NCBI GenBank assembly: GCA_000702085.1
Contig: JNKP01000007.1
Location: forward strand, 1-64,000
Direction of reading: 5' to 3'
DNA: 64,000 bases
From: Lachnospiraceae bacterium P6A3
GTDB taxonomy: Bacteria > Bacillota > Clostridia > Lachnospirales > Lachnospiraceae
Made by a program: the position numbers and the translations under genes. The notes beneath the pieces were generated by a model. That model searched no databases. It saw only the letters and a list, made by a program, of their open reading frames with translations, and was not told the DNA's origin. Of the stretch, positions 1 through 64,000 are shown piece by piece. The stretch's first letter is position 1, and every line of letters begins with the position of its first letter.

Positions 1-69
1 TTCTGATCCCAGGATGCAGCAATCGTGCTTATCTTTTGCAACATCGATACCAACATAGATCATACGCAT
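1..69 (-). CDS. IS110-family transposase, N-terminal fragment
   Basis: Read on the minus strand, the first 23 codons begin MRMIYVGIDVAKDKHDCC and run off the window edge. A GIDVAKxxH opening is the first acidic motif of the RuvC-like DEDD domain of IS110/IS1111 transposases, which move the element using a bridge RNA. An AGGAGG ribosome site lies just upstream of the start. Only the N-terminus is visible, so completeness of the element cannot be judged. Confidence 0.85.
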   Translation of the reverse strand, partial: MRMIYVGIDVAKDKHDCCILGSE

Positions 70-250
70 GATCCTCCTAAAAAGTATTTGACGCTGTATT
101 GGATCCACAGAGCTCTCTGCCGATGTAACCTCGTTCTACATAAACCGTCATGCGGTATCTAACTGATTAACATTGTGACAAAGAGGCTGTGGTTGGAGCC
201 TTTCGGGAAACCGTCTGAGCGGTAGGAGGTACAAACCAATCCACAGCATC
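70..250 (-). ncRNA. Candidate IS110 bridge RNA / element end
   Basis: This non-coding stretch upstream of the transposase has three hairpins read toward the gene. The largest pairs 241-247 with 185-191 (GCTGTGG/CCACAGC) and extends through CCAA/TTGG after a one-base bulge. The second is ACCG-CATGA-CGGT (156-144). The third is ATGTA with a nine-base loop and TACAT (141-123). IS110-group elements encode their bridge RNA upstream of the transposase on the same strand, with a 5' stem-loop and two guide loops. Assignment is by position and fold only; the exact element boundary is not visible. Confidence 0.5.
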
Positions 251-258
251 TTCAAAAG

Positions 259-296
259 CATACCCTATACCTTAGAACAGGTAAAGAATGGGTATG
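259..296. promoter_or_regulatory. Nested inverted repeat before the LytTR gene
   Basis: CATACCC (259-265) pairs with GGGTATG (290-296), and TACCT (268-272) pairs with AGGTA (279-283). The dyad ends about 25 bases before the start codon and could be an operator or a leader hairpin. It does not resemble the direct repeats usually bound by LytTR domains. Confidence 0.4.
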
Positions 297-322
297 ACTA
301 TATAATACGAGGAGGCGTATAT

Positions 323-772
323 ATGAAGTTCCGAATATCGGTTTCGGAAGAAAACTTCGAATCGATCAAAGAATTCCTTTCCGGACGCGGAATAGAGATC
401 GGCGACGATGGCGAATATGTTATCTCCGAAGCCCCCGGACACACGGATTTTATTGCAGTCCGAAATGACAAAAAAGAACGCATGCGTCTTAAGACGGACG
501 AAGTCATATATATCGAAGCATTCGGTAAGGATATAGAGATCCACACCGAAGAAGGAACTTTCAGTTCACAGGACAGGATGTATCAATTGGAGTCACAGCT
601 GGATCCGAAAGAATTCATCCGGGTCAGCAAATCAGTCATCATCTCGAGAAAACATGTTAAGAAGATAAGGCCGTCTCTTTCCATGAAGTTTATTCTCACG
701 ATGACAAACGGAGATCTGGTGGATGTGACCAGAAGTTATTATTCCGATTTCCGAAAGTTTTTCAATATTTAA
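323..772 (+). CDS. LytTR-family DNA-binding regulator
   Basis: This 149-residue protein has about 45 N-terminal residues of unclear role followed by a complete LytTR domain (about 47-149), with the typical VIYIEAFGKDIEIHT strand and FIRVSKSVIISRKHVKKI segment. LytTR domains bind promoter DNA. There is no receiver domain, so it is the short, stand-alone type common in Firmicutes and is not directly phosphorylated. An AGGAGG site precedes the start, and the next gene begins 11 bases after the stop, so the two are probably co-transcribed. The target genes are not evident. Confidence 0.85.
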   Translation: MKFRISVSEENFESIKEFLSGRGIEIGDDGEYVISEAPGHTDFIAVRNDKKERMRLKTDEVIYIEAFGKDIEIHTEEGTFSSQDRMYQLESQLDPKEFIRVSKSVIISRKHVKKIRPSLSMKFILTMTNGDLVDVTRSYYSDFRKFFNI

Positions 773-783
773 GGAGGTTAAAA

Positions 784-1782
784 ATGGCAGCATTTTCTAT
801 ATATATTTTGATCCTGCTTGCAATTGCCGCAGTTATCATTTTGATAAGTATTGTCAGATACAATAAACATCTCGATAAAGTAACAAGAGGTGAAGTTCAT
901 GATACTCACTCTTCCATACCTGAACCCAGAACCGCTGCAGGCATCAGCTATAAGGTGGTGTTGATGATCGTGCTCATCATGACATTCATCGGAGTCAGCA
1001 CGGTAAGCGGAATTGTAGCAACCATGCAGAACAGGATAAACAATCTCGACAGCGATATGGATATTTTGCAGAACCAGTTATACAATCTGCAGTTGTCCAT
1101 CAACGATCAAGCTTCACACATCGAATATTTTACTTATAATGTCGGTGATCTGAATTCGAGTGACAATACTGCTGTGGTGGAAACGGAAGTTTTACTCAGA
1201 GAGTATGCAGACGAAACCACTGTTCAGTTGGTTGTTGATGATGTTGTTTATGAACTGGCGGATAAAGGTAACGGACTCTTTTCCGCAGATATAGTGAGAG
1301 GACTTTTTGATAACGGATATGATACAAAGCTGGTTATCAAAGAGCCCGGAAGAAACTATACCGAAATGGTGGATTTCCCCGGATGTCTCGTTTATGATTT
1401 TCTTCCAATGCCCTCATATGAATGCAGCTTTTCTTTGGACGAAAGACCCGGAAAGACTTATGTTACAGGCTATTACAACCCCCTCGTATATAATAATGAG
1501 GATGTAGAATCGGTAACGGTTACATATTTATCGGACGGCGAAGAGTTTGAAACATTAGATATTACTAAGGAAACTCTTAACCGAGAGACAATAGATGTTG
1601 ACAGGACTATTGCTAACGGCGCTGATTTTACTATCCGAATGGAAATAGTCACCAAGTCGGGATTTAAGATAGTAGAGCAGACTCTTATGGTTTACAGTCA
1701 TCCTGAGGATTATGATGACTATGAGTTTTTAAGAGTATATGATATAAACGGTAACCTGCTTTGGGAGGATGATTACAGATGA
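784..1782 (+). CDS. Membrane-anchored protein of unknown function
   Basis: I do not recognise this 332-residue protein. A hydrophobic segment at about residues 4-24 is followed by a short charged loop and a second segment at about 58-80. A likely coiled coil (about 85-118, rich in N, L and Q) follows, then an acidic beta-rich region of about 200 residues that probably lies outside the membrane. The start has an AAGGAGG site. Its final codons overlap the start of pgeF by four bases (ATGA), so it is translationally coupled to pgeF and in one operon with the LytTR gene. A role as the membrane partner of the LytTR regulator is possible but not shown. Confidence 0.7.
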   Translation: MAAFSIYILILLAIAAVIILISIVRYNKHLDKVTRGEVHDTHSSIPEPRTAAGISYKVVLMIVLIMTFIGVSTVSGIVATMQNRINNLDSDMDILQNQLYNLQLSINDQASHIEYFTYNVGDLNSSDNTAVVETEVLLREYADETTVQLVVDDVVYELADKGNGLFSADIVRGLFDNGYDTKLVIKEPGRNYTEMVDFPGCLVYDFLPMPSYECSFSLDERPGKTYVTGYYNPLVYNNEDVESVTVTYLSDGEEFETLDITKETLNRETIDVDRTIANGADFTIRMEIVTKSGFKIVEQTLMVYSHPEDYDDYEFLRVYDINGNLLWEDDYR

Positions 1783-2633
1783 CCGTTTTGAAGAAAAGGA
1801 AAGGCACAGAAACAACACGCCTTATCACGGAAAGAAATGTTCCGAGAATAAGTTACACAGCTCTGGAAAAATATCCCTGGCTTATCAACGCCTTCTCAAC
1901 AAGAGAAGGCGGGGTAAGCACCGGTATTTATTCGAGCATGAATCTTACTTTTACCAGAGGCGATGACCCGGAGAAGGTAAGAGAAAATTTCAGAATCTTC
2001 GGAGAAAGTATCGGTGTAAGTATAGAGCAAATGGTTTATTCCGATCAGCAGCATACCACAAATGTGATGGAGGTCACCTCTAAACATCACGGTATGGGAA
2101 TTCTTCGTGACAGAGACTTTTCGGATATAGACGGAATTATGACAGGCGAACCCGGAGTATGCCTGGTTACATCCTATGCGGATTGTGTTCCTCTTTATTT
2201 TGTGGATCCTGTTAACCGTGCCATAGCTGCATCACATTCCGGATGGAGAGGGACAGTAGGAAACATCTGCCAAAGTACCGTCAGTGAAATGAATCACCTG
2301 TACGGAAGTAAACCGGAAGATATCATTGCATGCATCGGGCCTTCCATATGCGCGGACTGTTATGAAGTTGGAAGCGATGTAGCGGATGAATTTACAAAAG
2401 CTTACGGTGAAGAATCCGGAACAGTGGTTCTTCCTCATAAAGAAAATATCCCGGGTAAGTATCAGCTTGATCTTACCCGGGCTAATGTCATAAATATGGA
2501 AAAGGCTGGAATACTGCCTGAGCACATCTCCGTGCCGGATCTTTGTACCTGCTGTAACAGCGACGTGCTTCATTCACACAGAGGATCTCACGGTCAGCGC
2601 GGAGGACTTTGTGCATTCCTGATGATCAAATAA
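1779..2633 (+). CDS. pgeF: Peptidoglycan editing factor PgeF (laccase-domain, YlmD/YfiH family)
   Basis: The 284-residue protein matches the Cu-oxidase_4/YfiH family throughout. The three expected metal ligands are visible as His92, Cys136 (in SYADCVPLYF) and His153 (in ASHSGWRGT). The CIGPSICADCYEV segment and the C-terminal HSHRGSHGQRGG are also typical. Family members have polyphenol-oxidase-like or purine-nucleoside activity and keep wrong residues out of peptidoglycan stems. The start overlaps the preceding stop codon, with GGGAGGA just upstream. A strong terminator follows at once. Confidence 0.93.
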   Translation: MTVLKKRKGTETTRLITERNVPRISYTALEKYPWLINAFSTREGGVSTGIYSSMNLTFTRGDDPEKVRENFRIFGESIGVSIEQMVYSDQQHTTNVMEVTSKHHGMGILRDRDFSDIDGIMTGEPGVCLVTSYADCVPLYFVDPVNRAIAASHSGWRGTVGNICQSTVSEMNHLYGSKPEDIIACIGPSICADCYEVGSDVADEFTKAYGEESGTVVLPHKENIPGKYQLDLTRANVINMEKAGILPEHISVPDLCTCCNSDVLHSHRGSHGQRGGLCAFLMIK

Positions 2634-2666
2634 GCCGGCGGGGTTAATCCCCACCGGCTTTCTTTT
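2633..2666. terminator. Rho-independent terminator shared by convergent genes
   Basis: AGCCGG-C-GGGG pairs with CCCC-A-CCGGCT around a TTAAT loop, followed by a T-rich run on the plus strand. It ends the pgeF operon and lies against the 3' end of the convergent CPBP protease gene, so it may serve both directions. Confidence 0.85.
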
Positions 2667-3522
2667 ATTCATATCTTGTTTCAAGCAGTTTTCCAACATG
2701 CTTTGTTCCGAAAAACATTTCTTTATTTGTGACAACAATCCAGGCTGCCACTGCGATTACTACAATCGTTTCTACACATTTTGTCTCGGGAGTCATTGCA
2801 ATCTTTTCCTGCATGAAATTTACGAACAGATGATAGATCATACATGCGAGTATAGATCTGTCGCTTGCCAGGTATACCCATGTGATGATGAAGCCGAGAG
2901 GTATTCCGCTGATGAAGAAGTTTACTACATACAGAGGGTTAACCATAAGTCCTGCCTGGTAGGTTCCCTTGATGAAAATAAGGGGAAGATGCCAGCAAGA
3001 CCACAATGCTCCGAAAATCATCGATTCCCAAAACCAGTTCATGTATGCGCCGATGGAATCTTCGCAATATCCCTTCCATCCCACTTCCTCTATGATGGAT
3101 GCAACGGTAACGGTAAGGAATGCTCCTGCGATTCCTATTCCTGTAAAAGAGAAATCTTCCGTAAAAGAAAACTGACTGAGGGACTGACCGAAAGCAAGGG
3201 AGAGCAGAATGGTTGCTACGATGATACCCGCAAACTGAACTATTGCTATAAGTACATTTTTCCATTTTACTTTATATAGTCCGATGAGCTTGATCTTGAG
3301 ATCTTTTTTCAGAAGATCGTTTCCGGATACAAGAACAAACACGGTGGAAACCGCTGCAGGTGCCAAGAGCCCTATGAGCATAAGCACTGCGGCGAGATTT
3401 CCTTCCAGGAAAGTTGCGGGGATCCAGAAAATCCAAGTGAAGAAATATGCCATCGCAAAAAACAGTACGGGTCTGTATTTGTAAGGTTTGTTTTCGGCTT
3501 TTGCCTTTTCATTTATACTCAT
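2665..3522 (-). CDS. CPBP-family intramembrane metalloprotease
   Basis: This 285-residue polytopic protein has about eight hydrophobic segments and the CPBP (CAAX protease/bacteriocin-processing) signature motifs. The first is EEVGWKG at about residue 143, where the usual arginine is replaced by lysine. The second is WSCWHLP and the third HLFVN (HxxxN). Family members cleave within membranes and are often linked to bacteriocin self-immunity or processing. The gene ends beside the shared terminator and starts three bases after the upstream MFS gene's stop, so it is in an operon with the MFS transporter and TetR regulator. The substrate is unknown. Confidence 0.85.
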   Translation of the reverse strand: MSINEKAKAENKPYKYRPVLFFAMAYFFTWIFWIPATFLEGNLAAVLMLIGLLAPAAVSTVFVLVSGNDLLKKDLKIKLIGLYKVKWKNVLIAIVQFAGIIVATILLSLAFGQSLSQFSFTEDFSFTGIGIAGAFLTVTVASIIEEVGWKGYCEDSIGAYMNWFWESMIFGALWSCWHLPLIFIKGTYQAGLMVNPLYVVNFFISGIPLGFIITWVYLASDRSILACMIYHLFVNFMQEKIAMTPETKCVETIVVIAVAAWIVVTNKEMFFGTKHVGKLLETRYE

Positions 3523-3525
3523 GTG

Positions 3526-4767
3526 TTAATACTCCGTTTTATCTGTTTCAAGTTTTCTTATGCTTCCGGACAATAAGATAAGTGTTGATGTTGCTGCAAG
3601 TAACAGGCCCGCAATAATGACCACCATAGCAGATCCTCTTCCCACCCCTCGTCCGGTCAGTTTTCCGAGAGCATCTGCTGCGGTTCCTGACACCGCATAA
3701 GCGACAACATATCCCAGCTGTGAGATGAATCCGATCATTCCCCATGCTCTTCCCTGAGCATCTGTGGGGATATTTGTCCGGATCAGATAATCAAGACAGT
3801 TATTTGCTGCGGGAAGCGCCGCAAAGAACATAAATCCGAATATGCATATCGGAATGATGTTTTCAAAAAGACCGAAGCCCGACATGAAAAGTCCCGATGC
3901 GCAAAGTGAAAGACCGAGCATTTGCACAAACCGTTTCTTTATTCCTTTAATTCCCAGGATCAGGCTGCTCACCAGCATTCCGCATGCACAGATTGTTTCC
4001 GCAATGCCTAGTGTTTTGGCATCCTTAAAAGAAAGTATCAGCGGTTCCGCAAGAATCTGGAACATTCCCATGAATAGTGTGATCACAGATGATATGATCA
4101 CCAGAATGATGACACCGCGCTTTTTGCACAGAACCTGCCATCCGGATTTTATGCTTACAAGAAGCGGCTCTTTCTTTTCCGTCATGCGGGCACCGATACC
4201 GCGTCTTACAACTCCCGCGCTTATTACCGTTAATACGAAGGTGCAGATATCGATCACAAGCAGAAGCCTTATATCACTTACGGTAAGAAGTAATCCCGCT
4301 ATAACGGGTGAAAAAAGATATCTTGCAGATCCTGCCATGGATACGAGGCCGCTGGCTTTCGAATATTCATCCGCGGAAAGAAGATCGGTGATGGTTGCTT
4401 TGAATGAAGGCTCCAGAAGTGCGGAGAAGATTGCGCTGATCGAAACACCGATGCATATTTGAACGAGACTTGCTCCGCCGCTCATCATACACAGAAGGAT
4501 ATACAGGACTCCCAGCGCAGAACACCCGTCACCTATCATCATAAGAAGCCTTCTGTCGAATCTGTCCGCAAGAGCTCCCGCGGGAACCGAAAGCAGAAGA
4601 GTGGGAAAAAATCCGAGCAGTGTTATGATCGCCATGCTTGCCGCACTTCCGGTTTGATCGAAGATGTAAACTCCCAAACCGAAGCTTGTAAGTCCTCCGC
4701 CTATGGATGATATAAGTTCACCGGACCAAAGAAGCAGAAATTTTCCGAAGTTTCCTTTTTTGTTCAT
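3526..4767 (-). CDS. MFS efflux transporter
   Basis: The 413-residue protein has about twelve transmembrane segments. It carries the MFS loop 2-3 signature as GALADRFDRRLLM and the related AWGMIGFISQLG segment in the second half, like EntS/macrolide-efflux type MFS_3 proteins. It probably exports a drug or metabolite by proton antiport. Its start overlaps the stop of the TetR gene by four bases, and a TetR repressor next to an MFS exporter usually means the regulator senses the exported compound. The substrate cannot be read from sequence. Confidence 0.88.
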   Translation of the reverse strand: MNKKGNFGKFLLLWSGELISSIGGGLTSFGLGVYIFDQTGSAASMAIITLLGFFPTLLLSVPAGALADRFDRRLLMMIGDGCSALGVLYILLCMMSGGASLVQICIGVSISAIFSALLEPSFKATITDLLSADEYSKASGLVSMAGSARYLFSPVIAGLLLTVSDIRLLLVIDICTFVLTVISAGVVRRGIGARMTEKKEPLLVSIKSGWQVLCKKRGVIILVIISSVITLFMGMFQILAEPLILSFKDAKTLGIAETICACGMLVSSLILGIKGIKKRFVQMLGLSLCASGLFMSGFGLFENIIPICIFGFMFFAALPAANNCLDYLIRTNIPTDAQGRAWGMIGFISQLGYVVAYAVSGTAADALGKLTGRGVGRGSAMVVIIAGLLLAATSTLILLSGSIRKLETDKTEY

Positions 4768-5393
4768 TTCTTCTTCCCTTTTTTATCGGCGGGCGTTTTT
4801 GGGGGATTAATCAGCTGTCTGATAAAGCCCATGGAATTCGCCGCAGCTCCGAGAAGCTTTTCCATAATGTCGATGAAGACGTCTATATCCTTGTCCGTGA
4901 AATTGTCTTCATCGAATATCTCGTTGCTTAATACGAGCATCATCTTTACACGTTCGGGGATGTTATCGCAGGAAAAGATTCCCTGTTCCACACCTTCTTC
5001 CACAACTTTTGACAAAAGAGGAATAACTTTCTCAACAAGTCTTTGTTTGACCTTCTGATGCATGATGATGTTCTCGGGCTGCATGAGAGCGCCTTCTATC
5101 GAATGCTCTTCCGGTGCGGGCCTTAAGGAGGCAATGATGCCTATGATCTTTTGCGGTATGGGAATGGGAGACTCCAAAACCGACGTGGCTGCCTCTATCT
5201 CCTTGTCAATCATCATTCCTATCACTTCTTCAAGAGTCTGTTCCTTACTCTCGAAATAGTAATAATAGGTTCCTTTTGCGATTCCTGCCTCGGCGATGAT
5301 GTCATCTACACTTGTATTCTCATATCCTTTAGATACGAACATCTTATATGCGATATCGAGGAGTTCCAGTTTTCTTCTTTCACCTTTTCTCAT
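4764..5393 (-). CDS. TetR/AcrR-family repressor
   Basis: From MRKGERRKL the protein is 209 residues. Its N-terminal helix-turn-helix (about 8-55, with SVDDIIAEAGIAKGTYYYYF) is typical of TetR. The ligand-binding C-terminal half is divergent, and the tail is lysine-rich. I chose the start at 5393 because AAAGGAA lies just upstream; a longer reading to 5420 has no ribosome site. The promoter lies between two operator-like dyads, so it is almost certainly autorepressed. It should control itself, the MFS transporter and the CPBP protease. Confidence 0.9.
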   Translation of the reverse strand: MRKGERRKLELLDIAYKMFVSKGYENTSVDDIIAEAGIAKGTYYYYFESKEQTLEEVIGMMIDKEIEAATSVLESPIPIPQKIIGIIASLRPAPEEHSIEGALMQPENIIMHQKVKQRLVEKVIPLLSKVVEEGVEQGIFSCDNIPERVKMMLVLSNEIFDEDNFTDKDIDVFIDIMEKLLGAAANSMGFIRQLINPPKTPADKKGKKK

Positions 5394-5422
5394 ATGAATT
5401 CCTTTCCCGGGGAAAAACATTT

Positions 5423-5493
5423 TCGACCATCGGTCGATTTTAGTATAAAATCAGGTTTGAGCCTTGTCAAGGCATTTTTCGACTCTTAGTCGG
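5423..5493 (-). promoter_or_regulatory. TetR promoter flanked by two operator dyads
   Basis: On the minus strand, TTGACA (5470-5465) and TATACT (5447-5442) are separated by exactly 17 bases, a near-consensus promoter. Just downstream of the -10 lies TCGACC-ATC-GGTCGA (5423-5437), and just upstream of the -35 lies TCGACT-CTT-AGTCGG (5479-5493). Paired dyads bracketing the promoter are what an autorepressing TetR protein needs. Confidence 0.8.
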
Positions 5494-5589
5494 TTTACGC
5501 GAAAATGCTCAATTGTCACAGCATTTAAGGGGTGTTAAAATAATATACGGAGCAAAAAACTCCGAATTCGGGGGAGATTTTTATATCTG

Positions 5590-6093
5590 ATGAAAAAAAG
5601 TACTGAAGAGAAAACCAATGTCCAGCGTCTTCTGGATCAGAAGAAGATAGAGTATATCTATCACAGCTATGCGGATACTCCGTCAACGAACGGAGTAGAG
5701 ATAGCAAGGCTTCTGGGTGAGGACGAAGCCAAGGTTTTCAAGACTCTTGTGACTGTCGGAAAAACCGGTGAGCATTATGTGTTTATGGTACCTGTTGCCG
5801 AGGAGCTGGATCTGAAGAAAGCAGCCAAAGCATCCGGTGAAAAATCCATAGACATGATATCCCAGAAAGAGCTTCTGCCACTTACGGGGTATGTACACGG
5901 AGGCTGTTCACCCATCGGTATGAAGAAGCTGTTCAAGACATTCATACACGAGAGCGCAGAGAACTTCGACAGGATCATCTTTTCTGCCGGCAAGATCGGC
6001 TATCAGGTTGAATTGCCCCTGGAGAGTTTACGAAAAGTCGTACCGGTCAGATCCGCGGACCTGACAGTAACTGATGTTAATGAGAATGCATGA
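5590..6093 (+). CDS. ybaK: YbaK/EbsC-type Cys-tRNA(Pro) deacylase
   Basis: This 167-residue protein matches the YbaK/ProX editing family over its full length. It has the KVFKTLVTVGKTGEHYVFMVP core, a conserved lysine-rich helix and the VHGGCSPIGMKK motif. Such proteins hydrolyse cysteine mischarged on tRNA-Pro in the cytosol. A GGGGGAG ribosome site lies about ten bases before the start. It overlaps or abuts the CPCC gene that follows, suggesting a small operon up to the phosphoesterase. Confidence 0.93.
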   Translation: MKKSTEEKTNVQRLLDQKKIEYIYHSYADTPSTNGVEIARLLGEDEAKVFKTLVTVGKTGEHYVFMVPVAEELDLKKAAKASGEKSIDMISQKELLPLTGYVHGGCSPIGMKKLFKTFIHESAENFDRIIFSAGKIGYQVELPLESLRKVVPVRSADLTVTDVNENA

Positions 6094-6110
6094 TATCGGA
6101 AGGAAATGGT

Positions 6111-6398
6111 ATGAGCAGTGAATTCAAAATGATGAGCTATGGCAAGATCAAGTATCAGTGCCCTTGTTGCGGTTGTTTTACCTATGACAACAAGCCCAGC
6201 GGAGACTTTTCAATATGTCCCGTATGCTTCTGGGAGGACGACCCGGTTCAGCTCGAAGATGAAACTTTCAAAGGCGGAGCAAATGATGTCTGCCTTTTAG
6301 AGGCAAGAGAGAATTACAAGAAATACGGCGCCTGCGAAGAGAGATTTATACGAAACGTCAGAAAGCCGCTGGAAGAGGAACTTGATGAGGCGGACTAA
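6111..6398 (+). CDS. CPCC-family cysteine-rich protein
   Basis: About 95 residues with the CPCC-domain pattern YQCPCCGCFTYD followed by SICPVCFWEDDPVQ and an acidic, aromatic tail. Two CxxC pairs suggest a zinc-binding fold. Functions are not established; CPCC proteins are often found near polymorphic-toxin and immunity-type genes. I chose ATG 6111 because GGAAGGAA lies directly upstream; the in-frame ATG at 6090 overlaps ybaK's stop and lacks a site. The next gene encodes a membrane-anchored protein with a nuclease-like tail, and a toxin-immunity relation is conceivable but unproven. Confidence 0.85.
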   Translation: MSSEFKMMSYGKIKYQCPCCGCFTYDNKPSGDFSICPVCFWEDDPVQLEDETFKGGANDVCLLEARENYKKYGACEERFIRNVRKPLEEELDEAD

Positions 6399-6873
6399 CA
6401 TGATGAGCAGGAAAATGCGTATTTTCTGCAGGATATTTCTGGGAGTGATCGTCTGCTTTCTGTCTTTTACGGCAACGTTCTATTCTTCCATAAGAGAGAT
6501 GCGCAGGAATCATGAACAGGCCCTGGCACAGGGGACTGTACTGCCCGCTGTGACGGCGGGAACTGATCAGTCCGGAGATGAAGTACTTCCGGAGGAGCAG
6601 CAGACCAGGTATTGTTTCAGGACCGAAGCACTGCTTAATGATCATTATGAGAAACATGGTATGGATATGGGCTTTGCCTCAGCGTACGAATATGAGCTTG
6701 CCGCATCCGCTGTTGTAAATAATCCGAATGCCCTTCATAAAACAGACATGGTTGACGGATATGAAATGTATTTCGTCACAGGTACCAATGAATATGTAGA
6801 GGTTTCGACCGACGGATATATCAGAGAATACTTTATTCCCGAGGACGGACTGGAGTTTTACGACAGACAATAA
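6385..6873 (+). CDS. Membrane-anchored protein with BECR-nuclease-like C-terminal domain
   Basis: The roughly 162-residue protein has one N-terminal hydrophobic segment, a low-complexity linker, and a C-terminal domain of about 85 residues. That domain runs LLNDHYEKHGMDMGF, then NNPNALHK, then TNEYVEVSTDGYIREYF and ends YDRQ. The HYxKHG, TNE[FY]V and DGxIRxYFxP elements resemble phage and polymorphic-toxin nucleases of the Barnase/EndoU/ColicinE5-RelE (BECR) fold. It is clearly paralogous to the gene at 42914. The start overlaps the CPCC gene by a few codons; ATG 6385 has AGAGGA upstream, and ATG 6400 is an alternative. Activity is unknown. Confidence 0.7.
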   Translation: MRRTNMMSRKMRIFCRIFLGVIVCFLSFTATFYSSIREMRRNHEQALAQGTVLPAVTAGTDQSGDEVLPEEQQTRYCFRTEALLNDHYEKHGMDMGFASAYEYELAASAVVNNPNALHKTDMVDGYEMYFVTGTNEYVEVSTDGYIREYFIPEDGLEFYDRQ

Positions 6874-7709
6874 TGCATTTGAAATTTAGTAAAAAGACAG
6901 TAAAAAGAATATGGTTTCCGGCATTGGTTTTTCTCTTTATAGTGTGGACGGTACTGACCTGGCACCCCGTTACGGAGAGGATGACGATAGATCTGCCGGA
7001 AGAAATTGAAGGAGGAGTGAGGATCGTTCTCGTAACAGATCTTCATTCCTGTTTTTACGGTAAGGGACAAAATAAGCTTATCTCAATGATCGATGAGGAA
7101 AGCCCGGATATCGTAATTCTTGGCGGTGATATATTCGATGATAAGCTTGATGATGATAACGCAAAGATCCTTTTGGAAGATCTGGTTGGAAAATATCCCT
7201 GCTTTTATGTTACGGGAAATCACGAATACTGGAGCGGAAGAGTTCCGGAGATGAAAGCTTATCTCGAAAGTATCGGTGTGAGCGTTCTTGAGGGCGAGTG
7301 TGAGACCATAGAGATAGGCGGTAATCTCATCGATGTCTGCGGCATCGACGACCCGACACAGATGTTCAGAAGCGATTGGATAGCCCAGCTTCAGGCGGCT
7401 TATGATGCATCCAGCGAGGAGCATGTCAGACTGCTTGTAACCCATCGCCCGGAAGAGGCGGAAGAGTATGCAAAATACGACTTTGATCTGATCATGGCAG
7501 GTCATGCCCATGCGGGCCAGATCAGGCTGCCTTTTGTAAACAAAGGAATATATGCGCCCAATCAGGGCTTTATGGCCGAATATATAAACGGAAGATATGA
7601 TCTGTCTAACGGAAGTATCATGGTGGTAAGCAGAGGTCTCGCAAGGGAGAGTACTCCCGCACCCAGATATTTCAATCATCCCGAGATTGTAGTCATTGAT
7701 CTCATATAA
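6873..7709 (+). CDS. Membrane-bound metallophosphoesterase (YkuE-like)
   Basis: The 278-residue protein starts with a hydrophobic anchor (about 11-30). It then has all calcineurin-type metal motifs in order: TDLHSC, GGDIFDD, GNHEYW, VTHRP and AGHAHAGQ. The family hydrolyses phosphomonoesters or lipid-linked pyrophosphates at the membrane face using two metal ions. The ATG shares its first base with the preceding stop, so translation is coupled to the BECR-like gene. It is the last gene of the ybaK group. Confidence 0.9.
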   Translation: MHLKFSKKTVKRIWFPALVFLFIVWTVLTWHPVTERMTIDLPEEIEGGVRIVLVTDLHSCFYGKGQNKLISMIDEESPDIVILGGDIFDDKLDDDNAKILLEDLVGKYPCFYVTGNHEYWSGRVPEMKAYLESIGVSVLEGECETIEIGGNLIDVCGIDDPTQMFRSDWIAQLQAAYDASSEEHVRLLVTHRPEEAEEYAKYDFDLIMAGHAHAGQIRLPFVNKGIYAPNQGFMAEYINGRYDLSNGSIMVVSRGLARESTPAPRYFNHPEIVVIDLI

Positions 7710-7780
7710 TTTCTCAGATTATTCCCAAATAATGTTTACATGAAGTATATAAAAATGTTAGATTCATCTTATGAATTGTC

Positions 7781-7796
7781 ATGCAACGCGATGCAA
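7781..7796. promoter_or_regulatory. Operator-like site A (ATGCAA-CGCG-ATGCAA)
   Basis: Two ATGCAA half-sites in direct orientation flank CGCG, ending 50 bases before the HTH gene. The spacing and the CGCG core match site B at 10710, but the left half is inverted. A further loose copy, GTGCAAT, lies at 7811. It is probably bound by the same regulator that acts on the ClpP operon. Confidence 0.6.
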
Positions 7797-7845
7797 CACA
7801 CTTTTATATAGTGCAATGTCATCCGCTTTTTAGGAGATATGTGAT

Positions 7846-8652
7846 ATGAAAAAGAAAGAAACCGTCTATCCGGAGTATGTACAGGCATATGTTCCGGATA
7901 CGGAGGATCTGGCCATACTCGTAGCCAGAGCAAAAGGCCCCGAAAGAAGCATGGCGGAGTTCTCAAGAGCCTGTAAAGTTAAAGGCCCTTCCACATTTTC
8001 ACGTATAGTAAATGAAAAGATCGATAAGCCTGTATCGGATAAGCTTCTGTATGCCATTGCAGAAAATGCGGCTGATAAGCAGGAAGTTACCCTTGATATG
8101 CTCATGAGAGCAAACGGTAAGGTTCCCAAGGATGAGGTTACGGGCGGCATTCCGGATAACGACAAAAGGAAAGCATATAAGACTCAGACTGAAAAAATAA
8201 AAGCGGTAAAGGATATAATCGTTCAAAGCTTTCTGGATAAGGGCGAATACGTCATGCTGTATCCGGATCTGAAGCTGTCGGAAATGATACCCGCAAGCGA
8301 ACATGCATTGTCTTATCCTTCGGATTTCTCAGTTCACATCCAGGGAAAGGAACCACTGGTTTGGAACTTTATCGTAGATCTGACAGACATGCATACTGTT
8401 TCGTTAAAGGCCAAGGCGGATAATAAAAAACATCTCAGTGAATCCATGAGAAGATTTGCTCCGCTGTTTTTGCGCGATGCCTGGGAGCAGGAAACTCTAA
8501 AGGATTTTGAAAACACCTTCGTATTCATCGAAGAAAAAGCCTTTAAGGTTTTCACCGAGATGATGAAGGGCGTGAAGACTAATACAAAGATGTCGGTGAT
8601 GCTGGTGGATGTGGAGAAGAAGACAGTATCAGATAAAGAGATCATAAAGTGA
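7846..8652 (+). CDS. Putative HTH regulator paired with PD-(D/E)XK nuclease
   Basis: The 268-residue protein has an N-terminal Cro/XRE-like region (about 28-95) with MAEFSRACKVKGPSTFSRI, a charged linker, and an uncharacterised C-terminal domain (about 120-260) containing WNFIVDLTDMH. The C-terminal part may sense a ligand or partner. It has a TAGGAGA site, and its stop lies 14 bases before the nuclease start, so the two are co-transcribed. It is the best local candidate for the protein that binds the TTGCAT/ATGCAA sites. DNA binding is inferred from the helix pattern only. Confidence 0.65.
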   Translation: MKKKETVYPEYVQAYVPDTEDLAILVARAKGPERSMAEFSRACKVKGPSTFSRIVNEKIDKPVSDKLLYAIAENAADKQEVTLDMLMRANGKVPKDEVTGGIPDNDKRKAYKTQTEKIKAVKDIIVQSFLDKGEYVMLYPDLKLSEMIPASEHALSYPSDFSVHIQGKEPLVWNFIVDLTDMHTVSLKAKADNKKHLSESMRRFAPLFLRDAWEQETLKDFENTFVFIEEKAFKVFTEMMKGVKTNTKMSVMLVDVEKKTVSDKEIIK

Positions 8653-8666
8653 CTATGGGAGGGATT

Positions 8667-10589
8667 ATGAACGATAAAAAATGGGATTTATCCGAAGATG
8701 CCAAAAATTTACTTTGGAAGATTGCTTATGATAAAAAAAGCGATGACTTCAATGTTTTTTCAGTACTGAAGAATGCTAACCATGAAATCAGACATTCCAG
8801 CTTTTTGGCGTGGCTGTTTGATAAAGATGAAGACCATGGCTTCGGAAAAGAATTTGCCATCAGCTTTTTTTCGCGTGCGACCAAGGGTTCATTTGATTAT
8901 AAGTTTTTCAATAATGAAGTAAAGAAAGACAAAGCGTATTGGGATGCGAAATTTGATGAATCATATTCCGTATATACGGAATATCCGGTTCCGTATTTTG
9001 ATAAGGGAAAAACAAAAACAACCAATAAAAGAATAGATATACTGATTGTCGGTGAAACGTTTACATGTACTATAGAGAACAAGTACGGTTCGTCCGTTCA
9101 CGATGATCAGCTTCAAAGATATAAGGAATTTGTAGAAAACAGGAAATTCACAGACAAAAAAGAGCATTTCTTTATTTTTCTTGATATACCTGAAGATGTA
9201 CATGATTTTGAAACCCGGGTGGAAGCTGAATACGAAAAATCAGCAAGTAAAGACGAAGATAAAAAAAAGAATATTATTTCACCTTCCAAAGAATATGACG
9301 GCTATACTTATATAAGCTATAAGGACATACTGGATATATTAAGCAGGTGCTTGGATAAAAGAAGGGGCGGATATGAAAAGCAGGATGATTTTATAAGAAA
9401 ATATATTCAGACAGTAAATTCTAATGTCAGATATGAAGATACTCCTGATGAATTATGTAATATAATACTTAATTCAAAGTCTCTGGAGGAACTGTACGCT
9501 TTTTACAACATGAGGTATACAAAAGATTCAGCGGAAAAAGAATGCTGGGATAATCTAAATCCTAAGTATCAGGATGCACTGAACACCATAATGAATAGGA
9601 TTAACAGTGTACAGAGAAACAACGACAGACGTGTAGAAAAAGTTCTTAAGGAACATCTGGTCCGTGAAGAGATCATAAAAGAAGATGCCAAAAAGAAGGA
9701 TAAAGTAGTAGGATATCATTTTGGCAGGAAATCCAGTTCCGAGCCCTATGCGTGGAGACTGTTGACCGGCAAAAAAATCAACTATATCAGACAGGTGGAT
9801 TATACGACAAAATTTGCCGGATATGATATCAGATTTTACTTCGGATTGGATGCCGGTACGTCTCTTAATTTGATCAAATTGATTGATAAAAAACGGGAAA
9901 TAATTGATAAATTAAATGAATTGCTAAGCGATAAAGAGAAGTACAAATGGACTGTGTCTCTTAAGTATTGTGTTTATGATGAATCGGCATATCATTTATT
10001 AACTGAATTTGATGACGAGGCACCGTCGATTTCGGGTAAAAATGCAATTTGTGGTTTACAGAAAATTTTAAATACTGATTATTCCAACCGTATAGGAAAA
10101 ATCAGGGAAAATGAAATCCTGGAAAGTTGCGAACTTGCCCCGGATATAAAAATGCTGCTTATTGATATTTATGGCGAGGATGAAACGGTTTTCATACAAT
10201 CAGCCATTAAAAGGTATTTGACCGAAAAGGAAATAACCGAAGAAGAATATGCCAAAAAACTCGAAGAATATAATCTACAGATGGCATTAAACGAGAGTAT
10301 CGTGAAAAGGTATCAGGATATATACGGGGATAGTGGAGATAATAAGAAGTATAAGCAATTTGATTCCGATTATATAGAAAAGCATAAACCACATAGATAC
10401 CCTGCTGTAGTTATTCGCTGGGCTCTTGATATCTCCTGCGTATTAAATGAAAACCCCGTTATTACGGAAGAGGATTTTAAAGCGGTATTTGAGTCGGAGA
10501 GTAATCTGGCAAATATATATCGAGAACAGACCAATAGAATATTTGATATATTCGGAACAAAATTAGCGGCAATTCAGCCTGATAAATAG
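8667..10589 (+). CDS. PD-(D/E)XK nuclease superfamily protein (PDDEXK_4-like)
   Basis: The protein is 640 residues from the ATG preceded by GGGAGGG; a GTG at 8649 overlaps the previous gene but is less likely. The N-terminal third carries RHSSFLAWLFD, then the nuclease core: a conserved acidic residue near Glu105, Asp124 in KRIDILI, Glu137-x-Lys139 in TIENKYG, and a QLQRY helix. This matches PDDEXK_4 proteins, often seen in defence and mobile islands. The C-terminal 400 residues are charged and helical with no recognised domain. The codons look more AT-rich than those of the flanking genes, consistent with transfer. A tight terminator follows. Confidence 0.85.
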   Translation: MNDKKWDLSEDAKNLLWKIAYDKKSDDFNVFSVLKNANHEIRHSSFLAWLFDKDEDHGFGKEFAISFFSRATKGSFDYKFFNNEVKKDKAYWDAKFDESYSVYTEYPVPYFDKGKTKTTNKRIDILIVGETFTCTIENKYGSSVHDDQLQRYKEFVENRKFTDKKEHFFIFLDIPEDVHDFETRVEAEYEKSASKDEDKKKNIISPSKEYDGYTYISYKDILDILSRCLDKRRGGYEKQDDFIRKYIQTVNSNVRYEDTPDELCNIILNSKSLEELYAFYNMRYTKDSAEKECWDNLNPKYQDALNTIMNRINSVQRNNDRRVEKVLKEHLVREEIIKEDAKKKDKVVGYHFGRKSSSEPYAWRLLTGKKINYIRQVDYTTKFAGYDIRFYFGLDAGTSLNLIKLIDKKREIIDKLNELLSDKEKYKWTVSLKYCVYDESAYHLLTEFDDEAPSISGKNAICGLQKILNTDYSNRIGKIRENEILESCELAPDIKMLLIDIYGEDETVFIQSAIKRYLTEKEITEEEYAKKLEEYNLQMALNESIVKRYQDIYGDSGDNKKYKQFDSDYIEKHKPHRYPAVVIRWALDISCVLNENPVITEEDFKAVFESESNLANIYREQTNRIFDIFGTKLAAIQPDK

Positions 10590-10609
10590 CCGGATCATTA
10601 TACTTATTT

Positions 10610-10640
10610 TGGGATAAGCGAAAGCTTATCCCATTTTTTT
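10610..10640 (+). terminator. Terminator of the HTH-nuclease pair
   Basis: TGGGATAAGC and GCTTATCCCA form a perfect ten-pair stem closed by a GAAA tetraloop, followed by seven T residues. Confidence 0.95.
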
Positions 10641-10660
10641 GAAATTTTTTCAAAAAACCC

Positions 10661-10690
10661 TTTACAAACCCTGCCCAAATTTGATATTAT
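10661..10690 (+). promoter_or_regulatory. Promoter of the ClpP/AAA+ operon
   Basis: TTTACA (10661-10666) and TATTAT (10685-10690), 18 bases apart, fit a sigma-A promoter. Transcription should start near 10697, leaving a leader of roughly 150 bases that contains operator site B. No other strong promoter was seen in the 10641-10845 gap. Confidence 0.6.
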
Positions 10691-10709
10691 GCCAACACGT
10701 TAAAAAGCG

Positions 10710-10725
10710 TTGCATCGCGATGCAA
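10710..10725. promoter_or_regulatory. Operator-like site B (perfect 16-base palindrome)
   Basis: TTGCATCGCGATGCAA is a perfect palindrome about a dozen bases downstream of the predicted transcription start, a position suited to repression. Related sites lie at 7781 and 11604. Confidence 0.75.
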
Positions 10726-10845
10726 TATTTTGAGATATGAAATTTGCCCTTATTATGCGCTCCTTGACAACCGAATATAGAATCCTCATCAGCTGCTCGG
10801 CCTGAATTTAAGATTTTTAAAACTATTTTCGAGGAGGTGATAAAA

Positions 10846-11580
10846 ATGAACAAAGGATACGCACAGTGTTTGATCTGTGAACTGTTTTTTAATTGCGAAA
10901 AAGACGGGGTTCTTCTTATCCCCGGTTTGGATGTGATCGCTACACGCGGAAAAGAACAGGACTCGGGAAGGATCCTAAGATGTGAAATTGACCTTGATGA
11001 AGATGAAACATGCAACGCGGTAGATGAGTTCGGAGATCTCTATGAAGCATTATTTGAGATTGCAGACTGGTATTCAAATTCCGAAGAGCAGTACGGTGTG
11101 AAGCCTGATGAAGAATTTATGGCAAATCCGGAAAGCATGCGTGTATGGGAAAAATATATAAACGGCTATAAGGAATTTGATGTATCTTCCGAAGGAATCG
11201 CCGAATACTGCGGACTGAAAAATATCACGGGCCCTGTAAAGGAACTTTTAGTCCTGGTGATCAATCATTTCTGCGGATTACTGGTTTCTTATGATGATGA
11301 AAACATCCTTGATGTGGCACTTCGAAGATTGGCAGAGATATTCTTTTTAAACAGGTTTGCCAAACGGATTGAAAGAATCGATATGCTTATGGATGAACGC
11401 ATGGAAAAATCCATTTTTCCGGAATATATCGATCTTACAATTGATGATTTCAGAAGAATCGCCTCATATCTCAGCGATGAATTTAATATCATGACCCGGA
11501 AAGCCCGGATTTTCTACGATCATTCCAGGACCGATGAAGATGTATGCCGTTTGTATTCCGACGTCCTTAATATGGACTAG
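10846..11580 (+). CDS. Unknown protein, short paralogue of the ClpP-operon pair
   Basis: I recognise no known domain in this 244-residue acidic protein. From start to end it is related to the first 230 residues of the next gene product: both have a [LV]PGxD segment near residue 30, EYGVKP or EFGVKP near 85, and ERIDxLMDER then FPExxDL and FRRIAxYL in the C-terminal third. A mostly helical fold is likely. ATG 10846 follows GAGGAGGTGA; the in-frame GTG inside that site is rejected. It is the first gene of the ClpP/AAA+ operon and could be a substrate adaptor or receptor. Confidence 0.75.
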   Translation: MNKGYAQCLICELFFNCEKDGVLLIPGLDVIATRGKEQDSGRILRCEIDLDEDETCNAVDEFGDLYEALFEIADWYSNSEEQYGVKPDEEFMANPESMRVWEKYINGYKEFDVSSEGIAEYCGLKNITGPVKELLVLVINHFCGLLVSYDDENILDVALRRLAEIFFLNRFAKRIERIDMLMDERMEKSIFPEYIDLTIDDFRRIASYLSDEFNIMTRKARIFYDHSRTDEDVCRLYSDVLNMD

Positions 11581-11603
11581 GATATATTTTTTTCAAAGCA
11601 CCA

Positions 11604-11619
11604 TTGCATGCAAATGCAA
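11604..11619. promoter_or_regulatory. Operator-like site C (TTGCAT-GCAA-ATGCAA)
   Basis: The same two half-sites as site B in the same arrangement, with GCAA in place of CGCG, lie in the 80-base gap between the two paralogous genes. This may be an internal promoter control point or a secondary repressor site. Confidence 0.65.
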
Positions 11620-11660
11620 CGCATAGTAATAAAGCGCAATACCGCTACAAGGAGAAGATT

Positions 11661-13028
11661 ATGGATAGAAAATACCTCGACAGAGAATTTTATGAACTGC
11701 TCATCATGGATATGCACTGTCTCCGCGATAAGAACAGTGTTGTTATGGTTCCCGGTTTTGATCAGGCAATTTCTGCCGGGGAGATCATGGATACGGGACG
11801 TATTGTCAGGATCGTTCTTGGTTTTGAACCGCTAATGACTCAGAAGATTGCAGATGAGTTTGCTTCTCTTGCAAGCTACCTTTACGAAATAGGACAGTGG
11901 TATCACATCACCGGATCCGAATTCGGCGTAAAACCCGTTAAATCCGCTCTCAAAGAACCCGGAGCAATGGATGTGTGGTCCAAGTACATATCGGACTACA
12001 AGGGATTTGATTCTCCCCGTAAAGGAATTAAAGGCAGCACTCCCGACCTGCTTGCATTTATGTGTTACAGGTACTGCAAGTATGAAGCAATAGGAGCTCC
12101 CGAGATGATTCTGCTTAATGCAGCCAGGGAACTTTCCTATGCATATATCATCAACGGCTATTCCATAAAAGCCGAGAGAATCGATCTTCTTATGGACGAA
12201 AGGGATTCAAGATCTTATTTCCCCGAGAAGAAAGACCTTGATCTCGACGAATTCCGCAGGATAGCAAATTACCTGGAAGATCCGGAGAATATCACAACCG
12301 CTAAAGCAGCTGAATTCCATCAGCGTTCGGAAAGTGACGAAGATACGGAAAACCTTTACAGGGAATATATCGAAACAAGATCACAGGATCTTCCGTATTT
12401 TTACATGGATGCTCTTCAGCTTAAATACGGATTCGGAGAATATGATTCCATAAATGAAAAGGAAATCGCCGAAGATTTCAGTGATCTTTATAAGGTCACC
12501 ATAACCGAGGAGCTGGTAAAGGGAATCCTTGATGATGCTCTTTATATGATCCGGCACGAGCCTGAACCCTTTGATGAGATAAGCGTAAAAGAAAAATTGC
12601 CTGAAGGCCTTCCCGGAAACCTCAAAGGTAAAGATCTTAGCTGGGACATGATCTCCAGAAAAATCTACTCATATACGGAAGAAGGCGAAATGGATGAGTA
12701 TCTGTCCGAAACCTTCGGGGACGCGGATTACGTGACAGTTCCCGATATGGAAAGTATTTACTACACATATTCTCCGAGATGGACTGATATTGCAGGGTTA
12801 GATACCGTTCTGACCAATGTCAACGTTCAGGATTATCGCGGGATGGCCGAATTTATTCTGGAGAAACTCGACAAAATGGGAGTCTGCATCGTGAATAAAT
12901 TCTTCCGTCATGACAAGATAAAGCCTTCGGATATATACGATTACTCTTATCTTGATCCCGGTCTTGCAATGAAAATAATCCGCGACAATCCTCTTAAGCT
13001 TATGGAAAAGATCAACGCATCACACTGA
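11661..13028 (+). CDS. Unknown protein, long paralogue with C-terminal extension
   Basis: The protein is 455 residues from the ATG preceded by AAGGAGA; an upstream TTG at 11604 lies inside operator site C and is rejected. Residues 1 to about 235 are paralogous to the preceding gene product, including MVPGFD, EFGVKP, KAERIDLLMDER and FRRIANYL. The remaining 220 residues are unique to this copy, acidic and helix-rich, and have no motif I know. Thirty bases or fewer separate it from clpP, so the two are translated from one message. Duplication followed by domain gain is the simplest history. Confidence 0.75.
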   Translation: MDRKYLDREFYELLIMDMHCLRDKNSVVMVPGFDQAISAGEIMDTGRIVRIVLGFEPLMTQKIADEFASLASYLYEIGQWYHITGSEFGVKPVKSALKEPGAMDVWSKYISDYKGFDSPRKGIKGSTPDLLAFMCYRYCKYEAIGAPEMILLNAARELSYAYIINGYSIKAERIDLLMDERDSRSYFPEKKDLDLDEFRRIANYLEDPENITTAKAAEFHQRSESDEDTENLYREYIETRSQDLPYFYMDALQLKYGFGEYDSINEKEIAEDFSDLYKVTITEELVKGILDDALYMIRHEPEPFDEISVKEKLPEGLPGNLKGKDLSWDMISRKIYSYTEEGEMDEYLSETFGDADYVTVPDMESIYYTYSPRWTDIAGLDTVLTNVNVQDYRGMAEFILEKLDKMGVCIVNKFFRHDKIKPSDIYDYSYLDPGLAMKIIRDNPLKLMEKINASH

Positions 13029-13051
13029 TTTCGATATGAAAGGAGGACATT

Positions 13052-13636
13052 ATGAATTTTTACATTCCTACCGTCATTGACTCCAACGGAAAATATGAAA
13101 GAGCTTATGACATTTATTCAAGACTCCTTAAGGAGAGAATAGTTTTCCTTTCCGGGGAGGTTAATGAAGAAACCGCAACTTCCGTCGTAGCCCAGCTTCT
13201 TTATCTTGAATCACAGGATTCCGGTAAGGATATAAGCCTGTACATCAACTCTCCGGGAGGCTCTGTATCTGCAGGTATGGCAATCTACGATACCATGCAT
13301 TACCTGAAGTGTGATGTGTCCACAATCTGCGTCGGAATGGCTGCCAGCATGGGTGCATTTCTTCTTGCCGGAGGTACAAAGGGAAAGAGATTCGCACTTC
13401 CCAATTCCGAGATCATGATCCATCAGCCTCTGGGAGCAAGCTCGGGACAGGCATCGGACCTTCAGATAGCCGCAGAGCATATTCTCCATACCAAAGAAAA
13501 ATTAAACAGGATCCTGGCCGAAAACTGCGGAAAAGAAGTTTCCAGAATTTCCGCAGACTCTGACAGAAATAACTGGATGAGTGCCGAGGAAGCGCTCGGA
13601 TACGGACTGATCGATAAAATGATCGAGTCCAGGTAA
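13052..13636 (+). CDS. clpP: ClpP-family peptidase with Asn in place of the catalytic Asp
   Basis: The 194-residue protein aligns with ClpP end to end, including [23 protein letters not shown] and LYINSPGGS. The nucleophile Ser99 (GMAASMGAF) and His124 (MIHQPLG) are present. The third triad position, an Asp in the DRDNFMS motif of housekeeping ClpP, is Asn173 here (SDRNNWMS). Listeria ClpP1 has the same Asp-to-Asn change and is active mainly when mixed with another ClpP. There is no obvious propeptide. AAAGGAGG precedes the start, and the AAA+ gene begins 14 bases after the stop, so it very likely works with that ATPase in the cytosol. Confidence 0.93.
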
Positions 13637-13650
13637 GAAAGGAGAAGAAT

Positions 13651-15771
13651 ATGATATATAAAGCATTCCGCCTTGAGATGAACAAATCCCTCGAAAAGAA
13701 AAATGTATTGGATGAGCTCCCTGACGATATTCTCGATATCGAACCCGGATTCGGGATGCCTCACTTCCGGTCAAATAAGCAGGATTCAGCTCGCAGAAAC
13801 GATGAAGACAATCTGTACTCAAGATATTCCGACTCATCCCTTGAAAGTATTAATGAAGATTTCTATAAAGAATATCTCAGACACGAAAAGTATGTCTGCG
13901 TTGTAACCGGACGCGGCGAAAAAGATATCGATATTCTTGTCGCGTACACTCTTTTGAATCGTGAGAGCAAGGATCCCGAAACGGATATAATACAGAAATT
14001 TCCCGATTGCCACATAGTTTCATCAAGAGAGATTACCTGTGAAGAATTCCGTAATGATATGGAAAACAGAAGGTATGTTTCCAACGGACGTACTCTTCTG
14101 GGTAAGCTCGGCATTGCGTATAAAGCAGGTTTCTTCGATCCATATCCTTTTGAACTTGAAGAATGTGTTCTCGGTTTTTCCAAAACCACCAAAGCACAGT
14201 GCAAGAAAAGAGCACGTGAGATACTGGCTTCGAACAGCCTTATGGAAGAAATCGACCGTATTTATTCCAAAGAGAATCTTAAAAGCTATGCGGGCCATCC
14301 CGTGCATTACATGATCTCCGCGGGAGACTTGAGAGCTGCTTTGGATATGGAAGAAATACTTATCAGGGCACTTGATTCCAACGGAAGACTTCCTTCCTGC
14401 AGACAGATGATCATGAAGAATATTTCCAGAACTGCATACAGGGATGATCGGTTCAAGCAGGTTCTTGAATCCGCGGAAGGCGGTATCATGATGATCGTTC
14501 TTGATCAGAAACCTGATTTCGGAAGATTTGCCACGGACTTTCACGATGTTACCAAGGTCATCGGAGAGATGGTAAACAAACTCAAAAAGGATACTCTTTT
14601 TATCTTTGTTGAGATCATGGGGGAATCTCTCAGAAACGACGATGCACTTGCCAATATCACATCCAAGGCGGACATTATCCGGATTGTGGAGGGAAGCGGC
14701 GACAAAGAATGTGCTCAGAAGTATCTGAAGGAGCTTACTTCCAAAGTAGAGTTTCATGTAGACGATCCCGATGAAGTATTTAATTACCTTCCAATGCAGG
14801 AATGCTTTACCGTCAGTGATATATTTTCTGCCTACAATTCCTGGTACGGAAGCGGCCTGAAAAATCATGTCTATAAAGCATACAAAGATCAGAAAAAATA
14901 TGAAATAAAAGTTACCAAGACTGCGAACAAGCCTTATGACGAACTTAAGTCACTGATAGGTATAACCGAAGCAAAGCGTGTAGTAGACGATATAATCGCC
15001 GCAGGTAAGCTGATGAAAGCAAGAGAGAGAATGGGGCTTAATACGGAAGGTAATTCTCTTCACATGCTTTTTGCAGGCAATCCCGGAAGCTGTAAGACAA
15101 CCGTGGCAAGGCTTATCGCACAGATCCTCAAGGAAGAAGAAGTCGTAACGTCGGGAGCTTTTATCGAGTGCGGCAGACAGGACCTGGTGGGCAAGTACGT
15201 GGGCTGGACCGCAAAAATCGTTGAAGACAAGTTCAGGGCCGCAAGCGGCGGTGTTCTTTTTATCGACGAGGCATATTCCCTTGTGGAGGACGGAAGAACA
15301 TACGGTGCAGAGGCCATCAACGTCATTACCCAGCTTATGGAAAACTACCGTGATTCCGTCATAGTGATCTTTGCCGGATATACGGAGAAGATGAAAGAGT
15401 TTCTTGATCAGAACGAAGGGTTAAAGAGCCGTATTTCTTTCCATCTGAATTTTCCCGATTACACTTCGGATGAACTTACGGATATTCTCAGACTCATGTC
15501 TTCGAAAAGAGAATACATGATTGAAGACGATGCGTATGAATATTGTCATGAAATATTCGATAACGCCGTTACAGAAGAAAACTACGGAAACGGAAGATAT
15601 GTCCGTAATCTCCTGGAACAGGCCATTATCAGGCAGTCATCCAGGATCATGGCAGAATCAGCGGGTAAAGAACTGTCCAAGGAAGAAATCTGCATCCTGA
15701 AAAAAGAAGACTTCCGCGAGCTTTCATGCATTGATGGAAAGCTCCCCTCCGTAATTGGATTTACCGTATAA
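13651..15771 (+). CDS. CbxX/SpoVK-type AAA+ ATPase, putative ClpP unfoldase
   Basis: The 706-residue protein has a long N-terminal region (1 to about 425) and one typical CbxX/SpoVK AAA+ module (about 435-690). Walker A is GNPGSCKTT (476-484, Cys where Gly is usual). The pore-loop-like YVGW is at 516-519 and Walker B LFIDEAYSL includes Asp539-Glu540. LKSRISF supplies the arginine finger. Residues of about 225-330 look like a degenerate first AAA domain. The C-terminus ends VIGFTV, placing an IGF tripeptide, the ClpP-docking signature of ClpX/ClpA, at 702-704. AAGAAAGGAGAAG precedes the start. Unfoldase function is inferred. Confidence 0.88.
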   Translation: MIYKAFRLEMNKSLEKKNVLDELPDDILDIEPGFGMPHFRSNKQDSARRNDEDNLYSRYSDSSLESINEDFYKEYLRHEKYVCVVTGRGEKDIDILVAYTLLNRESKDPETDIIQKFPDCHIVSSREITCEEFRNDMENRRYVSNGRTLLGKLGIAYKAGFFDPYPFELEECVLGFSKTTKAQCKKRAREILASNSLMEEIDRIYSKENLKSYAGHPVHYMISAGDLRAALDMEEILIRALDSNGRLPSCRQMIMKNISRTAYRDDRFKQVLESAEGGIMMIVLDQKPDFGRFATDFHDVTKVIGEMVNKLKKDTLFIFVEIMGESLRNDDALANITSKADIIRIVEGSGDKECAQKYLKELTSKVEFHVDDPDEVFNYLPMQECFTVSDIFSAYNSWYGSGLKNHVYKAYKDQKKYEIKVTKTANKPYDELKSLIGITEAKRVVDDIIAAGKLMKARERMGLNTEGNSLHMLFAGNPGSCKTTVARLIAQILKEEEVVTSGAFIECGRQDLVGKYVGWTAKIVEDKFRAASGGVLFIDEAYSLVEDGRTYGAEAINVITQLMENYRDSVIVIFAGYTEKMKEFLDQNEGLKSRISFHLNFPDYTSDELTDILRLMSSKREYMIEDDAYEYCHEIFDNAVTEENYGNGRYVRNLLEQAIIRQSSRIMAESAGKELSKEEICILKKEDFRELSCIDGKLPSVIGFTV

Positions 15772-15803
15772 GGAACTGTCTGATTTTCAGAAAGGAGATA
15801 ATT

Positions 15804-16244
15804 ATGAAAAAAAAGGAACTGACCAGACCTTCACAGTTTTTAAGTAATAATCTGTGGGAACTTTATACATTTATTTCCAATCTTGAGAATAGTTATATTT
15901 TCAGCAGCGATGTGCCCGGAAAGCCCGGAGAATCACTCTATTACGTCGAAGGCATGAGTCTTACGGAACTTGATACCGTGTATGCACATTATTCTATCGG
16001 TGATCTTCCCGAATATAAGACGGAATTGCTTACATTGAGGCTCATAAATGCAGAATCGGGACAGGTGAACAAATATACCCGCGAACTGGAGACGGATGCC
16101 TGGAACGAAAGGGAGCTGCCTGTTGAAAAGGTGCTTGAAAAATACGGACTCAGAATACCGAAAAGGGAAGAACTGGACAAATGGTTCTTTTACGGAGCCT
16201 ACCCCGTGGGTCCCCACAGGCTCCCGTATACTAAAAATTTTTAA
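15804..16244 (+). CDS. Small unknown protein, last gene of ClpP/AAA+ operon
   Basis: A 146-residue hydrophilic protein with no domain I recognise. It begins MKKKELTRPSQFLSNNLWEL, has no signal peptide or membrane segment, and ends in an aromatic, proline-rich tail (YGAYPVGPHRLPYTKNF). An AGAAAGGAGAT site precedes the start, 32 bases after the ATPase stop, so it is most likely in the same message. It could be an adaptor or regulator of the protease complex. No clear terminator follows. Confidence 0.7.
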   Translation: MKKKELTRPSQFLSNNLWELYTFISNLENSYIFSSDVPGKPGESLYYVEGMSLTELDTVYAHYSIGDLPEYKTELLTLRLINAESGQVNKYTRELETDAWNERELPVEKVLEKYGLRIPKREELDKWFFYGAYPVGPHRLPYTKNF

Positions 16245-16261
16245 ATAACATTTGCTTTGCG

Positions 16262-16385
16262 TTGACGGCGGATTATACCAAATGTATCATTAATAACGGT
16301 GCAGGGCACTAAATGTAGTTGTTCTGCCGATACAATCGATAATCCGCGGAAAATCACTGCGGACACGCAATTTCAGGAGGATATT
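16262..16385 (+). promoter_or_regulatory. Promoter and leader of the uracil permease gene
   Basis: TTGACG (16262-16267) and TATCAT (16285-16290) with a 17-base spacer form a good promoter. The leader of about 90 bases contains TCCGC and GCGGA pairing around an A-rich loop, next to the AGGAGG site. It does not match the PyrR-binding loop or a purine riboswitch as I know them. Confidence 0.6.
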
Positions 16386-17807
16386 ATGTCAGATTCCAAG
16401 AAAGAGATCCTCGGAGAACAGGGTATTTACGACGCTAAAACCCTGGGAACTCCCAAAATGCTGATTCTGGGCCTTCAGCACATGTTCGCAATGTTCGGCT
16501 CAACCGTTCTTGTTCCTCTCATCACCGGCCTCAGCGTTTCGGCAACACTTCTTTTTGCAGGTCTCGGTACTCTTTTATTCCATCTTATAACCAAGAAAAA
16601 GGTTCCCGCATTCCTCGGTTCATCCTTCGCATTCCTTGCAGGATACGGCACTATAGCAGGTCTTGCAATCGCTAAGGCAAACGGCGAGATGATGACCTCG
16701 GCAGAGCTTCTCCCCTATGCATGTTTCGGAGTAGCACTTGCAGGACTTCTTTATCTGGTTCTTGCACTTCTTTTCAAAGTATTCGGTGCAAACCGTGTCA
16801 TGAAGTTCTTCCCTCCCATCGTTACGGGTCCCATCATTATCGCAATCGGACTTAACCTTTCAAAGTCGGCTATCGACAGCTGCTCATCAAACTGGCCCAT
16901 CGCTCTCGTAGCTATTCTGGCCATCATCATCTGTAACATCTGGGGTAAAGGAATGATCAAGATCCTTCCCATCCTCATCGGTGTTATCGCTTCATACCTG
17001 GTTGCAGCTCTTACCGGCAATGTTGATTTCTCCGGTGTTGCCGCAGCTCCCTGGGTAGGACTTCCCGTTAAGTATTCAAATACCGTGTTCTCAATCTTCT
17101 CAAATGCAAAGAATGTCGGTGTGGAAACTCATAACGGACTTCTCATTACCGCAGCCATTACCATCGTTCCCATCGCAATCGCAACCATGATGGAGCACAT
17201 CGGTGACGTATCCGCAATCTCTTCAACGGTAAACCGCAATTTCATCAAGGATCCCGGACTTCACAGAACCCTCACCGGTGACGGACTTGCAACCACCATC
17301 GCTTCACTTTTCGGAGCACCCGCAAACACCACTTACGGCGAGAATACCGGAGTTCTTACTCTTACAAGAGTATTCGATCCTTTCGTAATCAGACTTGCAG
17401 CATATTTTGCAATCCTCATGTCCTTCTGTCCCAAATTTGCCGCAATCATCGAGGCAATGCCTTCCGCAACCGTCGGCGGTATCTCACTGGTCCTCTACGG
17501 AATGATCTCCGCAGTCGGAGTACGTAACATCGTTGAGACCCAGGTTGATTTCACCAAGAGCAGAAACGTTATCATCGCAGCTCTTATCCTTGTTCTTTCA
17601 ATCGGAATCAACTTCTCTTCGGCAGGTGCCATCGCATTCAGCGTAGGAAGCGCAAACATTGCTCTTTCCGGTCTTGCTGTCGGTTCTCTTGTAGGTATCA
17701 TCCTGAATGCAATACTTCCCGGCAAGGATTTTAACTTCAATGAAGAAGCAGGTTCCGAAACCGGAGCGGATCTTTCGGGAATCAGTGAAAAAGAGATCAA
17801 GAAATAA
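16386..17807 (+). CDS. uraA: NCS2-family uracil/xanthine permease
   Basis: From the ATG after CAGGAGG the protein has 473 residues and about twelve to fourteen hydrophobic segments. It shows the family features LGLQHMFAMFGSTVLVP near the N-terminus, MMEHIGDVSAIS, and GAPANTTYGENTGVLTLT. The H-I-G-D and NTTYGEN segments line the substrate site in UraA-type proton symporters, favouring uracil as the substrate. It stands alone between the ClpP operon and the pilus operon, with its own promoter and terminator. The tail is hydrophilic and acidic. Confidence 0.93.
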   Translation: MSDSKKEILGEQGIYDAKTLGTPKMLILGLQHMFAMFGSTVLVPLITGLSVSATLLFAGLGTLLFHLITKKKVPAFLGSSFAFLAGYGTIAGLAIAKANGEMMTSAELLPYACFGVALAGLLYLVLALLFKVFGANRVMKFFPPIVTGPIIIAIGLNLSKSAIDSCSSNWPIALVAILAIIICNIWGKGMIKILPILIGVIASYLVAALTGNVDFSGVAAAPWVGLPVKYSNTVFSIFSNAKNVGVETHNGLLITAAITIVPIAIATMMEHIGDVSAISSTVNRNFIKDPGLHRTLTGDGLATTIASLFGAPANTTYGENTGVLTLTRVFDPFVIRLAAYFAILMSFCPKFAAIIEAMPSATVGGISLVLYGMISAVGVRNIVETQVDFTKSRNVIIAALILVLSIGINFSSAGAIAFSVGSANIALSGLAVGSLVGIILNAILPGKDFNFNEEAGSETGADLSGISEKEIKK

Positions 17808-17840
17808 TGCCTTAATAAAAATATAGCTGTACAGCATTGA

Positions 17841-17874
17841 AAAACCCCCGCAGTAATCTGCGGGGGTTTATTTT
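17841..17874 (+). terminator. Terminator after the uracil permease
   Basis: AAAACCCCCGCAG and CTGCGGGGGTTT pair around TAAT and are followed by more T residues. It also lies just past the 3' end of the convergent pilin gene and may stop transcription from both sides. Confidence 0.92.
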
Positions 17875-17904
17875 GCTTATTTCGGTTTATAACCCGGTTA
17901 ACGG

Positions 17905-18396
17905 TTATACTGCAGACCAGCTTCCGTCGGTTCCGAGTGTATAGGTGTGGCCGTTGATGGTTACGGTACCATTGGTGATGATTCCGTTAGTATAAGTGAA
18001 ATTGAATCCGGTAACCTTTCCCGAATCAACTCCGGCAAGGCTGTAAACAAGCTTGATATATTTCTTGGATGCGTCGTTTGAAGCCAGATCCGTAGCGGCA
18101 TCGGTGGTCGAGAATGTTCCGCTCATTGCAACATTATTACCGGTTGCATCCTTGATGGTAAGGGTCTTTCCGGTTGCGGGAGATGATCCGTCAGCATAAT
18201 GACCCTCGCCGTATGCCTGGTCGATAGCTGACTGAGCTGCGACTCTTACGGTCTGAGCGGTTGAATAATCCTTCTCTGCTCTTGCTCTGTCAATGTAACC
18301 CAGAAGAGTGGGTACGAGGATAGCTGCAAGGATCGCAAGGATAACAAGTACGACGATAAGTTCTACGAGTGTGAAGCCTTTGTTGTTCTTTTTCAT
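17905..18396 (-). CDS. Major type IV pilin
   Basis: The 163-residue prepilin has a short basic leader MKKNNKG, cleaved before Phe by prepilin peptidase. FTLVELIVVLVILAILAAILVP follows in the mature protein, with Glu at +5. The globular part is rich in Thr, Ser and Gly and lacks the C-terminal cysteine pair of classical type IVa pilins. AAGGAGGAA precedes the start. A TATAAT hexamer (18461-18466, minus) suggests its own promoter downstream of pilB, as expected for an abundant subunit. It assembles into the pilus shaft after membrane insertion. Confidence 0.93.
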   Translation of the reverse strand: MKKNNKGFTLVELIVVLVILAILAAILVPTLLGYIDRARAEKDYSTAQTVRVAAQSAIDQAYGEGHYADGSSPATGKTLTIKDATGNNVAMSGTFSTTDAATDLASNDASKKYIKLVYSLAGVDSGKVTGFNFTYTNGIITNGTVTINGHTYTLGTDGSWSAV

Positions 18397-18460
18397 TAAT
18401 TTTTCCTCCTTGAGTACGGACAGATTTCCTTAAGTTTTGTCTCTGGTATTTATATCGGTC

Positions 18461-18466
18461 ATTATA
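18461..18466 (-). promoter_or_regulatory. -10 element for the major pilin gene
   Basis: A perfect TATAAT on the minus strand, about 65 bases upstream of the pilin start. No good -35 was found, so the promoter may depend on an activator or on the neighbouring TG-type context. Confidence 0.5.
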
Positions 18467-18524
18467 ACAGAGACTTTAGGGTTTTTGGAAAACCTTTTCC
18501 GTATTTGTCACAATTTTATGGTTT

Positions 18525-20210
18525 TTATTCGTTAAAGGCAATTTTTTCCAGCTCTTCCATGGTTGTAATGCCTTTTTCGACAAGTTCGAGACCTGCCTGC
18601 TTGAGAGTTTTCATTCCCTGCTGCTCAACGGCGTATTTTTTGATGGTATCCGCATCGGCACCGTCCGCTATAAGCTTTCTGATGCCCCTGTCCACGTAGA
18701 GGACCTCATGGACTGCAATTCGTCCGCTGTAGCCCGTTCCGTGGCATTTTGCGCATCCTACGGCCGTTTTTGCATTAGGCATGTCTCTTCCGGCAAATGC
18801 TCTCTGGTACTCATCGAGGCCTGTTACCCTCCCGCAGGCGGGGCAAACCTTTCTCATAAGTCTTTGCGCTATGGCTCCTACAAGTGCCGAAGACAGGAGA
18901 TAAGGTTCCGCTCCCATGTCGATGAGTCTTATTATGGTAGAAACCGCGTCATTGGTATGAAGTGTGGAAAGTACCAAATGACCTGTGATTGCCGCTCTGA
19001 GCGAAATGCTTGCGGTTTCCGAGTCACGGGTTTCACCTACCATTATGATATCCGGATCCTGTCTGAGGAGTGCTCTGAGGCCGGAATCGAAGGTGAGTCC
19101 CGCAGTAGGGTGTACCTGCATCTGGTTTAATCTGCTGAGATTCTTCTCGACGGGGTCTTCAATGGTTGAGATATTGACCTGTCTGTCCGAAAGAGAGTCG
19201 AGAGCCATATACAGGGTTGTTGTTTTACCGGATCCGGTAGGTCCGGTGATATAGATAAGCCCGTTGGGCGATTTGAGCATTCTTGAGAACTTCTCGTAAT
19301 TGTCCTGCTCCATACCGAAGGTGGATGCATTGTCAATCTTGGAGTTTCCGGCAAGGAGTCGCATTACGACTTTTTCTCCGAATACGGTGGGGATTACGGA
19401 GACTCTGACGTTAACTATCTGATCTCTTATCTTGATTCTGAAGTGGCCGTCCTGGGGTACTCTTTTTTCTGCGATATCAAGTTCCGACATGATCTTGATA
19501 CGGGCTATGAGAGATCCCTGAACGTTCTTCTGAAGAGTCATGTAATCGATCAGTGCACCGTCCATACGGAGACGTACATGAATCTCTTTTTCGAAGGGTT
19601 CGATGTGAACGTCGGATGCGTTGTCCTGGTATGCTTTGTCGAGGAGTGAGTTAACGAGATTGATTATGGGTGCATCATCGGCGCCGGCTCCCGCATCGAT
19701 AATCATCTCACGTACTTCGGAAGCGACAACCTGCTCATTTGCGGACTGAGCGGCACGTTTGGTCTGAACTTCCGCATAATAATAGTTGATGGCGTTTTCG
19801 ATCGAAGCACGTTCCGCGAGGACAGTTTCGACGCTCATACCTGAGGTCTGTCTTATATCCTCGATACTTATAAAATCAAGAGGATCGTTTACCGCAACTA
19901 TCAGCGTTCCCTCACGGAATCCTACGGGGAGCATGAGATAGCTGGATGCCATCTGGCTGGGGATGGTTTTAACCGCATTGCTGTCTACGGGATATGTGGA
20001 CAGATCTACAACTTCGAGCCCCATGCGGCTTCCCAATGTATAAAGCATCTGTGTTTCGGAAACATATCCTTTTTCAATCAGGATCTCACCGAGTCTTTTT
20101 TTGGATTCTTTTTGTGCCTGAAGTGCATCCGCCAGCTGGGCTTCATTGATATATCCCGCTGCGACCATCAGGTCACCGATTCTTATTTTGGTAGAAGAGC
20201 CTGCTTCCAT
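18525..20210 (-). CDS. pilB: Type IV pilus extension ATPase PilB (GspE family)
   Basis: The 561-residue protein has the N-terminal T2SSE_N (MshEN) domain (about 15-150), then the secretion-ATPase core. Walker A is GPTGSGKTTTLYMAL, the Walker B/His region is LLRQDPDIIMVGETRD, and the zinc-binding motif is CPAC followed later by CAKC. This hexameric cytoplasmic motor powers pilin addition. MshEN domains can bind cyclic-di-GMP, so pilus growth may respond to that signal. The gene lies within the pilus operon, 42 bases after the PilO-like gene. Confidence 0.95.
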   Translation of the reverse strand: MEAGSSTKIRIGDLMVAAGYINEAQLADALQAQKESKKRLGEILIEKGYVSETQMLYTLGSRMGLEVVDLSTYPVDSNAVKTIPSQMASSYLMLPVGFREGTLIVAVNDPLDFISIEDIRQTSGMSVETVLAERASIENAINYYYAEVQTKRAAQSANEQVVASEVREMIIDAGAGADDAPIINLVNSLLDKAYQDNASDVHIEPFEKEIHVRLRMDGALIDYMTLQKNVQGSLIARIKIMSELDIAEKRVPQDGHFRIKIRDQIVNVRVSVIPTVFGEKVVMRLLAGNSKIDNASTFGMEQDNYEKFSRMLKSPNGLIYITGPTGSGKTTTLYMALDSLSDRQVNISTIEDPVEKNLSRLNQMQVHPTAGLTFDSGLRALLRQDPDIIMVGETRDSETASISLRAAITGHLVLSTLHTNDAVSTIIRLIDMGAEPYLLSSALVGAIAQRLMRKVCPACGRVTGLDEYQRAFAGRDMPNAKTAVGCAKCHGTGYSGRIAVHEVLYVDRGIRKLIADGADADTIKKYAVEQQGMKTLKQAGLELVEKGITTMEELEKIAFNE

Positions 20211-20252
20211 ATCTGTTCTCCTTACTTCAAATTAACTTAAAAGACACACGTG

Positions 20253-21101
20253 TCAGTTTTCCTGCCTGTTATCTTTCATGTATAAGTTGACGGAAATCTG
20301 AAGCTGTTTTGTCTCACTCTCGACAACCAGTATCGATCCGTCATCAAGTACAAATGTAACGGGATCGAGAGTGATCCAGTTGAATCCCGTAACTCTGACC
20401 GAAGGGTTATGAGTAAGGTCATCGATAATTGCCTGCTCGTCTTTGGCATCCCCTTCAACAACAAGTGTAAGACCTACGCAGAGGATTTCGGAGCTTTCGG
20501 TGGATGCGGCATTTCTCTGGCCTTCCGCATATTCTTCCATGGGTGTTGCGACTATTCCCATATCGGATGATGAGTATCCGGTGAGGAAGCTCAGTACCGC
20601 TTCTTTGTAGTAAGAACCGGTTCCGGGTTTGTCCGAATCGGTCGTACTTGTATCGGCAGCGGTCACATCGGATGCGGAAGCTGTTTCGATGGGGGCGGAG
20701 CTTCCGAGCACAAGATCCGAATACTGATAAGGGCTTTCGGATACATAACCTTCGGGCATTGAGATGGACAGATCCCTTGCCAGCAGTCCTCTTTTTAATA
20801 CGTAGGAGGTAACCAGCTTATCGATTTCCGAACTGTCCATGTAGTCGTAATAAACTGCGGTTGATTCCGCAAGATCGGATGCGAATTTCTGAGACAGAGT
20901 CTCCGCGGTTGAAAGGCCGATGATCTTGGCTTCGTTTGATGCCCTTATGGCGGACTCAATCCTGATCCTTTCCTGGTCCTCGGCGGTTCTCTTATACAGA
21001 GGTCTGATCAGGCACCAGCCGAAGAGGAATATGATCACTATGAAAACAAGCATGTAGAGAAGTTTTTTATCTCTTGCGGTAAGAGTGGTATTTAAATTCA
21101 T
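20253..21101 (-). CDS. PilO-like pilus assembly protein
   Basis: The 282-residue protein has a short cytoplasmic N-terminus, a single membrane segment (about 13-32), a coiled stretch, and an extracytoplasmic domain. A Ser/Thr/Asp-rich insert lies at about 140-165. Topology and place in the operon match PilO/GspM alignment proteins; primary sequence similarity is weak. PilO-type proteins form the inner-membrane frame with PilN and PilM that connects motor and fibre. Its start shares one base with the stop of the PilM-PilN gene, showing coupled translation. Confidence 0.75.
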   Translation of the reverse strand: MNLNTTLTARDKKLLYMLVFIVIIFLFGWCLIRPLYKRTAEDQERIRIESAIRASNEAKIIGLSTAETLSQKFASDLAESTAVYYDYMDSSEIDKLVTSYVLKRGLLARDLSISMPEGYVSESPYQYSDLVLGSSAPIETASASDVTAADTSTTDSDKPGTGSYYKEAVLSFLTGYSSSDMGIVATPMEEYAEGQRNAASTESSEILCVGLTLVVEGDAKDEQAIIDDLTHNPSVRVTGFNWITLDPVTFVLDDGSILVVESETKQLQISVNLYMKDNRQEN

Positions 21102-22582
21102 TATTCTCCCTCCTTTTCGGACTGTCCGCTGAGAGTGCAGATGACCTTGATGGACCAGGTGCCGTCACTTTCATTCCAGGAATATCCCGTATAGTCGACA
21201 TCTTCGAATATATCCATATCCAGGAGATCCGCTATGAACATATTTATGTTTTCTACAACAGGTGAGGAAGCTGTTGTGGAAAAGACACCGCTTGATGCGT
21301 TATATGAATTGAATTCTATGGTAACGCCGTGGGCGGATGCTGCCTTAAGGATCTTGTCATTGATGGATGAATCGGGGACGGGGTAGGATTCTATGTAATC
21401 ACGGAGAAGGTCCGTGCCGCCCTGTTTTTCTCCATCCTCGGATGAACTGTAGATGTATGCATCATATTCCATGGATGCCTGAATGACATCCGGACGGGAA
21501 TTATAATCTTCAAGCTCCCTTAACCTGCGTGCGGTGTTGAGTCTTACCACAAGCATGAATATGGTCACAAGAAGGAGTACACCAAACAGTATTGCAACGG
21601 GAACCGACTTTTTAGCCAGTTCGAGTTTCTTGGTGTAGCTTTCATCGTTTTTCTTAACGGCCTTAAGAACGGGGAATCCCGTCTTGGGAACCATGAGACC
21701 CGATATGGGATATATAAACGAAGAGAGCCGGTCACTCCATTTTTTGAAATGAATATGTGAGGGAGCGACCGTTCCGTGTACCGTTATGTCGGGATCTGTA
21801 TCCGCAAGATATCCCTGAAGCATTCCCACATCGTCGGGAGTCATTCCCGCAAAGAATACATCAGTGATGGGATTGGAGAGATGCTTGGATGAAGCAAACT
21901 GTTTTATACCGGAAATGTTGCTTCTGATTTCAGCGGCAAATTCCTGTGTTCCCGGCTGCTGGAACAGACGCTTGGTGGAGTTGTAGTAATATTTTCCGTT
22001 TTCGTAAAGTATCGTAACGAGCATCTGTGCATCGCGGATCATGTAGATAGCGGTGGTGCCTTTGATGCATGTTGCGAGAAGCTCCGTCGCAAGGCTTACT
22101 CCGTCATGTACGGAATTCAGGGTGATTCCGGCATCGGAGAAGATTTTGATATATGTCTCGATGAAAGTGCGCTCGGCAACTTCGGTGATGACACTCTGAG
22201 TTTTTTCTTTGATATCTGTTCCGATCAGATACCATCCGTTTAAGGGTGATTCAAATCTTCCGAATTCATCTGTTTTGGCCTGCTTATCGAGATATTCGGA
22301 AACCTTGCCGGGTTTTGTAATAATCGGCATTGTTGTGCGGTTTGAAACAAACTGAGGGCTGTTAATGATCAGGTCAACATTTCCCTTGATTTTGTTGACC
22401 GACCACAATTCCTTCAGTTTGGCAGAAATCGCCTCACCCCCGCCTTCGATGATGACACCGTTCAGGATGGAGTTTTCCGGCATGGGTGCTTCGATGAGAC
22501 GGTCTATATAAATAGATCTTCCCTTGCTTTTGCCCACGACGATCTGGATATTCTTGTTTGAAAAAAATACAGAAACGGACAT
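21101..22582 (-). CDS. PilM-PilN fusion protein
   Basis: In this 493-residue protein, residues 1 to about 300 resemble the actin-like PilM (VFFSNKNIQIVVG start, then NSVHDGVSLATELLAT and a nucleotide-fold-like AIYMIRDAQM). A charged segment, a transmembrane helix (about 328-348), a coiled region (RRLRELEDYNSR) and an extracytoplasmic domain follow, in the order of PilN. In most type IV systems these are two proteins held together by PilN's cytoplasmic tail; here they are one chain. It probably links the PilB/PilC motor to the PilO-like protein. Confidence 0.8.
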   Translation of the reverse strand: MSVSVFFSNKNIQIVVGKSKGRSIYIDRLIEAPMPENSILNGVIIEGGGEAISAKLKELWSVNKIKGNVDLIINSPQFVSNRTTMPIITKPGKVSEYLDKQAKTDEFGRFESPLNGWYLIGTDIKEKTQSVITEVAERTFIETYIKIFSDAGITLNSVHDGVSLATELLATCIKGTTAIYMIRDAQMLVTILYENGKYYYNSTKRLFQQPGTQEFAAEIRSNISGIKQFASSKHLSNPITDVFFAGMTPDDVGMLQGYLADTDPDITVHGTVAPSHIHFKKWSDRLSSFIYPISGLMVPKTGFPVLKAVKKNDESYTKKLELAKKSVPVAILFGVLLLVTIFMLVVRLNTARRLRELEDYNSRPDVIQASMEYDAYIYSSSEDGEKQGGTDLLRDYIESYPVPDSSINDKILKAASAHGVTIEFNSYNASSGVFSTTASSPVVENINMFIADLLDMDIFEDVDYTGYSWNESDGTWSIKVICTLSGQSEKEGE

Positions 22583-22603
22583 ATTCTCTCTCCCGTAAAA
22601 AAA

Positions 22604-23800
22604 TTATTGACCTGCGCCGATTGTTGAGTAGGACTGGTAGATCGGAAGTATTACACCGATCATGATGAAACCGACTATCAGGGCCATGATCACTATCATC
22701 ACAGGCTCAACGTATTTGACCATACGCTGCAATGCCTGTTCGGATGCAAAATCGAGATTGTCTGCGGCACTTACAAGCATGGAATCAAGGGATCCTGTTT
22801 CTTCTCCGACTCTTACAACAGAAGAAAGCTTTGTTACGAATCCGTCTACCTCATCAAGTGCATCGGAGAGGAGACCTCCTGCCTGTACCGCTTTAATTAC
22901 ATCGTTAAACTGAAGTTCTATATATGAGTTGCCGATGGTCTGCCGTGCTATGGCAAGACACTGATCGATGGGGATACCCGCCGAATAAAGTGAACTCATC
23001 GTTCGTGCAAACCTGGCCGAATAAATTACTTTCTGAAGCTTTCCCAAAGGGCCTTTTACTTTGAACTTATCGATCTGAAGTCTCACTGAAGGAATCCTTG
23101 AAACTATTCCGCCGAAGATCCAGATCAGTACCGCAAATGCCAGAAGCAGGTACCAGTAATTTGTCACGAGATCACTTATTCCCAGCAGGAATCTTGTGGG
23201 ACCGGGTAAAACAGGCATCTCGCTGAAGAGCTCTTCGAACTGCGGCATTATGAACCCGAATATTACACCGACGACTCCCACAATGAGAAACGCAAGTATC
23301 TTGGGATATGTAAGTGCATTCTTTGCTTCCGACTCCAGCTCGTTTTCTTTTTGATATTGATCAGCGAGTCTTAAAGATGTTGAATCCAGATTACCGGAAC
23401 TTTCCGCTGCTCTGTACATGTTGACGAGAAGTGGAGGGAAAGCAGGAAAGAGCTCTTCCATTGCAGAGGATAATGCAATACCCTGAATAACCCTGTCACG
23501 GAGTCTCATGTAGAGTTCCTTTTCATAGGGTGTAATTGATTCATCCGCCCCCTGGATTTCCAGCGCTCTTAGGATTGAGATACCGGATTTGATGAGCTCA
23601 CCCATCTGTCTGCAGAAATCGGAAAGCTGGGATTTTTTCAGAGGCTTAAGCGCGATCTGTTTTGCAACTTCTTCATAATAAAGAAGTGACAGTCCTTTAT
23701 CGTGGAGAAGCTTTTTGATCTCTCTTTCATCGGCTGCGTTTATTTTGCCTTTGATCTGTTTTCCGTTTTTGTTGTTTGCTGTGTATCTGTAGTCAGGCAT
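22604..23800 (-). CDS. pilC: Type IV pilus inner-membrane platform PilC (GspF family)
   Basis: The 398-residue protein has two T2SSF domains. The first contains LSDFCRQMGELIKSGISILRAL (about 57-78) and the second ARFARTMSSLYSAGIPIDQCL (about 264-284). Three membrane segments are present, the last ending the protein. This platform turns PilB motion into pilin insertion. The N-terminal MPDYRYTANNKNGKQIKGKI is typical of the family. It is 22 bases upstream of the PilM-PilN fusion gene. Confidence 0.95.
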   Translation of the reverse strand: MPDYRYTANNKNGKQIKGKINAADEREIKKLLHDKGLSLLYYEEVAKQIALKPLKKSQLSDFCRQMGELIKSGISILRALEIQGADESITPYEKELYMRLRDRVIQGIALSSAMEELFPAFPPLLVNMYRAAESSGNLDSTSLRLADQYQKENELESEAKNALTYPKILAFLIVGVVGVIFGFIMPQFEELFSEMPVLPGPTRFLLGISDLVTNYWYLLLAFAVLIWIFGGIVSRIPSVRLQIDKFKVKGPLGKLQKVIYSARFARTMSSLYSAGIPIDQCLAIARQTIGNSYIELQFNDVIKAVQAGGLLSDALDEVDGFVTKLSSVVRVGEETGSLDSMLVSAADNLDFASEQALQRMVKYVEPVMIVIMALIVGFIMIGVILPIYQSYSTIGAGQ

Positions 23801-23805
23801 TTTTC

Positions 23806-24288
23806 TTATTCTCCTGCTTTGTATTCCAGAACTTTAAGATCATAGTACACGGTCCAGTCACCGTTCATGCCGTAGGTACCTTCACCGTTTCCCATCTCTT
23901 TGTACTCCACAAGGTATTTTCCTTCCCTGTATGTAAAAGATAACGGAATATCATTCTCGTAATCCCAGGCGGTAAGATTGACCTCTCCTCTAATGGGGAT
24001 AACGGCTTCCATTTTCGCAAGGGCACTGTCCGCAAGTCCCGTCTCCGTGGTGGGATCAAATATTGATCCGTCACCTTTGTAGAATTCCATGGAAACAAGC
24101 TTCATGGCAACCCGCACATCCTTGGCGTGGCTGAGTGCGCTTCTTGCTCCGGAACCTATCCCGGAAAAGAAAACGATTGCGCCGACAATAAGAGCCGCGG
24201 CCAATAAGATCCACGCAAGCTTTTTAAGCTTGTGTGAAGCGGTCTCAACATAGAATTCGGTTTTTGAATTTGTTGTTAATTCATCCAT
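23806..24288 (-). CDS. Unknown single-pass membrane protein of the pilus operon
   Basis: The 160-residue protein has a hydrophilic start, one membrane segment (about 28-45: LAWILLAAALIVGAIVFF) and an extracytoplasmic region with a DWTVYYDLKVLEYK end. There is no GFTLVE-type prepilin site, yet the size and the helix-then-globule layout recall a minor pilin whose leader has diverged. It sits between the giant pilin and pilC with tiny gaps on both sides, so it is surely part of the apparatus. Its role is not known. Confidence 0.65.
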   Translation of the reverse strand: MDELTTNSKTEFYVETASHKLKKLAWILLAAALIVGAIVFFSGIGSGARSALSHAKDVRVAMKLVSMEFYKGDGSIFDPTTETGLADSALAKMEAVIPIRGEVNLTAWDYENDIPLSFTYREGKYLVEYKEMGNGEGTYGMNGDWTVYYDLKVLEYKAGE

Positions 24289-24301
24289 GTTATGTGATTG
24301 A

Positions 24302-27300
24302 TCAAGGTGTGGTTGCAGTTGTAAAGGTTCCCGTGTTTCCGTTTACGGAATAATTAAATGCTACTGTGTTCGCAGGTGTAGATCCGAACAGAAGATTATT
24401 GGCATTGGCACCTGCGGGATAGTTCTTAAGGTTTATATAGTATGTTGTTGATGCACTGTAGCGCTGGAAGGTGCCCGTATTTTCTCCGATGATCGCACCC
24501 CACTGTCCGGATGATATATCTATCGATCCTCCGTCGGGTATTCGAATGGCGGTGCTGTCATTTCTCTGCCTTCCGTAAATACTTGAGTTGTATCCGATTA
24601 TTCCGCCGGCTGCGGTGTTTCCTGTTACGGTTATCTGAGAGTTTGCATTTGACTTAAGCGTAATAAGCGGAGTGTTTTTGTAATTGTCCCCGGATTTTCC
24701 CACAAGTTTGCCTGCAAAACCTCCGGCATAAGTTTTAGCCTTTACGGTCAGACTTGAGGTTCCGTCAAGAGTGATGGAAAGAGTGGTTCCGTCACCCATG
24801 TTACCTCCGGAAAGGTTTCCGATGTTTCCGCCTGCAGCACTGTCTGTGGACTCGATATACAGAGTGGAATCCTTCAGTTCTATCGATGCTCCGGAATAGT
24901 AGCAGTTGTTCTCGGCACTTCCTATAGCTCCTCCGGTGTATCCGGATCCGGTTATGGTAAGAGTGCAGTTATTAAGTATGACCTTGGGTTTCTTGTGAAG
25001 GTTTCCGCTGCCATATCTGTTATCTGCTTTTCCGGCGATACCGCCCACATAGTTTGCACCATTAACGGTACATTCTGTGACGGGTGCGAAGGTTATGGCG
25101 GCAGCATTTGAAAAGGTATTCGAAAGACCTATAATACCGCCTACATTATCCGTTCCGGTTATTGTGATTTTTTTGCCTGTAAACGTATACTTGACGCTTT
25201 CATCAGAGTAACCTGAATACACTTCTCCGAAGATTCCACCGGTGCTTTCGGTTCCGGTGATGGTCGAATCCTCTCCTTTGTAGATCAGTTCGGAAGAGTT
25301 TTGAATCAATGAACCTGATTCAAAATATCCGATGATACCGCCGGTGTGTGCGGTGCCGGTGATCGAGGATGAGGTTGCTTCATATGTGATTACCGATGTG
25401 TTTTGTATCTTAACTTCGGTATAAGCATAACCTATTATTCCACCGGTGCATGAGGAGCCGGTGATTGATGATGAAACTGCTTTGTATGATATTACAGCAG
25501 AGTTCTTGATGAATGTCTTTGTGTTTACACAGCCTATTATTCCTCCGGTGTAATCTGCGCCGGATATCGTCGCCGATTCTCCTTCGAATGTAATATGGGA
25601 ACTTGATTCTATGGAGCCTCCGCTCATTGCACCTATTATGCCGCCGGTATAGTTTTTGCCTGTGATCGATCCGCTGTTTGAAGCAAAGCAGATGACGGAA
25701 CTGCCTCCGAATTTGCAGTTCGTAACAGAGCCGGCAATTCCGCCCGCATATTCCGGAGCCTCATCCGTGGATGTGGCGATTATATGAGCGCTTTCTCCGG
25801 AATATTTGATCTCACCGAGTATGCTTGAAACGCTGTCGGCTTTTCCGATACATCCTCCTATATTGCTCTTTCCCCAGATAAGAGAATTGTTAGCGGTATA
25901 CAGGATGTGGCCTGTTTCTCCGACACTTCCTCCGTAGAGTCTTCCGATGCATCCTCCGACATATTCGTATCCGTTTACGGCAAGGTTTGCCATGCACGTT
26001 TTAACCGTTCCGTTTATATATGTTCCGGAACTGTTTCCGATACAACCTCCCATGCGGCATGAAAGCAGTTTTTGGTCGGGTGACTTATATGTACCTTCAA
26101 TCGCAAGCAGGCTTCCGTCCAGCACAACGCTGCCGGTTTCGGCAATGGTTGCAGTGCCTTCAAGATTGCCTACGCATCCGCCGATATTGTTTCCGCCCTG
26201 TACATATCCTCCGCTTGAAGTCATGGTAAGCGAGGATGTGACATTCATTTTACCGATACTGCTTCCGATTATTCCTCCGGCATTTTGTCCGTCTGCTTTA
26301 ATGATGGGAGCAGCAGAGTTCAGGATAACACTTGAACTTACGGATATAGAGGAACTCAGGTCTTTGGTCTCGTTTAACAGACCTATTGCACCTCCGGCGT
26401 TATCGTTTCTTGCCCAGATGTGTGAATAGGGATTCAGTACCACGGTGATGTTTGATGTCATGTGGTACGTGTTTTCGAGTTTTCCGATCATTCCGCCGGC
26501 ATTATCGTAGCAGTCTACATTTACGATAACCGTATTTCCGGAAACCTGTGCAGGAAGATTCAAAGTTGATTTTATGTCCGATTTTCCGGAACTTACCAGT
26601 CCGATCAGTCCGCCTGCGTTAATCGTATCCGAATCATATGAGGATCCGTTTGATTTGGAGCATCTGACGGAAAGCGTTGCAGCGTTTTCTCCCTGCATAA
26701 GCGTTACGATTGAGTTTGCGGAATTCGATCCCGTCTTGAACAGACCGCAGACGCCTCCTGCATTTGCTGTGGCATCTATGGATACACTTCCGGATACGAT
26801 GGAGCGTACGGCCATATAAGAGCTGTAATAATTTGCACTTCCTATCGCACCGCCGGCATTCGACAGATCGGATATTACTTTGGATCCGTCTTTAAGATCT
26901 GCCGTGACAGTGGTGTAATTGCTTTCCGCATTACTGCTTAAGTCGTTTGTCTGTATTCCGATAACACCGCCGGCATTATTTCCGTATGAACGTACGCTTC
27001 CCTTCAGCATACAATAAACGGAACTCTTCCTGGGCATGTACTGAATGTATCCGATGGTTCCTCCTACACCCGAGTCGCTGCATACCGCATTGGTGTATGA
27101 AAGATTAAATAATGTTCCGCGGATTGTTCCGTGGTTATAAGCTGCGACACGGAAAACAGGAAGTTTATCTTTGGATTTTGTTACTGCACCTACCGCACCG
27201 CCTATTCCTCCGGTTTTCTTATCACCGCCTGTGTTTAACTGAGGGCCGGCGTGTGAACAGTTACCGTAAATATCTCCTTTGTTAACAGCGGAGATGATAA

Positions 27301-30300
27301 CTTCGGAATTCAAACCGTCCAGATCGTTTATCTTACCGACTGCACCGCCTGTTGTATGTGCATATCCGCTATAACTGCCGTATGATCCGATTCTGGATGT
27401 ACTTTCATTTACTACATAGATACTTACATGAGATACGGGACTCTCGGTTATGATACCGACAGCGCCTCCGAGATTCTTTATTAAGCTTGTTCCGTCGGAA
27501 GAAGTGATCACACCTTCGTTCCTGACACGTATGCTGATGGCGCCGCCGCCGTACTGGGCAATTCTTCCCACCGCGCCGCCTATTCCGGCTTCACGTTTTG
27601 GTTCTTTCGATGCTTCATCCGTTTTCATGAGTATATACGAATGAGAATCGAGAGTGACATCGATGGCATATTCATGGGGGTTATTCTGATCTGTTAATTT
27701 GCTGTCTTCCAGAACGGTCAGTACGCCTTCACCGGTACATGTGTAGGTAAGTCTTGCGATATCAGAACTCTGGCAGAAGTTTCCATGGTTGTTTATGCTT
27801 CCCACTGCGCCTCCCAAAGAATCGGTTGTGGCATACAGTACGGAAGTTATATCATCTCCGAAATCAATAAGTGCCTTATCACAGTCTTCCTTATTGTTTA
27901 CACTCAGAAAAGCATCCACATCGCACTTTGAATAGCCGAGAATGCTGCTGACATTTAGCCAGTTCGCCGAAACAAATCTTCCGGTCGCTTCGAAGTGACC
28001 GTACATATATCCGTCTTTATTTACGATGTTTGTTGCACCGTTGTCACCAATAATTCCGCCACAGGCAGAAAGCTGGTACAGACGCCAGTTTCCGTAATCG
28101 TCTTTGCACAGCGTGGTGACAATACAATTGCTGAATTTGACCGTATTGTTTTCCGGATCGTCTATCGTAGGAGAACCTATCGAACCTACATTTGCTCCAA
28201 CCAGTCCTCCCATGGGTGTACTTCCGGAAGAGCCGGAGCTGCCTTTGAAGATAAGGGCATCGGTGGTTTCCACAGTGGAATTAACGAGAGCGGAAACGGC
28301 GTTCTTAATATCCGCCGAGTCATCCGGAGATCCGTCCGCTGTATTGGTCATAAGAAGGGTCATGCCGTTTGCACGGATGTTGATGATGGTTCCGTAGTTG
28401 ATATTGATTAGCCCGTATCCGTCATGCTTGGTTGCATCCTCGTTCTTATTGAAGAAGGAAGATAATCTCATCTGAAGGTTATTTATCACGGAGATCTCTC
28501 CCGTGACGGAATCGGTAACTGCCTGAAGCGTTGAATGTGAATTTAGTTTGGGAAGCGAAGGGAATGAAACAACATTAAGCACACCCCCGTATTCTTTGCC
28601 GGATATCTGACTGGGCCCGGGTATCGGAACGGGAGAGAAGCGTTCTATTCCTGCGTGATTTACCGGCGAGAAAACAACAACTTCACTGGAGTAAACATTT
28701 CCTCTGGCAGTCTGTTTATAACTGTACCAGTTAAGATCTCTTGCAATCGAATAGCAGACATCAATACCGTTATTGCCTTCAAGCATTCGGATATTATAGA
28801 GATGTCTGTATGAAGTTATGACAGCATTGTCGGTTCCGCCTATGGTTGGACTTGTGCCTACACTTCCTCCTCCCAGATCACCGAAATAGGAATTGACTAC
28901 TGCGTATCCTTTGCCGTTTTCACGGGTTGCCGCAAGATCCATGTATCTGTACGAACCGTCAGCACATAAATAAACGGGATCGTCAAGAGCTCTGGTTGCA
29001 TAGACGGTATCTGTTGCAGGAAGGTCTCCTTTATATGAGGCGTATGAATCTCCGAAGTTATCGCCTTCTGCGATCATTGTTGCATAGAAATTGGTCGCAA
29101 AACCGGTGTTTTTAAGCTGTGTGACATTTGCGCCCGTAAGCCTGTGGAAACTGTAATTAAGTGTTCTTAATGTAACTGCGGCTTGTCCGGATGCAGGACT
29201 CGTGGCGTTTTCGATGAGGTTCCTCGACATCATCGCATCAAGAGTAAGAGAGTAATACACTCCCTCTGAAACAGTGGTTCCGTACACATCATAGATTTCG
29301 TAAGATATTGTGATCGGGAAATTGAAATAGTTATCGGTTCCCGATAAAACTTTGTTTGCTTCCGAATTGTAATCAAAGCTTATGCTGTTAGTGTGTACTC
29401 TGTGAACATAGACCTTGGCAACGGTGTGAATAGTTCTCTTATAGACGTTAATGGGAATGCCCCTGGTATCACTTATGGTTTCCTTCGTATAGACCGATGT
29501 TAAATTGCGGTGATTTCCGTAGTGGTCCGTGAAGGCAACATTATCGGTGTTGTTTTCAAGAGCATTGTTTTCGAAATCTTCCTTGGTGAAAGCAAGTAAT
29601 GTACTGAAACCTTCGGTATAGAGACCGGTCTGAGGAGTTCCTTCAAAGATCGCGTTTTCATTAAGAACCAGATCACAGAATTTCTGGTTTGTGTCTGCGT
29701 CAAATAATGAGAAGGTATAGTGGACGTGGGCGGGAACTCCGGTGACGGGAGTATTCTCTGACTTTACCGACCATTTCATCTCAAGGGTTTCGCCGTTTCT
29801 GAGGGTGAAGTCACTGACTTCGACTTCCGCGGGTACAAATACGGAATCTACGGAAGAAAGGCTTACGTCTCCGCAGTAATAGCCGATAAGGCTGGTGGAA
29901 CTTCTGTAGTCTTCATCTCTGTAAGGAACCAAAAGCCCGTCTATGCTGTTGTATGAACGGCTGTCCCAGGAAGTTCTCTTACTGTCATAAAAAACAGAAC
30001 ATACACTTGCGCTCAGGTGAAGATTTCCGGAGGCATCAAGTGCTTTTTCCACATCAAATTCAATGGTGATGATACCGCTTGTCTTGGAGAAAACATCGGT
30101 TGATTTGAAATCCTGATATATAAGATCTTTGATGAGGCTGCATTGAGCATTGTCCGCACCTGCGTTATATGTAACAGAATAACGCATATGGACGGACTGA
30201 CCCGGAAGAGCGTTTGTGAGCTTATCGGGGAACAGCTTGAAAGAACCGGCATTAAACTTGGTATCGAACAATTCGGGGTTCTCGGACTGAGAAGGATCCT

Positions 30301-30595
30301 CGGTACCTGTTCCGTTATCTCCTTCACCGGTCAATCCCATGGGACCGATGAGATTCCTGCACCATGCATCCACGGTTCCGTTTTCGGACATGTGATTAAG
30401 TGATGCCTGTGCGGACTGGTATATGGTTTCGGCGGTTCTCTGGTTGTTGTTATACCTTGTCATGTCGATATAAGCGATGATTCCGAAAACCGCAGCGGAA
30501 GCAAGTATTCCCAGTATCACCAGGACTACTATCATTTCAACCAGTGTAAAACCGGCATTGGTATTCTTTTTTGCAGACTTATCTTTGAATATCAT
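24302..30595 (-). CDS. Giant pilin-adhesin: prepilin N-terminus plus glycine-rich repeats
   Basis: This 2,097-residue protein begins with a prepilin leader ending NAGFTLVEMIVVLVILGILAS, so it should be cleaved before Phe and inserted like a pilin. Residues of about 60-720 contain varied beta-rich regions. From about 780 to the end, roughly thirty units with a [TALV]GG[IAC][IV]G core recur every 30-55 residues, with ITG or SS turns between. The pattern is like GLUG or beta-helix adhesins. It is far longer than any usual pilin (about 150-300). It probably sits at the fibre tip. It overlaps the next gene upstream by four bases. Confidence 0.88.
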   Translation of the reverse strand: MIFKDKSAKKNTNAGFTLVEMIVVLVILGILASAAVFGIIAYIDMTRYNNNQRTAETIYQSAQASLNHMSENGTVDAWCRNLIGPMGLTGEGDNGTGTEDPSQSENPELFDTKFNAGSFKLFPDKLTNALPGQSVHMRYSVTYNAGADNAQCSLIKDLIYQDFKSTDVFSKTSGIITIEFDVEKALDASGNLHLSASVCSVFYDSKRTSWDSRSYNSIDGLLVPYRDEDYRSSTSLIGYYCGDVSLSSVDSVFVPAEVEVSDFTLRNGETLEMKWSVKSENTPVTGVPAHVHYTFSLFDADTNQKFCDLVLNENAIFEGTPQTGLYTEGFSTLLAFTKEDFENNALENNTDNVAFTDHYGNHRNLTSVYTKETISDTRGIPINVYKRTIHTVAKVYVHRVHTNSISFDYNSEANKVLSGTDNYFNFPITISYEIYDVYGTTVSEGVYYSLTLDAMMSRNLIENATSPASGQAAVTLRTLNYSFHRLTGANVTQLKNTGFATNFYATMIAEGDNFGDSYASYKGDLPATDTVYATRALDDPVYLCADGSYRYMDLAATRENGKGYAVVNSYFGDLGGGSVGTSPTIGGTDNAVITSYRHLYNIRMLEGNNGIDVCYSIARDLNWYSYKQTARGNVYSSEVVVFSPVNHAGIERFSPVPIPGPSQISGKEYGGVLNVVSFPSLPKLNSHSTLQAVTDSVTGEISVINNLQMRLSSFFNKNEDATKHDGYGLININYGTIINIRANGMTLLMTNTADGSPDDSADIKNAVSALVNSTVETTDALIFKGSSGSSGSTPMGGLVGANVGSIGSPTIDDPENNTVKFSNCIVTTLCKDDYGNWRLYQLSACGGIIGDNGATNIVNKDGYMYGHFEATGRFVSANWLNVSSILGYSKCDVDAFLSVNNKEDCDKALIDFGDDITSVLYATTDSLGGAVGSINNHGNFCQSSDIARLTYTCTGEGVLTVLEDSKLTDQNNPHEYAIDVTLDSHSYILMKTDEASKEPKREAGIGGAVGRIAQYGGGAISIRVRNEGVITSSDGTSLIKNLGGAVGIITESPVSHVSIYVVNESTSRIGSYGSYSGYAHTTGGAVGKINDLDGLNSEVIISAVNKGDIYGNCSHAGPQLNTGGDKKTGGIGGAVGAVTKSKDKLPVFRVAAYNHGTIRGTLFNLSYTNAVCSDSGVGGTIGYIQYMPRKSSVYCMLKGSVRSYGNNAGGVIGIQTNDLSSNAESNYTTVTADLKDGSKVISDLSNAGGAIGSANYYSSYMAVRSIVSGSVSIDATANAGGVCGLFKTGSNSANSIVTLMQGENAATLSVRCSKSNGSSYDSDTINAGGLIGLVSSGKSDIKSTLNLPAQVSGNTVIVNVDCYDNAGGMIGKLENTYHMTSNITVVLNPYSHIWARNDNAGGAIGLLNETKDLSSSISVSSSVILNSAAPIIKADGQNAGGIIGSSIGKMNVTSSLTMTSSGGYVQGGNNIGGCVGNLEGTATIAETGSVVLDGSLLAIEGTYKSPDQKLLSCRMGGCIGNSSGTYINGTVKTCMANLAVNGYEYVGGCIGRLYGGSVGETGHILYTANNSLIWGKSNIGGCIGKADSVSSILGEIKYSGESAHIIATSTDEAPEYAGGIAGSVTNCKFGGSSVICFASNSGSITGKNYTGGIIGAMSGGSIESSSHITFEGESATISGADYTGGIIGCVNTKTFIKNSAVISYKAVSSSITGSSCTGGIIGYAYTEVKIQNTSVITYEATSSSITGTAHTGGIIGYFESGSLIQNSSELIYKGEDSTITGTESTGGIFGEVYSGYSDESVKYTFTGKKITITGTDNVGGIIGLSNTFSNAAAITFAPVTECTVNGANYVGGIAGKADNRYGSGNLHKKPKVILNNCTLTITGSGYTGGAIGSAENNCYYSGASIELKDSTLYIESTDSAAGGNIGNLSGGNMGDGTTLSITLDGTSSLTVKAKTYAGGFAGKLVGKSGDNYKNTPLITLKSNANSQITVTGNTAAGGIIGYNSSIYGRQRNDSTAIRIPDGGSIDISSGQWGAIIGENTGTFQRYSASTTYYINLKNYPAGANANNLLFGSTPANTVAFNYSVNGNTGTFTTATTP

Positions 30596-31530
30596 TCGGT
30601 GGTGTCCTCTGCAAAAACAAGGATTGTGCTTCTGGTATATATAGGATCTTCATATGCCTGTCCGGCATAATCGCATTTATATACTTTGACCGTAACTTTT
30701 ACGCTGACAGGTCTTTGGGTATATATATCATCCGTGGAATATTCCAAATCGGAGAAGTTTAAATCTACCGTATATCCGTTATAGGATGCGGATGAAAAAG
30801 GTGTTGTGTAATCGTATCTGACGGCAGGGTAAATACAGCTTACCGATTTGCCACCGCCTAAATCCTTGTTTTCTTTTCCGCACTGATAATATCCGTAGTG
30901 CACATAGCCCCGGAGGGTTTCGGGTGATGCATCGTCTGCACTTCCGCCGAGATAAAATCTGTAAACGGCTCTTGATGATCTTCCGTTTATGCCTTCTGCG
31001 GGGTTGGGGATTATGTATGAAGTTCCTTCGGCTCTGTTTGCGTCCTTCACACTTGTGTAGTTGGAGTAGGAGACGGGCATGCATGAATATATTGCCTGAC
31101 AGAAGCTGTTGTTTTTTCTGATAATGAGCACATTGCCTTCGGAGGCCGAGCTGTTTATTCTCGGATTGTTTTCGGGCAAAATATTCGGATCGGCTATATC
31201 GTAAAGATCGGTAAGAGGCTGATCGCCTGTTGAAGGCGCGTATGTGTTTCCGAGAGAAAGGTTTACGATGCGGACGGATGCGAAATCTTCAATGTAGGTA
31301 TCCGCACATTCTTCCCTGAGGGAATCCACTACCATGTCGGCAACTACCTGAGCCCTGCTCATGTCTTCAATCTGCATATATATCCTGGTGGCAGCGGGCA
31401 TGATCGCAACAATCGCGGTTGCAAAGATTGCGGTAAGAGTCATGGAAACAAGAAGCTCTACAAGAGTAAAGCCTGCGTTTTTCCGGGTATTTGATTTTAC
31501 TCCATGTACTCTTTTCATCTGAATACCCAA
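30592..31530 (-). CDS. Minor pilin (PilW-like)
   Basis: A 312-residue prepilin with a 20-residue leader ending RKNAG, followed by FTLVELLVSMTLTAIFATAIVAIMP. The rest is a beta-rich domain with no recognised ligand site. Length and place next to other small prepilins suit the PilW position of the minor-pilin complex that primes pilus assembly. The start overlaps the upstream gene by 16 bases and the end overlaps the giant pilin by four, so translation is tightly coupled. An alternative start at Met5 would shorten the leader slightly. Confidence 0.85.
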   Translation of the reverse strand: MGIQMKRVHGVKSNTRKNAGFTLVELLVSMTLTAIFATAIVAIMPAATRIYMQIEDMSRAQVVADMVVDSLREECADTYIEDFASVRIVNLSLGNTYAPSTGDQPLTDLYDIADPNILPENNPRINSSASEGNVLIIRKNNSFCQAIYSCMPVSYSNYTSVKDANRAEGTSYIIPNPAEGINGRSSRAVYRFYLGGSADDASPETLRGYVHYGYYQCGKENKDLGGGKSVSCIYPAVRYDYTTPFSSASYNGYTVDLNFSDLEYSTDDIYTQRPVSVKVTVKVYKCDYAGQAYEDPIYTRSTILVFAEDTTE

Positions 31531-31865
31531 TAAACAGAATCACCGGATTTGTACTGATATGCGGTGATGTCTTTGGCCGATCCGTCAATTAAAGTTACGG
31601 ACACATTGTTTGTAAGACCTGTTTCCATCGGACTGACATAAGTATTATCTCGCGTGTGCTTTGTCAGCTCTTTGCGGTATGCTTCATACTCATTGTCCGA
31701 GGAACGTCTTATATCGATGGAATTCGTCACGGCTGCGCTTGCCGAATCGGTTGCTCCCGTAAACATGGCAATCACGATCATGAGCACGATAAAAGCGACC
31801 ATGACTTCAACCAAGGTCTCGCCGCGATCATCTCTTGTGAAATTTTCTTTCATCTGTCCGATCAT
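31515..31865 (-). CDS. Minor pilin (PilV/GspI-like)
   Basis: The 116-residue prepilin has a charged leader MIGQMKENFTRDDRG, followed by ETLVEVMVAFIVLMIVIAMF. The first mature residue is Glu rather than Phe, with TLVEV still present and Glu at +5. The short domain after the helix suits the PilV/GspI type. It lies between the PilX-like and PilW-like genes. Cleavage by the peptidase at G-E is expected but not certain. Confidence 0.8.
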   Translation of the reverse strand: MIGQMKENFTRDDRGETLVEVMVAFIVLMIVIAMFTGATDSASAAVTNSIDIRRSSDNEYEAYRKELTKHTRDNTYVSPMETGLTNNVSVTLIDGSAKDITAYQYKSGDSVYWVFR

Positions 31866-31871
31866 GATTTT

Positions 31872-32348
31872 TTACTTTCTGTCGTAACCTGCACTTGCGT
31901 TGCCGGTGTATTCTGCGGTAATGATATAGGTTTCGCCTGCGGCGGTTGCTTTCACCGTAAGGACATAAACGGTTGAACCTGATTCGGTTTTCTCACTGAC
32001 AACCGCACTGACCGACGAGTCGGGAACGGAGTCGAAACCTGTTGTGAGGGGTACGATCTCTCCGCTGTTATTTGATATATATTGATCAAGATCTATTTGG
32101 GATTTGTAAGCCTGATGGGTTGTTTCGTCTATGACGAGTTCGTTAAGGATCAGTTCGTCGATGCGGGCATAGAGACCGGTAGCCAGTTCGTAAGCCTGGT
32201 TGTATTTTTTGACCGATCCCGCATCCGAAAGGAGCATTGAACTTAACGCAACCAAAGAAAGGGCCAGCGATATTACGATGACACTAAATATAGAAACAAG
32301 AACAAGACTCGCCCCTCTGTTAGATTTTAAGAAACTGTTTCTCCCCAT
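31872..32348 (-). CDS. Minor pilus protein (PilX-like), first gene of the operon
   Basis: The 158-residue protein starts MGRNSFLKSNRGASLVLVSIFSVIVISLALSL, like PilX/GspK-type minor pilins whose GA[AS]LV motif replaces GFTLVE. There is no Glu at +5, which in GspK-type tips marks the first subunit of a fibre. The remainder is a small Thr/Ser-rich domain. It is the first gene of the pilus operon. The promoter should lie in 32349-32490, where AT-rich sequence is present but no clear hexamer pair was found. Confidence 0.75.
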   Translation of the reverse strand: MGRNSFLKSNRGASLVLVSIFSVIVISLALSLVALSSMLLSDAGSVKKYNQAYELATGLYARIDELILNELVIDETTHQAYKSQIDLDQYISNNSGEIVPLTTGFDSVPDSSVSAVVSEKTESGSTVYVLTVKATAAGETYIITAEYTGNASAGYDRK

Positions 32349-32490
32349 AACCGAAAAATAAATTATCTGACAATTTGTCTTTTCTTAGTATTTATCGGCA
32401 ATTTAACGCTCTTATTTTAGCACAAACGGACGTTATAAACGCATTTTTCGGAAGAAATTTCCTAATTTATCTAAAATTTCCGGATTAGTC

Positions 32491-32553
32491 ACAAAAACAG
32501 CATCGGGAACGGCTTTCTGGCAGAAAAACAGCCCGAAGAAACCGTCCCCGATG
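32491..32553 (-). terminator. Terminator of xylA, GGGGACGG-type palindrome
   Basis: CATCGGGAACGG (32501-32512) pairs with CCGTCCCCGATG (32542-32553) with one mismatch, and on the minus strand the stem is followed by CTGTTTTTG. The loop is about 29 bases. It belongs with the GGGGACG-containing palindromes at 36602 and 43473. Confidence 0.75.
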
Positions 32554-32582
32554 ACTCAAAAGATAACGGAGGGATTAGATTA

Positions 32583-33902
32583 TCAGCTAAACAAAATGTT
32601 GTTCAGAACAGTCTCAAGATATTCCTGTCTTCCGGATCCGGGAGATGCAGGCTTTTTAAGCTCTGCAGCGTGAGCGGCAGCCTCTTCGAGAGTTATGCTT
32701 CTGTCACGGATCTTCTTGCCGATACCGTCAGAGTAGCTTGAATAACGCTCTTTGACGAATTCGTCAATGCGTCCGTCTTCAATGATGGCGGCTGCTTTGA
32801 TCAGTCCGAGAGCGAAGGCATCCATTCCGGAGATAAACGCGTAGAACATATCCTCGGGTGTGTTGGAAGGACGGCGGTTTTTGGAATCGAAGTTAAGACC
32901 GCCTCTGAGTCCGCCTGCCTTTAAGATCTCGTACATAGCCATGGTTGTATCGTAAACATTGGTAGGGAACTGGTCGGTATCCCATCCGAGGAGAGTATCG
33001 CCCATGTTTGCATCAACAGAGCCCATCATGTCCTCGACTGCACAGACTCTGAGCTCGTGCTGGAAAGTATGACCCGCAAGAGTTGCATGGTTTGCTTCAA
33101 TGTTCATTCTGAAGTCCTTGTCGAGTCCGTTCTTTCTGAGGAAACCTATGGCGGTTGCGGCATCAAAATCATACTGATGCTTCATGGGTTCCTTCGGCTT
33201 GGGCTCGATATAGAAATCTCCGGTAAATCCTATCTTACGACCGTAATCTCTCGCCAGAGTAAAGAGAGTAGCAATGTTTTCCTGCTCAAGTTTCATGTCG
33301 GTATTGAGAAGGGTTTCGTAGCCTTCACGTCCTCCCCAGAATACATAACCCTTTGCACCGAGCTTGACTGCGTTTTCCAGCCCCTTCTTAACCTGAGCTG
33401 CGGCAAAACACCAAACGTCAGCGGAGTTTGAACTTGCGGCACCGTTCATGAAACGGGGATTGCTGAACATGTTGCAGGTGGCCCAGAGACACTTTATGTC
33501 CGTTCCCTTGGTTTTCTCCAGGATGTAATCGGTGATTTCATCAAGCCTTTTGTTGGTCTCGTTAATGTCGTCCGGATCTTCGGGACAAATGTCTGCGTCG
33601 TGGAAGCAGTAGTACTTGATGCCAAGCTTTTTCATAAATTCGATGCCTGCATCAACCTTAGCCTTGGCATGTTCCATTGTTCCGGGAACTGCTCCGAAGC
33701 TCTTGTCGGCGGTTCCGGTACCGAACATGTCTACGCCGTTTGCACAGAGATTGTGCCACCAGGCCATGGCAAAGTTTAAATGATCCTCCATGGTCTTGCC
33801 CATGATGACTTTCTTGGCATCATAGTATTTAAAAGCAAGGGGATTCTTGCTTCCGGCTCCCTCGAATTTAATCTCGGGAATGTTAGGGAAAAACTCACTC
33901 AT
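32583..33902 (-). CDS. xylA: Xylose isomerase
   Basis: The 439-residue protein is a full-length class II xylose isomerase, converting D-xylose to D-xylulose with Mg, Mn or Co. Diagnostic segments include [47 protein letters not shown] (metal ligands) and [19 protein letters not shown] precedes the start. No xylulokinase or xylose transporter lies next to it. Upstream are a GGTTAG-N6-CTAACC operator-like site and a possible -35/-10, pointing to control shared with flavodoxin and enolase. Confidence 0.97.
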
Positions 33903-33921
33903 AAATACACCTCTTTCTATG

Positions 33922-33987
33922 GGTTAGCTATAACTAACCTTACTGTAAAAAAATTACCCTTTCGGGTATGAGATGATTAAATCATAC
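33922..33987 (-). promoter_or_regulatory. xylA promoter region with GGTTAG-N6-CTAACC operator
   Basis: The operator GGTTAG-CTATAA-CTAACC is at 33922-33939, about 20 bases before the start codon. On the minus strand a possible promoter reads TTGTAA, 16 bases, TATGAT around 33975-34005. Between them TACCC-GAAA-GGGTA forms a small hairpin followed by seven T residues, which could act as an attenuator. Confidence 0.55.
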
Positions 33988-34103
33988 CATTTTTATCGGT
34001 AATTACAAATATATTTTTTATAAAAAAAGGTGAAGAAAAATGCAGTAAAATCAAGCACTTGAGGGATGTGGAGAATTTATTGAAAAAAGTTAAAAAGAAA
34101 ATG

Positions 34104-34162
34104 TTGACATAAACCTACATACATGGTATGTTTATATGCATAGCAGTTAGTAGTAACTAACT
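34104..34162 (+). promoter_or_regulatory. Flavodoxin promoter with operator dyads
   Basis: TTGACA (34104-34109) and TATGTT (34127-34132) are 17 bases apart. AGTTAG-TAGTAA-CTAACT (34145-34162) lies just past the expected start of transcription. A second dyad, ACATAC-ATG-GTATGT (34117-34131), overlaps the -10, so two regulators may act here. Confidence 0.7.
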
Positions 34163-34217
34163 ACACCTCCAAAATAATATCACACATCTGATTTTTTGTA
34201 CAGAAAGGTAGTCTCAA

Positions 34218-34640
34218 ATGAGTAAGGTAGCAATAGTTTTCTGGAGCGGAACAGGTAATACCGCACAGATGGCTCAGGCGATAAGTGACGGTGCATCCGT
34301 TGCCGGAGCCGAGACAAAACTGATAAATGCATCGGAGTTTGGTCCCAATGATATGGACGAGTATGATGCCATAGCACTCGGATGCCCCGCAATGGGAGCA
34401 GAGGTACTGGAAGAAACCGAGTTTCAGCCCATGTTTGATTCCATAGAATCCGGCCTCTCCGGAAGAAAGATCGCCCTTTTCGGTTCTTACGGATGGGGAG
34501 ACGGAGAGTGGATGAGACAGTGGGAAGAGCAGGTAAGAGCCGCAGGAGCTTTACTTGTCGCAGATCCCGTCACTGCCCACGAAGCACCCGATGACAATGC
34601 TCTTTATGAGTGCCGTGCACTCGGAAGATCTCTTATCTGA
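34218..34640 (+). CDS. Short-chain flavodoxin
   Basis: The 140-residue protein has the FMN phosphate loop SGTGNTAQMA (about 10-19), the ALGCPAMGAE isoalloxazine-side segment, and the FGSYGWGDGEW loop. It is a soluble one-electron carrier that often replaces ferredoxin when iron is scarce. GAAAGGTAG precedes the start. The gene is monocistronic with a strong promoter and a terminator. Confidence 0.95.
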   Translation: MSKVAIVFWSGTGNTAQMAQAISDGASVAGAETKLINASEFGPNDMDEYDAIALGCPAMGAEVLEETEFQPMFDSIESGLSGRKIALFGSYGWGDGEWMRQWEEQVRAAGALLVADPVTAHEAPDDNALYECRALGRSLI

Positions 34641-34703
34641 TCTTCATACACACACAGACCTTCATTAGGCTTAAGCAGCCTGTACATTTCAACCCCCTAC
34701 ACA

Positions 34704-34733
34704 AAGAAGCCGCCCACCTCCGGGCGGCTTCTT
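34704..34733 (+). terminator. Terminator after flavodoxin
   Basis: AAGAAGCCGCCC and GGGCGGCTTCTT make a perfect twelve-pair stem around a six-base loop. The T run after it is weak. Confidence 0.85.
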
Positions 34734-34802
34734 ACTATATATGAACAGTATCCTGAGTGTTCTTCCGATCAAAGAAGGGGAGTCGTGATCTCGGGATGGT
34801 GA

Positions 34803-36458
34803 TTAATCGGGACACCGGTAAAATCTCCAGAACGTTCCGTCTGTCCATTCGGTGTATTCGCTGCTGATCCTTTTCATTATTTCCGAATCCGCATCTACGC
34901 GCAGATCGCCGTACCAGCATTCCACCGCGATGACAGTCGGTTTTTTTTCGGGATATTCTTCCCAATAGTCAAAGAGGAGGTCATCATAGGTTGGAGTGCA
35001 GATGGTGGAATAATGACTGATTCCTGCGGGGGTATCGAGGTAATCCAGGGAATTCAGGGCAGGGGAACCGGCCACGAGGAGAAGATTGTCATCCGCAGAA
35101 ATATTCTGTGCAAATTCTTCCGTGTTTACCGAATTCTGATATGCGGGAAAGTATGTACCGGCGATGCCCAGAGCAGGTCCCTGCCTGTAAACGGTGCGCA
35201 GATGCAGAATATCCGAGTGCGCCGGCGGATCGGTGCTGATGAATCCTCTGTGGAACAGGGTAAGGAGTAAAAACGGGATAAGAACAATACGCGTAAAAGA
35301 AGGAGCGGTACGTGCCCGGGCAAAGACCGGGATAAATGATACGCAAACCGCCAAAATGATGTACCAGAGAGCGGTGCTGAGCGGCAGGTTGGAAAGCAAA
35401 ATGACGGAAAGCAGGGAGAAACCGGAGATCATGCAGCCGGTATGATATAAGCTCACTTCTTCTTTTGTACATGAGGAAAGATTTTTTCTTCCGATCAGGA
35501 TCAGATAAACAAACAGAATTGAAGCTGTGTAATATACATTCCCCGAGTCAAAGTGTGCAATCACGATCCTGCAGACAGTAAAAAGGAAAAACAGCAGAAT
35601 CGTTGAAGGATAAAAAAGATCCTTTTTACGAAACAGGCGGGAGAGCACAAAGGCGCACAGACAGGAAAGGCACAGGATTCCGGCACCTATGAGGAAATCT
35701 TTGTAATATGCCATGGAAACGAAGGATGCAAATACACCGGTACCGTGGGAAGCATCTCCCCGGGCCATTTGAAGTAAACCGTTGAGTAAAGAAGAGAATC
35801 CTCTTGTAGCAATAAAATAGAGCACATATACGGATCCTAATGCGAGACATGTGCCGGTAAGGATCATAAGATCCTGCATTTTTTTACGGGCGTAACGGAT
35901 TATAAAGAATGCCAGACCGCAAAACGTCAGGATTGCAGAAGGGTAAGAAAGAATCTCCAGGCACAGAAAAATTCCGGATTGTATCAGATACCGCTTATGA
36001 TCCTGTTCTTTTATGTAGTTTGTAAAAGATACAAACAAAAGAACGGAAAAACAGATCATCATGTTGGAGAATTCAGGAAAGACGATCTGTTTTGCACGGA
36101 CTGCAAAAAAGAAAATACAGATGTAGTGGCATAATGCCGGATCCGAAATGTACCGACGAAGGAAACGAAACAGTACAAACGTTACAAGGGCATATAGCAG
36201 GACACCGCAGATATGCAGATAAAGTATAGAGCCGGTAAGTCCGAAGATCTTTTCGTAGGGATAAAGCAGAATTGTGGTCAAAAAGGAAGAGGTCTGATGC
36301 GGCTCCAGCATCTGCAGGAACATTTTGTCGCCTTGAAGATTTCTGTATGACATGGCCAGAGCATAAGAGGTGTCGATATCAAAGTCTGCGAAGATACTTT
36401 TGATATTTACCAAAACAGCACATATCCATAAGAATCTGATATAAAGCTTCTTTGACAT
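34803..36458 (-). CDS. Polytopic membrane protein, possible GT-C glycosyltransferase
   Basis: The 551-residue protein has about ten to twelve membrane segments, followed by a soluble C-terminal region of about 130 residues ending WRFYRCPD. The first loop, FADFDIDTSYALAMSYRNLQ, has acidic residues placed like the catalytic loop of GT-C transferases such as ArnT/PMT types, but I cannot identify the family with confidence. It is monocistronic. A role in surface polysaccharide or lipid-linked sugar transfer is plausible only. Confidence 0.6.
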   Translation of the reverse strand: MSKKLYIRFLWICAVLVNIKSIFADFDIDTSYALAMSYRNLQGDKMFLQMLEPHQTSSFLTTILLYPYEKIFGLTGSILYLHICGVLLYALVTFVLFRFLRRYISDPALCHYICIFFFAVRAKQIVFPEFSNMMICFSVLLFVSFTNYIKEQDHKRYLIQSGIFLCLEILSYPSAILTFCGLAFFIIRYARKKMQDLMILTGTCLALGSVYVLYFIATRGFSSLLNGLLQMARGDASHGTGVFASFVSMAYYKDFLIGAGILCLSCLCAFVLSRLFRKKDLFYPSTILLFFLFTVCRIVIAHFDSGNVYYTASILFVYLILIGRKNLSSCTKEEVSLYHTGCMISGFSLLSVILLSNLPLSTALWYIILAVCVSFIPVFARARTAPSFTRIVLIPFLLLTLFHRGFISTDPPAHSDILHLRTVYRQGPALGIAGTYFPAYQNSVNTEEFAQNISADDNLLLVAGSPALNSLDYLDTPAGISHYSTICTPTYDDLLFDYWEEYPEKKPTVIAVECWYGDLRVDADSEIMKRISSEYTEWTDGTFWRFYRCPD

Positions 36459-36601
36459 CCGGAATCCCCTTTGCCTGCGTCGTAATTTTAATTACATCAG
36501 ATGTTACATGATTTATTATCGCTTTTCAAATTCGGCAGGCGGTTAGTATCGAAATAGTGTGCTTGCTCATCTGCAGTTTCCTTTACCGGTATAGAAATAA
36601 A

Positions 36602-36637
36602 AAGTGAGCCGTGGGGACGTTACTCACCGGCTCACTT
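36602..36637. repeat. GGGGACG-type palindrome
   Basis: AAGTGAGCCG and CGGCTCACTT form a ten-pair stem, with TGGGGACG in the loop region. About forty bases later GGGTC and GACCC flank a second loop containing TGTCCCC (36667-36695). It lies between convergent or tandem minus-strand genes, so it could serve as the enolase terminator. Confidence 0.6.
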
Positions 36638-36716
36638 CATGGGTTGTATGCGCTTCTTGAGAGACCGGGTCAATGAGAAATGTCCCCTCGACCCTGGCTG
36701 AATTCAGGAGGGAAAA

Positions 36717-38102
<1,386 letters not shown>

Positions 38103-38110
38103 TTATTCGC

Positions 38111-38164
38111 GGTTAGGCACAACTAACCATAGAAATAGTATCATACGTGAAAGAGACATGTCAA
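38111..38164 (-). promoter_or_regulatory. Enolase promoter with GGTTAG-N6-CTAACC operator
   Basis: On the minus strand, TTGACA (38164-38159), an 18-base spacer and TACTAT (38140-38135) form the promoter. GGTTAG-GCACAA-CTAACC (38111-38128, as read on the plus strand) begins within a few bases of the start of transcription. The leader to the start codon is about 100 bases. Confidence 0.7.
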
Positions 38165-38208
38165 TAAAATATAACAGGCAGCCAATCTGTTTTTTGTTGT
38201 ATATGGGG

Positions 38209-38214
38209 TATAAT
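38209..38214 (+). promoter_or_regulatory. -10 element of the 38246 gene
   Basis: A perfect TATAAT preceded by GGGG lies 31 bases before the start codon. The -35 is poor. Confidence 0.5.
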
Positions 38215-38245
38215 CATTTCAGATAATTTATTTGAGGGAGCTGAC

Positions 38246-38998
38246 ATGGATAGAGAAAAAATACTGGATGAAGGATTTAAAAAGGGTAACTACATTGCAC
38301 TCGGACATGTGAAGTTTTTAAAGTATGATCCGGAGAGCGAAGAGACCGAAGTTATGTGGGCTACCAGTTTATATACCTGTAAATACGGACTCCCTGTGGA
38401 GAAAGAACAGCAGCTTCTGATTGACCTTCCGAATACCATGGATTATCAGGGCTACTGGGAGCATCCTTCCTGGTCCAATGCTTTTGCTGATCATTCCGGA
38501 TCCGAGTACAGCGGTTACTGTGCCAATACGGGTGAAAAGAATACGGGAAGCTATCGTCTGTGGGAAGCTGTTCCCGGAGAGACTATGATAGAAGCCAGAT
38601 TTATAGTTCCCGACGGATACATACTCAAATATTGGTTCTGCGAAAAAGTCGATCCCATGGCCTTTGTGACTCTGGAAGATCATGATGGATATAAAAAAGG
38701 AAAGTTGTATTGGGCCGATGGGACCAATATTCATGAATACGGGCGCAGAGAAGAAAACATAGAAACCATGGTTACCTGTTATACCTGCTGGCCTTCATCA
38801 TGGGGCAAAAAAAGCTCCAAGGACGATGGAAGAGTCCTTGCAGCTTTTCGCGAAGATCATAGTAAAAAATGGGACATATACGTTCATGACGACGGTACCG
38901 AAACATACGGTGATTATGATTACGGTACAAATACTTTTACACTTATTCCGGTGACGGATTCTTATCAATCCTTGATCACCAGTTCTACCGGGCAGTGA
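38246..38998 (+). CDS. Unknown hydrophilic protein
   Basis: The 250-residue protein has no signal peptide or membrane segment and I recognise no domain. It is rich in Trp, Tyr and acidic residues, with an aromatic central part and a CYTCWPSSWG segment. TTGAGGGAGC precedes the start. Its 3' end overlaps the convergent exonuclease III gene by 34 bases, an unusual tail-to-tail overlap. Confidence 0.7.
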   Translation: MDREKILDEGFKKGNYIALGHVKFLKYDPESEETEVMWATSLYTCKYGLPVEKEQQLLIDLPNTMDYQGYWEHPSWSNAFADHSGSEYSGYCANTGEKNTGSYRLWEAVPGETMIEARFIVPDGYILKYWFCEKVDPMAFVTLEDHDGYKKGKLYWADGTNIHEYGRREENIETMVTCYTCWPSSWGKKSSKDDGRVLAAFREDHSKKWDIYVHDDGTETYGDYDYGTNTFTLIPVTDSYQSLITSSTGQ

Positions 38999-39720
38999 TC
39001 GGAACCCATTATATCCGTGTGGATATCCGCACTGACCAGTCTGTCCTCCAGTTTGTTGGAAGCTACGAAATAGTCTATACGCCATCCCGCATTATTCTCT
39101 CTTGCGTGGAACATGTATGACCACCAGGAGTAGATATCTTTTCTGTCGGGGTAGAAATATCTGAACGTATCAATATATCCGCTTTCCAGCACCTTACCGA
39201 ATGCGGCTCTTTCTTCATCGGAGAAACCTGCGTTGTGATGATTGGATGAGGGATTTTTAAGGTCTATCTCATTGTGGGCAACGTTTAAATCGCCGCAGTA
39301 GATGACGGGCTTTTTCTTTTCCAGTTTCAGGATATATGCGAGGAATGCATCTTCCCACTTCATACGGTAATCAAGGCGTGCCAGCTCTCTCTGGGAATTG
39401 GGCACATATACGGTAATAAAGTAGAAGTCTTCGAATTCGGCTGTGATCACGCGTCCCTCATGGTCGTGCTCCTCTATACCGATTCCGTAGGTTATGCTTA
39501 CGGGTTCTTTTTTCGTAAAGATCGCGGTTCCCGAGTATCCTTTTTTCTCCGCATAGTTCCAGTACTGATGGTACCCGGGAAGGTCAAGGGAAAACTGCCC
39601 TTCGGAGAGCTTGGTCTCCTGAAGGCAGAAGATGTCCGCATCCAGCTTCTTAAATGAATCCTCGAAGCCTTTTCCTGCGCACGCCCTGAGTCCGTTTACA
39701 TTCCAAGATATGAATTTCAT
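38965..39720 (-). CDS. xth: Exodeoxyribonuclease III (AP endonuclease)
   Basis: From MKFISWNVNGLRACAGKGF the protein has 251 residues. It has the ExoIII/ExoA motifs LQETKLSEGQF (metal-binding Glu), YCGDLNVAHNEIDL, YSWWSYMFHARENNAGWRIDYF and SDHCPVELVI. It cleaves DNA at abasic sites and degrades 3' ends in base-excision repair. GAGGAAA precedes ATG 39720; the ATG five codons upstream lies in the ribosome site and is rejected. Confidence 0.96.
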   Translation of the reverse strand: MKFISWNVNGLRACAGKGFEDSFKKLDADIFCLQETKLSEGQFSLDLPGYHQYWNYAEKKGYSGTAIFTKKEPVSITYGIGIEEHDHEGRVITAEFEDFYFITVYVPNSQRELARLDYRMKWEDAFLAYILKLEKKKPVIYCGDLNVAHNEIDLKNPSSNHHNAGFSDEERAAFGKVLESGYIDTFRYFYPDRKDIYSWWSYMFHARENNAGWRIDYFVASNKLEDRLVSADIHTDIMGSDHCPVELVIKD

Positions 39721-39799
39721 GGCATTTTTCCTCATATTTTATGCTTTATAATGCACCATTATACCATCTGTGGACGGGGTGGTTAAGCGCAGGTTTATC

Positions 39800-39828
39800 T
39801 GTACAAAATTCCCGAAAAATAGTATAAT
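39800..39828 (+). promoter_or_regulatory. Promoter of the NifU-like/GGGtGRT operon
   Basis: TGTACA (39800-39805) and TATAAT (39823-39828) are 17 bases apart. The leader to the first start is about 75 bases. Confidence 0.65.
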
Positions 39829-39909
39829 TCTTACTCAGATGCGTGATTTTATAAGTAGTTCTGGAAGATCTATGATAAATCATTCACATTCTATTAAGGA
39901 GGCTACTAC

Positions 39910-40602
39910 ATGATTTATTCAACAGAAGTAAAAGCGATGTGTCCTGTACATCAGGGCGTTCATCACGGCGCTGCACCCATTCCCGAAGAAGCAAAATGGG
40001 TAAAGTCCAAAGAAGTTAAGGACATTTCCGGCTATACTCACGGTATCGGCTGGTGTGCACCTCAGCAGGGATGCTGCAAGCTTTCCCTTAACGTTAAAGA
40101 CGGAATCATCCAGGAAGCTCTGGTTGAGACCATCGGCTGCTCAGGTATGACTCACTCCGCAGCTATGGCATCCGAGATTCTTCCCGGACTTACTGTTCTC
40201 GAAGCTCTTAACACCGACCTCGTTTGCGACGCTATCAACACCGCAATGAGAGAGCTCTTCCTTCAGATCGTTTACGGACGTACTCAGTCTGCATTCTCTG
40301 AGGGCGGACTTCAGATCGGCGCAGGTCTTGAGGACCTTGGTAAGGGCGCTCGTTCAATGGTTGGTACAACTTACGGAACCCTCGAGAAGGGACCCAGATA
40401 TCTCGAGCTTACCGACGGATATATCACTCACCTCGCTCTTGACGAGAACGATGAGATCATCGGCTACAAGTACATCAACTTCGGAAAGATGATGGACTTC
40501 ATCAAGGCCGGCGACGATGCTGTTAAGGCAGTTGAGAAGGCTTCAGGTCAGTATGGCCGTGTTGCTGATGCTGTAAGACTTATTGACCCTCGTAAAGAGT
40601 GA
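39910..40602 (+). CDS. NifU-like iron-sulfur scaffold protein, partner of GGGtGRT
   Basis: The 230-residue protein resembles NifU/IscU scaffolds, with cysteines in the GWCAPQQGCCKLSLN and ETIGCSGMTHSAAMASEI segments. An N-terminal extension contains MCPVHQGVHHGAAPIP. It always travels with the following gene in many Clostridia. Its codons are strongly biased, as in highly expressed genes. AAGGAGG precedes the start. A role in iron-sulfur assembly or transfer to an unknown client is inferred. Confidence 0.85.
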   Translation: MIYSTEVKAMCPVHQGVHHGAAPIPEEAKWVKSKEVKDISGYTHGIGWCAPQQGCCKLSLNVKDGIIQEALVETIGCSGMTHSAAMASEILPGLTVLEALNTDLVCDAINTAMRELFLQIVYGRTQSAFSEGGLQIGAGLEDLGKGARSMVGTTYGTLEKGPRYLELTDGYITHLALDENDEIIGYKYINFGKMMDFIKAGDDAVKAVEKASGQYGRVADAVRLIDPRKE

Positions 40603-40620
40603 TAAAGGGAGGATATGAAA

Positions 40621-41640
40621 ATGGCAAAATTTGAATCTTATGAAAGAAGAGAGCCCCAGATCCTTGCTAAACTCGCTGAGTACGGTATTAAGTCGATCGA
40701 TGAGGCTGAACAGATTACCAAAGACGCAGGACTTGATGTATATCACATGATCGAGAACATCCAGCCTATCTGCTTCGAAAATGCAAAGTGGGCATACACC
40801 GTAGGTGCTGCCATCGCTATCAAGAAGGGATGCCGCAAGGCTGCTGACGCTGCAGCTGCTATCGGAGAAGGACTCCAGGCATTCTGTATCCCCGGATCCG
40901 TTGCAGACACCCGTAAGGTTGGTCTCGGACACGGAAATCTCGGAAAGATGCTCCTTGAGGAGGAGACCGAGTGCTTCGCATTCCTCGCTGGACACGAGTC
41001 ATTCGCAGCAGCTGAAGGCGCTATCGGTATCGCTGAGAAGGCTAACAAGGTTCGTCAGAAGCCCCTTCGCGTTATCCTTAACGGACTCGGAAAAGACGCT
41101 GCTCAGATCATCTCCAGAATCAACGGATTCACCTTCGTTGAGACCGAGTACGATCCTTACACCAACACCGTAAAGGAAGTTTCAAGAACCTGCTACTCCA
41201 AGGATGCTGACAGCCCCAGAGCAAAGGTTAACTGCTACGGTGCAAACGATGTTTGCGAAGGCGTTGCAATCATGTGGAAAGAGAACGTTGACGTATCCAT
41301 CACCGGAAACTCAACCAACCCCACCAGATTCCAGCATCCCGTTGCAGGTACCTACAAGAAGGAGAGACTTGAGGCAGGAAAGAAGTACTTCTCAGTTGCT
41401 TCAGGCGGCGGTACCGGACGTACCCTTCATCCCGATAACATGGCTGCAGGTCCCGCTTCCTACGGTATGACCGATACCATGGGACGTATGCACTCAGACG
41501 CTCAGTTCGCAGGATCTTCTTCAGTTCCCGCACACGTTGAGATGATGGGACTTATCGGAGCAGGTAACAACCCCATGGTTGGTATGACCGTTTCTACCGC
41601 AGTTTCTATCGAAGAGGCTGCTAAGGCAGGAAAGTTCTGA
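40621..41640 (+). CDS. GGGtGRT protein
   Basis: A 339-residue member of the conserved but uncharacterised GGGtGRT family, named for the SGGGTGRTLHPDN motif seen at about residue 260. The protein has a long, even Ala/Gly-rich fold without membrane segments, and shows the same strong codon bias as its neighbour. ATG 40621 is chosen since the ATG at 40615 lies one base after AGGGAGGA. The pair is co-transcribed and ends at a terminator. Confidence 0.92.
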   Translation: MAKFESYERREPQILAKLAEYGIKSIDEAEQITKDAGLDVYHMIENIQPICFENAKWAYTVGAAIAIKKGCRKAADAAAAIGEGLQAFCIPGSVADTRKVGLGHGNLGKMLLEEETECFAFLAGHESFAAAEGAIGIAEKANKVRQKPLRVILNGLGKDAAQIISRINGFTFVETEYDPYTNTVKEVSRTCYSKDADSPRAKVNCYGANDVCEGVAIMWKENVDVSITGNSTNPTRFQHPVAGTYKKERLEAGKKYFSVASGGGTGRTLHPDNMAAGPASYGMTDTMGRMHSDAQFAGSSSVPAHVEMMGLIGAGNNPMVGMTVSTAVSIEEAAKAGKF

Positions 41641-41662
41641 TAAAGAGTTAACCTATAATATG

Positions 41663-41697
41663 AAACTCCCGAAGGCTTTGGCCCTCGGGAGTTTTTT
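41663..41697. terminator. Bidirectional terminator after the GGGtGRT gene
   Basis: AAACTCCCGA pairs with TCGGGAGTTT, followed by TTTT on the plus strand and preceded by A residues. It ends both the GGGtGRT operon and the convergent phosphatase gene. Confidence 0.9.
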
Positions 41698-42256
41698 ATA
41701 TCAGCTTTTTAAGTTCGCAGTTTTCGATTCCCTCTTTCCAGAAATCTTTGATGGGAAGTTTTCTGATCTGAGTTATGATGGCGGAATTCATTGCGCCGTG
41801 TCCGACTATAAGAACATCCTTGCCTTCATCAAGCAGAGGGAAGACCTTCTCTTTCAGAAATTCTCCGGTCCTTCCCATGAGGTCGTCCATGCTCTCACCG
41901 CCTTCCGCAGCTTCGAGATAGTTTTCCGGTTCCTTGAAAAATACTCTGATGTAGCAATTCGGATCTTCGAAACTGTTATGGACTCCTTCGTATATTCCGA
42001 AGTTCATCTCTCTTAATCTCTCATCATAGATTATCGGAATATCTCTTCCTTCGAGCAGGATCTCTGCAGTCTTTTTAGCTCTTTGAAGAGGAGAGCAGAA
42101 GCAGATGTCGAAATGAACATCTTTGTATTTTGCTGCCGCATCCTCCGCCATCTTTATACCGGTTTCGTTCAGAGGGATGTCGGTTTTTCCCTGCAATATG
42201 TGTTTGTCATTCCAATCCGTTCTTCCGTGACGGATTATATATAAGCTGCCGCTCAT
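41696..42256 (-). CDS. Histidine phosphatase family protein
   Basis: The protein is about 186 residues from MSGSLYIIRHGRTDWN. The catalytic RHG motif, the SPLQRAKKTAEIL segment, MNFGIYEG and the second His in IVGHGAMNSAI are all present. The family includes cofactor-dependent phosphoglycerate mutases and broad phosphatases such as PhoE and CobC. AAAGGGG lies upstream of ATG 42256; the longer reading to 42271 has none. The substrate is not evident. Confidence 0.93.
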   Translation of the reverse strand: MSGSLYIIRHGRTDWNDKHILQGKTDIPLNETGIKMAEDAAAKYKDVHFDICFCSPLQRAKKTAEILLEGRDIPIIYDERLREMNFGIYEGVHNSFEDPNCYIRVFFKEPENYLEAAEGGESMDDLMGRTGEFLKEKVFPLLDEGKDVLIVGHGAMNSAIITQIRKLPIKDFWKEGIENCELKKLI

Positions 42257-42347
42257 CCCGGCCCCTTTCATTTTACGTGCTAATTTGCCTGAATTATTTT
42301 ATACTATAGTTTGGTTTTTGGCTATTAAAAGAAAGGTGCATATCATC

Positions 42348-42914
42348 ATGAGTAAGATTGAATTTGAAAAGCCCGGAAATTTCCTGTATCCCCTCCCTGC
42401 CGTTATGGTCAGCTGCCACGACGGAAAAGGCAATAACAATATAATCACGATCGCATGGACAGGAACCGTCTGCTCCGATCCTCCCATGGTATATATATCT
42501 GTCAGAAAAGAAAGACATTCCTATCCCATGTTAAAGGAAACCGGAGAATTTGTCATAAATCTGATCTCCGAAGATCTTACCTACGCCATGGATAAGGCGG
42601 GATGCACAACCGGTAAAAAGATTGATAAATTCAAGGAATTAGGCCTTACACCGGCTAAGAGCTTTAAAGTTGACGCTCCGTCAATAAGCGAAGCGCCCGT
42701 TTGCATCGAGTGTAAAGTCACGGAAGTAAAGGAACTCGGAACCCACGATATGTTTCTTGCCGAAGTTGTGAGCGTATCAGTGGATGAGAAGTATTTGGAT
42801 GAGAAGGGTGTCTTCCATATGGATCAGTGTAAGCTGGTTGCCTATGAGCACGGCGCATACAGAAAGATGTCTGATACCATCGGAACCTTCGGATATTCTG
42901 TGAGGAAAAAATAA
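42348..42914 (+). CDS. Flavin reductase family protein (flavoredoxin-like)
   Basis: The 188-residue FMN-binding split-barrel protein has PLPAVMVSCHD at the start, ITIAWTGTVCSDPPMVYISVR, then FVINLISEDL and a GCTTGKKIDKF segment. It probably carries electrons or reduces FMN with NAD(P)H. ATG 42348 follows GAAAGGTG; an upstream TTG at 42285 is unlikely. The next ORF starts on its stop codon. Confidence 0.92.
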   Translation: MSKIEFEKPGNFLYPLPAVMVSCHDGKGNNNIITIAWTGTVCSDPPMVYISVRKERHSYPMLKETGEFVINLISEDLTYAMDKAGCTTGKKIDKFKELGLTPAKSFKVDAPSISEAPVCIECKVTEVKELGTHDMFLAEVVSVSVDEKYLDEKGVFHMDQCKLVAYEHGAYRKMSDTIGTFGYSVRKK

Positions 42915-43453
42915 TGAATGGCAATAAAAATATAAAGATTGTGATCATCGCAGGAGTCATCATACTTCTCCTGGTTGTCGGAATCGGTATTTTTTTGAAC
43001 AATAGTTATGATGACAGTTCCGTTGCGGATCAGACTTATTCACAGCCTGTTGAAATATCAGAACCGGTCGTAAGTCTTTCGGAAATCAGCACCGAGCAGA
43101 TTGAAGCAGGAGCTGTAGAGGGATCTGAGGGATTCGGAACTGATGAAGAATCTGAACCTGCATCCTCATCGGAAATTCCTGCACCTGCATATCGTTTCAG
43201 GAATGAAAGACTTCTTAATGAGCATTACGAAAAACACGGAATAGAGATGGGATATCCCAACGCTGCGGCATATGAAGCAGCTGCCTCTGCAGTAATAACA
43301 AATCCCAATTCCTTATATAAGGTAGAAGCAGAGGACGGGGACGGAGTATATTATCTGGAAGCTACCAATGAATTCGTAGTACTTTCAACCGACGGATATA
43401 TAAGAACTTATTTCCTTCCCGATTCCGGAAAAGCATATTTCGACAGACAGTAA
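42914..43453 (+). CDS. Membrane-anchored BECR-nuclease-like protein, second copy
   Basis: The 179-residue protein has an anchor at about 8-28, an acidic low-complexity linker (about 30-90) and a C-terminal domain highly similar to that of the 6385 gene. The shared path is FRxExLLNxHYEKHG, NPNxLxK, TNExV, STDGYIRxYF and a final DRQ. HYEKHG and TNE[FY]V..DGxIRxYF are seen in toxin nucleases of the BECR fold. It starts on the last base of the flavin reductase stop codon. The neighbour differs from that of the first copy, so the domain moves as a unit. Confidence 0.72.
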   Translation: MNGNKNIKIVIIAGVIILLLVVGIGIFLNNSYDDSSVADQTYSQPVEISEPVVSLSEISTEQIEAGAVEGSEGFGTDEESEPASSSEIPAPAYRFRNERLLNEHYEKHGIEMGYPNAAAYEAAASAVITNPNSLYKVEAEDGDGVYYLEATNEFVVLSTDGYIRTYFLPDSGKAYFDRQ

Positions 43454-43472
43454 TTAAATATATCAGATGATG

Positions 43473-43554
43473 GGTGACAACGGGGACGCTGCTGTTTTGT
43501 CATCTTAGTGATTTGTCACTAAGATGACAAAACAGTAGCGTCCCCATTGTCACC
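43473..43554. repeat. Long near-perfect palindrome of the GGGGACG family
   Basis: An 82-base hairpin. The left arm GGTGACAA-c-GGGGACGCT-g-CTGTTTTGTC continues to CTTAGTGA. It pairs with a right arm in which only two positions mismatch, closed by a TTTG loop. It is followed by eight T residues (terminator-like for the BECR gene). Its form is like a MITE or REP palindrome. Confidence 0.85.
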
Positions 43555-43647
43555 TATTTTTTTTGTACCTTTAAAGATTTTTTAAGAATTGGATTGTTAT
43601 CATGTCATCACAGGCAATAAAAGTATGTTTAAAAGATGAGGTAAAAA

Positions 43648-44442
43648 ATGGCTGAAATATGTTTGGAAGCAAAGGATCTGTGTAAGACATACATAGTCGA
43701 CGGACTTGGCAACAATGTTCTTCAGAATATCAATCTTAAAGTCGAAGAAGGAGAGTTCGTCTCTATCATGGGACCCAGCGGTTCCGGTAAATCAACTCTT
43801 CTTTATACCATCAGCGGTATGGATGACATGACTGCAGGTAAGGTTATCTTCGACGGAAAAGATCTTTCCGAAATGAATGATAAGCAGCTCACGAAAATGC
43901 GTCTCCTTAAGATGGGTTTTATTTTCCAGCAGATGTATATGATGAAAAAACTATCCATCATGGATAACATAGTTCTTCCCGGATATCAGGCAGGTCTGTT
44001 ATCAAGGGATGAGGTCAATAAAAAAGCCGAGGACCTTATGAGAAGGCTGGGAATCATAGAAACCGCAGACAGAGAGATAACGGAAGTGTCCGGCGGACAG
44101 CTTCAGAGAGCCTGCCTTGCAAGAGCTCTTATTAACAGCCCGAAAGTTTTGTTTGCGGATGAGCCCACGGGCGCGCTGAATTCCAAGGCTTCAATGGAAG
44201 TTCTGGGAGAGATGGTCAAGGCTAATGAACTTGGTACCACGGTTCTCATGGTTACTCACAGCGAGAAAGTTGCCGCAAGCTCCGACAGGATAATCTACCT
44301 GATGGACGGAGATATACAGGGAGAGCTTGTTCTCGGAAAGATCGGAACACCGGACGATAAATCTGATAACAAGAGCACTGCAGAGATACTTCAGATAAGA
44401 GAAAGAAAACTCAGGAAATGGCTTGAGGAGATGGGGTGGTAA
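43648..44442 (+). CDS. ABC transporter ATP-binding protein (LolD/MacB type)
   Basis: The 264-residue ATPase has Walker A GPSGSGKST, a Q-loop in IFQQMYMM, signature VSGGQLQRA, and Walker B VLFADEPTGAL. It has an extended C-terminal tail after the His switch (VTHSEKVA). Such ATPases pair with FtsX-like permeases. The gene is the first of a five-gene operon with permease, lipoprotein hydrolase, response regulator and kinase, the layout of BceAB/VraFG-type peptide-sensing or resistance systems. GATGAGGT precedes the start. Confidence 0.95.
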   Translation: MAEICLEAKDLCKTYIVDGLGNNVLQNINLKVEEGEFVSIMGPSGSGKSTLLYTISGMDDMTAGKVIFDGKDLSEMNDKQLTKMRLLKMGFIFQQMYMMKKLSIMDNIVLPGYQAGLLSRDEVNKKAEDLMRRLGIIETADREITEVSGGQLQRACLARALINSPKVLFADEPTGALNSKASMEVLGEMVKANELGTTVLMVTHSEKVAASSDRIIYLMDGDIQGELVLGKIGTPDDKSDNKSTAEILQIRERKLRKWLEEMGW

Positions 44443-44443
44443 A

Positions 44444-46909
44444 TTGTATTTCAGAATGCTAAAAAGAGACCTTAAAGATAAGGTTACATTGAATATAGTA
44501 CTTTGCATCTTCATGATGGTAGCCGCAACTCTTATTGTTGTGAGCACAGGGTTTGTCTATACATTCCTCGGAGGAATCGAGCGCACTTATGAAAAGTGCA
44601 ATACATCGGATATTATCTTCCTGGCTGATAAAAGTCTGTCGATGGATGAAGAACAGAAGCGTATTATAAATGACCTTCTTCGTTCATATCCCGAAGTCGG
44701 TGATATTGATGTATCGGAAAGAGTTTACCTGAGCACCTCCAGACTTGAATTTGACGGAATCGATAAAAGAAGCGTAACGAATCTGTACAATCACTCTTTT
44801 ATGATGTCACCGGTAAGCCGTGATCAGAATATTCCCTATAACCAAAGCAATGAGCTCTTTACTCTTGAAAGCGGGTGCATTGCCATTCCCGAAGTAATGG
44901 CTCATAATGCCGGCACTCATATCGGTGACAAAATAAGACTTACCACGGATATGGGAAATATCTATGAATTCACTGTTTCAAATATCTTCAAAGATCCGAG
45001 CGCCTCAATGATAAACAAGATTCTATTTGCGGATGAAGACCTGGAAGCACTTAAAGATGAATTCAACAAGACAATGTACCTTTATGAGGTTACGCTTGTA
45101 ACGCCTTTTTCATCTATTTCCGAGCTTCAGAACTGGGGCTGGGATATGTATGATGAACTGAACAGATATTCCGAAGAAGGAATCATTACCGGAAAAGTAT
45201 ATGAAATTACTACAGGTAAGAGTAATACATTCACGGACGATGCCATGATGGCTCTTATCGTAAGTATCTTCATGTGCCTGATGGGAATCGCTACGATAAT
45301 TTTGATCTTCATGTGCATTTCCTTTACTCTCCACGCGACCGTCAAGAGAGAGGAAAAAGAAATCGGAACCATGAAAGCGATAGGCGTTGATTCTCTCTCG
45401 TACAAAATTCTCTTCATCGTAAAATACATTGCATTTGCTGCGATAGGAGGATTCGTAGGATTGATTGCCGGCATTCCTCTCTGCGAACTGTTTGTCAGCA
45501 GGTTTGTTGTAAATACTTTGAGCCCCGACAGAGCTGTCATAATTTTACTCGGAATCATCGGAAGCATTCTTTTTATTCTTCTCATGATCGCATTCTCTCT
45601 GATATCACTCAGGAGAATGAAGAAAATTTCCGTCATGGATGCGATTCACGGTGAAAACAGAGGCGAGAGATTCAGCCGTATACCCGGAGTGTCTCTGAAT
45701 AAATGCAGGAAGATATCCGCACCGAGTTTTCTTGCAGTCCAGGATATAGTCCGTAAGATGAAGAGATACATTTTTCTGGTTATCAGCTATGCCATCGGAA
45801 TAGCTATCGTTCTTCTGGTACTACAGGTCAAGAATACGGTCGTCAGCGATGAGTACAGGAAAACATATTGGTATCAGGCGGAAAGAGATGTAATGATCAG
45901 ACCTGATGACGACCTCAGAAACAGCCTTCTCAACAGACTCGGAAGTGAGAAAAATCTGTATCTGTACTATGAGAAATATTACAACGAGAATGGTATACCT
46001 CTTGATATTCAGCTCATGGATGTGGGAGATGCCTATTTGATAGACGGAGATGATCGCATAGTATCGGTTATAGGATACGGAGATTATGACATCGACAGAC
46101 TGGTTATAAAGGAGGGCGGTCATGCTCCTTCGCTTCCCAATGAAGTGACGGTATCGCATTACCTTAAGGAATCCAGAGGAATCGAGCTCGGAGATGTGAT
46201 CACACTTGAATATAAAGTGTTTATGGAAGATGGCTTTAGCATAGAAACCGTCAGAAATGACTTTGTTGTAACGGCATATGTCGAAAACCTCGGTGGTGCA
46301 AGATCTCCCGTTTTCTTTACATGTATTAAAGATGCAAATATCGTTCCCACCGGCTTCAATATTTTTAACGAAGAGATAGTGTGCGATGACAGCGAGTATG
46401 ATGCGTATATTGAAAAGATGCGGGCTGTTAATGATGATATTCTTATCTGGGATTGGGACCAGGTTCTGGATTACGATCTTGGTAATACCTACGGAAGACT
46501 TTTTGATTTCCTTGCTATCTCCGTCGGTATAATTCTGGCCGCAACACTTTTTTCGATGTCATTTTTATACCAGCAGATATTTATCGAGGAAGAGGTATCG
46601 GATATCGCAATGCTGAAAAGTATGGGTTTTGACAGGAGAAGCATCAGAAAATGGCATTTTGTCAGATTTATTCTTCTGATCGTTATTTCGTCCGTTCTGG
46701 CGATAATCCTTTCGTTTACAGTCAATAAGATTACCTTTGAAAATATAGGATGCGCGGTACTTGGCGTTGCAAATTTCGATATCGCATCACCTCCGGACGC
46801 TATGATAATACTTTTGCCTGCATGCCTTGTTGCAATCGTATCATTGGTAATGGCTGCTTCCTTCAGAGCGATGGATCAGATCAAAATATGGAGGATCCGT
46901 AATGAATAA
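44444..46909 (+). CDS. FtsX-like ABC transporter permease
   Basis: The protein is about 821 residues with two FtsX domains. An N-terminal membrane helix and a large extracytoplasmic domain (about 55-265) are followed by three helices. A second such block has an extracytoplasmic domain (about 480-670) and three more helices near the end. It partners the upstream ATPase. The start is uncertain: TTG 44444 has GGGGTGG upstream, TTG 44423 overlaps the ATPase gene, and ATG 44456 is a third choice. Its end overlaps the lipoprotein start by eight bases. Confidence 0.9.
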   Translation: MYFRMLKRDLKDKVTLNIVLCIFMMVAATLIVVSTGFVYTFLGGIERTYEKCNTSDIIFLADKSLSMDEEQKRIINDLLRSYPEVGDIDVSERVYLSTSRLEFDGIDKRSVTNLYNHSFMMSPVSRDQNIPYNQSNELFTLESGCIAIPEVMAHNAGTHIGDKIRLTTDMGNIYEFTVSNIFKDPSASMINKILFADEDLEALKDEFNKTMYLYEVTLVTPFSSISELQNWGWDMYDELNRYSEEGIITGKVYEITTGKSNTFTDDAMMALIVSIFMCLMGIATIILIFMCISFTLHATVKREEKEIGTMKAIGVDSLSYKILFIVKYIAFAAIGGFVGLIAGIPLCELFVSRFVVNTLSPDRAVIILLGIIGSILFILLMIAFSLISLRRMKKISVMDAIHGENRGERFSRIPGVSLNKCRKISAPSFLAVQDIVRKMKRYIFLVISYAIGIAIVLLVLQVKNTVVSDEYRKTYWYQAERDVMIRPDDDLRNSLLNRLGSEKNLYLYYEKYYNENGIPLDIQLMDVGDAYLIDGDDRIVSVIGYGDYDIDRLVIKEGGHAPSLPNEVTVSHYLKESRGIELGDVITLEYKVFMEDGFSIETVRNDFVVTAYVENLGGARSPVFFTCIKDANIVPTGFNIFNEEIVCDDSEYDAYIEKMRAVNDDILIWDWDQVLDYDLGNTYGRLFDFLAISVGIILAATLFSMSFLYQQIFIEEEVSDIAMLKSMGFDRRSIRKWHFVRFILLIVISSVLAIILSFTVNKITFENIGCAVLGVANFDIASPPDAMIILLPACLVAIVSLVMAASFRAMDQIKIWRIRNE

Positions 46910-48296
46910 GTTAAAGAAAAAAATATCACTCCTTTGCACGGGGGTAATGGTATTAAGTCTGTGCGGATGCTCATCACAGTCTGTATCATCAACCGGACTG
47001 GTGAAAGTGGGATCATTAAATATCGAGGCTTCACCGGAATACACCGATGAGAGTCCTGCGGAGACTATGACAGGCTCATGGTCATCTGATGACGGACTGT
47101 GCACGATTTTAAAGTTTCCCACATATTATGATGTGACTCTTGATTATGAAAACGGAAGTCCGGATGAAGTCGGTGCGGCATATGCCCGTACAATCCTTGA
47201 AGCGGTTCCCGATTATGAGGCGGTATTCGAGCCTTACCTGTATGAAAATATCAACGTTCTTTTCGGCGGACGTGAGATCAATTACGAAGCTCTTGAAAAA
47301 AGAATACTGACCCTCGAGGCTTCAATCCGTGAGGAATACAGAGAAGAGATTGAAAGCTTTGCAAGAACAATCTCCGCAGGCGAGGAGGGATTTTCGGAAA
47401 ACGGAAAACTCAGCTATATTGAAGCAATATCCATGCAGATGATTCCGGACGCATTAAGAGCAACCGCCTGCAGCGCACTTTCCGTCGGAGGGTCACATAC
47501 TGAAAGCGGACACAGGATTTCTCTCAGAAATCTCGAATGGAATCTCGGAAGTACTTCTCAGATGACACTTCTCCATTCGGTTGCACACATGAAAAAAGGG
47601 GACAGATCTCTGACATCGATTGCCATGCTCGGTCTTCTCGATATGATCACTTCCGTTAATGATGACGGAGTTTTGATAGGTATTCTGGATGTCGGCACCG
47701 TAAACCACATGGAGTTTGTTTATGAAGGAAAAAAATGTTATACATATGAAATAAGATATGCACTTGAGCAGTTTGACAATGCGAAGGATGCGGCTGAATT
47801 TCTTTCATCGGAAAGCGGAGATTTCACCTGGTGTAACAACCTTCTTGTATCGGATGACGAATCGGCTTTTTGCTGCGAAAATCCCACAAGAGAAGTGGTG
47901 GAAGCCGGAAGAGCAATTCCGGTTATCAGGGATGCGGATACGGAACTGATGGAAGGACTTGTATGGGATACTCCCGATGTTCTCTGCATTGTGAATTCTT
48001 TTGCCACTGTGGGTAATCAGGACGGATTTACCGGAAATCTCGGAGAAACAAACCGTTTTACGAAGTATAATAACTGGGTAAAAGAAATCGGGATATTTTC
48101 CGTAGCCGATTTGAAAGGTATAATGGCAAGGGAGGTTGTGGACCAGTATGAAGTGGTAAATGTCCACAACAGCGGAACTGTTCACACCGTAATAGTTGAT
48201 TATGCTACAGGTGATATTCACGTGGCATTCACATACGGAAAATGTGCCGATGATGTTCCCGAATATGTACTCGTAGGTAATTACGGAGATAAATGA
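46902..48296 (+). CDS. Lipoprotein with C45/acid-ceramidase-like Ntn-hydrolase domain
   Basis: The 464-residue protein has a lipoprotein signal peptide with the acylated Cys at about 23 (SLCGCSS). The hydrolase begins with a likely nucleophile Cys190 in ATACSALSVGG, with GHRISLRNLEW (about 203-213) matching the catalytic Arg/Asn-Asp region of C45 and NAAA enzymes. These self-cleave before Cys and hydrolyse amides such as N-acyl or bile-acid-type bonds. Placement inside an ABC/two-component operon suggests it detoxifies or processes a lipopeptide or amide compound at the cell surface. The specificity is unknown. Confidence 0.8.
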   Translation: MNKLKKKISLLCTGVMVLSLCGCSSQSVSSTGLVKVGSLNIEASPEYTDESPAETMTGSWSSDDGLCTILKFPTYYDVTLDYENGSPDEVGAAYARTILEAVPDYEAVFEPYLYENINVLFGGREINYEALEKRILTLEASIREEYREEIESFARTISAGEEGFSENGKLSYIEAISMQMIPDALRATACSALSVGGSHTESGHRISLRNLEWNLGSTSQMTLLHSVAHMKKGDRSLTSIAMLGLLDMITSVNDDGVLIGILDVGTVNHMEFVYEGKKCYTYEIRYALEQFDNAKDAAEFLSSESGDFTWCNNLLVSDDESAFCCENPTREVVEAGRAIPVIRDADTELMEGLVWDTPDVLCIVNSFATVGNQDGFTGNLGETNRFTKYNNWVKEIGIFSVADLKGIMAREVVDQYEVVNVHNSGTVHTVIVDYATGDIHVAFTYGKCADDVPEYVLVGNYGDK

Positions 48297-48297
48297 T

Positions 48298-48978
48298 ATG
48301 ACTGATATTCTTGTCATCGAGGATAACGAAGAACTCGGACAACTTATCGTTGATTTTCTTAAACGCGAAGGCTATTCCGTCCTCTGGGAAAAGAATGCGG
48401 AAGACGGATTAAAACTTGTGGGAGAAGCAGCATTTAAGATGCTGCTTCTTGACGTTATGCTTCCGGGTATGAACGGGTATGAAGCACTTCAGGAGATCAG
48501 AAGGGATCAGAAACTTCCGGTTTTGATGATGAGTGCCAAGACTGATGAACAGAGCAAGATCCTTGGGTTTGAAGTAGGTGCGGACGATTACATCGATAAG
48601 CCGTTTTCATTCAAAGTGCTCGGTCTGAAAATCAAAGCTCTTATGAAACGTACCTATGACCTTGCGGAGGACCGACAGCTTCTTACATATGAAGACATAA
48701 CTCTCGACGTGGGAGCCAGAACTGTTTTCAAAGGGGATAATCAGATTCAGATAACAGGTAAAGAATACGAACTTCTTGAATACATGATGAGACATCCTGA
48801 GCAGATTCTGAATAAAGAAAAACTCTTCAATGAAATATGGGGAGTTGACTGCTTCAGCGATCTGGGCAGTCTGAATGTGCATATCAGATGGCTGAGAGAA
48901 AAACTTGAAGAAGATCCCAAGAATCCCAAACTGATCAAAACAGTCTGGAGAGTCGGATATCAGTTCGGAGGAAATTAA
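48298..48978 (+). CDS. OmpR-family response regulator
   Basis: The 226-residue protein has a receiver domain with the acidic pocket in IEDNEELG, phosphorylatable Asp52 in LLLDVMLPG and DYIDKPF Lys. A winged-helix DNA-binding domain follows (about 128-224, with LNVHIRWLREKLE and WRVGYQFGG). It starts one base after the preceding stop and should be phosphorylated by the adjacent kinase. Confidence 0.97.
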   Translation: MTDILVIEDNEELGQLIVDFLKREGYSVLWEKNAEDGLKLVGEAAFKMLLLDVMLPGMNGYEALQEIRRDQKLPVLMMSAKTDEQSKILGFEVGADDYIDKPFSFKVLGLKIKALMKRTYDLAEDRQLLTYEDITLDVGARTVFKGDNQIQITGKEYELLEYMMRHPEQILNKEKLFNEIWGVDCFSDLGSLNVHIRWLREKLEEDPKNPKLIKTVWRVGYQFGGN

Positions 48979-48980
48979 AA

Positions 48981-50333
48981 ATGAAGAGAGCCGGAAAAAT
49001 CTATATCATAACGGCTTCTTTGTTTGCGTGTATTTTCCTGGCCGCAAATCTTCTTTTCGGTGTGTTCGGCAGTAAGCAGGAAGATGACATATATGTTTTG
49101 ATGAACAGAGTTTTCAGCGAGGTGGAAGAAAACTGCAAAGCGTTCTCTGCTGACGAACTCTCGGAAGAGACGGTTACATCGGTCATCGAAGATGTCTATT
49201 ATACTCACACCGGTGATTATGCTTCGGAATACGGAGCTTTAAGTCTTCCCAAAAGAGTCTATTATATCCCAGCAGAGTTTTACGACACCAATGTCACTCT
49301 TTTGAACAGAGATAAAGAATTTGAGAAAGTCTGGGTGCTTGGCCGTGACGGCAAGGTTCTTGGATTTGTGATATTTGAATTTGCGGAATCGGGATATGTA
49401 AGCCTTCACATAATGCTGAATATATCTATTGCGGCTTGCTTTGTGATAGCCCTTGCGATATGCATCTATATCAATTCGTATGTTCTGAGACCTTTCAATA
49501 AATTTGCTTCCTATCCCGAAAAGCTGTCCAAAAACCAGCTTACTGAAAAGCTTCCCGAGACAAAGAACCGCTTATTCGGACGTTTCACCTGGGGAATCAA
49601 TATGTTAAACGATAAGCTGGCAAGCGACAGAAAGAGGATAAACGAACTCAGCCGCGATCACCTGACCATGCTTACATCCATAGCCCACGGTATAAAAACT
49701 CCGGTTGCAAATATCAAGCTGTATGCGGATGCCATAGAGACCGGTCTTTACCAGCCTGACGGAAATATAAATGAAAGTGATGCGGAGGTTGCATCCAAGA
49801 TTTCGAAAAATGCGGATGACATTACGGAGATCGTTAAGGAATTGATCGACAAAGCCTCCGGCGGAGTGGTGGATTTCGAACCCGAGATAAAATCTTTCTA
49901 TCTGAACGAACTTACGGTCTTTTTGAATGAAGAATACGGAAAGCGTCTCGAAGTTCTCAGGATACCGTACAATTTCGAAGTTGAGTCCAATGCCATGATA
50001 AAGAGCGATAAAACGGGTCTTTGCCGTATATTATCGCAGCTGATGGAAAATGCCATCAAGTACGGAAACGGTGAGGGGATCTTTGTTCGCATCAGGAAAG
50101 ATGAAGAGGGATACTACCTTTCAGTCAGAAATAAGGGAAAGGTTCTTGATAAGAAGGAGCTTCCTTTTATATTCAACAGTTTCTGGAGAGGTTCAAATTC
50201 CGAGGGAATAGAAGGAAGCGGTATCGGACTGTTTGAAAGCTTTGAGATAGCACGCAGGCTGGATGGAGAGATATATGCCCGGGCAGATGCGGAAAACAGT
50301 GAGATGGAATTTGAAGTATTCATAAATCCATGA
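48981..50333 (+). CDS. Sensor histidine kinase
   Basis: The 450-residue protein has two membrane segments (about 8-28 and 148-172), enclosing a 120-residue external sensor domain. A HAMP-like stretch follows. The H-box has His236 in SIAHGIKTPVAN. The ATPase domain has MENAIKYGNG, and the G-boxes include GSGIGLFES. It partners the response regulator, GGAGGAA-preceded start 3 bases downstream. A terminator follows and overlaps the next promoter. Confidence 0.95.
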   Translation: MKRAGKIYIITASLFACIFLAANLLFGVFGSKQEDDIYVLMNRVFSEVEENCKAFSADELSEETVTSVIEDVYYTHTGDYASEYGALSLPKRVYYIPAEFYDTNVTLLNRDKEFEKVWVLGRDGKVLGFVIFEFAESGYVSLHIMLNISIAACFVIALAICIYINSYVLRPFNKFASYPEKLSKNQLTEKLPETKNRLFGRFTWGINMLNDKLASDRKRINELSRDHLTMLTSIAHGIKTPVANIKLYADAIETGLYQPDGNINESDAEVASKISKNADDITEIVKELIDKASGGVVDFEPEIKSFYLNELTVFLNEEYGKRLEVLRIPYNFEVESNAMIKSDKTGLCRILSQLMENAIKYGNGEGIFVRIRKDEEGYYLSVRNKGKVLDKKELPFIFNSFWRGSNSEGIEGSGIGLFESFEIARRLDGEIYARADAENSEMEFEVFINP

Positions 50334-50336
50334 ACA

Positions 50337-50364
50337 AAGGGGGCGGATGCAGATTCGCCCCCTT
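50337..50364 (+). terminator. Terminator after the histidine kinase
   Basis: AAGGGGGCG pairs with CGCCCCCTT around a ten-base loop. The last two bases overlap the TTGACA -35 of the next promoter. Confidence 0.8.
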
Positions 50365-50415
50365 GACATATTAACCGGGTCAATGTAAGATAACGTTGTT
50401 ACGTAACAGTGTTAT
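50363..50415 (+). promoter_or_regulatory. TetR promoter with 26-base operator
   Basis: TTGACA (50363-50368), a 17-base spacer and TAAGAT (50386-50391) form a promoter. The operator ATAAC-GT-TGTTACGTAACA-GT-GTTAT (50390-50415) starts at the -10, a position for autorepression. Confidence 0.8.
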
Positions 50416-50434
50416 TTTTTTTCCGGAGATCGAT

Positions 50435-51049
50435 ATGAGAAAAGACGGTGAACAGGGAACCCGTGAGCTTCTGATAGAAGCTGCAAAAAAAGAGTTCCTT
50501 GAAAAGGGCTATAACAAAGCCTCTCTCAGAACAATTTGTGCAAACGCCGGAGTTACAACAGGTGCTTTGTATTTCTTTTTTGAAAATAAAGCGGACCTGT
50601 TTGCGGCGATAGTAGATCCTCCGCTTAGGGGATTGAAGGCAATCCTTATCAAGCATTTCTCGGAAGATGCGGAAGAGATCAAAAAACTGTCTTCGATCGA
50701 GGAAGCAGATCCTGATCATAGCGAGATAAGCGACAGGATTGTCGGACATATCTATGATAATTATGACAGTTTCATGCTCCTGTTGAATGCTTCGGAAAAT
50801 ACCGTGTACGAAAATGTCGTTGATGAATTCGTTGCAATGGTGGACAGATCAATTCCTGCGATGATGTCCCATATAAAGGGATATACCTATGACGAGTACA
50901 TGTCGCATTGGATGGCACATATCTCCATCGACGCTTTTATCCATGTGATTCAGCATGAGAAGGATGTAAACAAGGCAAAAGAAAGACTCAGAGGAATTCT
51001 TAATTATCTTGTTGTGGGCTGGATGCAGCTGGCAATGGTAAAAAAATAA
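50435..51049 (+). CDS. TetR/AcrR-family regulator of the following ABC transporter
   Basis: The 204-residue protein has an N-terminal TetR helix-turn-helix (about 8-55, with KASLRTICANAGVTTGALYFFF) and a ligand-binding domain. ATG 50435 follows CCGGAGATCGAT; an upstream TTG at 50396 falls in the operator and is rejected. The site TTAC[GA]TAACAG[CT]GTTAT in its own promoter recurs upstream of the ABC gene at 51115, so it probably represses both. Confidence 0.9.
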   Translation: MRKDGEQGTRELLIEAAKKEFLEKGYNKASLRTICANAGVTTGALYFFFENKADLFAAIVDPPLRGLKAILIKHFSEDAEEIKKLSSIEEADPDHSEISDRIVGHIYDNYDSFMLLLNASENTVYENVVDEFVAMVDRSIPAMMSHIKGYTYDEYMSHWMAHISIDAFIHVIQHEKDVNKAKERLRGILNYLVVGWMQLAMVKK

Positions 51050-51111
51050 GTTTTGAATTTAACCGCTTCGCAGATCGGAGAGATCCTTTTTGCTGAAGCG
51101 GAAAAAAATAA

Positions 51112-51136
51112 CATTTACATAACAGCGTTATGTTGA
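51112..51136 (+). promoter_or_regulatory. Operator-like site before the second ABC operon
   Basis: TTTACATAACAGCGTTATGTT, about 25 bases before the ABC start, contains CATAAC-AGC-GTTATG and shares TTACRTAACAGYGTTAT with the operator of the TetR gene. Confidence 0.7.
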
Positions 51137-51154
51137 AAGGGAGGGAATGAAAAA

Positions 51155-51856
51155 ATGTATCTTGAGATCAACGACGTGAAGAAAAGCTATGGCACCGGCG
51201 GAAGCTATGTACAGGTCTTAAAAGGTGTTAATACAGGAGTCGATAAAGGGCAGATGTGCGTCATACAGGGAACATCGGGTTCCGGTAAGTCCACTCTTTT
51301 AAACTGCATAGGCGGTCTTGATTTTATGGATTCGGGATCAATAACCGTAGACGGAACCGAAATATTCGGAATGAAAAACGCCGCACTTTCCGACTACAGA
51401 AGGGACAATCTCGGTTTTATTTTCCAGTTTTACAATCTGGTCCCCAACCTTACGGTAAAAGAAAACATTCAGGTCTGCGAATACCTCACCAAAGATCCTC
51501 TCGATATGGATGAGCTTCTTGATGTGCTTGGACTTACGGAGCATCAGAACAAGTTCCCTGCACAACTTTCCGGCGGACAGCAGCAAAGATGCGCCATAGC
51601 AAGAGCTCTCATCAAAAATCCAAAGCTTCTTTTGTGCGATGAGCCTACAGGCGCACTGGATTCTAATACATCGAGGGATATTCTCATTCTTCTCGAACAG
51701 ATAAATGAAAAGTACGGAACCACCATGCTGATCGTAACTCATAACAATTCCATCAAGAACATGGTCCACAAAGTGATCTTCCTTAAAGACGGAATCGTGA
51801 AGAAAGAATATCTGAACGAAACAAGAATTCCCGCAAGTGAATTGGAGGATCTGTAA
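51155..51856 (+). CDS. ABC transporter ATP-binding protein
   Basis: The 233-residue ATPase has Walker A GTSGSGKST, signature LSGGQQQRC and Walker B LLLCDEPTGAL, with His in VTHNNS. It belongs to the LolD/MacB type that pairs with FtsX-like permeases. GGGAGGG precedes the start. Its last base overlaps the ATG of the permease gene, so the two are coupled. Confidence 0.95.
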   Translation: MYLEINDVKKSYGTGGSYVQVLKGVNTGVDKGQMCVIQGTSGSGKSTLLNCIGGLDFMDSGSITVDGTEIFGMKNAALSDYRRDNLGFIFQFYNLVPNLTVKENIQVCEYLTKDPLDMDELLDVLGLTEHQNKFPAQLSGGQQQRCAIARALIKNPKLLLCDEPTGALDSNTSRDILILLEQINEKYGTTMLIVTHNNSIKNMVHKVIFLKDGIVKKEYLNETRIPASELEDL

Positions 51857-54582
51857 TGAACAGAATATTGAGGAAAAGATTTCCCAGACAGATAAGGGCG
51901 GATTTTTTCAGACTGGGAAGTCTCTTTTTGATGATCGCCATTTGCATGTATATAGTCATAGCTTTGGTCGATGCTGCTGAGGTTATCATAACCGGAACCG
52001 AAAAGAATCAGATTGAAAGCAAAATAGAAGACGGACAGTTTACCGTTTTCAATCCTCTTTCACAGGCACAAATTGATGAGATTAAAAGTGCAGGTGTCAC
52101 CATCGAGCCGCACATAAGCTACGACATGACTCTCGATGACGGTTCGGTGATAAGAGTATTTGAAAACAGAGCGCTTATCGATACCGTGACTTTGGACAGC
52201 GGAAGAGAAGCGGTTTCGAATAATGAGATTGTTCTGGAGAAAAGATACTGTGAGGTACATGACATCAGTGTCGGAAGTGTGCTTTTTATCGGCGGAGAAG
52301 AGATTACCGTTACGGGAATAGGTAGCTCCGTAGATTATGATGCGCCTCTTAAGAATCTTTCGGATACGGCAGTGGACAGTACTGTTTTCGGAACGGGATT
52401 TGTATCGGCGGAAGGCTATGATCATTTGAAGAATATTGCGAATACCGGTGCGGAAGATCTGACTTATGCCTTTGTATTAAACGGTGTGATGAATTCAAAT
52501 GATTTTAAACAGATGTTAAAGGATTTTGAATTTGACTATAAATCCGTTGAAGATCCTTACTATCTTGAAATGCTGGAGGATTCCTACGGAAAGAAGGATG
52601 AAATCCGTGACGGAATAAGTGAGCTCGTAGACGGAGCCCGTGAACTGAATGAAGGGGCGGGTGAACTGTACGACGGCGCAGGAGAACTTTATGACGGAAC
52701 AAAGGAACTGGAGGACGGGCTCGGACAGATAGCGGACGGAAGTGAAGAATTATATGATGGAGTGGGGAAACTCAAGAAATCATTATCTGTAATTCCCGGA
52801 GCTGAAGGAAGCATAAAGCCGTTTGTAAACGGTATGTCCGATCTGAACGATGCGGTACATGAAGCCTATGACGGATCGGGTGAATTAAGAGAAGGTGCGG
52901 GTGAATTGTATGACGGAGCCGGAGAGCTCTATGACGGAACAGCTGAGCTCTATGACGGTGTTCTGGAATTGCAGGAAAAGTCTGATGAACTTCTTGATGA
53001 GATCTTCAAAACTTCTCCCGACAATTTAACCTCATTTTTGCTTAAAGAGGATAACCTCAGGATTGGCGGTGCGGCAGGCGATATCGAGATAAATAAAACC
53101 GTGGGACTTGTGGACGGTATTGTGGTCATTATTCTTTTTGCATATGTGCTTTCGGTATTCGTGATCAATCAGATCAGGGAAGAAAGCTCGACCATCGGTG
53201 CACTTTATGCACTCGGAGTTAAAAAGAAAGATCTGTTGAAACATTATATTTTTATGCCGACGGTCATTTCACTTCTGGGCGGAATATGCGGCGCGGCTGT
53301 GGGACTCAGCGGATTCGGTAGCAGCTGGCAGATGTCCGATTCGTATAATTACTATTCCATACCTGCATTCGATAAAATCGTTCCCGCATATTTGATCGTA
53401 TATGCAGTGATTATGCCTCCGGTTGTCAGCATTATCGTAAATTTTCTTGTGATCAACAAGAGTCTGTCGAGAACAGCACTTTCTCTTATAAAGAATGAAC
53501 AGAAGGTATCGAAGAGTAAGGATGTGGCACTTCCGAACATGCCCTTTATCAGAAAGTTTAAGATCAGACAGATGCTCCGTGAGAGAAGAATAGTCCTGAC
53601 CGTCGTCTTCGGTATGGCCATCTCACTTATGATCTTTATGATGGGACTGAACTGTTATGTATTGTGCAAACATATCGGTGAATATTCGAGCAGGGATACA
53701 CGCTATTCCTATATGTACACGTATAAATATCCTTCAAAAGAAGTTCCCGAAGGAGGAGAGGCATGCTTCGTTACATCTCTTCAGAAGGAGAGCCTGGGAT
53801 ATACCATCGACGTTACTGTAATGGGTATCGATGAGGACAACCCTTATATAAGTGTCACCACAGTACCCGGAAAAAATAAAATAGTCATATCAGATGCCGT
53901 GGCAAGTAAGTACGGCGTTTCGACAGGCGACAAACTCATTCTTACCGATAATGCAAATGACACGGATTATGCATTTACTGTAGAAGATGTTGTTCCTTAT
54001 TCCGTGGGGCTTACCGTATTCATGGATATCGACAGTATGAGAGAATTGTTCGGAGAATCGGATGATTATTATAATGCGGTAATGTCAGATTGTGAACTGG
54101 ATATTGAAGAAGGAAGGCTTTACTCCGTCACGACAAAAGCGGATATCGATAAAGCTTCCGGTGTATTTGTGGAACTAATGGCACCTGTCTTTACTCTTTT
54201 GATAGGAATGAGCACCGTGATCTTCTGTCTGGTAATGTATCTGATGACTTCGGTAATGATCGATAAAGCGTCATTCGGAATATCTCTTATGAAGATATTC
54301 GGCTTTAATAAGAAAGAAGTAAGAAAGCTTTACCTTGACGGAAATAAAACAGTTATCGCCATAGGTGCGCTTGCCGCAATACCTCTTGCCAAGATAATAA
54401 CCGACAGACTGTTCCCGATGTTTGTTGCAAATGTAGCCTGCGGACTTCCGCTAAATTTCGAGTGGTATTATTACCTCATTATCTATGCTGCAATAATCAT
54501 CTTCTACAATATGGTAAGTCTTCTTTTGACGGGAAAGCTCAGCCGCATGACTCCGGCGGAAGTTCTTAAAAACCGTGAGTGA
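51856..54582 (+). CDS. FtsX-like permease with YhgE/Pip-type glycine repeats
   Basis: The 908-residue protein has an N-terminal helix, a first external region (about 45-240), and then a repeat region at about 253-373 of roughly eleven-residue units such as GAGELYDG and ELEDG. Three membrane helices follow (about 420-550). A second helix (about 575) opens a second external domain, and three C-terminal helices finish the protein. The Gly/Asp repeats are like those of YhgE/Pip phage-receptor-type proteins, where they form a long coiled stalk. It works with the upstream ATPase. Confidence 0.9.
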   Translation: MNRILRKRFPRQIRADFFRLGSLFLMIAICMYIVIALVDAAEVIITGTEKNQIESKIEDGQFTVFNPLSQAQIDEIKSAGVTIEPHISYDMTLDDGSVIRVFENRALIDTVTLDSGREAVSNNEIVLEKRYCEVHDISVGSVLFIGGEEITVTGIGSSVDYDAPLKNLSDTAVDSTVFGTGFVSAEGYDHLKNIANTGAEDLTYAFVLNGVMNSNDFKQMLKDFEFDYKSVEDPYYLEMLEDSYGKKDEIRDGISELVDGARELNEGAGELYDGAGELYDGTKELEDGLGQIADGSEELYDGVGKLKKSLSVIPGAEGSIKPFVNGMSDLNDAVHEAYDGSGELREGAGELYDGAGELYDGTAELYDGVLELQEKSDELLDEIFKTSPDNLTSFLLKEDNLRIGGAAGDIEINKTVGLVDGIVVIILFAYVLSVFVINQIREESSTIGALYALGVKKKDLLKHYIFMPTVISLLGGICGAAVGLSGFGSSWQMSDSYNYYSIPAFDKIVPAYLIVYAVIMPPVVSIIVNFLVINKSLSRTALSLIKNEQKVSKSKDVALPNMPFIRKFKIRQMLRERRIVLTVVFGMAISLMIFMMGLNCYVLCKHIGEYSSRDTRYSYMYTYKYPSKEVPEGGEACFVTSLQKESLGYTIDVTVMGIDEDNPYISVTTVPGKNKIVISDAVASKYGVSTGDKLILTDNANDTDYAFTVEDVVPYSVGLTVFMDIDSMRELFGESDDYYNAVMSDCELDIEEGRLYSVTTKADIDKASGVFVELMAPVFTLLIGMSTVIFCLVMYLMTSVMIDKASFGISLMKIFGFNKKEVRKLYLDGNKTVIAIGALAAIPLAKIITDRLFPMFVANVACGLPLNFEWYYYLIIYAAIIIFYNMVSLLLTGKLSRMTPAEVLKNRE

Positions 54583-54597
54583 TATGTAATGACGATT

Positions 54598-54649
54598 AAA
54601 AAGGTCCGATGAAAATGCGGTAAAACCCGCGTATTTCATCGGGCCTTTT
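54598..54649 (+). terminator. Terminator after the second ABC operon
   Basis: AAAAGGTCCGATGAAA pairs with TTTCATCGGGCCTTTT, with an inner GCGG/CCGC stem. Confidence 0.85.
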
Positions 54650-54702
54650 GATATAATAAATCAGATGATCAACAATAAAGGTAGAGAACGGGATTGTGTA
54701 AT

Positions 54703-55545
54703 ATGGACTTTGATTCATTTGTGAATGATATCGAAAGAAGCGGCTGGAATGTTTTCGGAACAGAGGTGTACGAAAGCGGCAGATTGATACATTCCTGGGG
54801 TGACACTCAGGAATGTATTCATGAAATGTACTCGGCTACAAAAGCTGTTCTGTCGGTTGCTTTCGGCATTATCTATGACAGAGGACTTGTAGGCTTTGAT
54901 GATCCTATACTGAAATACATATCCGAATCTGCAAAACCGGGATGGGAAAAAGTGACAATCAGGCGTCTTCTTACAATGTCACTGCCGGGTCTTCCTTTCA
55001 GAGCCGAGGGGGATAACTGGATCAGATTCTCACTGGATTGTGATATCAATCCCGATGAGCGAGGATTTAATTACAGTAATATCTGCACTTATCTGGTGGG
55101 AGTCGCACTTGCAAATATACTCAGCTCGGATCTCGGTAAGTTTATAGAGGATGAGATATTCAAACCGTTGAATATTGAACATTTTGAGTATTCCCGAAGT
55201 CCGGAAGGATATTTCTACGGCGCATCAGGCATGAAACTCAGCGTTCACGATCTGAGCAAATTCGGACTTCTTCTCATGAACAACGGTGTATTTGATGGCA
55301 GAAGAATCGTCTCCGAAGAATACGTGAAACTTGCAACCTCCGTTCAGCAGATGAACAGAGAGGGAGGATACGGATTCTATATCTGGAAATACCGTGACGG
55401 GTACAGTATCAACGGCAAGTGGAAACAGAAGTGCTATATTCTTCCGGCTCGCGGAATAATAATTACATATCTTTCTCATATCGAAGATGATTCCAAGGAT
55501 CTTCTGATGAGTATGGAAAAGAACATACTGGGAATAACAGACTGA
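54703..55545 (+). CDS. Beta-lactamase-family serine hydrolase
   Basis: The 280-residue protein has the SxxK motif S44-A-T-K47 (MYSATKAVL) and GFNYSN with the Tyr-x-Asn motif. The C-terminal region, KCYILPARGIIITYLS, corresponds to the third motif. There is no signal peptide, so it appears cytosolic, like EstB-type esterases. TTG 54694 is a possible longer start. The neighbouring gene is a second member of the family with low similarity. Confidence 0.88.
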   Translation: MDFDSFVNDIERSGWNVFGTEVYESGRLIHSWGDTQECIHEMYSATKAVLSVAFGIIYDRGLVGFDDPILKYISESAKPGWEKVTIRRLLTMSLPGLPFRAEGDNWIRFSLDCDINPDERGFNYSNICTYLVGVALANILSSDLGKFIEDEIFKPLNIEHFEYSRSPEGYFYGASGMKLSVHDLSKFGLLLMNNGVFDGRRIVSEEYVKLATSVQQMNREGGYGFYIWKYRDGYSINGKWKQKCYILPARGIIITYLSHIEDDSKDLLMSMEKNILGITD

Positions 55546-55634
55546 GGATATAAAGATTTTTCTTGAAAAAGATTTTTAATTACATTAGCCTTTTCTTAGG
55601 ACGTCCGAATCTTACCTAAGAGGAGGCTATTTTA

Positions 55635-56639
55635 TTGAACAAAGAACAACTTCACAAGTACATTGAAAACAGCACGGGCAATGAGTCAAACATCTGCCAG
55701 ATTTATGCGCTTAAGGGTACCGAGACGGTCTGCGACGACTGTTGGCGCGGATTCAAGACCGATGATGCAATGAATGTCAATTCCGTAACCAAAGGTATCA
55801 TGGGACTGCTTGCCGGGATTGCACTGGATAAGGGTCACATCAGTAGCTTGGATCAGAAAGTGATGGATTATTTTCCTGATTACACCGTTAAACGTGGTGA
55901 GAAGACAATATACGAAGTCACAATCAGACATCTTCTTACTATGACGGCTCCATATAAAGGTAAATCGGAACCCTGGAAAAAGGTGTGCACATCGCAGGAC
56001 TGGACGCTTACAACTCTTGATTACCTCGGAGGGAGAAACGGAATCACAGGAGAATTCAGGTATGCGACTCTCGGTATTCAGATTCTCGCCGGAATAATCG
56101 AGAGGGCTGCGGGAGAAAAATGCATTGACTTTGCCAATAAGAATTTGTTTGAGCCCTTGGGGCTCCCGGGGCGTATTATACATGGAGACAGCTCCAAAGA
56201 AGATCAGTTTGATTTCTTTATGAACAAAAATCCCAGAAAATATGAGTGGTACTCGGATCCTCAGGGCAGTGTTACCGCAGGCTGGGGATTATGTATGTCG
56301 GCGAGAGATATGGCTGTGATCGGTGCGATGGTGCTGGGCGGCGGCTTGTATAATGGAAAAAAGATTATCTCGGAAGAATACCTGAAAGATATGCTGACAC
56401 CTCATGTTAAACTTGGTGAGCGATTTGGATTCATGAACTATGGGTATTTGTGGTACAAGCCCTATGATGATAAAGAGGTGTACGCAGCGATTGGTGACAG
56501 CGGAAATATCATCTATATAAACAAAGCAGAAAACATATCGGTAGGGATGACGGGTACATTCAAACCGAGGATTTTTGACCGAGTTGAGTTTATAGAGAAA
56601 ACAGTATTGCCTGCAATCGATGATGGTATTTTGGTTTAA
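55635..56639 (+). CDS. Beta-lactamase-family serine hydrolase, TTG start
   Basis: The 334-residue protein has SxxK at S50-V-T-K53 (VNSVTKGIM) and FRYATLGIQ as the likely second motif. The overall fold is of the class C beta-lactamase/esterase kind without a signal peptide. The start is TTG 55635, eight bases after AGGAGG; no ATG lies nearby in frame. A CTTAGG/CCTAAG dyad at about 55598-55619 precedes the ribosome site. The substrate is unknown. Confidence 0.88.
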   Translation: MNKEQLHKYIENSTGNESNICQIYALKGTETVCDDCWRGFKTDDAMNVNSVTKGIMGLLAGIALDKGHISSLDQKVMDYFPDYTVKRGEKTIYEVTIRHLLTMTAPYKGKSEPWKKVCTSQDWTLTTLDYLGGRNGITGEFRYATLGIQILAGIIERAAGEKCIDFANKNLFEPLGLPGRIIHGDSSKEDQFDFFMNKNPRKYEWYSDPQGSVTAGWGLCMSARDMAVIGAMVLGGGLYNGKKIISEEYLKDMLTPHVKLGERFGFMNYGYLWYKPYDDKEVYAAIGDSGNIIYINKAENISVGMTGTFKPRIFDRVEFIEKTVLPAIDDGILV

Positions 56640-56678
56640 CATCCGATCGTTTTTATGAAAACATGTTGTGAGCAGGGT

Positions 56679-57182
56679 ATGAATATGCATAAATTAATCA
56701 TGCTTCGAGGAAACTCGGGGAGCGGAAAAACAACGGTAGCAAAGGAACTTCAGGAACTTTTCGGACGAAATACTATGGTTCTGTCACAGGATATGATCCG
56801 AAGAGATGTGCTTAAAGCAAGGGACGGGATTGATCCGCCTGCACTGCCGCTGATAAAGCAGATGCTTGAGTATGGAAGCAAAAACTGCGAAGTTGTCATA
56901 ATGGAAGGAATATTTATCGCAGACTGGTATCGGGAATTGTTTGAGGTGGCAATCGAATTGTACGGTTCGGACATATATGCGTATTATTTTGATATTCCTT
57001 TTGAAGAAACAGTAAGACGCCATCAGACCAGATCAAAAGCTGCCGAGTTTGGAGCTGATGAGATGCGCGAGTGGTGGAAAGAAAAGGATTATCTGGACCT
57101 GATAAAGGAAAACATCATCACGGAAGACATGAGCAAGGACGAGATCGTAAGCGGAATATATTCAAGAGTTTGTAAAGGGTGA
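56679..57182 (+). CDS. P-loop kinase (zeta-toxin/nucleoside-kinase-like)
   Basis: The protein is about 167 residues with Walker A LRGNSGSGKTTVA, then VLSQDMIRRDVLK and a lid-like region VRRHQTRSKAAEF. The D/E of VVIMEGIFI fits Walker B. It may phosphorylate a small molecule; some relatives are annotated as uridine kinase or zeta-toxin family. The start is unclear: ATG 56655 has no ribosome site, while 56679 and 56685 have AGCAGGG upstream. Confidence 0.8.
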   Translation: MNMHKLIMLRGNSGSGKTTVAKELQELFGRNTMVLSQDMIRRDVLKARDGIDPPALPLIKQMLEYGSKNCEVVIMEGIFIADWYRELFEVAIELYGSDIYAYYFDIPFEETVRRHQTRSKAAEFGADEMREWWKEKDYLDLIKENIITEDMSKDEIVSGIYSRVCKG

Positions 57183-57204
57183 CATCTTCTTTGAGGGTAT
57201 TGGT

Positions 57205-57753
57205 ATGACAGACAGAAAAGCATTGATAATTAATTGCAGTCCTGTGAAAACAGGAGCCACAGCCGAAATCGTAAATATCATAAATAATGAAATATCTCCG
57301 CGATATGACACCAAATGCATCTGCATAGCGGATTATACATTCGAGTTTTGCAAAGGATGCAGAACATGTCATGGCACGGCAAAATGTGTAATGAATGACG
57401 ATGTCATTAAGATCATTGATGAGTTTGACCGGGCGGATGTCATTATATCTGTGTCACCTTCTTACTGGGCTGATATTCCGGGGCAATACAAAGCTTTTAT
57501 AGACAGATGCACTCCGTGGTGTGATACGCATGAACCGCATGCCTCGATCAGGGAAGGCAAGAAGGGATACTCGGTTGCTCTCAGAACCGGCCCCGGAATG
57601 CATGAGTGTGAAAGAATTATTCAAAATATCGAACATTTCTACGGACATTTACATATCGAATGCTCAGGACACCTCGGTCTTACTTCAATCGAGTATAAGG
57701 AGAATGTTAAGCAGAGAAAACCGGAAATAATAGAATTTTGCAGGGATATTTAA
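57205..57753 (+). CDS. NAD(P)H-dependent FMN reductase / iron-sulfur flavoprotein-like
   Basis: The 182-residue protein has the flavodoxin-like N-terminus LIINCSPVKTGATAEIV for the FMN phosphate. CKGCRTCHGTAKC lies near residue 50, resembling the four-Cys motif of iron-sulfur flavoproteins or redox-active Cys. The ISVSPSYWADIPGQYKAFIDR segment is typical. A GAGGGT site precedes the start. Likely a soluble quinone or azo/nitro-type reductase. Confidence 0.88.
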   Translation: MTDRKALIINCSPVKTGATAEIVNIINNEISPRYDTKCICIADYTFEFCKGCRTCHGTAKCVMNDDVIKIIDEFDRADVIISVSPSYWADIPGQYKAFIDRCTPWCDTHEPHASIREGKKGYSVALRTGPGMHECERIIQNIEHFYGHLHIECSGHLGLTSIEYKENVKQRKPEIIEFCRDI

Positions 57754-57809
57754 ATTTCAGTATAACTTAGAACGGCAAATCGAGATTTTCCCTGCCATGG
57801 AGGTTGCAA

Positions 57810-58658
57810 ATGAACAAGATCAAAATGATCGCTGACCGCGAAACGAATTATATATATCATATGCTGTCTGTGGCCAAATGCGGCTATAACAATGACTATG
57901 GTGCAAAATATCGCAGCGATTATCCGGAAGAGGACCTTGTTACGCTGAAAAAGCACGAGAGCCTTATCACATGTGCGGGAGGTTCACATTGGGGAGAATT
58001 GTATACTCTTATGCTTTGTTATCCTGCTGCACAATGGACCGGGGACGCTAAATCCTTTTACCGGGAGATTATAAACCAGGCTGACAGCGGAGATGTACCC
58101 GAACAGTATCTTGCTCTTGCCCCGGCTGCACGGGAGATAGCGAATGTCATGGTTAGGAACTATGACCATTATATTAACGATATATGGCCGGAGGACAGGA
58201 AACTTTTGGAGGATTATATTGCCCGGGTGATGCCCCTTTTTGAACAGAGTGACTTTACTGATCGGGCAGAGACTGTTGTGGGGTGCAAATTATCTGTGGA
58301 AGCGTTTCACCCTTCCATGGTCACATCTATTCAGCATGGTGCTGAAGCTATCGACATTTCCGAGACCACGGATATTTTCGGAATCAGTCGTAGTCCGGAA
58401 GACAGCTTCCTTTTTATCGGACACGAGTTTATTATCTATCTGCTGAAGCAGGCATTACGGGAAGAGGATGCCTTCAAACGCTTTGAAACTTGGGAACCGA
58501 CTGAAGCACTGGCTGAATACTATCTGAAAAAGCTGACCGGGAATACGCTCTTTGGCGGAGTGCAAAAATGGATTGATCTATACTGCCGGTATTCAGAGAA
58601 TGGTGAACAGTCCGCTGCCGGACTATACAGAACGGCCCTGGCGAAAAATAATCTATGA
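57810..58658 (+). CDS. Unknown soluble protein
   Basis: The 282-residue protein has no domain I can name. It is rich in Tyr, Trp and His, has SAKC-type N-terminus MIADRETNYIYHMLSVAKC, and a GHEFIIYLL segment that recalls the start of a metal-binding HExxH, but the second His is absent. ATG 57810 is preceded by GGAGG; the TTG two codons upstream is less likely. Confidence 0.65.
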   Translation: MNKIKMIADRETNYIYHMLSVAKCGYNNDYGAKYRSDYPEEDLVTLKKHESLITCAGGSHWGELYTLMLCYPAAQWTGDAKSFYREIINQADSGDVPEQYLALAPAAREIANVMVRNYDHYINDIWPEDRKLLEDYIARVMPLFEQSDFTDRAETVVGCKLSVEAFHPSMVTSIQHGAEAIDISETTDIFGISRSPEDSFLFIGHEFIIYLLKQALREEDAFKRFETWEPTEALAEYYLKKLTGNTLFGGVQKWIDLYCRYSENGEQSAAGLYRTALAKNNL

Positions 58659-58723
58659 CGTATTACAATATTACTGTTAAATGAACGAGGACAAACGGAT
58701 CATATCGATGAGGAAAAATAGAT

Positions 58724-59377
58724 ATGAATAAAGAATGGTCTGAACAGAATAAAAGAATGCAGTCACTGATCAAAAAGGCAGATACATTTAATGAAGGTAA
58801 GGATGTCCTTTTTGAATTGCGAAACGACCTGATGAATACGATGCTTTCGTTTAAGACGGAGTTTAATAGAGAAGACTTTGATGCTGTGCCTTTTATGAAT
58901 GCTGACGGTTATCACAGTAAAAATATTGCTTATTCTTTATGGCATATTTTCAGGATTGAGGATATCGTTGCCCATACTCTTGTATGTGGAGATGAAGAAA
59001 TATTGTTTTCAGGAAGGTATCAGAGCCGTATCAACTCGCCTATAATAACAACCGGAAATGAGCTTGTTAAAGGTCAGATTTCTGATTTTACAAGGCAGTT
59101 GGATATCGATGAATTGTATTCGTATATTGCTGATGTAAAAAAGAGCACGGAAGAGACAATTCGCAATCTTACATTTAAAGATCTTAAAGGCAAGGTCATG
59201 AATGAACGAAGGGAAGAACTGAAAGCGTTGGGGGTAGTCAGTTCGGATGAAAATGCTATTTGGTTGATTGATTACTGGTGCAACAAAGATTTACGTGGAC
59301 TTATACAGATGCCGTTTTCAAGGCATTGGATTATGCATACTGAAGCTTGTTTGAGAATAAAGAATAAATTGAAATAA
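58724..59377 (+). CDS. DinB/YfiT-like helical protein
   Basis: The 217-residue protein has AYSLWHIFRIEDIVAHTLV and a C-terminal RHWIMHTEACLRIKN. This is the HxxxxED...HxxxH arrangement of DinB-type four-helix metal proteins. Function is undefined; related proteins are transferases for bacillithiol or mycothiol. GGAAAAATAGAT gives only a weak ribosome site. Confidence 0.75.
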   Translation: MNKEWSEQNKRMQSLIKKADTFNEGKDVLFELRNDLMNTMLSFKTEFNREDFDAVPFMNADGYHSKNIAYSLWHIFRIEDIVAHTLVCGDEEILFSGRYQSRINSPIITTGNELVKGQISDFTRQLDIDELYSYIADVKKSTEETIRNLTFKDLKGKVMNERREELKALGVVSSDENAIWLIDYWCNKDLRGLIQMPFSRHWIMHTEACLRIKNKLK

Positions 59378-59378
59378 A

Positions 59379-59627
59379 TGTATTTCAGATAATGAGATTA
59401 ACAGGCTGTTTGTTCTACCTGATTTCCGGCATAAGGGATATGGTAGAGAACTAATGGATTTTGCTGAAGAAATCATAAGCAAGGAGCATGATCATGTTAT
59501 CCTTGATGCATCACTACCGGCTAAACAAATATATCTTAAACGTGGTTATGTAGCCACAAAATATAACATGATTGAAACCGAATACGAGGATTATCTTTGC
59601 TTTGACGTTATGGAGAAACATCTGTGA
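59379..59627 (+). pseudogene. C-terminal remnant of a GNAT acetyltransferase gene
   Basis: The frame from 59379 to the stop at 59625-59627 reads through LPDFRHKGYGRELMDFAEE (the acetyl-CoA-binding motif), then IYLKRGYVATKY, the end of a GNAT domain. The N-terminal half is missing and the frame is interrupted upstream by the neighbour's stop region. From 59640 to about 59725, short frames such as FYMKMEWTDTELYL and YGVISYRAGKQYID suggest further decay. The 59378-59773 gap otherwise holds nothing I could support. Confidence 0.75.
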
Positions 59628-59773
59628 TAGACGTCAGATCAAATTTTACATGAAGATGGAATGGACAGATACGGAGTTATATCTTACAGAGCAGGTAAAC
59701 AATATATTGATTGAGAAGAATTAACTTCCGGGATATATGACTAAGACAAATCGGAATTTATTGAGGAGGCGAA

Positions 59774-60850
59774 ATGAAAGAACTGATCATTCCATCAAAA
59801 CTGAACGAGGGAGATACAATAGCTTTTATTTCAATCTCAGGCGGTCGTGCCGGTGATGAAGACATGCTTCCCAGATACCTGATGGGCAAAAGAAGATTCG
59901 AAAAAATCTTTAATGTAAAGGTGATTGAAACCCCTCATGCGCTTAAAGGAAGCAGTTACCTTTATGATCATCCCGAGAAAAGAGCTGAGGATCTTATGTG
60001 GGCTTTGAAGAATGATTCCATCAAAGGAATCATCTGCAATCAGGGCGGAGATGATTCTTACCGTGTTCTTCCTTATATCGATCCTAAGGTCATTCATGAT
60101 AACCCTAAGGTATTTATGGGCTTTTCCGATATCGCCACATGGATGGCTGTGTTTGTATATGCAGGTGTACGTGCATATTATGGTCCTACGGTTCTGACGC
60201 CGCTCGCACAGCCGGGAAAACTTGATGAGTACACTGAAAATGCTATCAGGCGGACACTGTTTTCGGCCGAAGTAATAGGCGAGATCAAACCGGCGGAAAA
60301 GACCACGCCCATTGACTGGGTTACCACATACACGATCGACGGAGTGCAGTATGAACGCTTTCCGGATAATGATGAGATAGAAGATATAAAGGATCCGATC
60401 CCATGGGAACCCGGGATGGGCTACAAGGTGCTGCAAGGAAAAGGAAAAGTCAGAGGGCATGTTATCGCGGTCTGCGGAGGTCCCCTCTGGCAGATAATGG
60501 GGACGAAGTATTTTCCGAATCCCGATGTTTGGGAAAATTCAATTATTGCGCTGGAACACTGTAATATCTATGACAGTAAATTGGCCGGCTTACATGAGCT
60601 TCGCGCATTTGCTGCGGCGGGCGTGTTTGATAAAGCAAAAGCCGTGATCACAGGCCCGATGGATGATGACAGCAGGGAAACGATCCTTAAAGTTATATGT
60701 AAGGAAGTAAACAGACCGGATTTGGTCATATTGGAAAACGTGGATTACATTCACAGAACTCCCATGACCATACTTCCTACCGGGGCTCTTATGGAGATAG
60801 ATTGCGATGCCCCGAGAATAGAAATACTCGAATCCGGAGTAGTCAGTTAA
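59774..60850 (+). CDS. S66 LD-carboxypeptidase (MccF-like)
   Basis: The 358-residue protein has the S66 catalytic residues Ser118 (MGFSDIATW), Glu261 (IIALEHCN) and His327 (VDYIHRTPM). S66 enzymes cut L,D bonds in recycled peptidoglycan peptides or, like MccF, inactivate microcin C. No signal peptide. GAGGAGGC precedes the start. An insert (about 183-215) not found in short LdcA proteins is typical of the MccF-like group. Confidence 0.92.
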   Translation: MKELIIPSKLNEGDTIAFISISGGRAGDEDMLPRYLMGKRRFEKIFNVKVIETPHALKGSSYLYDHPEKRAEDLMWALKNDSIKGIICNQGGDDSYRVLPYIDPKVIHDNPKVFMGFSDIATWMAVFVYAGVRAYYGPTVLTPLAQPGKLDEYTENAIRRTLFSAEVIGEIKPAEKTTPIDWVTTYTIDGVQYERFPDNDEIEDIKDPIPWEPGMGYKVLQGKGKVRGHVIAVCGGPLWQIMGTKYFPNPDVWENSIIALEHCNIYDSKLAGLHELRAFAAAGVFDKAKAVITGPMDDDSRETILKVICKEVNRPDLVILENVDYIHRTPMTILPTGALMEIDCDAPRIEILESGVVS

Positions 60851-60867
60851 ATTCAGGAGTGAATGAT

Positions 60868-61521
60868 ATGGACGGTATTGCGATAAGACAGGAAACAGAA
60901 AAAGATTATAGGGCAGTTGAGGAACTTACCCGTAATTCATTCTGGAATGTATATAAGCCGGGAGCGGATGAGCATTTCTATGTGCATACAATGAGAAATC
61001 ATCCTGACTTCATCCCCGAGCTTGCTTTTGTGTTGGAGAAGGATGGTGAGATCATCGGAAATATCATGTACACCAAAGCTTGGCTGGAAGATGAAACCGG
61101 AAAGAGAAAAGAAATAGTTTCTTTTGGACCGCTGTGTGTTGCACCTGAGTATCAGAGACAGAAGCTGGGGAAAATATTGATAGAGCATTCTTTTGATGCC
61201 GCTCGCAAGATGGGATATGATGTGAATATCAATTTTGGAAATCCGGGTAACTATGTCAGTCGTGGATTTGTCAGCTGCAAGAAGAAAAATGTCAGCTGTT
61301 TTCAGAAGGGGAATTTTCCAACAGCACTCCTTGTATGTGAATTGATTCCCGGTGTGTTAGATGGTCACGAGTGGATGTATATAGCAAGCACTGCAGCTGA
61401 TTGCTGCGAAGATACAGCAGCAGTAGAGGAATTTGATAAAACATTCCCGGCAAAGGAAAAGAAATGGATGCCGAGCCAGGAGGAATTCTATATCTACAGG
61501 AATTCTTCAGTGATTCGGTAA
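60868..61521 (+). CDS. GNAT acetyltransferase
   Basis: The protein is 217 residues from MDGIAIRQETEKDY. It has FGPLCVAPEYQRQKLGKILIEHSF, the acetyl-CoA-binding motif A, and a YhbS-type N-terminus. AGGAGTGA precedes ATG 60868; an upstream frame overlapping the carboxypeptidase by 49 bases is rejected. The tail (about 180-217) is divergent. Acceptor unknown. Confidence 0.9.
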   Translation: MDGIAIRQETEKDYRAVEELTRNSFWNVYKPGADEHFYVHTMRNHPDFIPELAFVLEKDGEIIGNIMYTKAWLEDETGKRKEIVSFGPLCVAPEYQRQKLGKILIEHSFDAARKMGYDVNINFGNPGNYVSRGFVSCKKKNVSCFQKGNFPTALLVCELIPGVLDGHEWMYIASTAADCCEDTAAVEEFDKTFPAKEKKWMPSQEEFYIYRNSSVIR

Positions 61522-61627
61522 ATGAAATAACTTCCAGTTTTATAGACGATGACAAATCGGGATTTATCTTAGTGATAATTGATGGACGAGAATTACCAGA
61601 ATATATGACAATGAATAAGGGGAAGAT

Positions 61628-62494
61628 ATGTGGCTGATCATGGCGGCTTTGTCCGCGCTCTTTGCCGGACTTACGGCGATACTTGCGAAATGCGGGATCA
61701 AAAAGACTGATTCAGACGTGGCGACTGCTCTGCGGACGGTCGTTGTACTCCTTTTTGCCTGGATCATGGTGTTTATCGTTGGCTCTGCCGGAACGATCAC
61801 GGAAATATCGGCAAAATCTATCATCTTCTTAATTCTGTCCGGCCTTGCGACAGGAGCCTCGTGGATCTGCTATTTTAAAGCCCTGTCCGTCGGCGATGTG
61901 AACAAGGTCGTACCCGTCGATAAATCCAGCACGGTTCTGACAGTGCTTCTCGCAATCATCCTTTTCAGTGAGACAGAACATCTGGCGGTCAAGCTGATCG
62001 GTACTGCACTTCTTGCGGCAGGCGTGTTTCTGATGATCGAAAAGAAGAAAACTGAAGCAAAGGACACAAAGCACACGTGGCTGCCCTACGCGATCGGTTC
62101 CTCTGTTTTTGCTGCCCTGACCTCTATTCTGGGAAAGATCGGCATAACGGATGTAGAATCAAATCTTGGGACGGCGATCCGTACAGGTGTTGTTCTTGGT
62201 ATGGCTTGGCTGATCGTCTTCGTTAAAGGCAAAGGTGCTGAACTGAAAAATACTGATTCCAAAGAACTTGTATTCATAGCTCTGTCCGGGATTGCCACAG
62301 GCGTATCATGGCTCTGTTACTATTACTCCATACAGAACGGCGTCGTCAGTGTTGTCGTACCGATCGATAAGCTCAGCATTATCGTTTCCGTTGCTTTTTC
62401 CTATTTCGTATTCAAAGAAAAGTTGAGCAGAAAGGCGCTTGCCGGGTTGATTCTGATCGTTGTCGGCACTTTGGCGATGGCAATCTGGGCATAG
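61628..62494 (+). CDS. EamA-family (DMT) transporter
   Basis: The 288-residue protein has ten hydrophobic segments as two EamA repeats, each with ATxLRTVVVLxxAW-type and PVDKxSxVLTVxLA-type parts. The repeats are visibly duplicated (TGASWICYFKALSVGDVNKVVPVDK versus TGVSWLCYYYSIQNGVVSVVVPIDK). It probably exports a small metabolite. GGGGAAG precedes the start. Confidence 0.93.
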   Translation: MWLIMAALSALFAGLTAILAKCGIKKTDSDVATALRTVVVLLFAWIMVFIVGSAGTITEISAKSIIFLILSGLATGASWICYFKALSVGDVNKVVPVDKSSTVLTVLLAIILFSETEHLAVKLIGTALLAAGVFLMIEKKKTEAKDTKHTWLPYAIGSSVFAALTSILGKIGITDVESNLGTAIRTGVVLGMAWLIVFVKGKGAELKNTDSKELVFIALSGIATGVSWLCYYYSIQNGVVSVVVPIDKLSIIVSVAFSYFVFKEKLSRKALAGLILIVVGTLAMAIWA

Positions 62495-62535
62495 GAAACA
62501 AATAACGGCAAATTCCTGTTTGCGGGAAGGATTAC

Positions 62536-63072
62536 GTGAAAATAGAAAAAGATGAAATAACAATCCGAGATTTTACGGAAACAGATCTTCCACTCATGTT
62601 TAAATGGTTGACAGATAAGAGAGTGCTGGAGTATTACGAAGGTCGTGACGTCAGGTTTACGATGGATACTTTGTCTGCACATTTTTTGGAAGAAATTCCA
62701 GATGGATTCAGAATGATCATCGAGTATAAGAAATCCCCCATCGGATATGCACAGGCCTATCAATTGAGTGGTGAGTTGTTCGATGAATATGACTATCCTG
62801 ACGATGGACATATAGTGTTTGCTATGGATCAGTTTATAGGTGAGCCGAAATACTGGAGTAAGGGAATAGGCTCATCTTTTTTGAAAATGATGGCTTCTCA
62901 TTTGAAAGAAAATATGGCTGCGGAACGAGTTCTTCTTGACCCGCACCAAGATAATAAAAGGGCTATAAGGGCATACGAGAAAGCCGGGTTTAAAATCATT
63001 AAATCACTTCCAAAACATGAGATGTTTGAGGGAGAAAAAGTAGATTGCTGGCTGATGGAATTAGCACTGTAG
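62536..63072 (+). CDS. GNAT acetyltransferase, AAC(6')-like, GTG start
   Basis: The 178-residue protein resembles aminoglycoside 6'-N-acetyltransferases and RimJ-like GNATs: ITIRDFTETDLPLMFKWL at the start, MDQFIGEPKYWSKGIGSSFL (acetyl-CoA motif) and LLDPHQDNKRAIRAYEKAGF. The start is GTG 62536, after GGGAAGGA. The substrate cannot be told from sequence, so no resistance is claimed. Confidence 0.88.
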   Translation: MKIEKDEITIRDFTETDLPLMFKWLTDKRVLEYYEGRDVRFTMDTLSAHFLEEIPDGFRMIIEYKKSPIGYAQAYQLSGELFDEYDYPDDGHIVFAMDQFIGEPKYWSKGIGSSFLKMMASHLKENMAAERVLLDPHQDNKRAIRAYEKAGFKIIKSLPKHEMFEGEKVDCWLMELAL

Positions 63073-63162
63073 ATTCAAGTTTGTCGGCTTGCTGTGATAG
63101 TACGTTTTACCGGAAGATAATTGCACAAAACATATTCCGATTTATAAGATAAAAGGAATGTT

Positions 63163-63795
63163 TTGGGGTTTAACAGAATGAATCAAAAAGAAATTGATAA
63201 AAACATAAAATCATTTTCGAAATTCTACAGAAACATTTTGCTTGACGAAGGCGTGGAAGATATTGACTCCAAAATGATCTCGTATAATACGAGACTTAAG
63301 GAGATGTACAATTCCAAAGAATTTGCGGAACATAACATTTATCCTTCAACGAATGTTTCTTTCGTATATGCCGTAATAGCCATGTGCCTTGAATTAAAGG
63401 ATGCGGGATATACGAATGACAGAATTATTCCTGCAGTTGAAAAAAGCATGGAAAGCAGGTGGAGTACATTTGTTAAGATTCTCAAATTCATAGACCGTTT
63501 TCCTTTCTGCTTTTCCGTTGTGCGTAAATGGAATAAATCAGATCATGCAGACAGGGTAAAAGACGGCAGCATTACATATGACCGTTTTGTGCCGGGAGAA
63601 GAAAAAGTGGAATACAGTATATCCAAGTGTATGTATGTGGAGATGTTTGCATCTTATGGAATAAGACCGCTTTGCAAGATATTCTGCAACACCGACAGAA
63701 TTGCCTACTCGGGACTGACCGGACATGTAGAGTTCATCCGACATTCAGATTTGTCTGACGGTGATGCATGTTTTGATGAGATAATCAAGAAATGA
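63163..63795 (+). CDS. ATC-hydrolase-like protein (PF14196 type)
   Basis: The 210-residue protein resembles the L-2-amino-thiazoline-4-carboxylic acid hydrolase family. It shows a YSISKCMYVEMFASYGIRPLCKIFCNTDRIAYSG run, the Cys and Asp of that group, and a final SDGDACFDEI. One TTG at 63163 has AAAAGGA at good spacing; ATG 63178 has none. It may be a regulator or hydrolase; function is poorly known. Confidence 0.75.
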   Translation: MGFNRMNQKEIDKNIKSFSKFYRNILLDEGVEDIDSKMISYNTRLKEMYNSKEFAEHNIYPSTNVSFVYAVIAMCLELKDAGYTNDRIIPAVEKSMESRWSTFVKILKFIDRFPFCFSVVRKWNKSDHADRVKDGSITYDRFVPGEEKVEYSISKCMYVEMFASYGIRPLCKIFCNTDRIAYSGLTGHVEFIRHSDLSDGDACFDEIIKK

Positions 63796-63797
63796 AA

Positions 63798-63877
63798 TTA
63801 TAGCCTTTTTCCGGGATTTAGGTCAAATTTCCGGCTTTGGTGGCTATAATAATTCTAAAAAACCGGTTTATTATAGC
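63798..63877 (+). other. Overlapping alternative hairpins
   Basis: GGCTATAA (63842-63849) can pair with TTATAGCC (63798-63805). The same bases as part of GCTATAATAA (63843-63852) can pair with TTATTATAGC (63868-63877). The two stems exclude each other. A terminator follows at 63894. Confidence 0.45.
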
Positions 63878-63893
63878 GAAAGCGACCCGATTT

Positions 63894-63924
63894 AAAGACA
63901 GGGAAAAATTTTTCCCTGTCTTTT
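63894..63924 (+). terminator. Terminator after the 63163 gene
   Basis: AAAGACAGGG and CCCTGTCTTT pair with AAAAATTTTT between them, then T residues. A TATAAT (63927-63932) follows at once. Confidence 0.88.
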
Positions 63925-63926
63925 GT

Positions 63927-63932
63927 TATAAT
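63927..63932 (+). promoter_or_regulatory. -10 element for the last gene
   Basis: TATAAT lies about 38 bases before the ATG at 63971. No clear -35 is present, since the terminator stem occupies its place. Confidence 0.5.
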
Positions 63933-63970
63933 GGATGCGTAGGTTTGAAACCACAAACGGAGACATAAAC

Positions 63971-64000
63971 ATGAGTTTACTGAGACTGATAACGGGGCCT
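63971..64000 (+). CDS. Start of a truncated gene
   Basis: Ten codons (MSLLRLITGP) after GGAGA run off the window edge. The product cannot be identified from so little sequence. Confidence 0.45.
   Translation, partial: MSLLRLITGP

Follow-up and report, generated by a model that had tools for sequence, protein, structure and literature searches.

An AAA+ protein encoded next to a clpP gene in Lachnospiraceae bacterium P6A3 ends with the tripeptide IGF and two further residues. A large, little-studied family keeps this ending almost unchanged, and the ending is therefore probably the mark of a new mode of joining an unfoldase to ClpP. Sequence comparisons make it likely that the tail is a flexible C-terminal ClpP-docking peptide on a CbbX/SpoVK-like unfoldase. 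The locus lies in a stretch of 64,000 bp of contig JNKP01000007.1, termed here the window, and displays the following features:

10837 to 11580, + strand: protein of unknown fold, 247 amino acids, no Pfam match, homologue in genome G010; first gene of a probable operon
11604 to 13028, + strand: protein of unknown fold, no Pfam match, 474 amino acids from TTG or 456 from the ATG at 11658
13052 to 13636, + strand: ClpP, 194 amino acids, Ser-His-Asn triad, docking-cleft residues kept (PF00574, 4.6e-83)
13651 to 15771, + strand: CbbX/SpoVK-like AAA+ protein, 706 amino acids (Pfam, NCBIfam, structural match, motifs)
15748 to 15771, + strand: C-terminal tail S-V-I-G-F-T-V-stop of the AAA+ protein, with I702-G703-F704 (sequence, invariance of Gly and Phe, pLDDT)
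15804 to 16244, + strand: 146-amino-acid protein, function unknown, 32 bp downstream of the AAA gene; possibly the last operon gene

The arrangement suggests an operon from 10837 to 15771 or to 16244 that encodes two related proteins, ClpP, the AAA+ protein and perhaps the 146-residue protein. Upstream of 10837, a T run accompanies a terminator-like hairpin (10610-10633) and a promoter-like site is present at 10661-10690, but since the promoter scan gave no excess over shuffled sequences, gene spacing is the main ground for the operon. The clpP gene ends 15 bp upstream of the AAA gene on the same strand, which bears out the preliminary description of a neighbouring ClpP gene. The product of 11604-13028 is 36% identical to that of 10837-11580, the two being paralogous in the N-terminal half. 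Relatives of this longer protein are present beside clpP-AAA in G010, where it corresponds to two open reading frames, and, with weak similarity, next to a tailed double-AAA protein in G012. G008 and G023 have weak relatives of the 15804-16244 product close to tailed AAA genes. At 8649-10589 the window also encodes a PD-(D/E)XK nuclease-like protein that matches the PADLOC candidate defence family PDC-S26.

Only two domains of the AAA+ protein score above Pfam cut-offs, AAA (5.3e-15, 56.5 bits, cut-off 21.2) followed by AAA_lid_6 (6.8e-16, 58.5 bits, cut-off 24.3); a Clp/Hsp100-type small domain and a ClpX zinc domain are absent. The active module formed by these domains spans residues ~430-690 and has a Walker A motif, GNPGSCKT, at residues 476-483 (window 15076-15099), a KYVG pore loop at 515 and a Walker B motif ending DE at 539-540. 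The Walker A motif carries Cys before the Lys, a position occupied by Ala in 35 of 37 members of the clade around the window gene. By sequence, the solved relatives are CbbX and EccA1, with an E value of 2e-51 against CbbX in the PDB. NCBIfam scores for SpoVK, CbbX and EccA (261, 228 and 198 bits) are far below the equivalog cut-offs (423, 459 and 467), and assignment as a true SpoVK, CbbX or EccA was rejected. Identity with PADLOC IetA was also rejected, as the matches are weak and confined to the AAA core.

With eight sequences, AlphaFold gave a model of mean pLDDT 67 that is good in the active module and poor at the N-terminus. CbbX is the best structural match of the module (Z 25.9), followed by PAN, p97, HslU (Z about 17.5), FtsH and Rpt subunits. 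Alignments with several two-ring AAA proteins also cover the N-terminal half, but with an rmsd near 21 Å; for this reason, and because the model has low confidence there, residues ~168-410 are only tentatively regarded as a degenerate AAA-like region without Walker A.

The lid ends at about residue 690 and a flexible tail follows, residues 692-706 having pLDDT values below 50, as expected of disorder. The codons at 15748-15771 read S700, V701, I702, G703, F704, T705, V706 and stop, so the protein does end VIGFTV as had been described, with F704 third from the C-terminus. The terminal IGF is the sole conserved motif of its kind, since internal hGF/hGL matches such as VLGF at 173-176 are not shared among relatives. 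ClpX, ClpA and ClpC bind ClpP by an [LIV]-G-[FL] tripeptide on a flexible internal loop, and the ClpX of the same genome has the usual internal RLDRKAIGFNTE; no conserved internal motif of this type was found in the window AAA+ protein. The earlier analogy with proteasome activators holds for position, as the motif is on a C-terminal tail, but not for sequence: the last three residues are F-T-V rather than hydrophobic-Tyr/Phe-X (HbYX), and an HbYX-type tail was therefore rejected.

Conservation of the tail is pronounced. Among the 37 members of the clade, Gly and Phe are present in all and Ile in 32, while the commonest letter reaches at most 0.43 in every one of the ten columns upstream, where the linker is variable and Lys/Arg-rich. 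G703 and F704 are among the invariant columns of alignment A1 (11 sequences), and are invariant as well in alignment A2, in which identity to the window protein is 24-33%. AAA genes were surveyed as 170 clusters at 85% identity. An [ILVMFY]GF sequence within the last ten residues occurs in 52 of these clusters and in 12 of 1,699 non-AAA open reading frames of at least 150 amino acids (0.7%). A chance origin of the tail was rejected because of this rarity and the invariance within the clade.

The tail is present in 56 of the 170 clusters, as IGF (44), LGF (6), YGF (3), MGF, FGF and VGF (one each), and the dominant IGF matches the ClpX motif. The 114 clusters counted as tailless are mostly short proteins of SpoVK, CbbX or single-AAA type, 27 being longer than 550 residues; none of the SpoVK- and CbbX-type proteins examined has the IGF tail. 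On the tree the tail needs seven changes, three of which are forced by well-supported branches. Zero to four residues follow the motif in 51 of the 56 tailed clusters. Some tails end in AV, TA, LA or CA, small hydrophobic endings that are loosely ssrA-like, and the C-terminus might thus mark the AAA protein, as a degron, for degradation by ClpXP or ClpCP. ssrA-type degrons, however, depend on the last residues, and here the sequence after Phe varies or is missing altogether, with hGF as the very end in 12 of 56 clusters, whereas Gly-Phe is invariant; a degron is highly improbable.

An invariant tail might also be a structural clasp, with IGF packed on the neighbouring AAA subunit to control hexamer assembly or ATPase activity and with no role in binding a protease. 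In free HslU the tail packs in a cleft to the neighbouring subunit before it swings out to HslV, and since the HslU tail does both, clasp and docking roles can coexist (PMC4106860). Many genes with no linked clpP keep the tail, as a clasp would have it, but the variable, basic linker and the predicted disorder point to a free arm. Moreover, neither the close match to a ClpP-binding tripeptide nor the presence of the tail in all clpP-linked relatives is predicted by a clasp, which is considered unlikely.

Docking on ClpP is in keeping with the properties of the neighbouring protease, whose CLP_protease domain scores 278 bits. Its triad is not Ser-His-Asp, as Asn replaces the catalytic Asp (DSDRNNWM); among the ClpPs aligned, Ser-His-Asn is found only in those of the window and G010. 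The genome encodes four ClpPs: the housekeeping enzyme between tig and clpX, the window ClpP, which is 68% identical to it, and two located beside ATPases. In the alignment, the window ClpP matches housekeeping ClpPs at nearly all docking-cleft sites, taken as the positions known from ClpP-ADEP structures, and the cleft deviates in the two other ClpPs of the genome. These two (G000:C4:139392-139913 and G000:C1:365448-365984, loci L018 and L016) are each followed by an ATPase that, judged by eye, resembles conjugation coupling proteins. Elsewhere, divergent ClpPs are found ~5 kb from tailed AAA genes at L056 and L057.

Listeria ClpP1 also has a Ser-His-Asn triad and is active only in complex with ClpP2 (PMC5361862; PMC12900304). 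A mixed barrel is plausible here for that reason, and by analogy the window ClpP may need the housekeeping ClpP as partner. In the Listeria mixed barrel ClpX seems not to be bound via the ClpP1 ring (PMC5361862; PMC12900304); the tail described here might dock on either ring.

The linkage of tail and clpP was assessed at loci fetched by AAA similarity, not by ClpP, some of the non-adjacent loci having short flanks. Six AAA genes have a same-strand clpP within 700 bp, and all of them carry the tail, compared with 43 of 141 AAA clusters without adjacent clpP (Fisher p = 0.0011, a guide only, as the genes are related and uncorrected kinship makes p overstate the case). This comparison of homologues with and without clpP, which had been proposed as a check, leaves docking unrefuted. 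The six tails are VIGFTV in the window, VMGFTA in G010, AIGFV and DYGFAV on one contig of G008, SYGF followed by 13 residues in G023, and RIGF at the very end in L162, a contig from a viral collection, where AAA and ClpP are separated by a 155-residue gene. Both gene orders occur among the pairs, and linkage requires five changes on the tree, at least four being forced by well-supported branches.

Two of these loci have further features. In G008:C83 (L051), two different AAA-ClpP pairs are located ~6 kb apart, at 1959-4470 and 10539-13165. The L162 cluster of AAA, the intervening gene and ClpP (3762-6933) adjoins integrase-like and tryptophan synthase-like genes and is probably an island at an attachment site. 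ClpP-first searches for further linked pairs returned almost only housekeeping clpP, and no AAA gene adjoins the one partial ClpP obtained from G768.

The tie of the tail to the neighbouring clpP that the preliminary description implied does not hold as put forward. Of 49 tailed genes with flanks, 43 have no adjoining clpP; the IGF tail characterises the AAA subfamily and is conserved to the same degree away from clpP genes. The tail as a mark of clpP linkage was thus rejected, and clpP adjacency is supportive but not defining. A paralogue in the same genome (G000:C2:179200-181293; L015 6201-8294) has RVIGF as its last residues, and no clpP lies less than 6 kb away. This gene sits in an island with a DUF2779 nuclease and a WYL regulator, and neighbours of these types recur around tailed AAA genes, also on Selenomonas and Lachnospira plasmids.

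It may be asked whether the tail docks a different conserved partner, the ClpP neighbourhood being incidental, since many tailed genes are in islands with WYL regulators, DUF2779 nucleases, metallo-beta-lactamase-fold proteins and metallophosphoesterases rather than ClpP. No single neighbour goes with the tail across subfamilies, however, and the repeated origins of ClpP adjacency are in this sample confined to tailed members; such a partner appears quite unlikely. Some observations do weigh against ClpP docking. One subfamily, which includes two clpP-linked members, has YGF, outside the described [LIV]-G-[FL] set; in one of these two members the motif is followed by 13 residues; CbbX itself has no such tail; and most tailed genes are without an adjoining clpP. 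A tail kept invariant for another reason, such as neighbour-subunit packing or another partner, would give the same picture. Apart from the tie to the neighbouring gene, the proposal of tail-type docking is favoured by the exact motif, its invariance, its placement after the lid, the disorder of the tail, the pore loop, the HslU/PAN-like fold, the ClpP cleft and the tails of all linked relatives.

By the proposed docking mechanism, the AAA+ protein would assemble as a hexamer and its KYVG loop would draw substrates through the pore. CbbX takes in substrate at its top surface, with the helical subdomain at the bottom (PMC5385338); on this geometry the tails would leave the lid domain on the exit face. 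There they would bind the hydrophobic clefts between ClpP subunits, as ClpX docks by IGF loops in ClpP clefts (PMC12383707) and HslV is docked by the C-terminal tail of HslU (PMC4106860). The IGF tail would then take the role of the ClpX/ClpA/ClpC internal loops from the position of the HslU/PAN tails. The partner in most genomes would be the housekeeping ClpP; at the window, the dedicated co-encoded ClpP would work in a mixed barrel with it, as its Ser-His-Asn triad suggests.

With less confidence, the balance tips slightly towards a broader proposal: that a large uncharacterised group of CbbX/SpoVK-like AAA+ proteins in Bacillota forms a further class of ClpP unfoldases with C-terminal IGF docking, most of them sharing the housekeeping ClpP and some repeatedly gaining a dedicated one. 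If true, tail-type docking would add a different AAA lineage to the partners of ClpP, provide a simple sequence rule for finding such partners and offer a natural peptide for the ClpP ADEP site. A family whose annotation goes no further than 'AAA family ATPase' could then be given candidate functions in regulated proteolysis, which would probably take place in mobile or defence-like islands. The AAA core family is already known; no instance of IGF used as a C-terminal tail came up in the literature searched. Nor was any report of ClpP with CbbX, SpoVK or IGF tails found in that literature, which covers a minority of subscription papers. To our knowledge, the ClpP partners described to date dock by an internal loop.

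Several known systems share parts of this design. Listeria ClpP1, like the window ClpP, is a second ClpP with a Ser-His-Asn triad beside a housekeeping ClpP, but the window ClpP is co-encoded with its own AAA protein, and its activity and hetero-assembly are putative. SpoVK, CbbX and EccA are closest to the window AAA protein in sequence and structure; the window protein differs in its extra N-terminal region, in falling short of the NCBIfam cut-offs and, relative to the SpoVK/CbbX-type members examined, in its IGF tail. PAN, Rpt and Mpa have a similar AAA fold and a flexible C-terminal tail as docking element, but theirs is of HbYX type and serves the 20S protease, whereas the presumed protease here is ClpP. 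HslU likewise has a similar fold and docks HslV by a C-terminal tail that has an aromatic residue close to its terminus, but HslV is a different protease and HslU is without IGF. ClpX, ClpA and ClpC share with the window protein an IGF-class tripeptide on a flexible element, an AAA+ module with an aromatic pore loop and, presumably, a ClpP partner with a conserved hydrophobic cleft; they differ in that their motif is on an internal loop, whereas that of the window protein is at the extreme C-terminus, after the lid of an AAA module of the CbbX/SpoVK group (AAA_lid_6).
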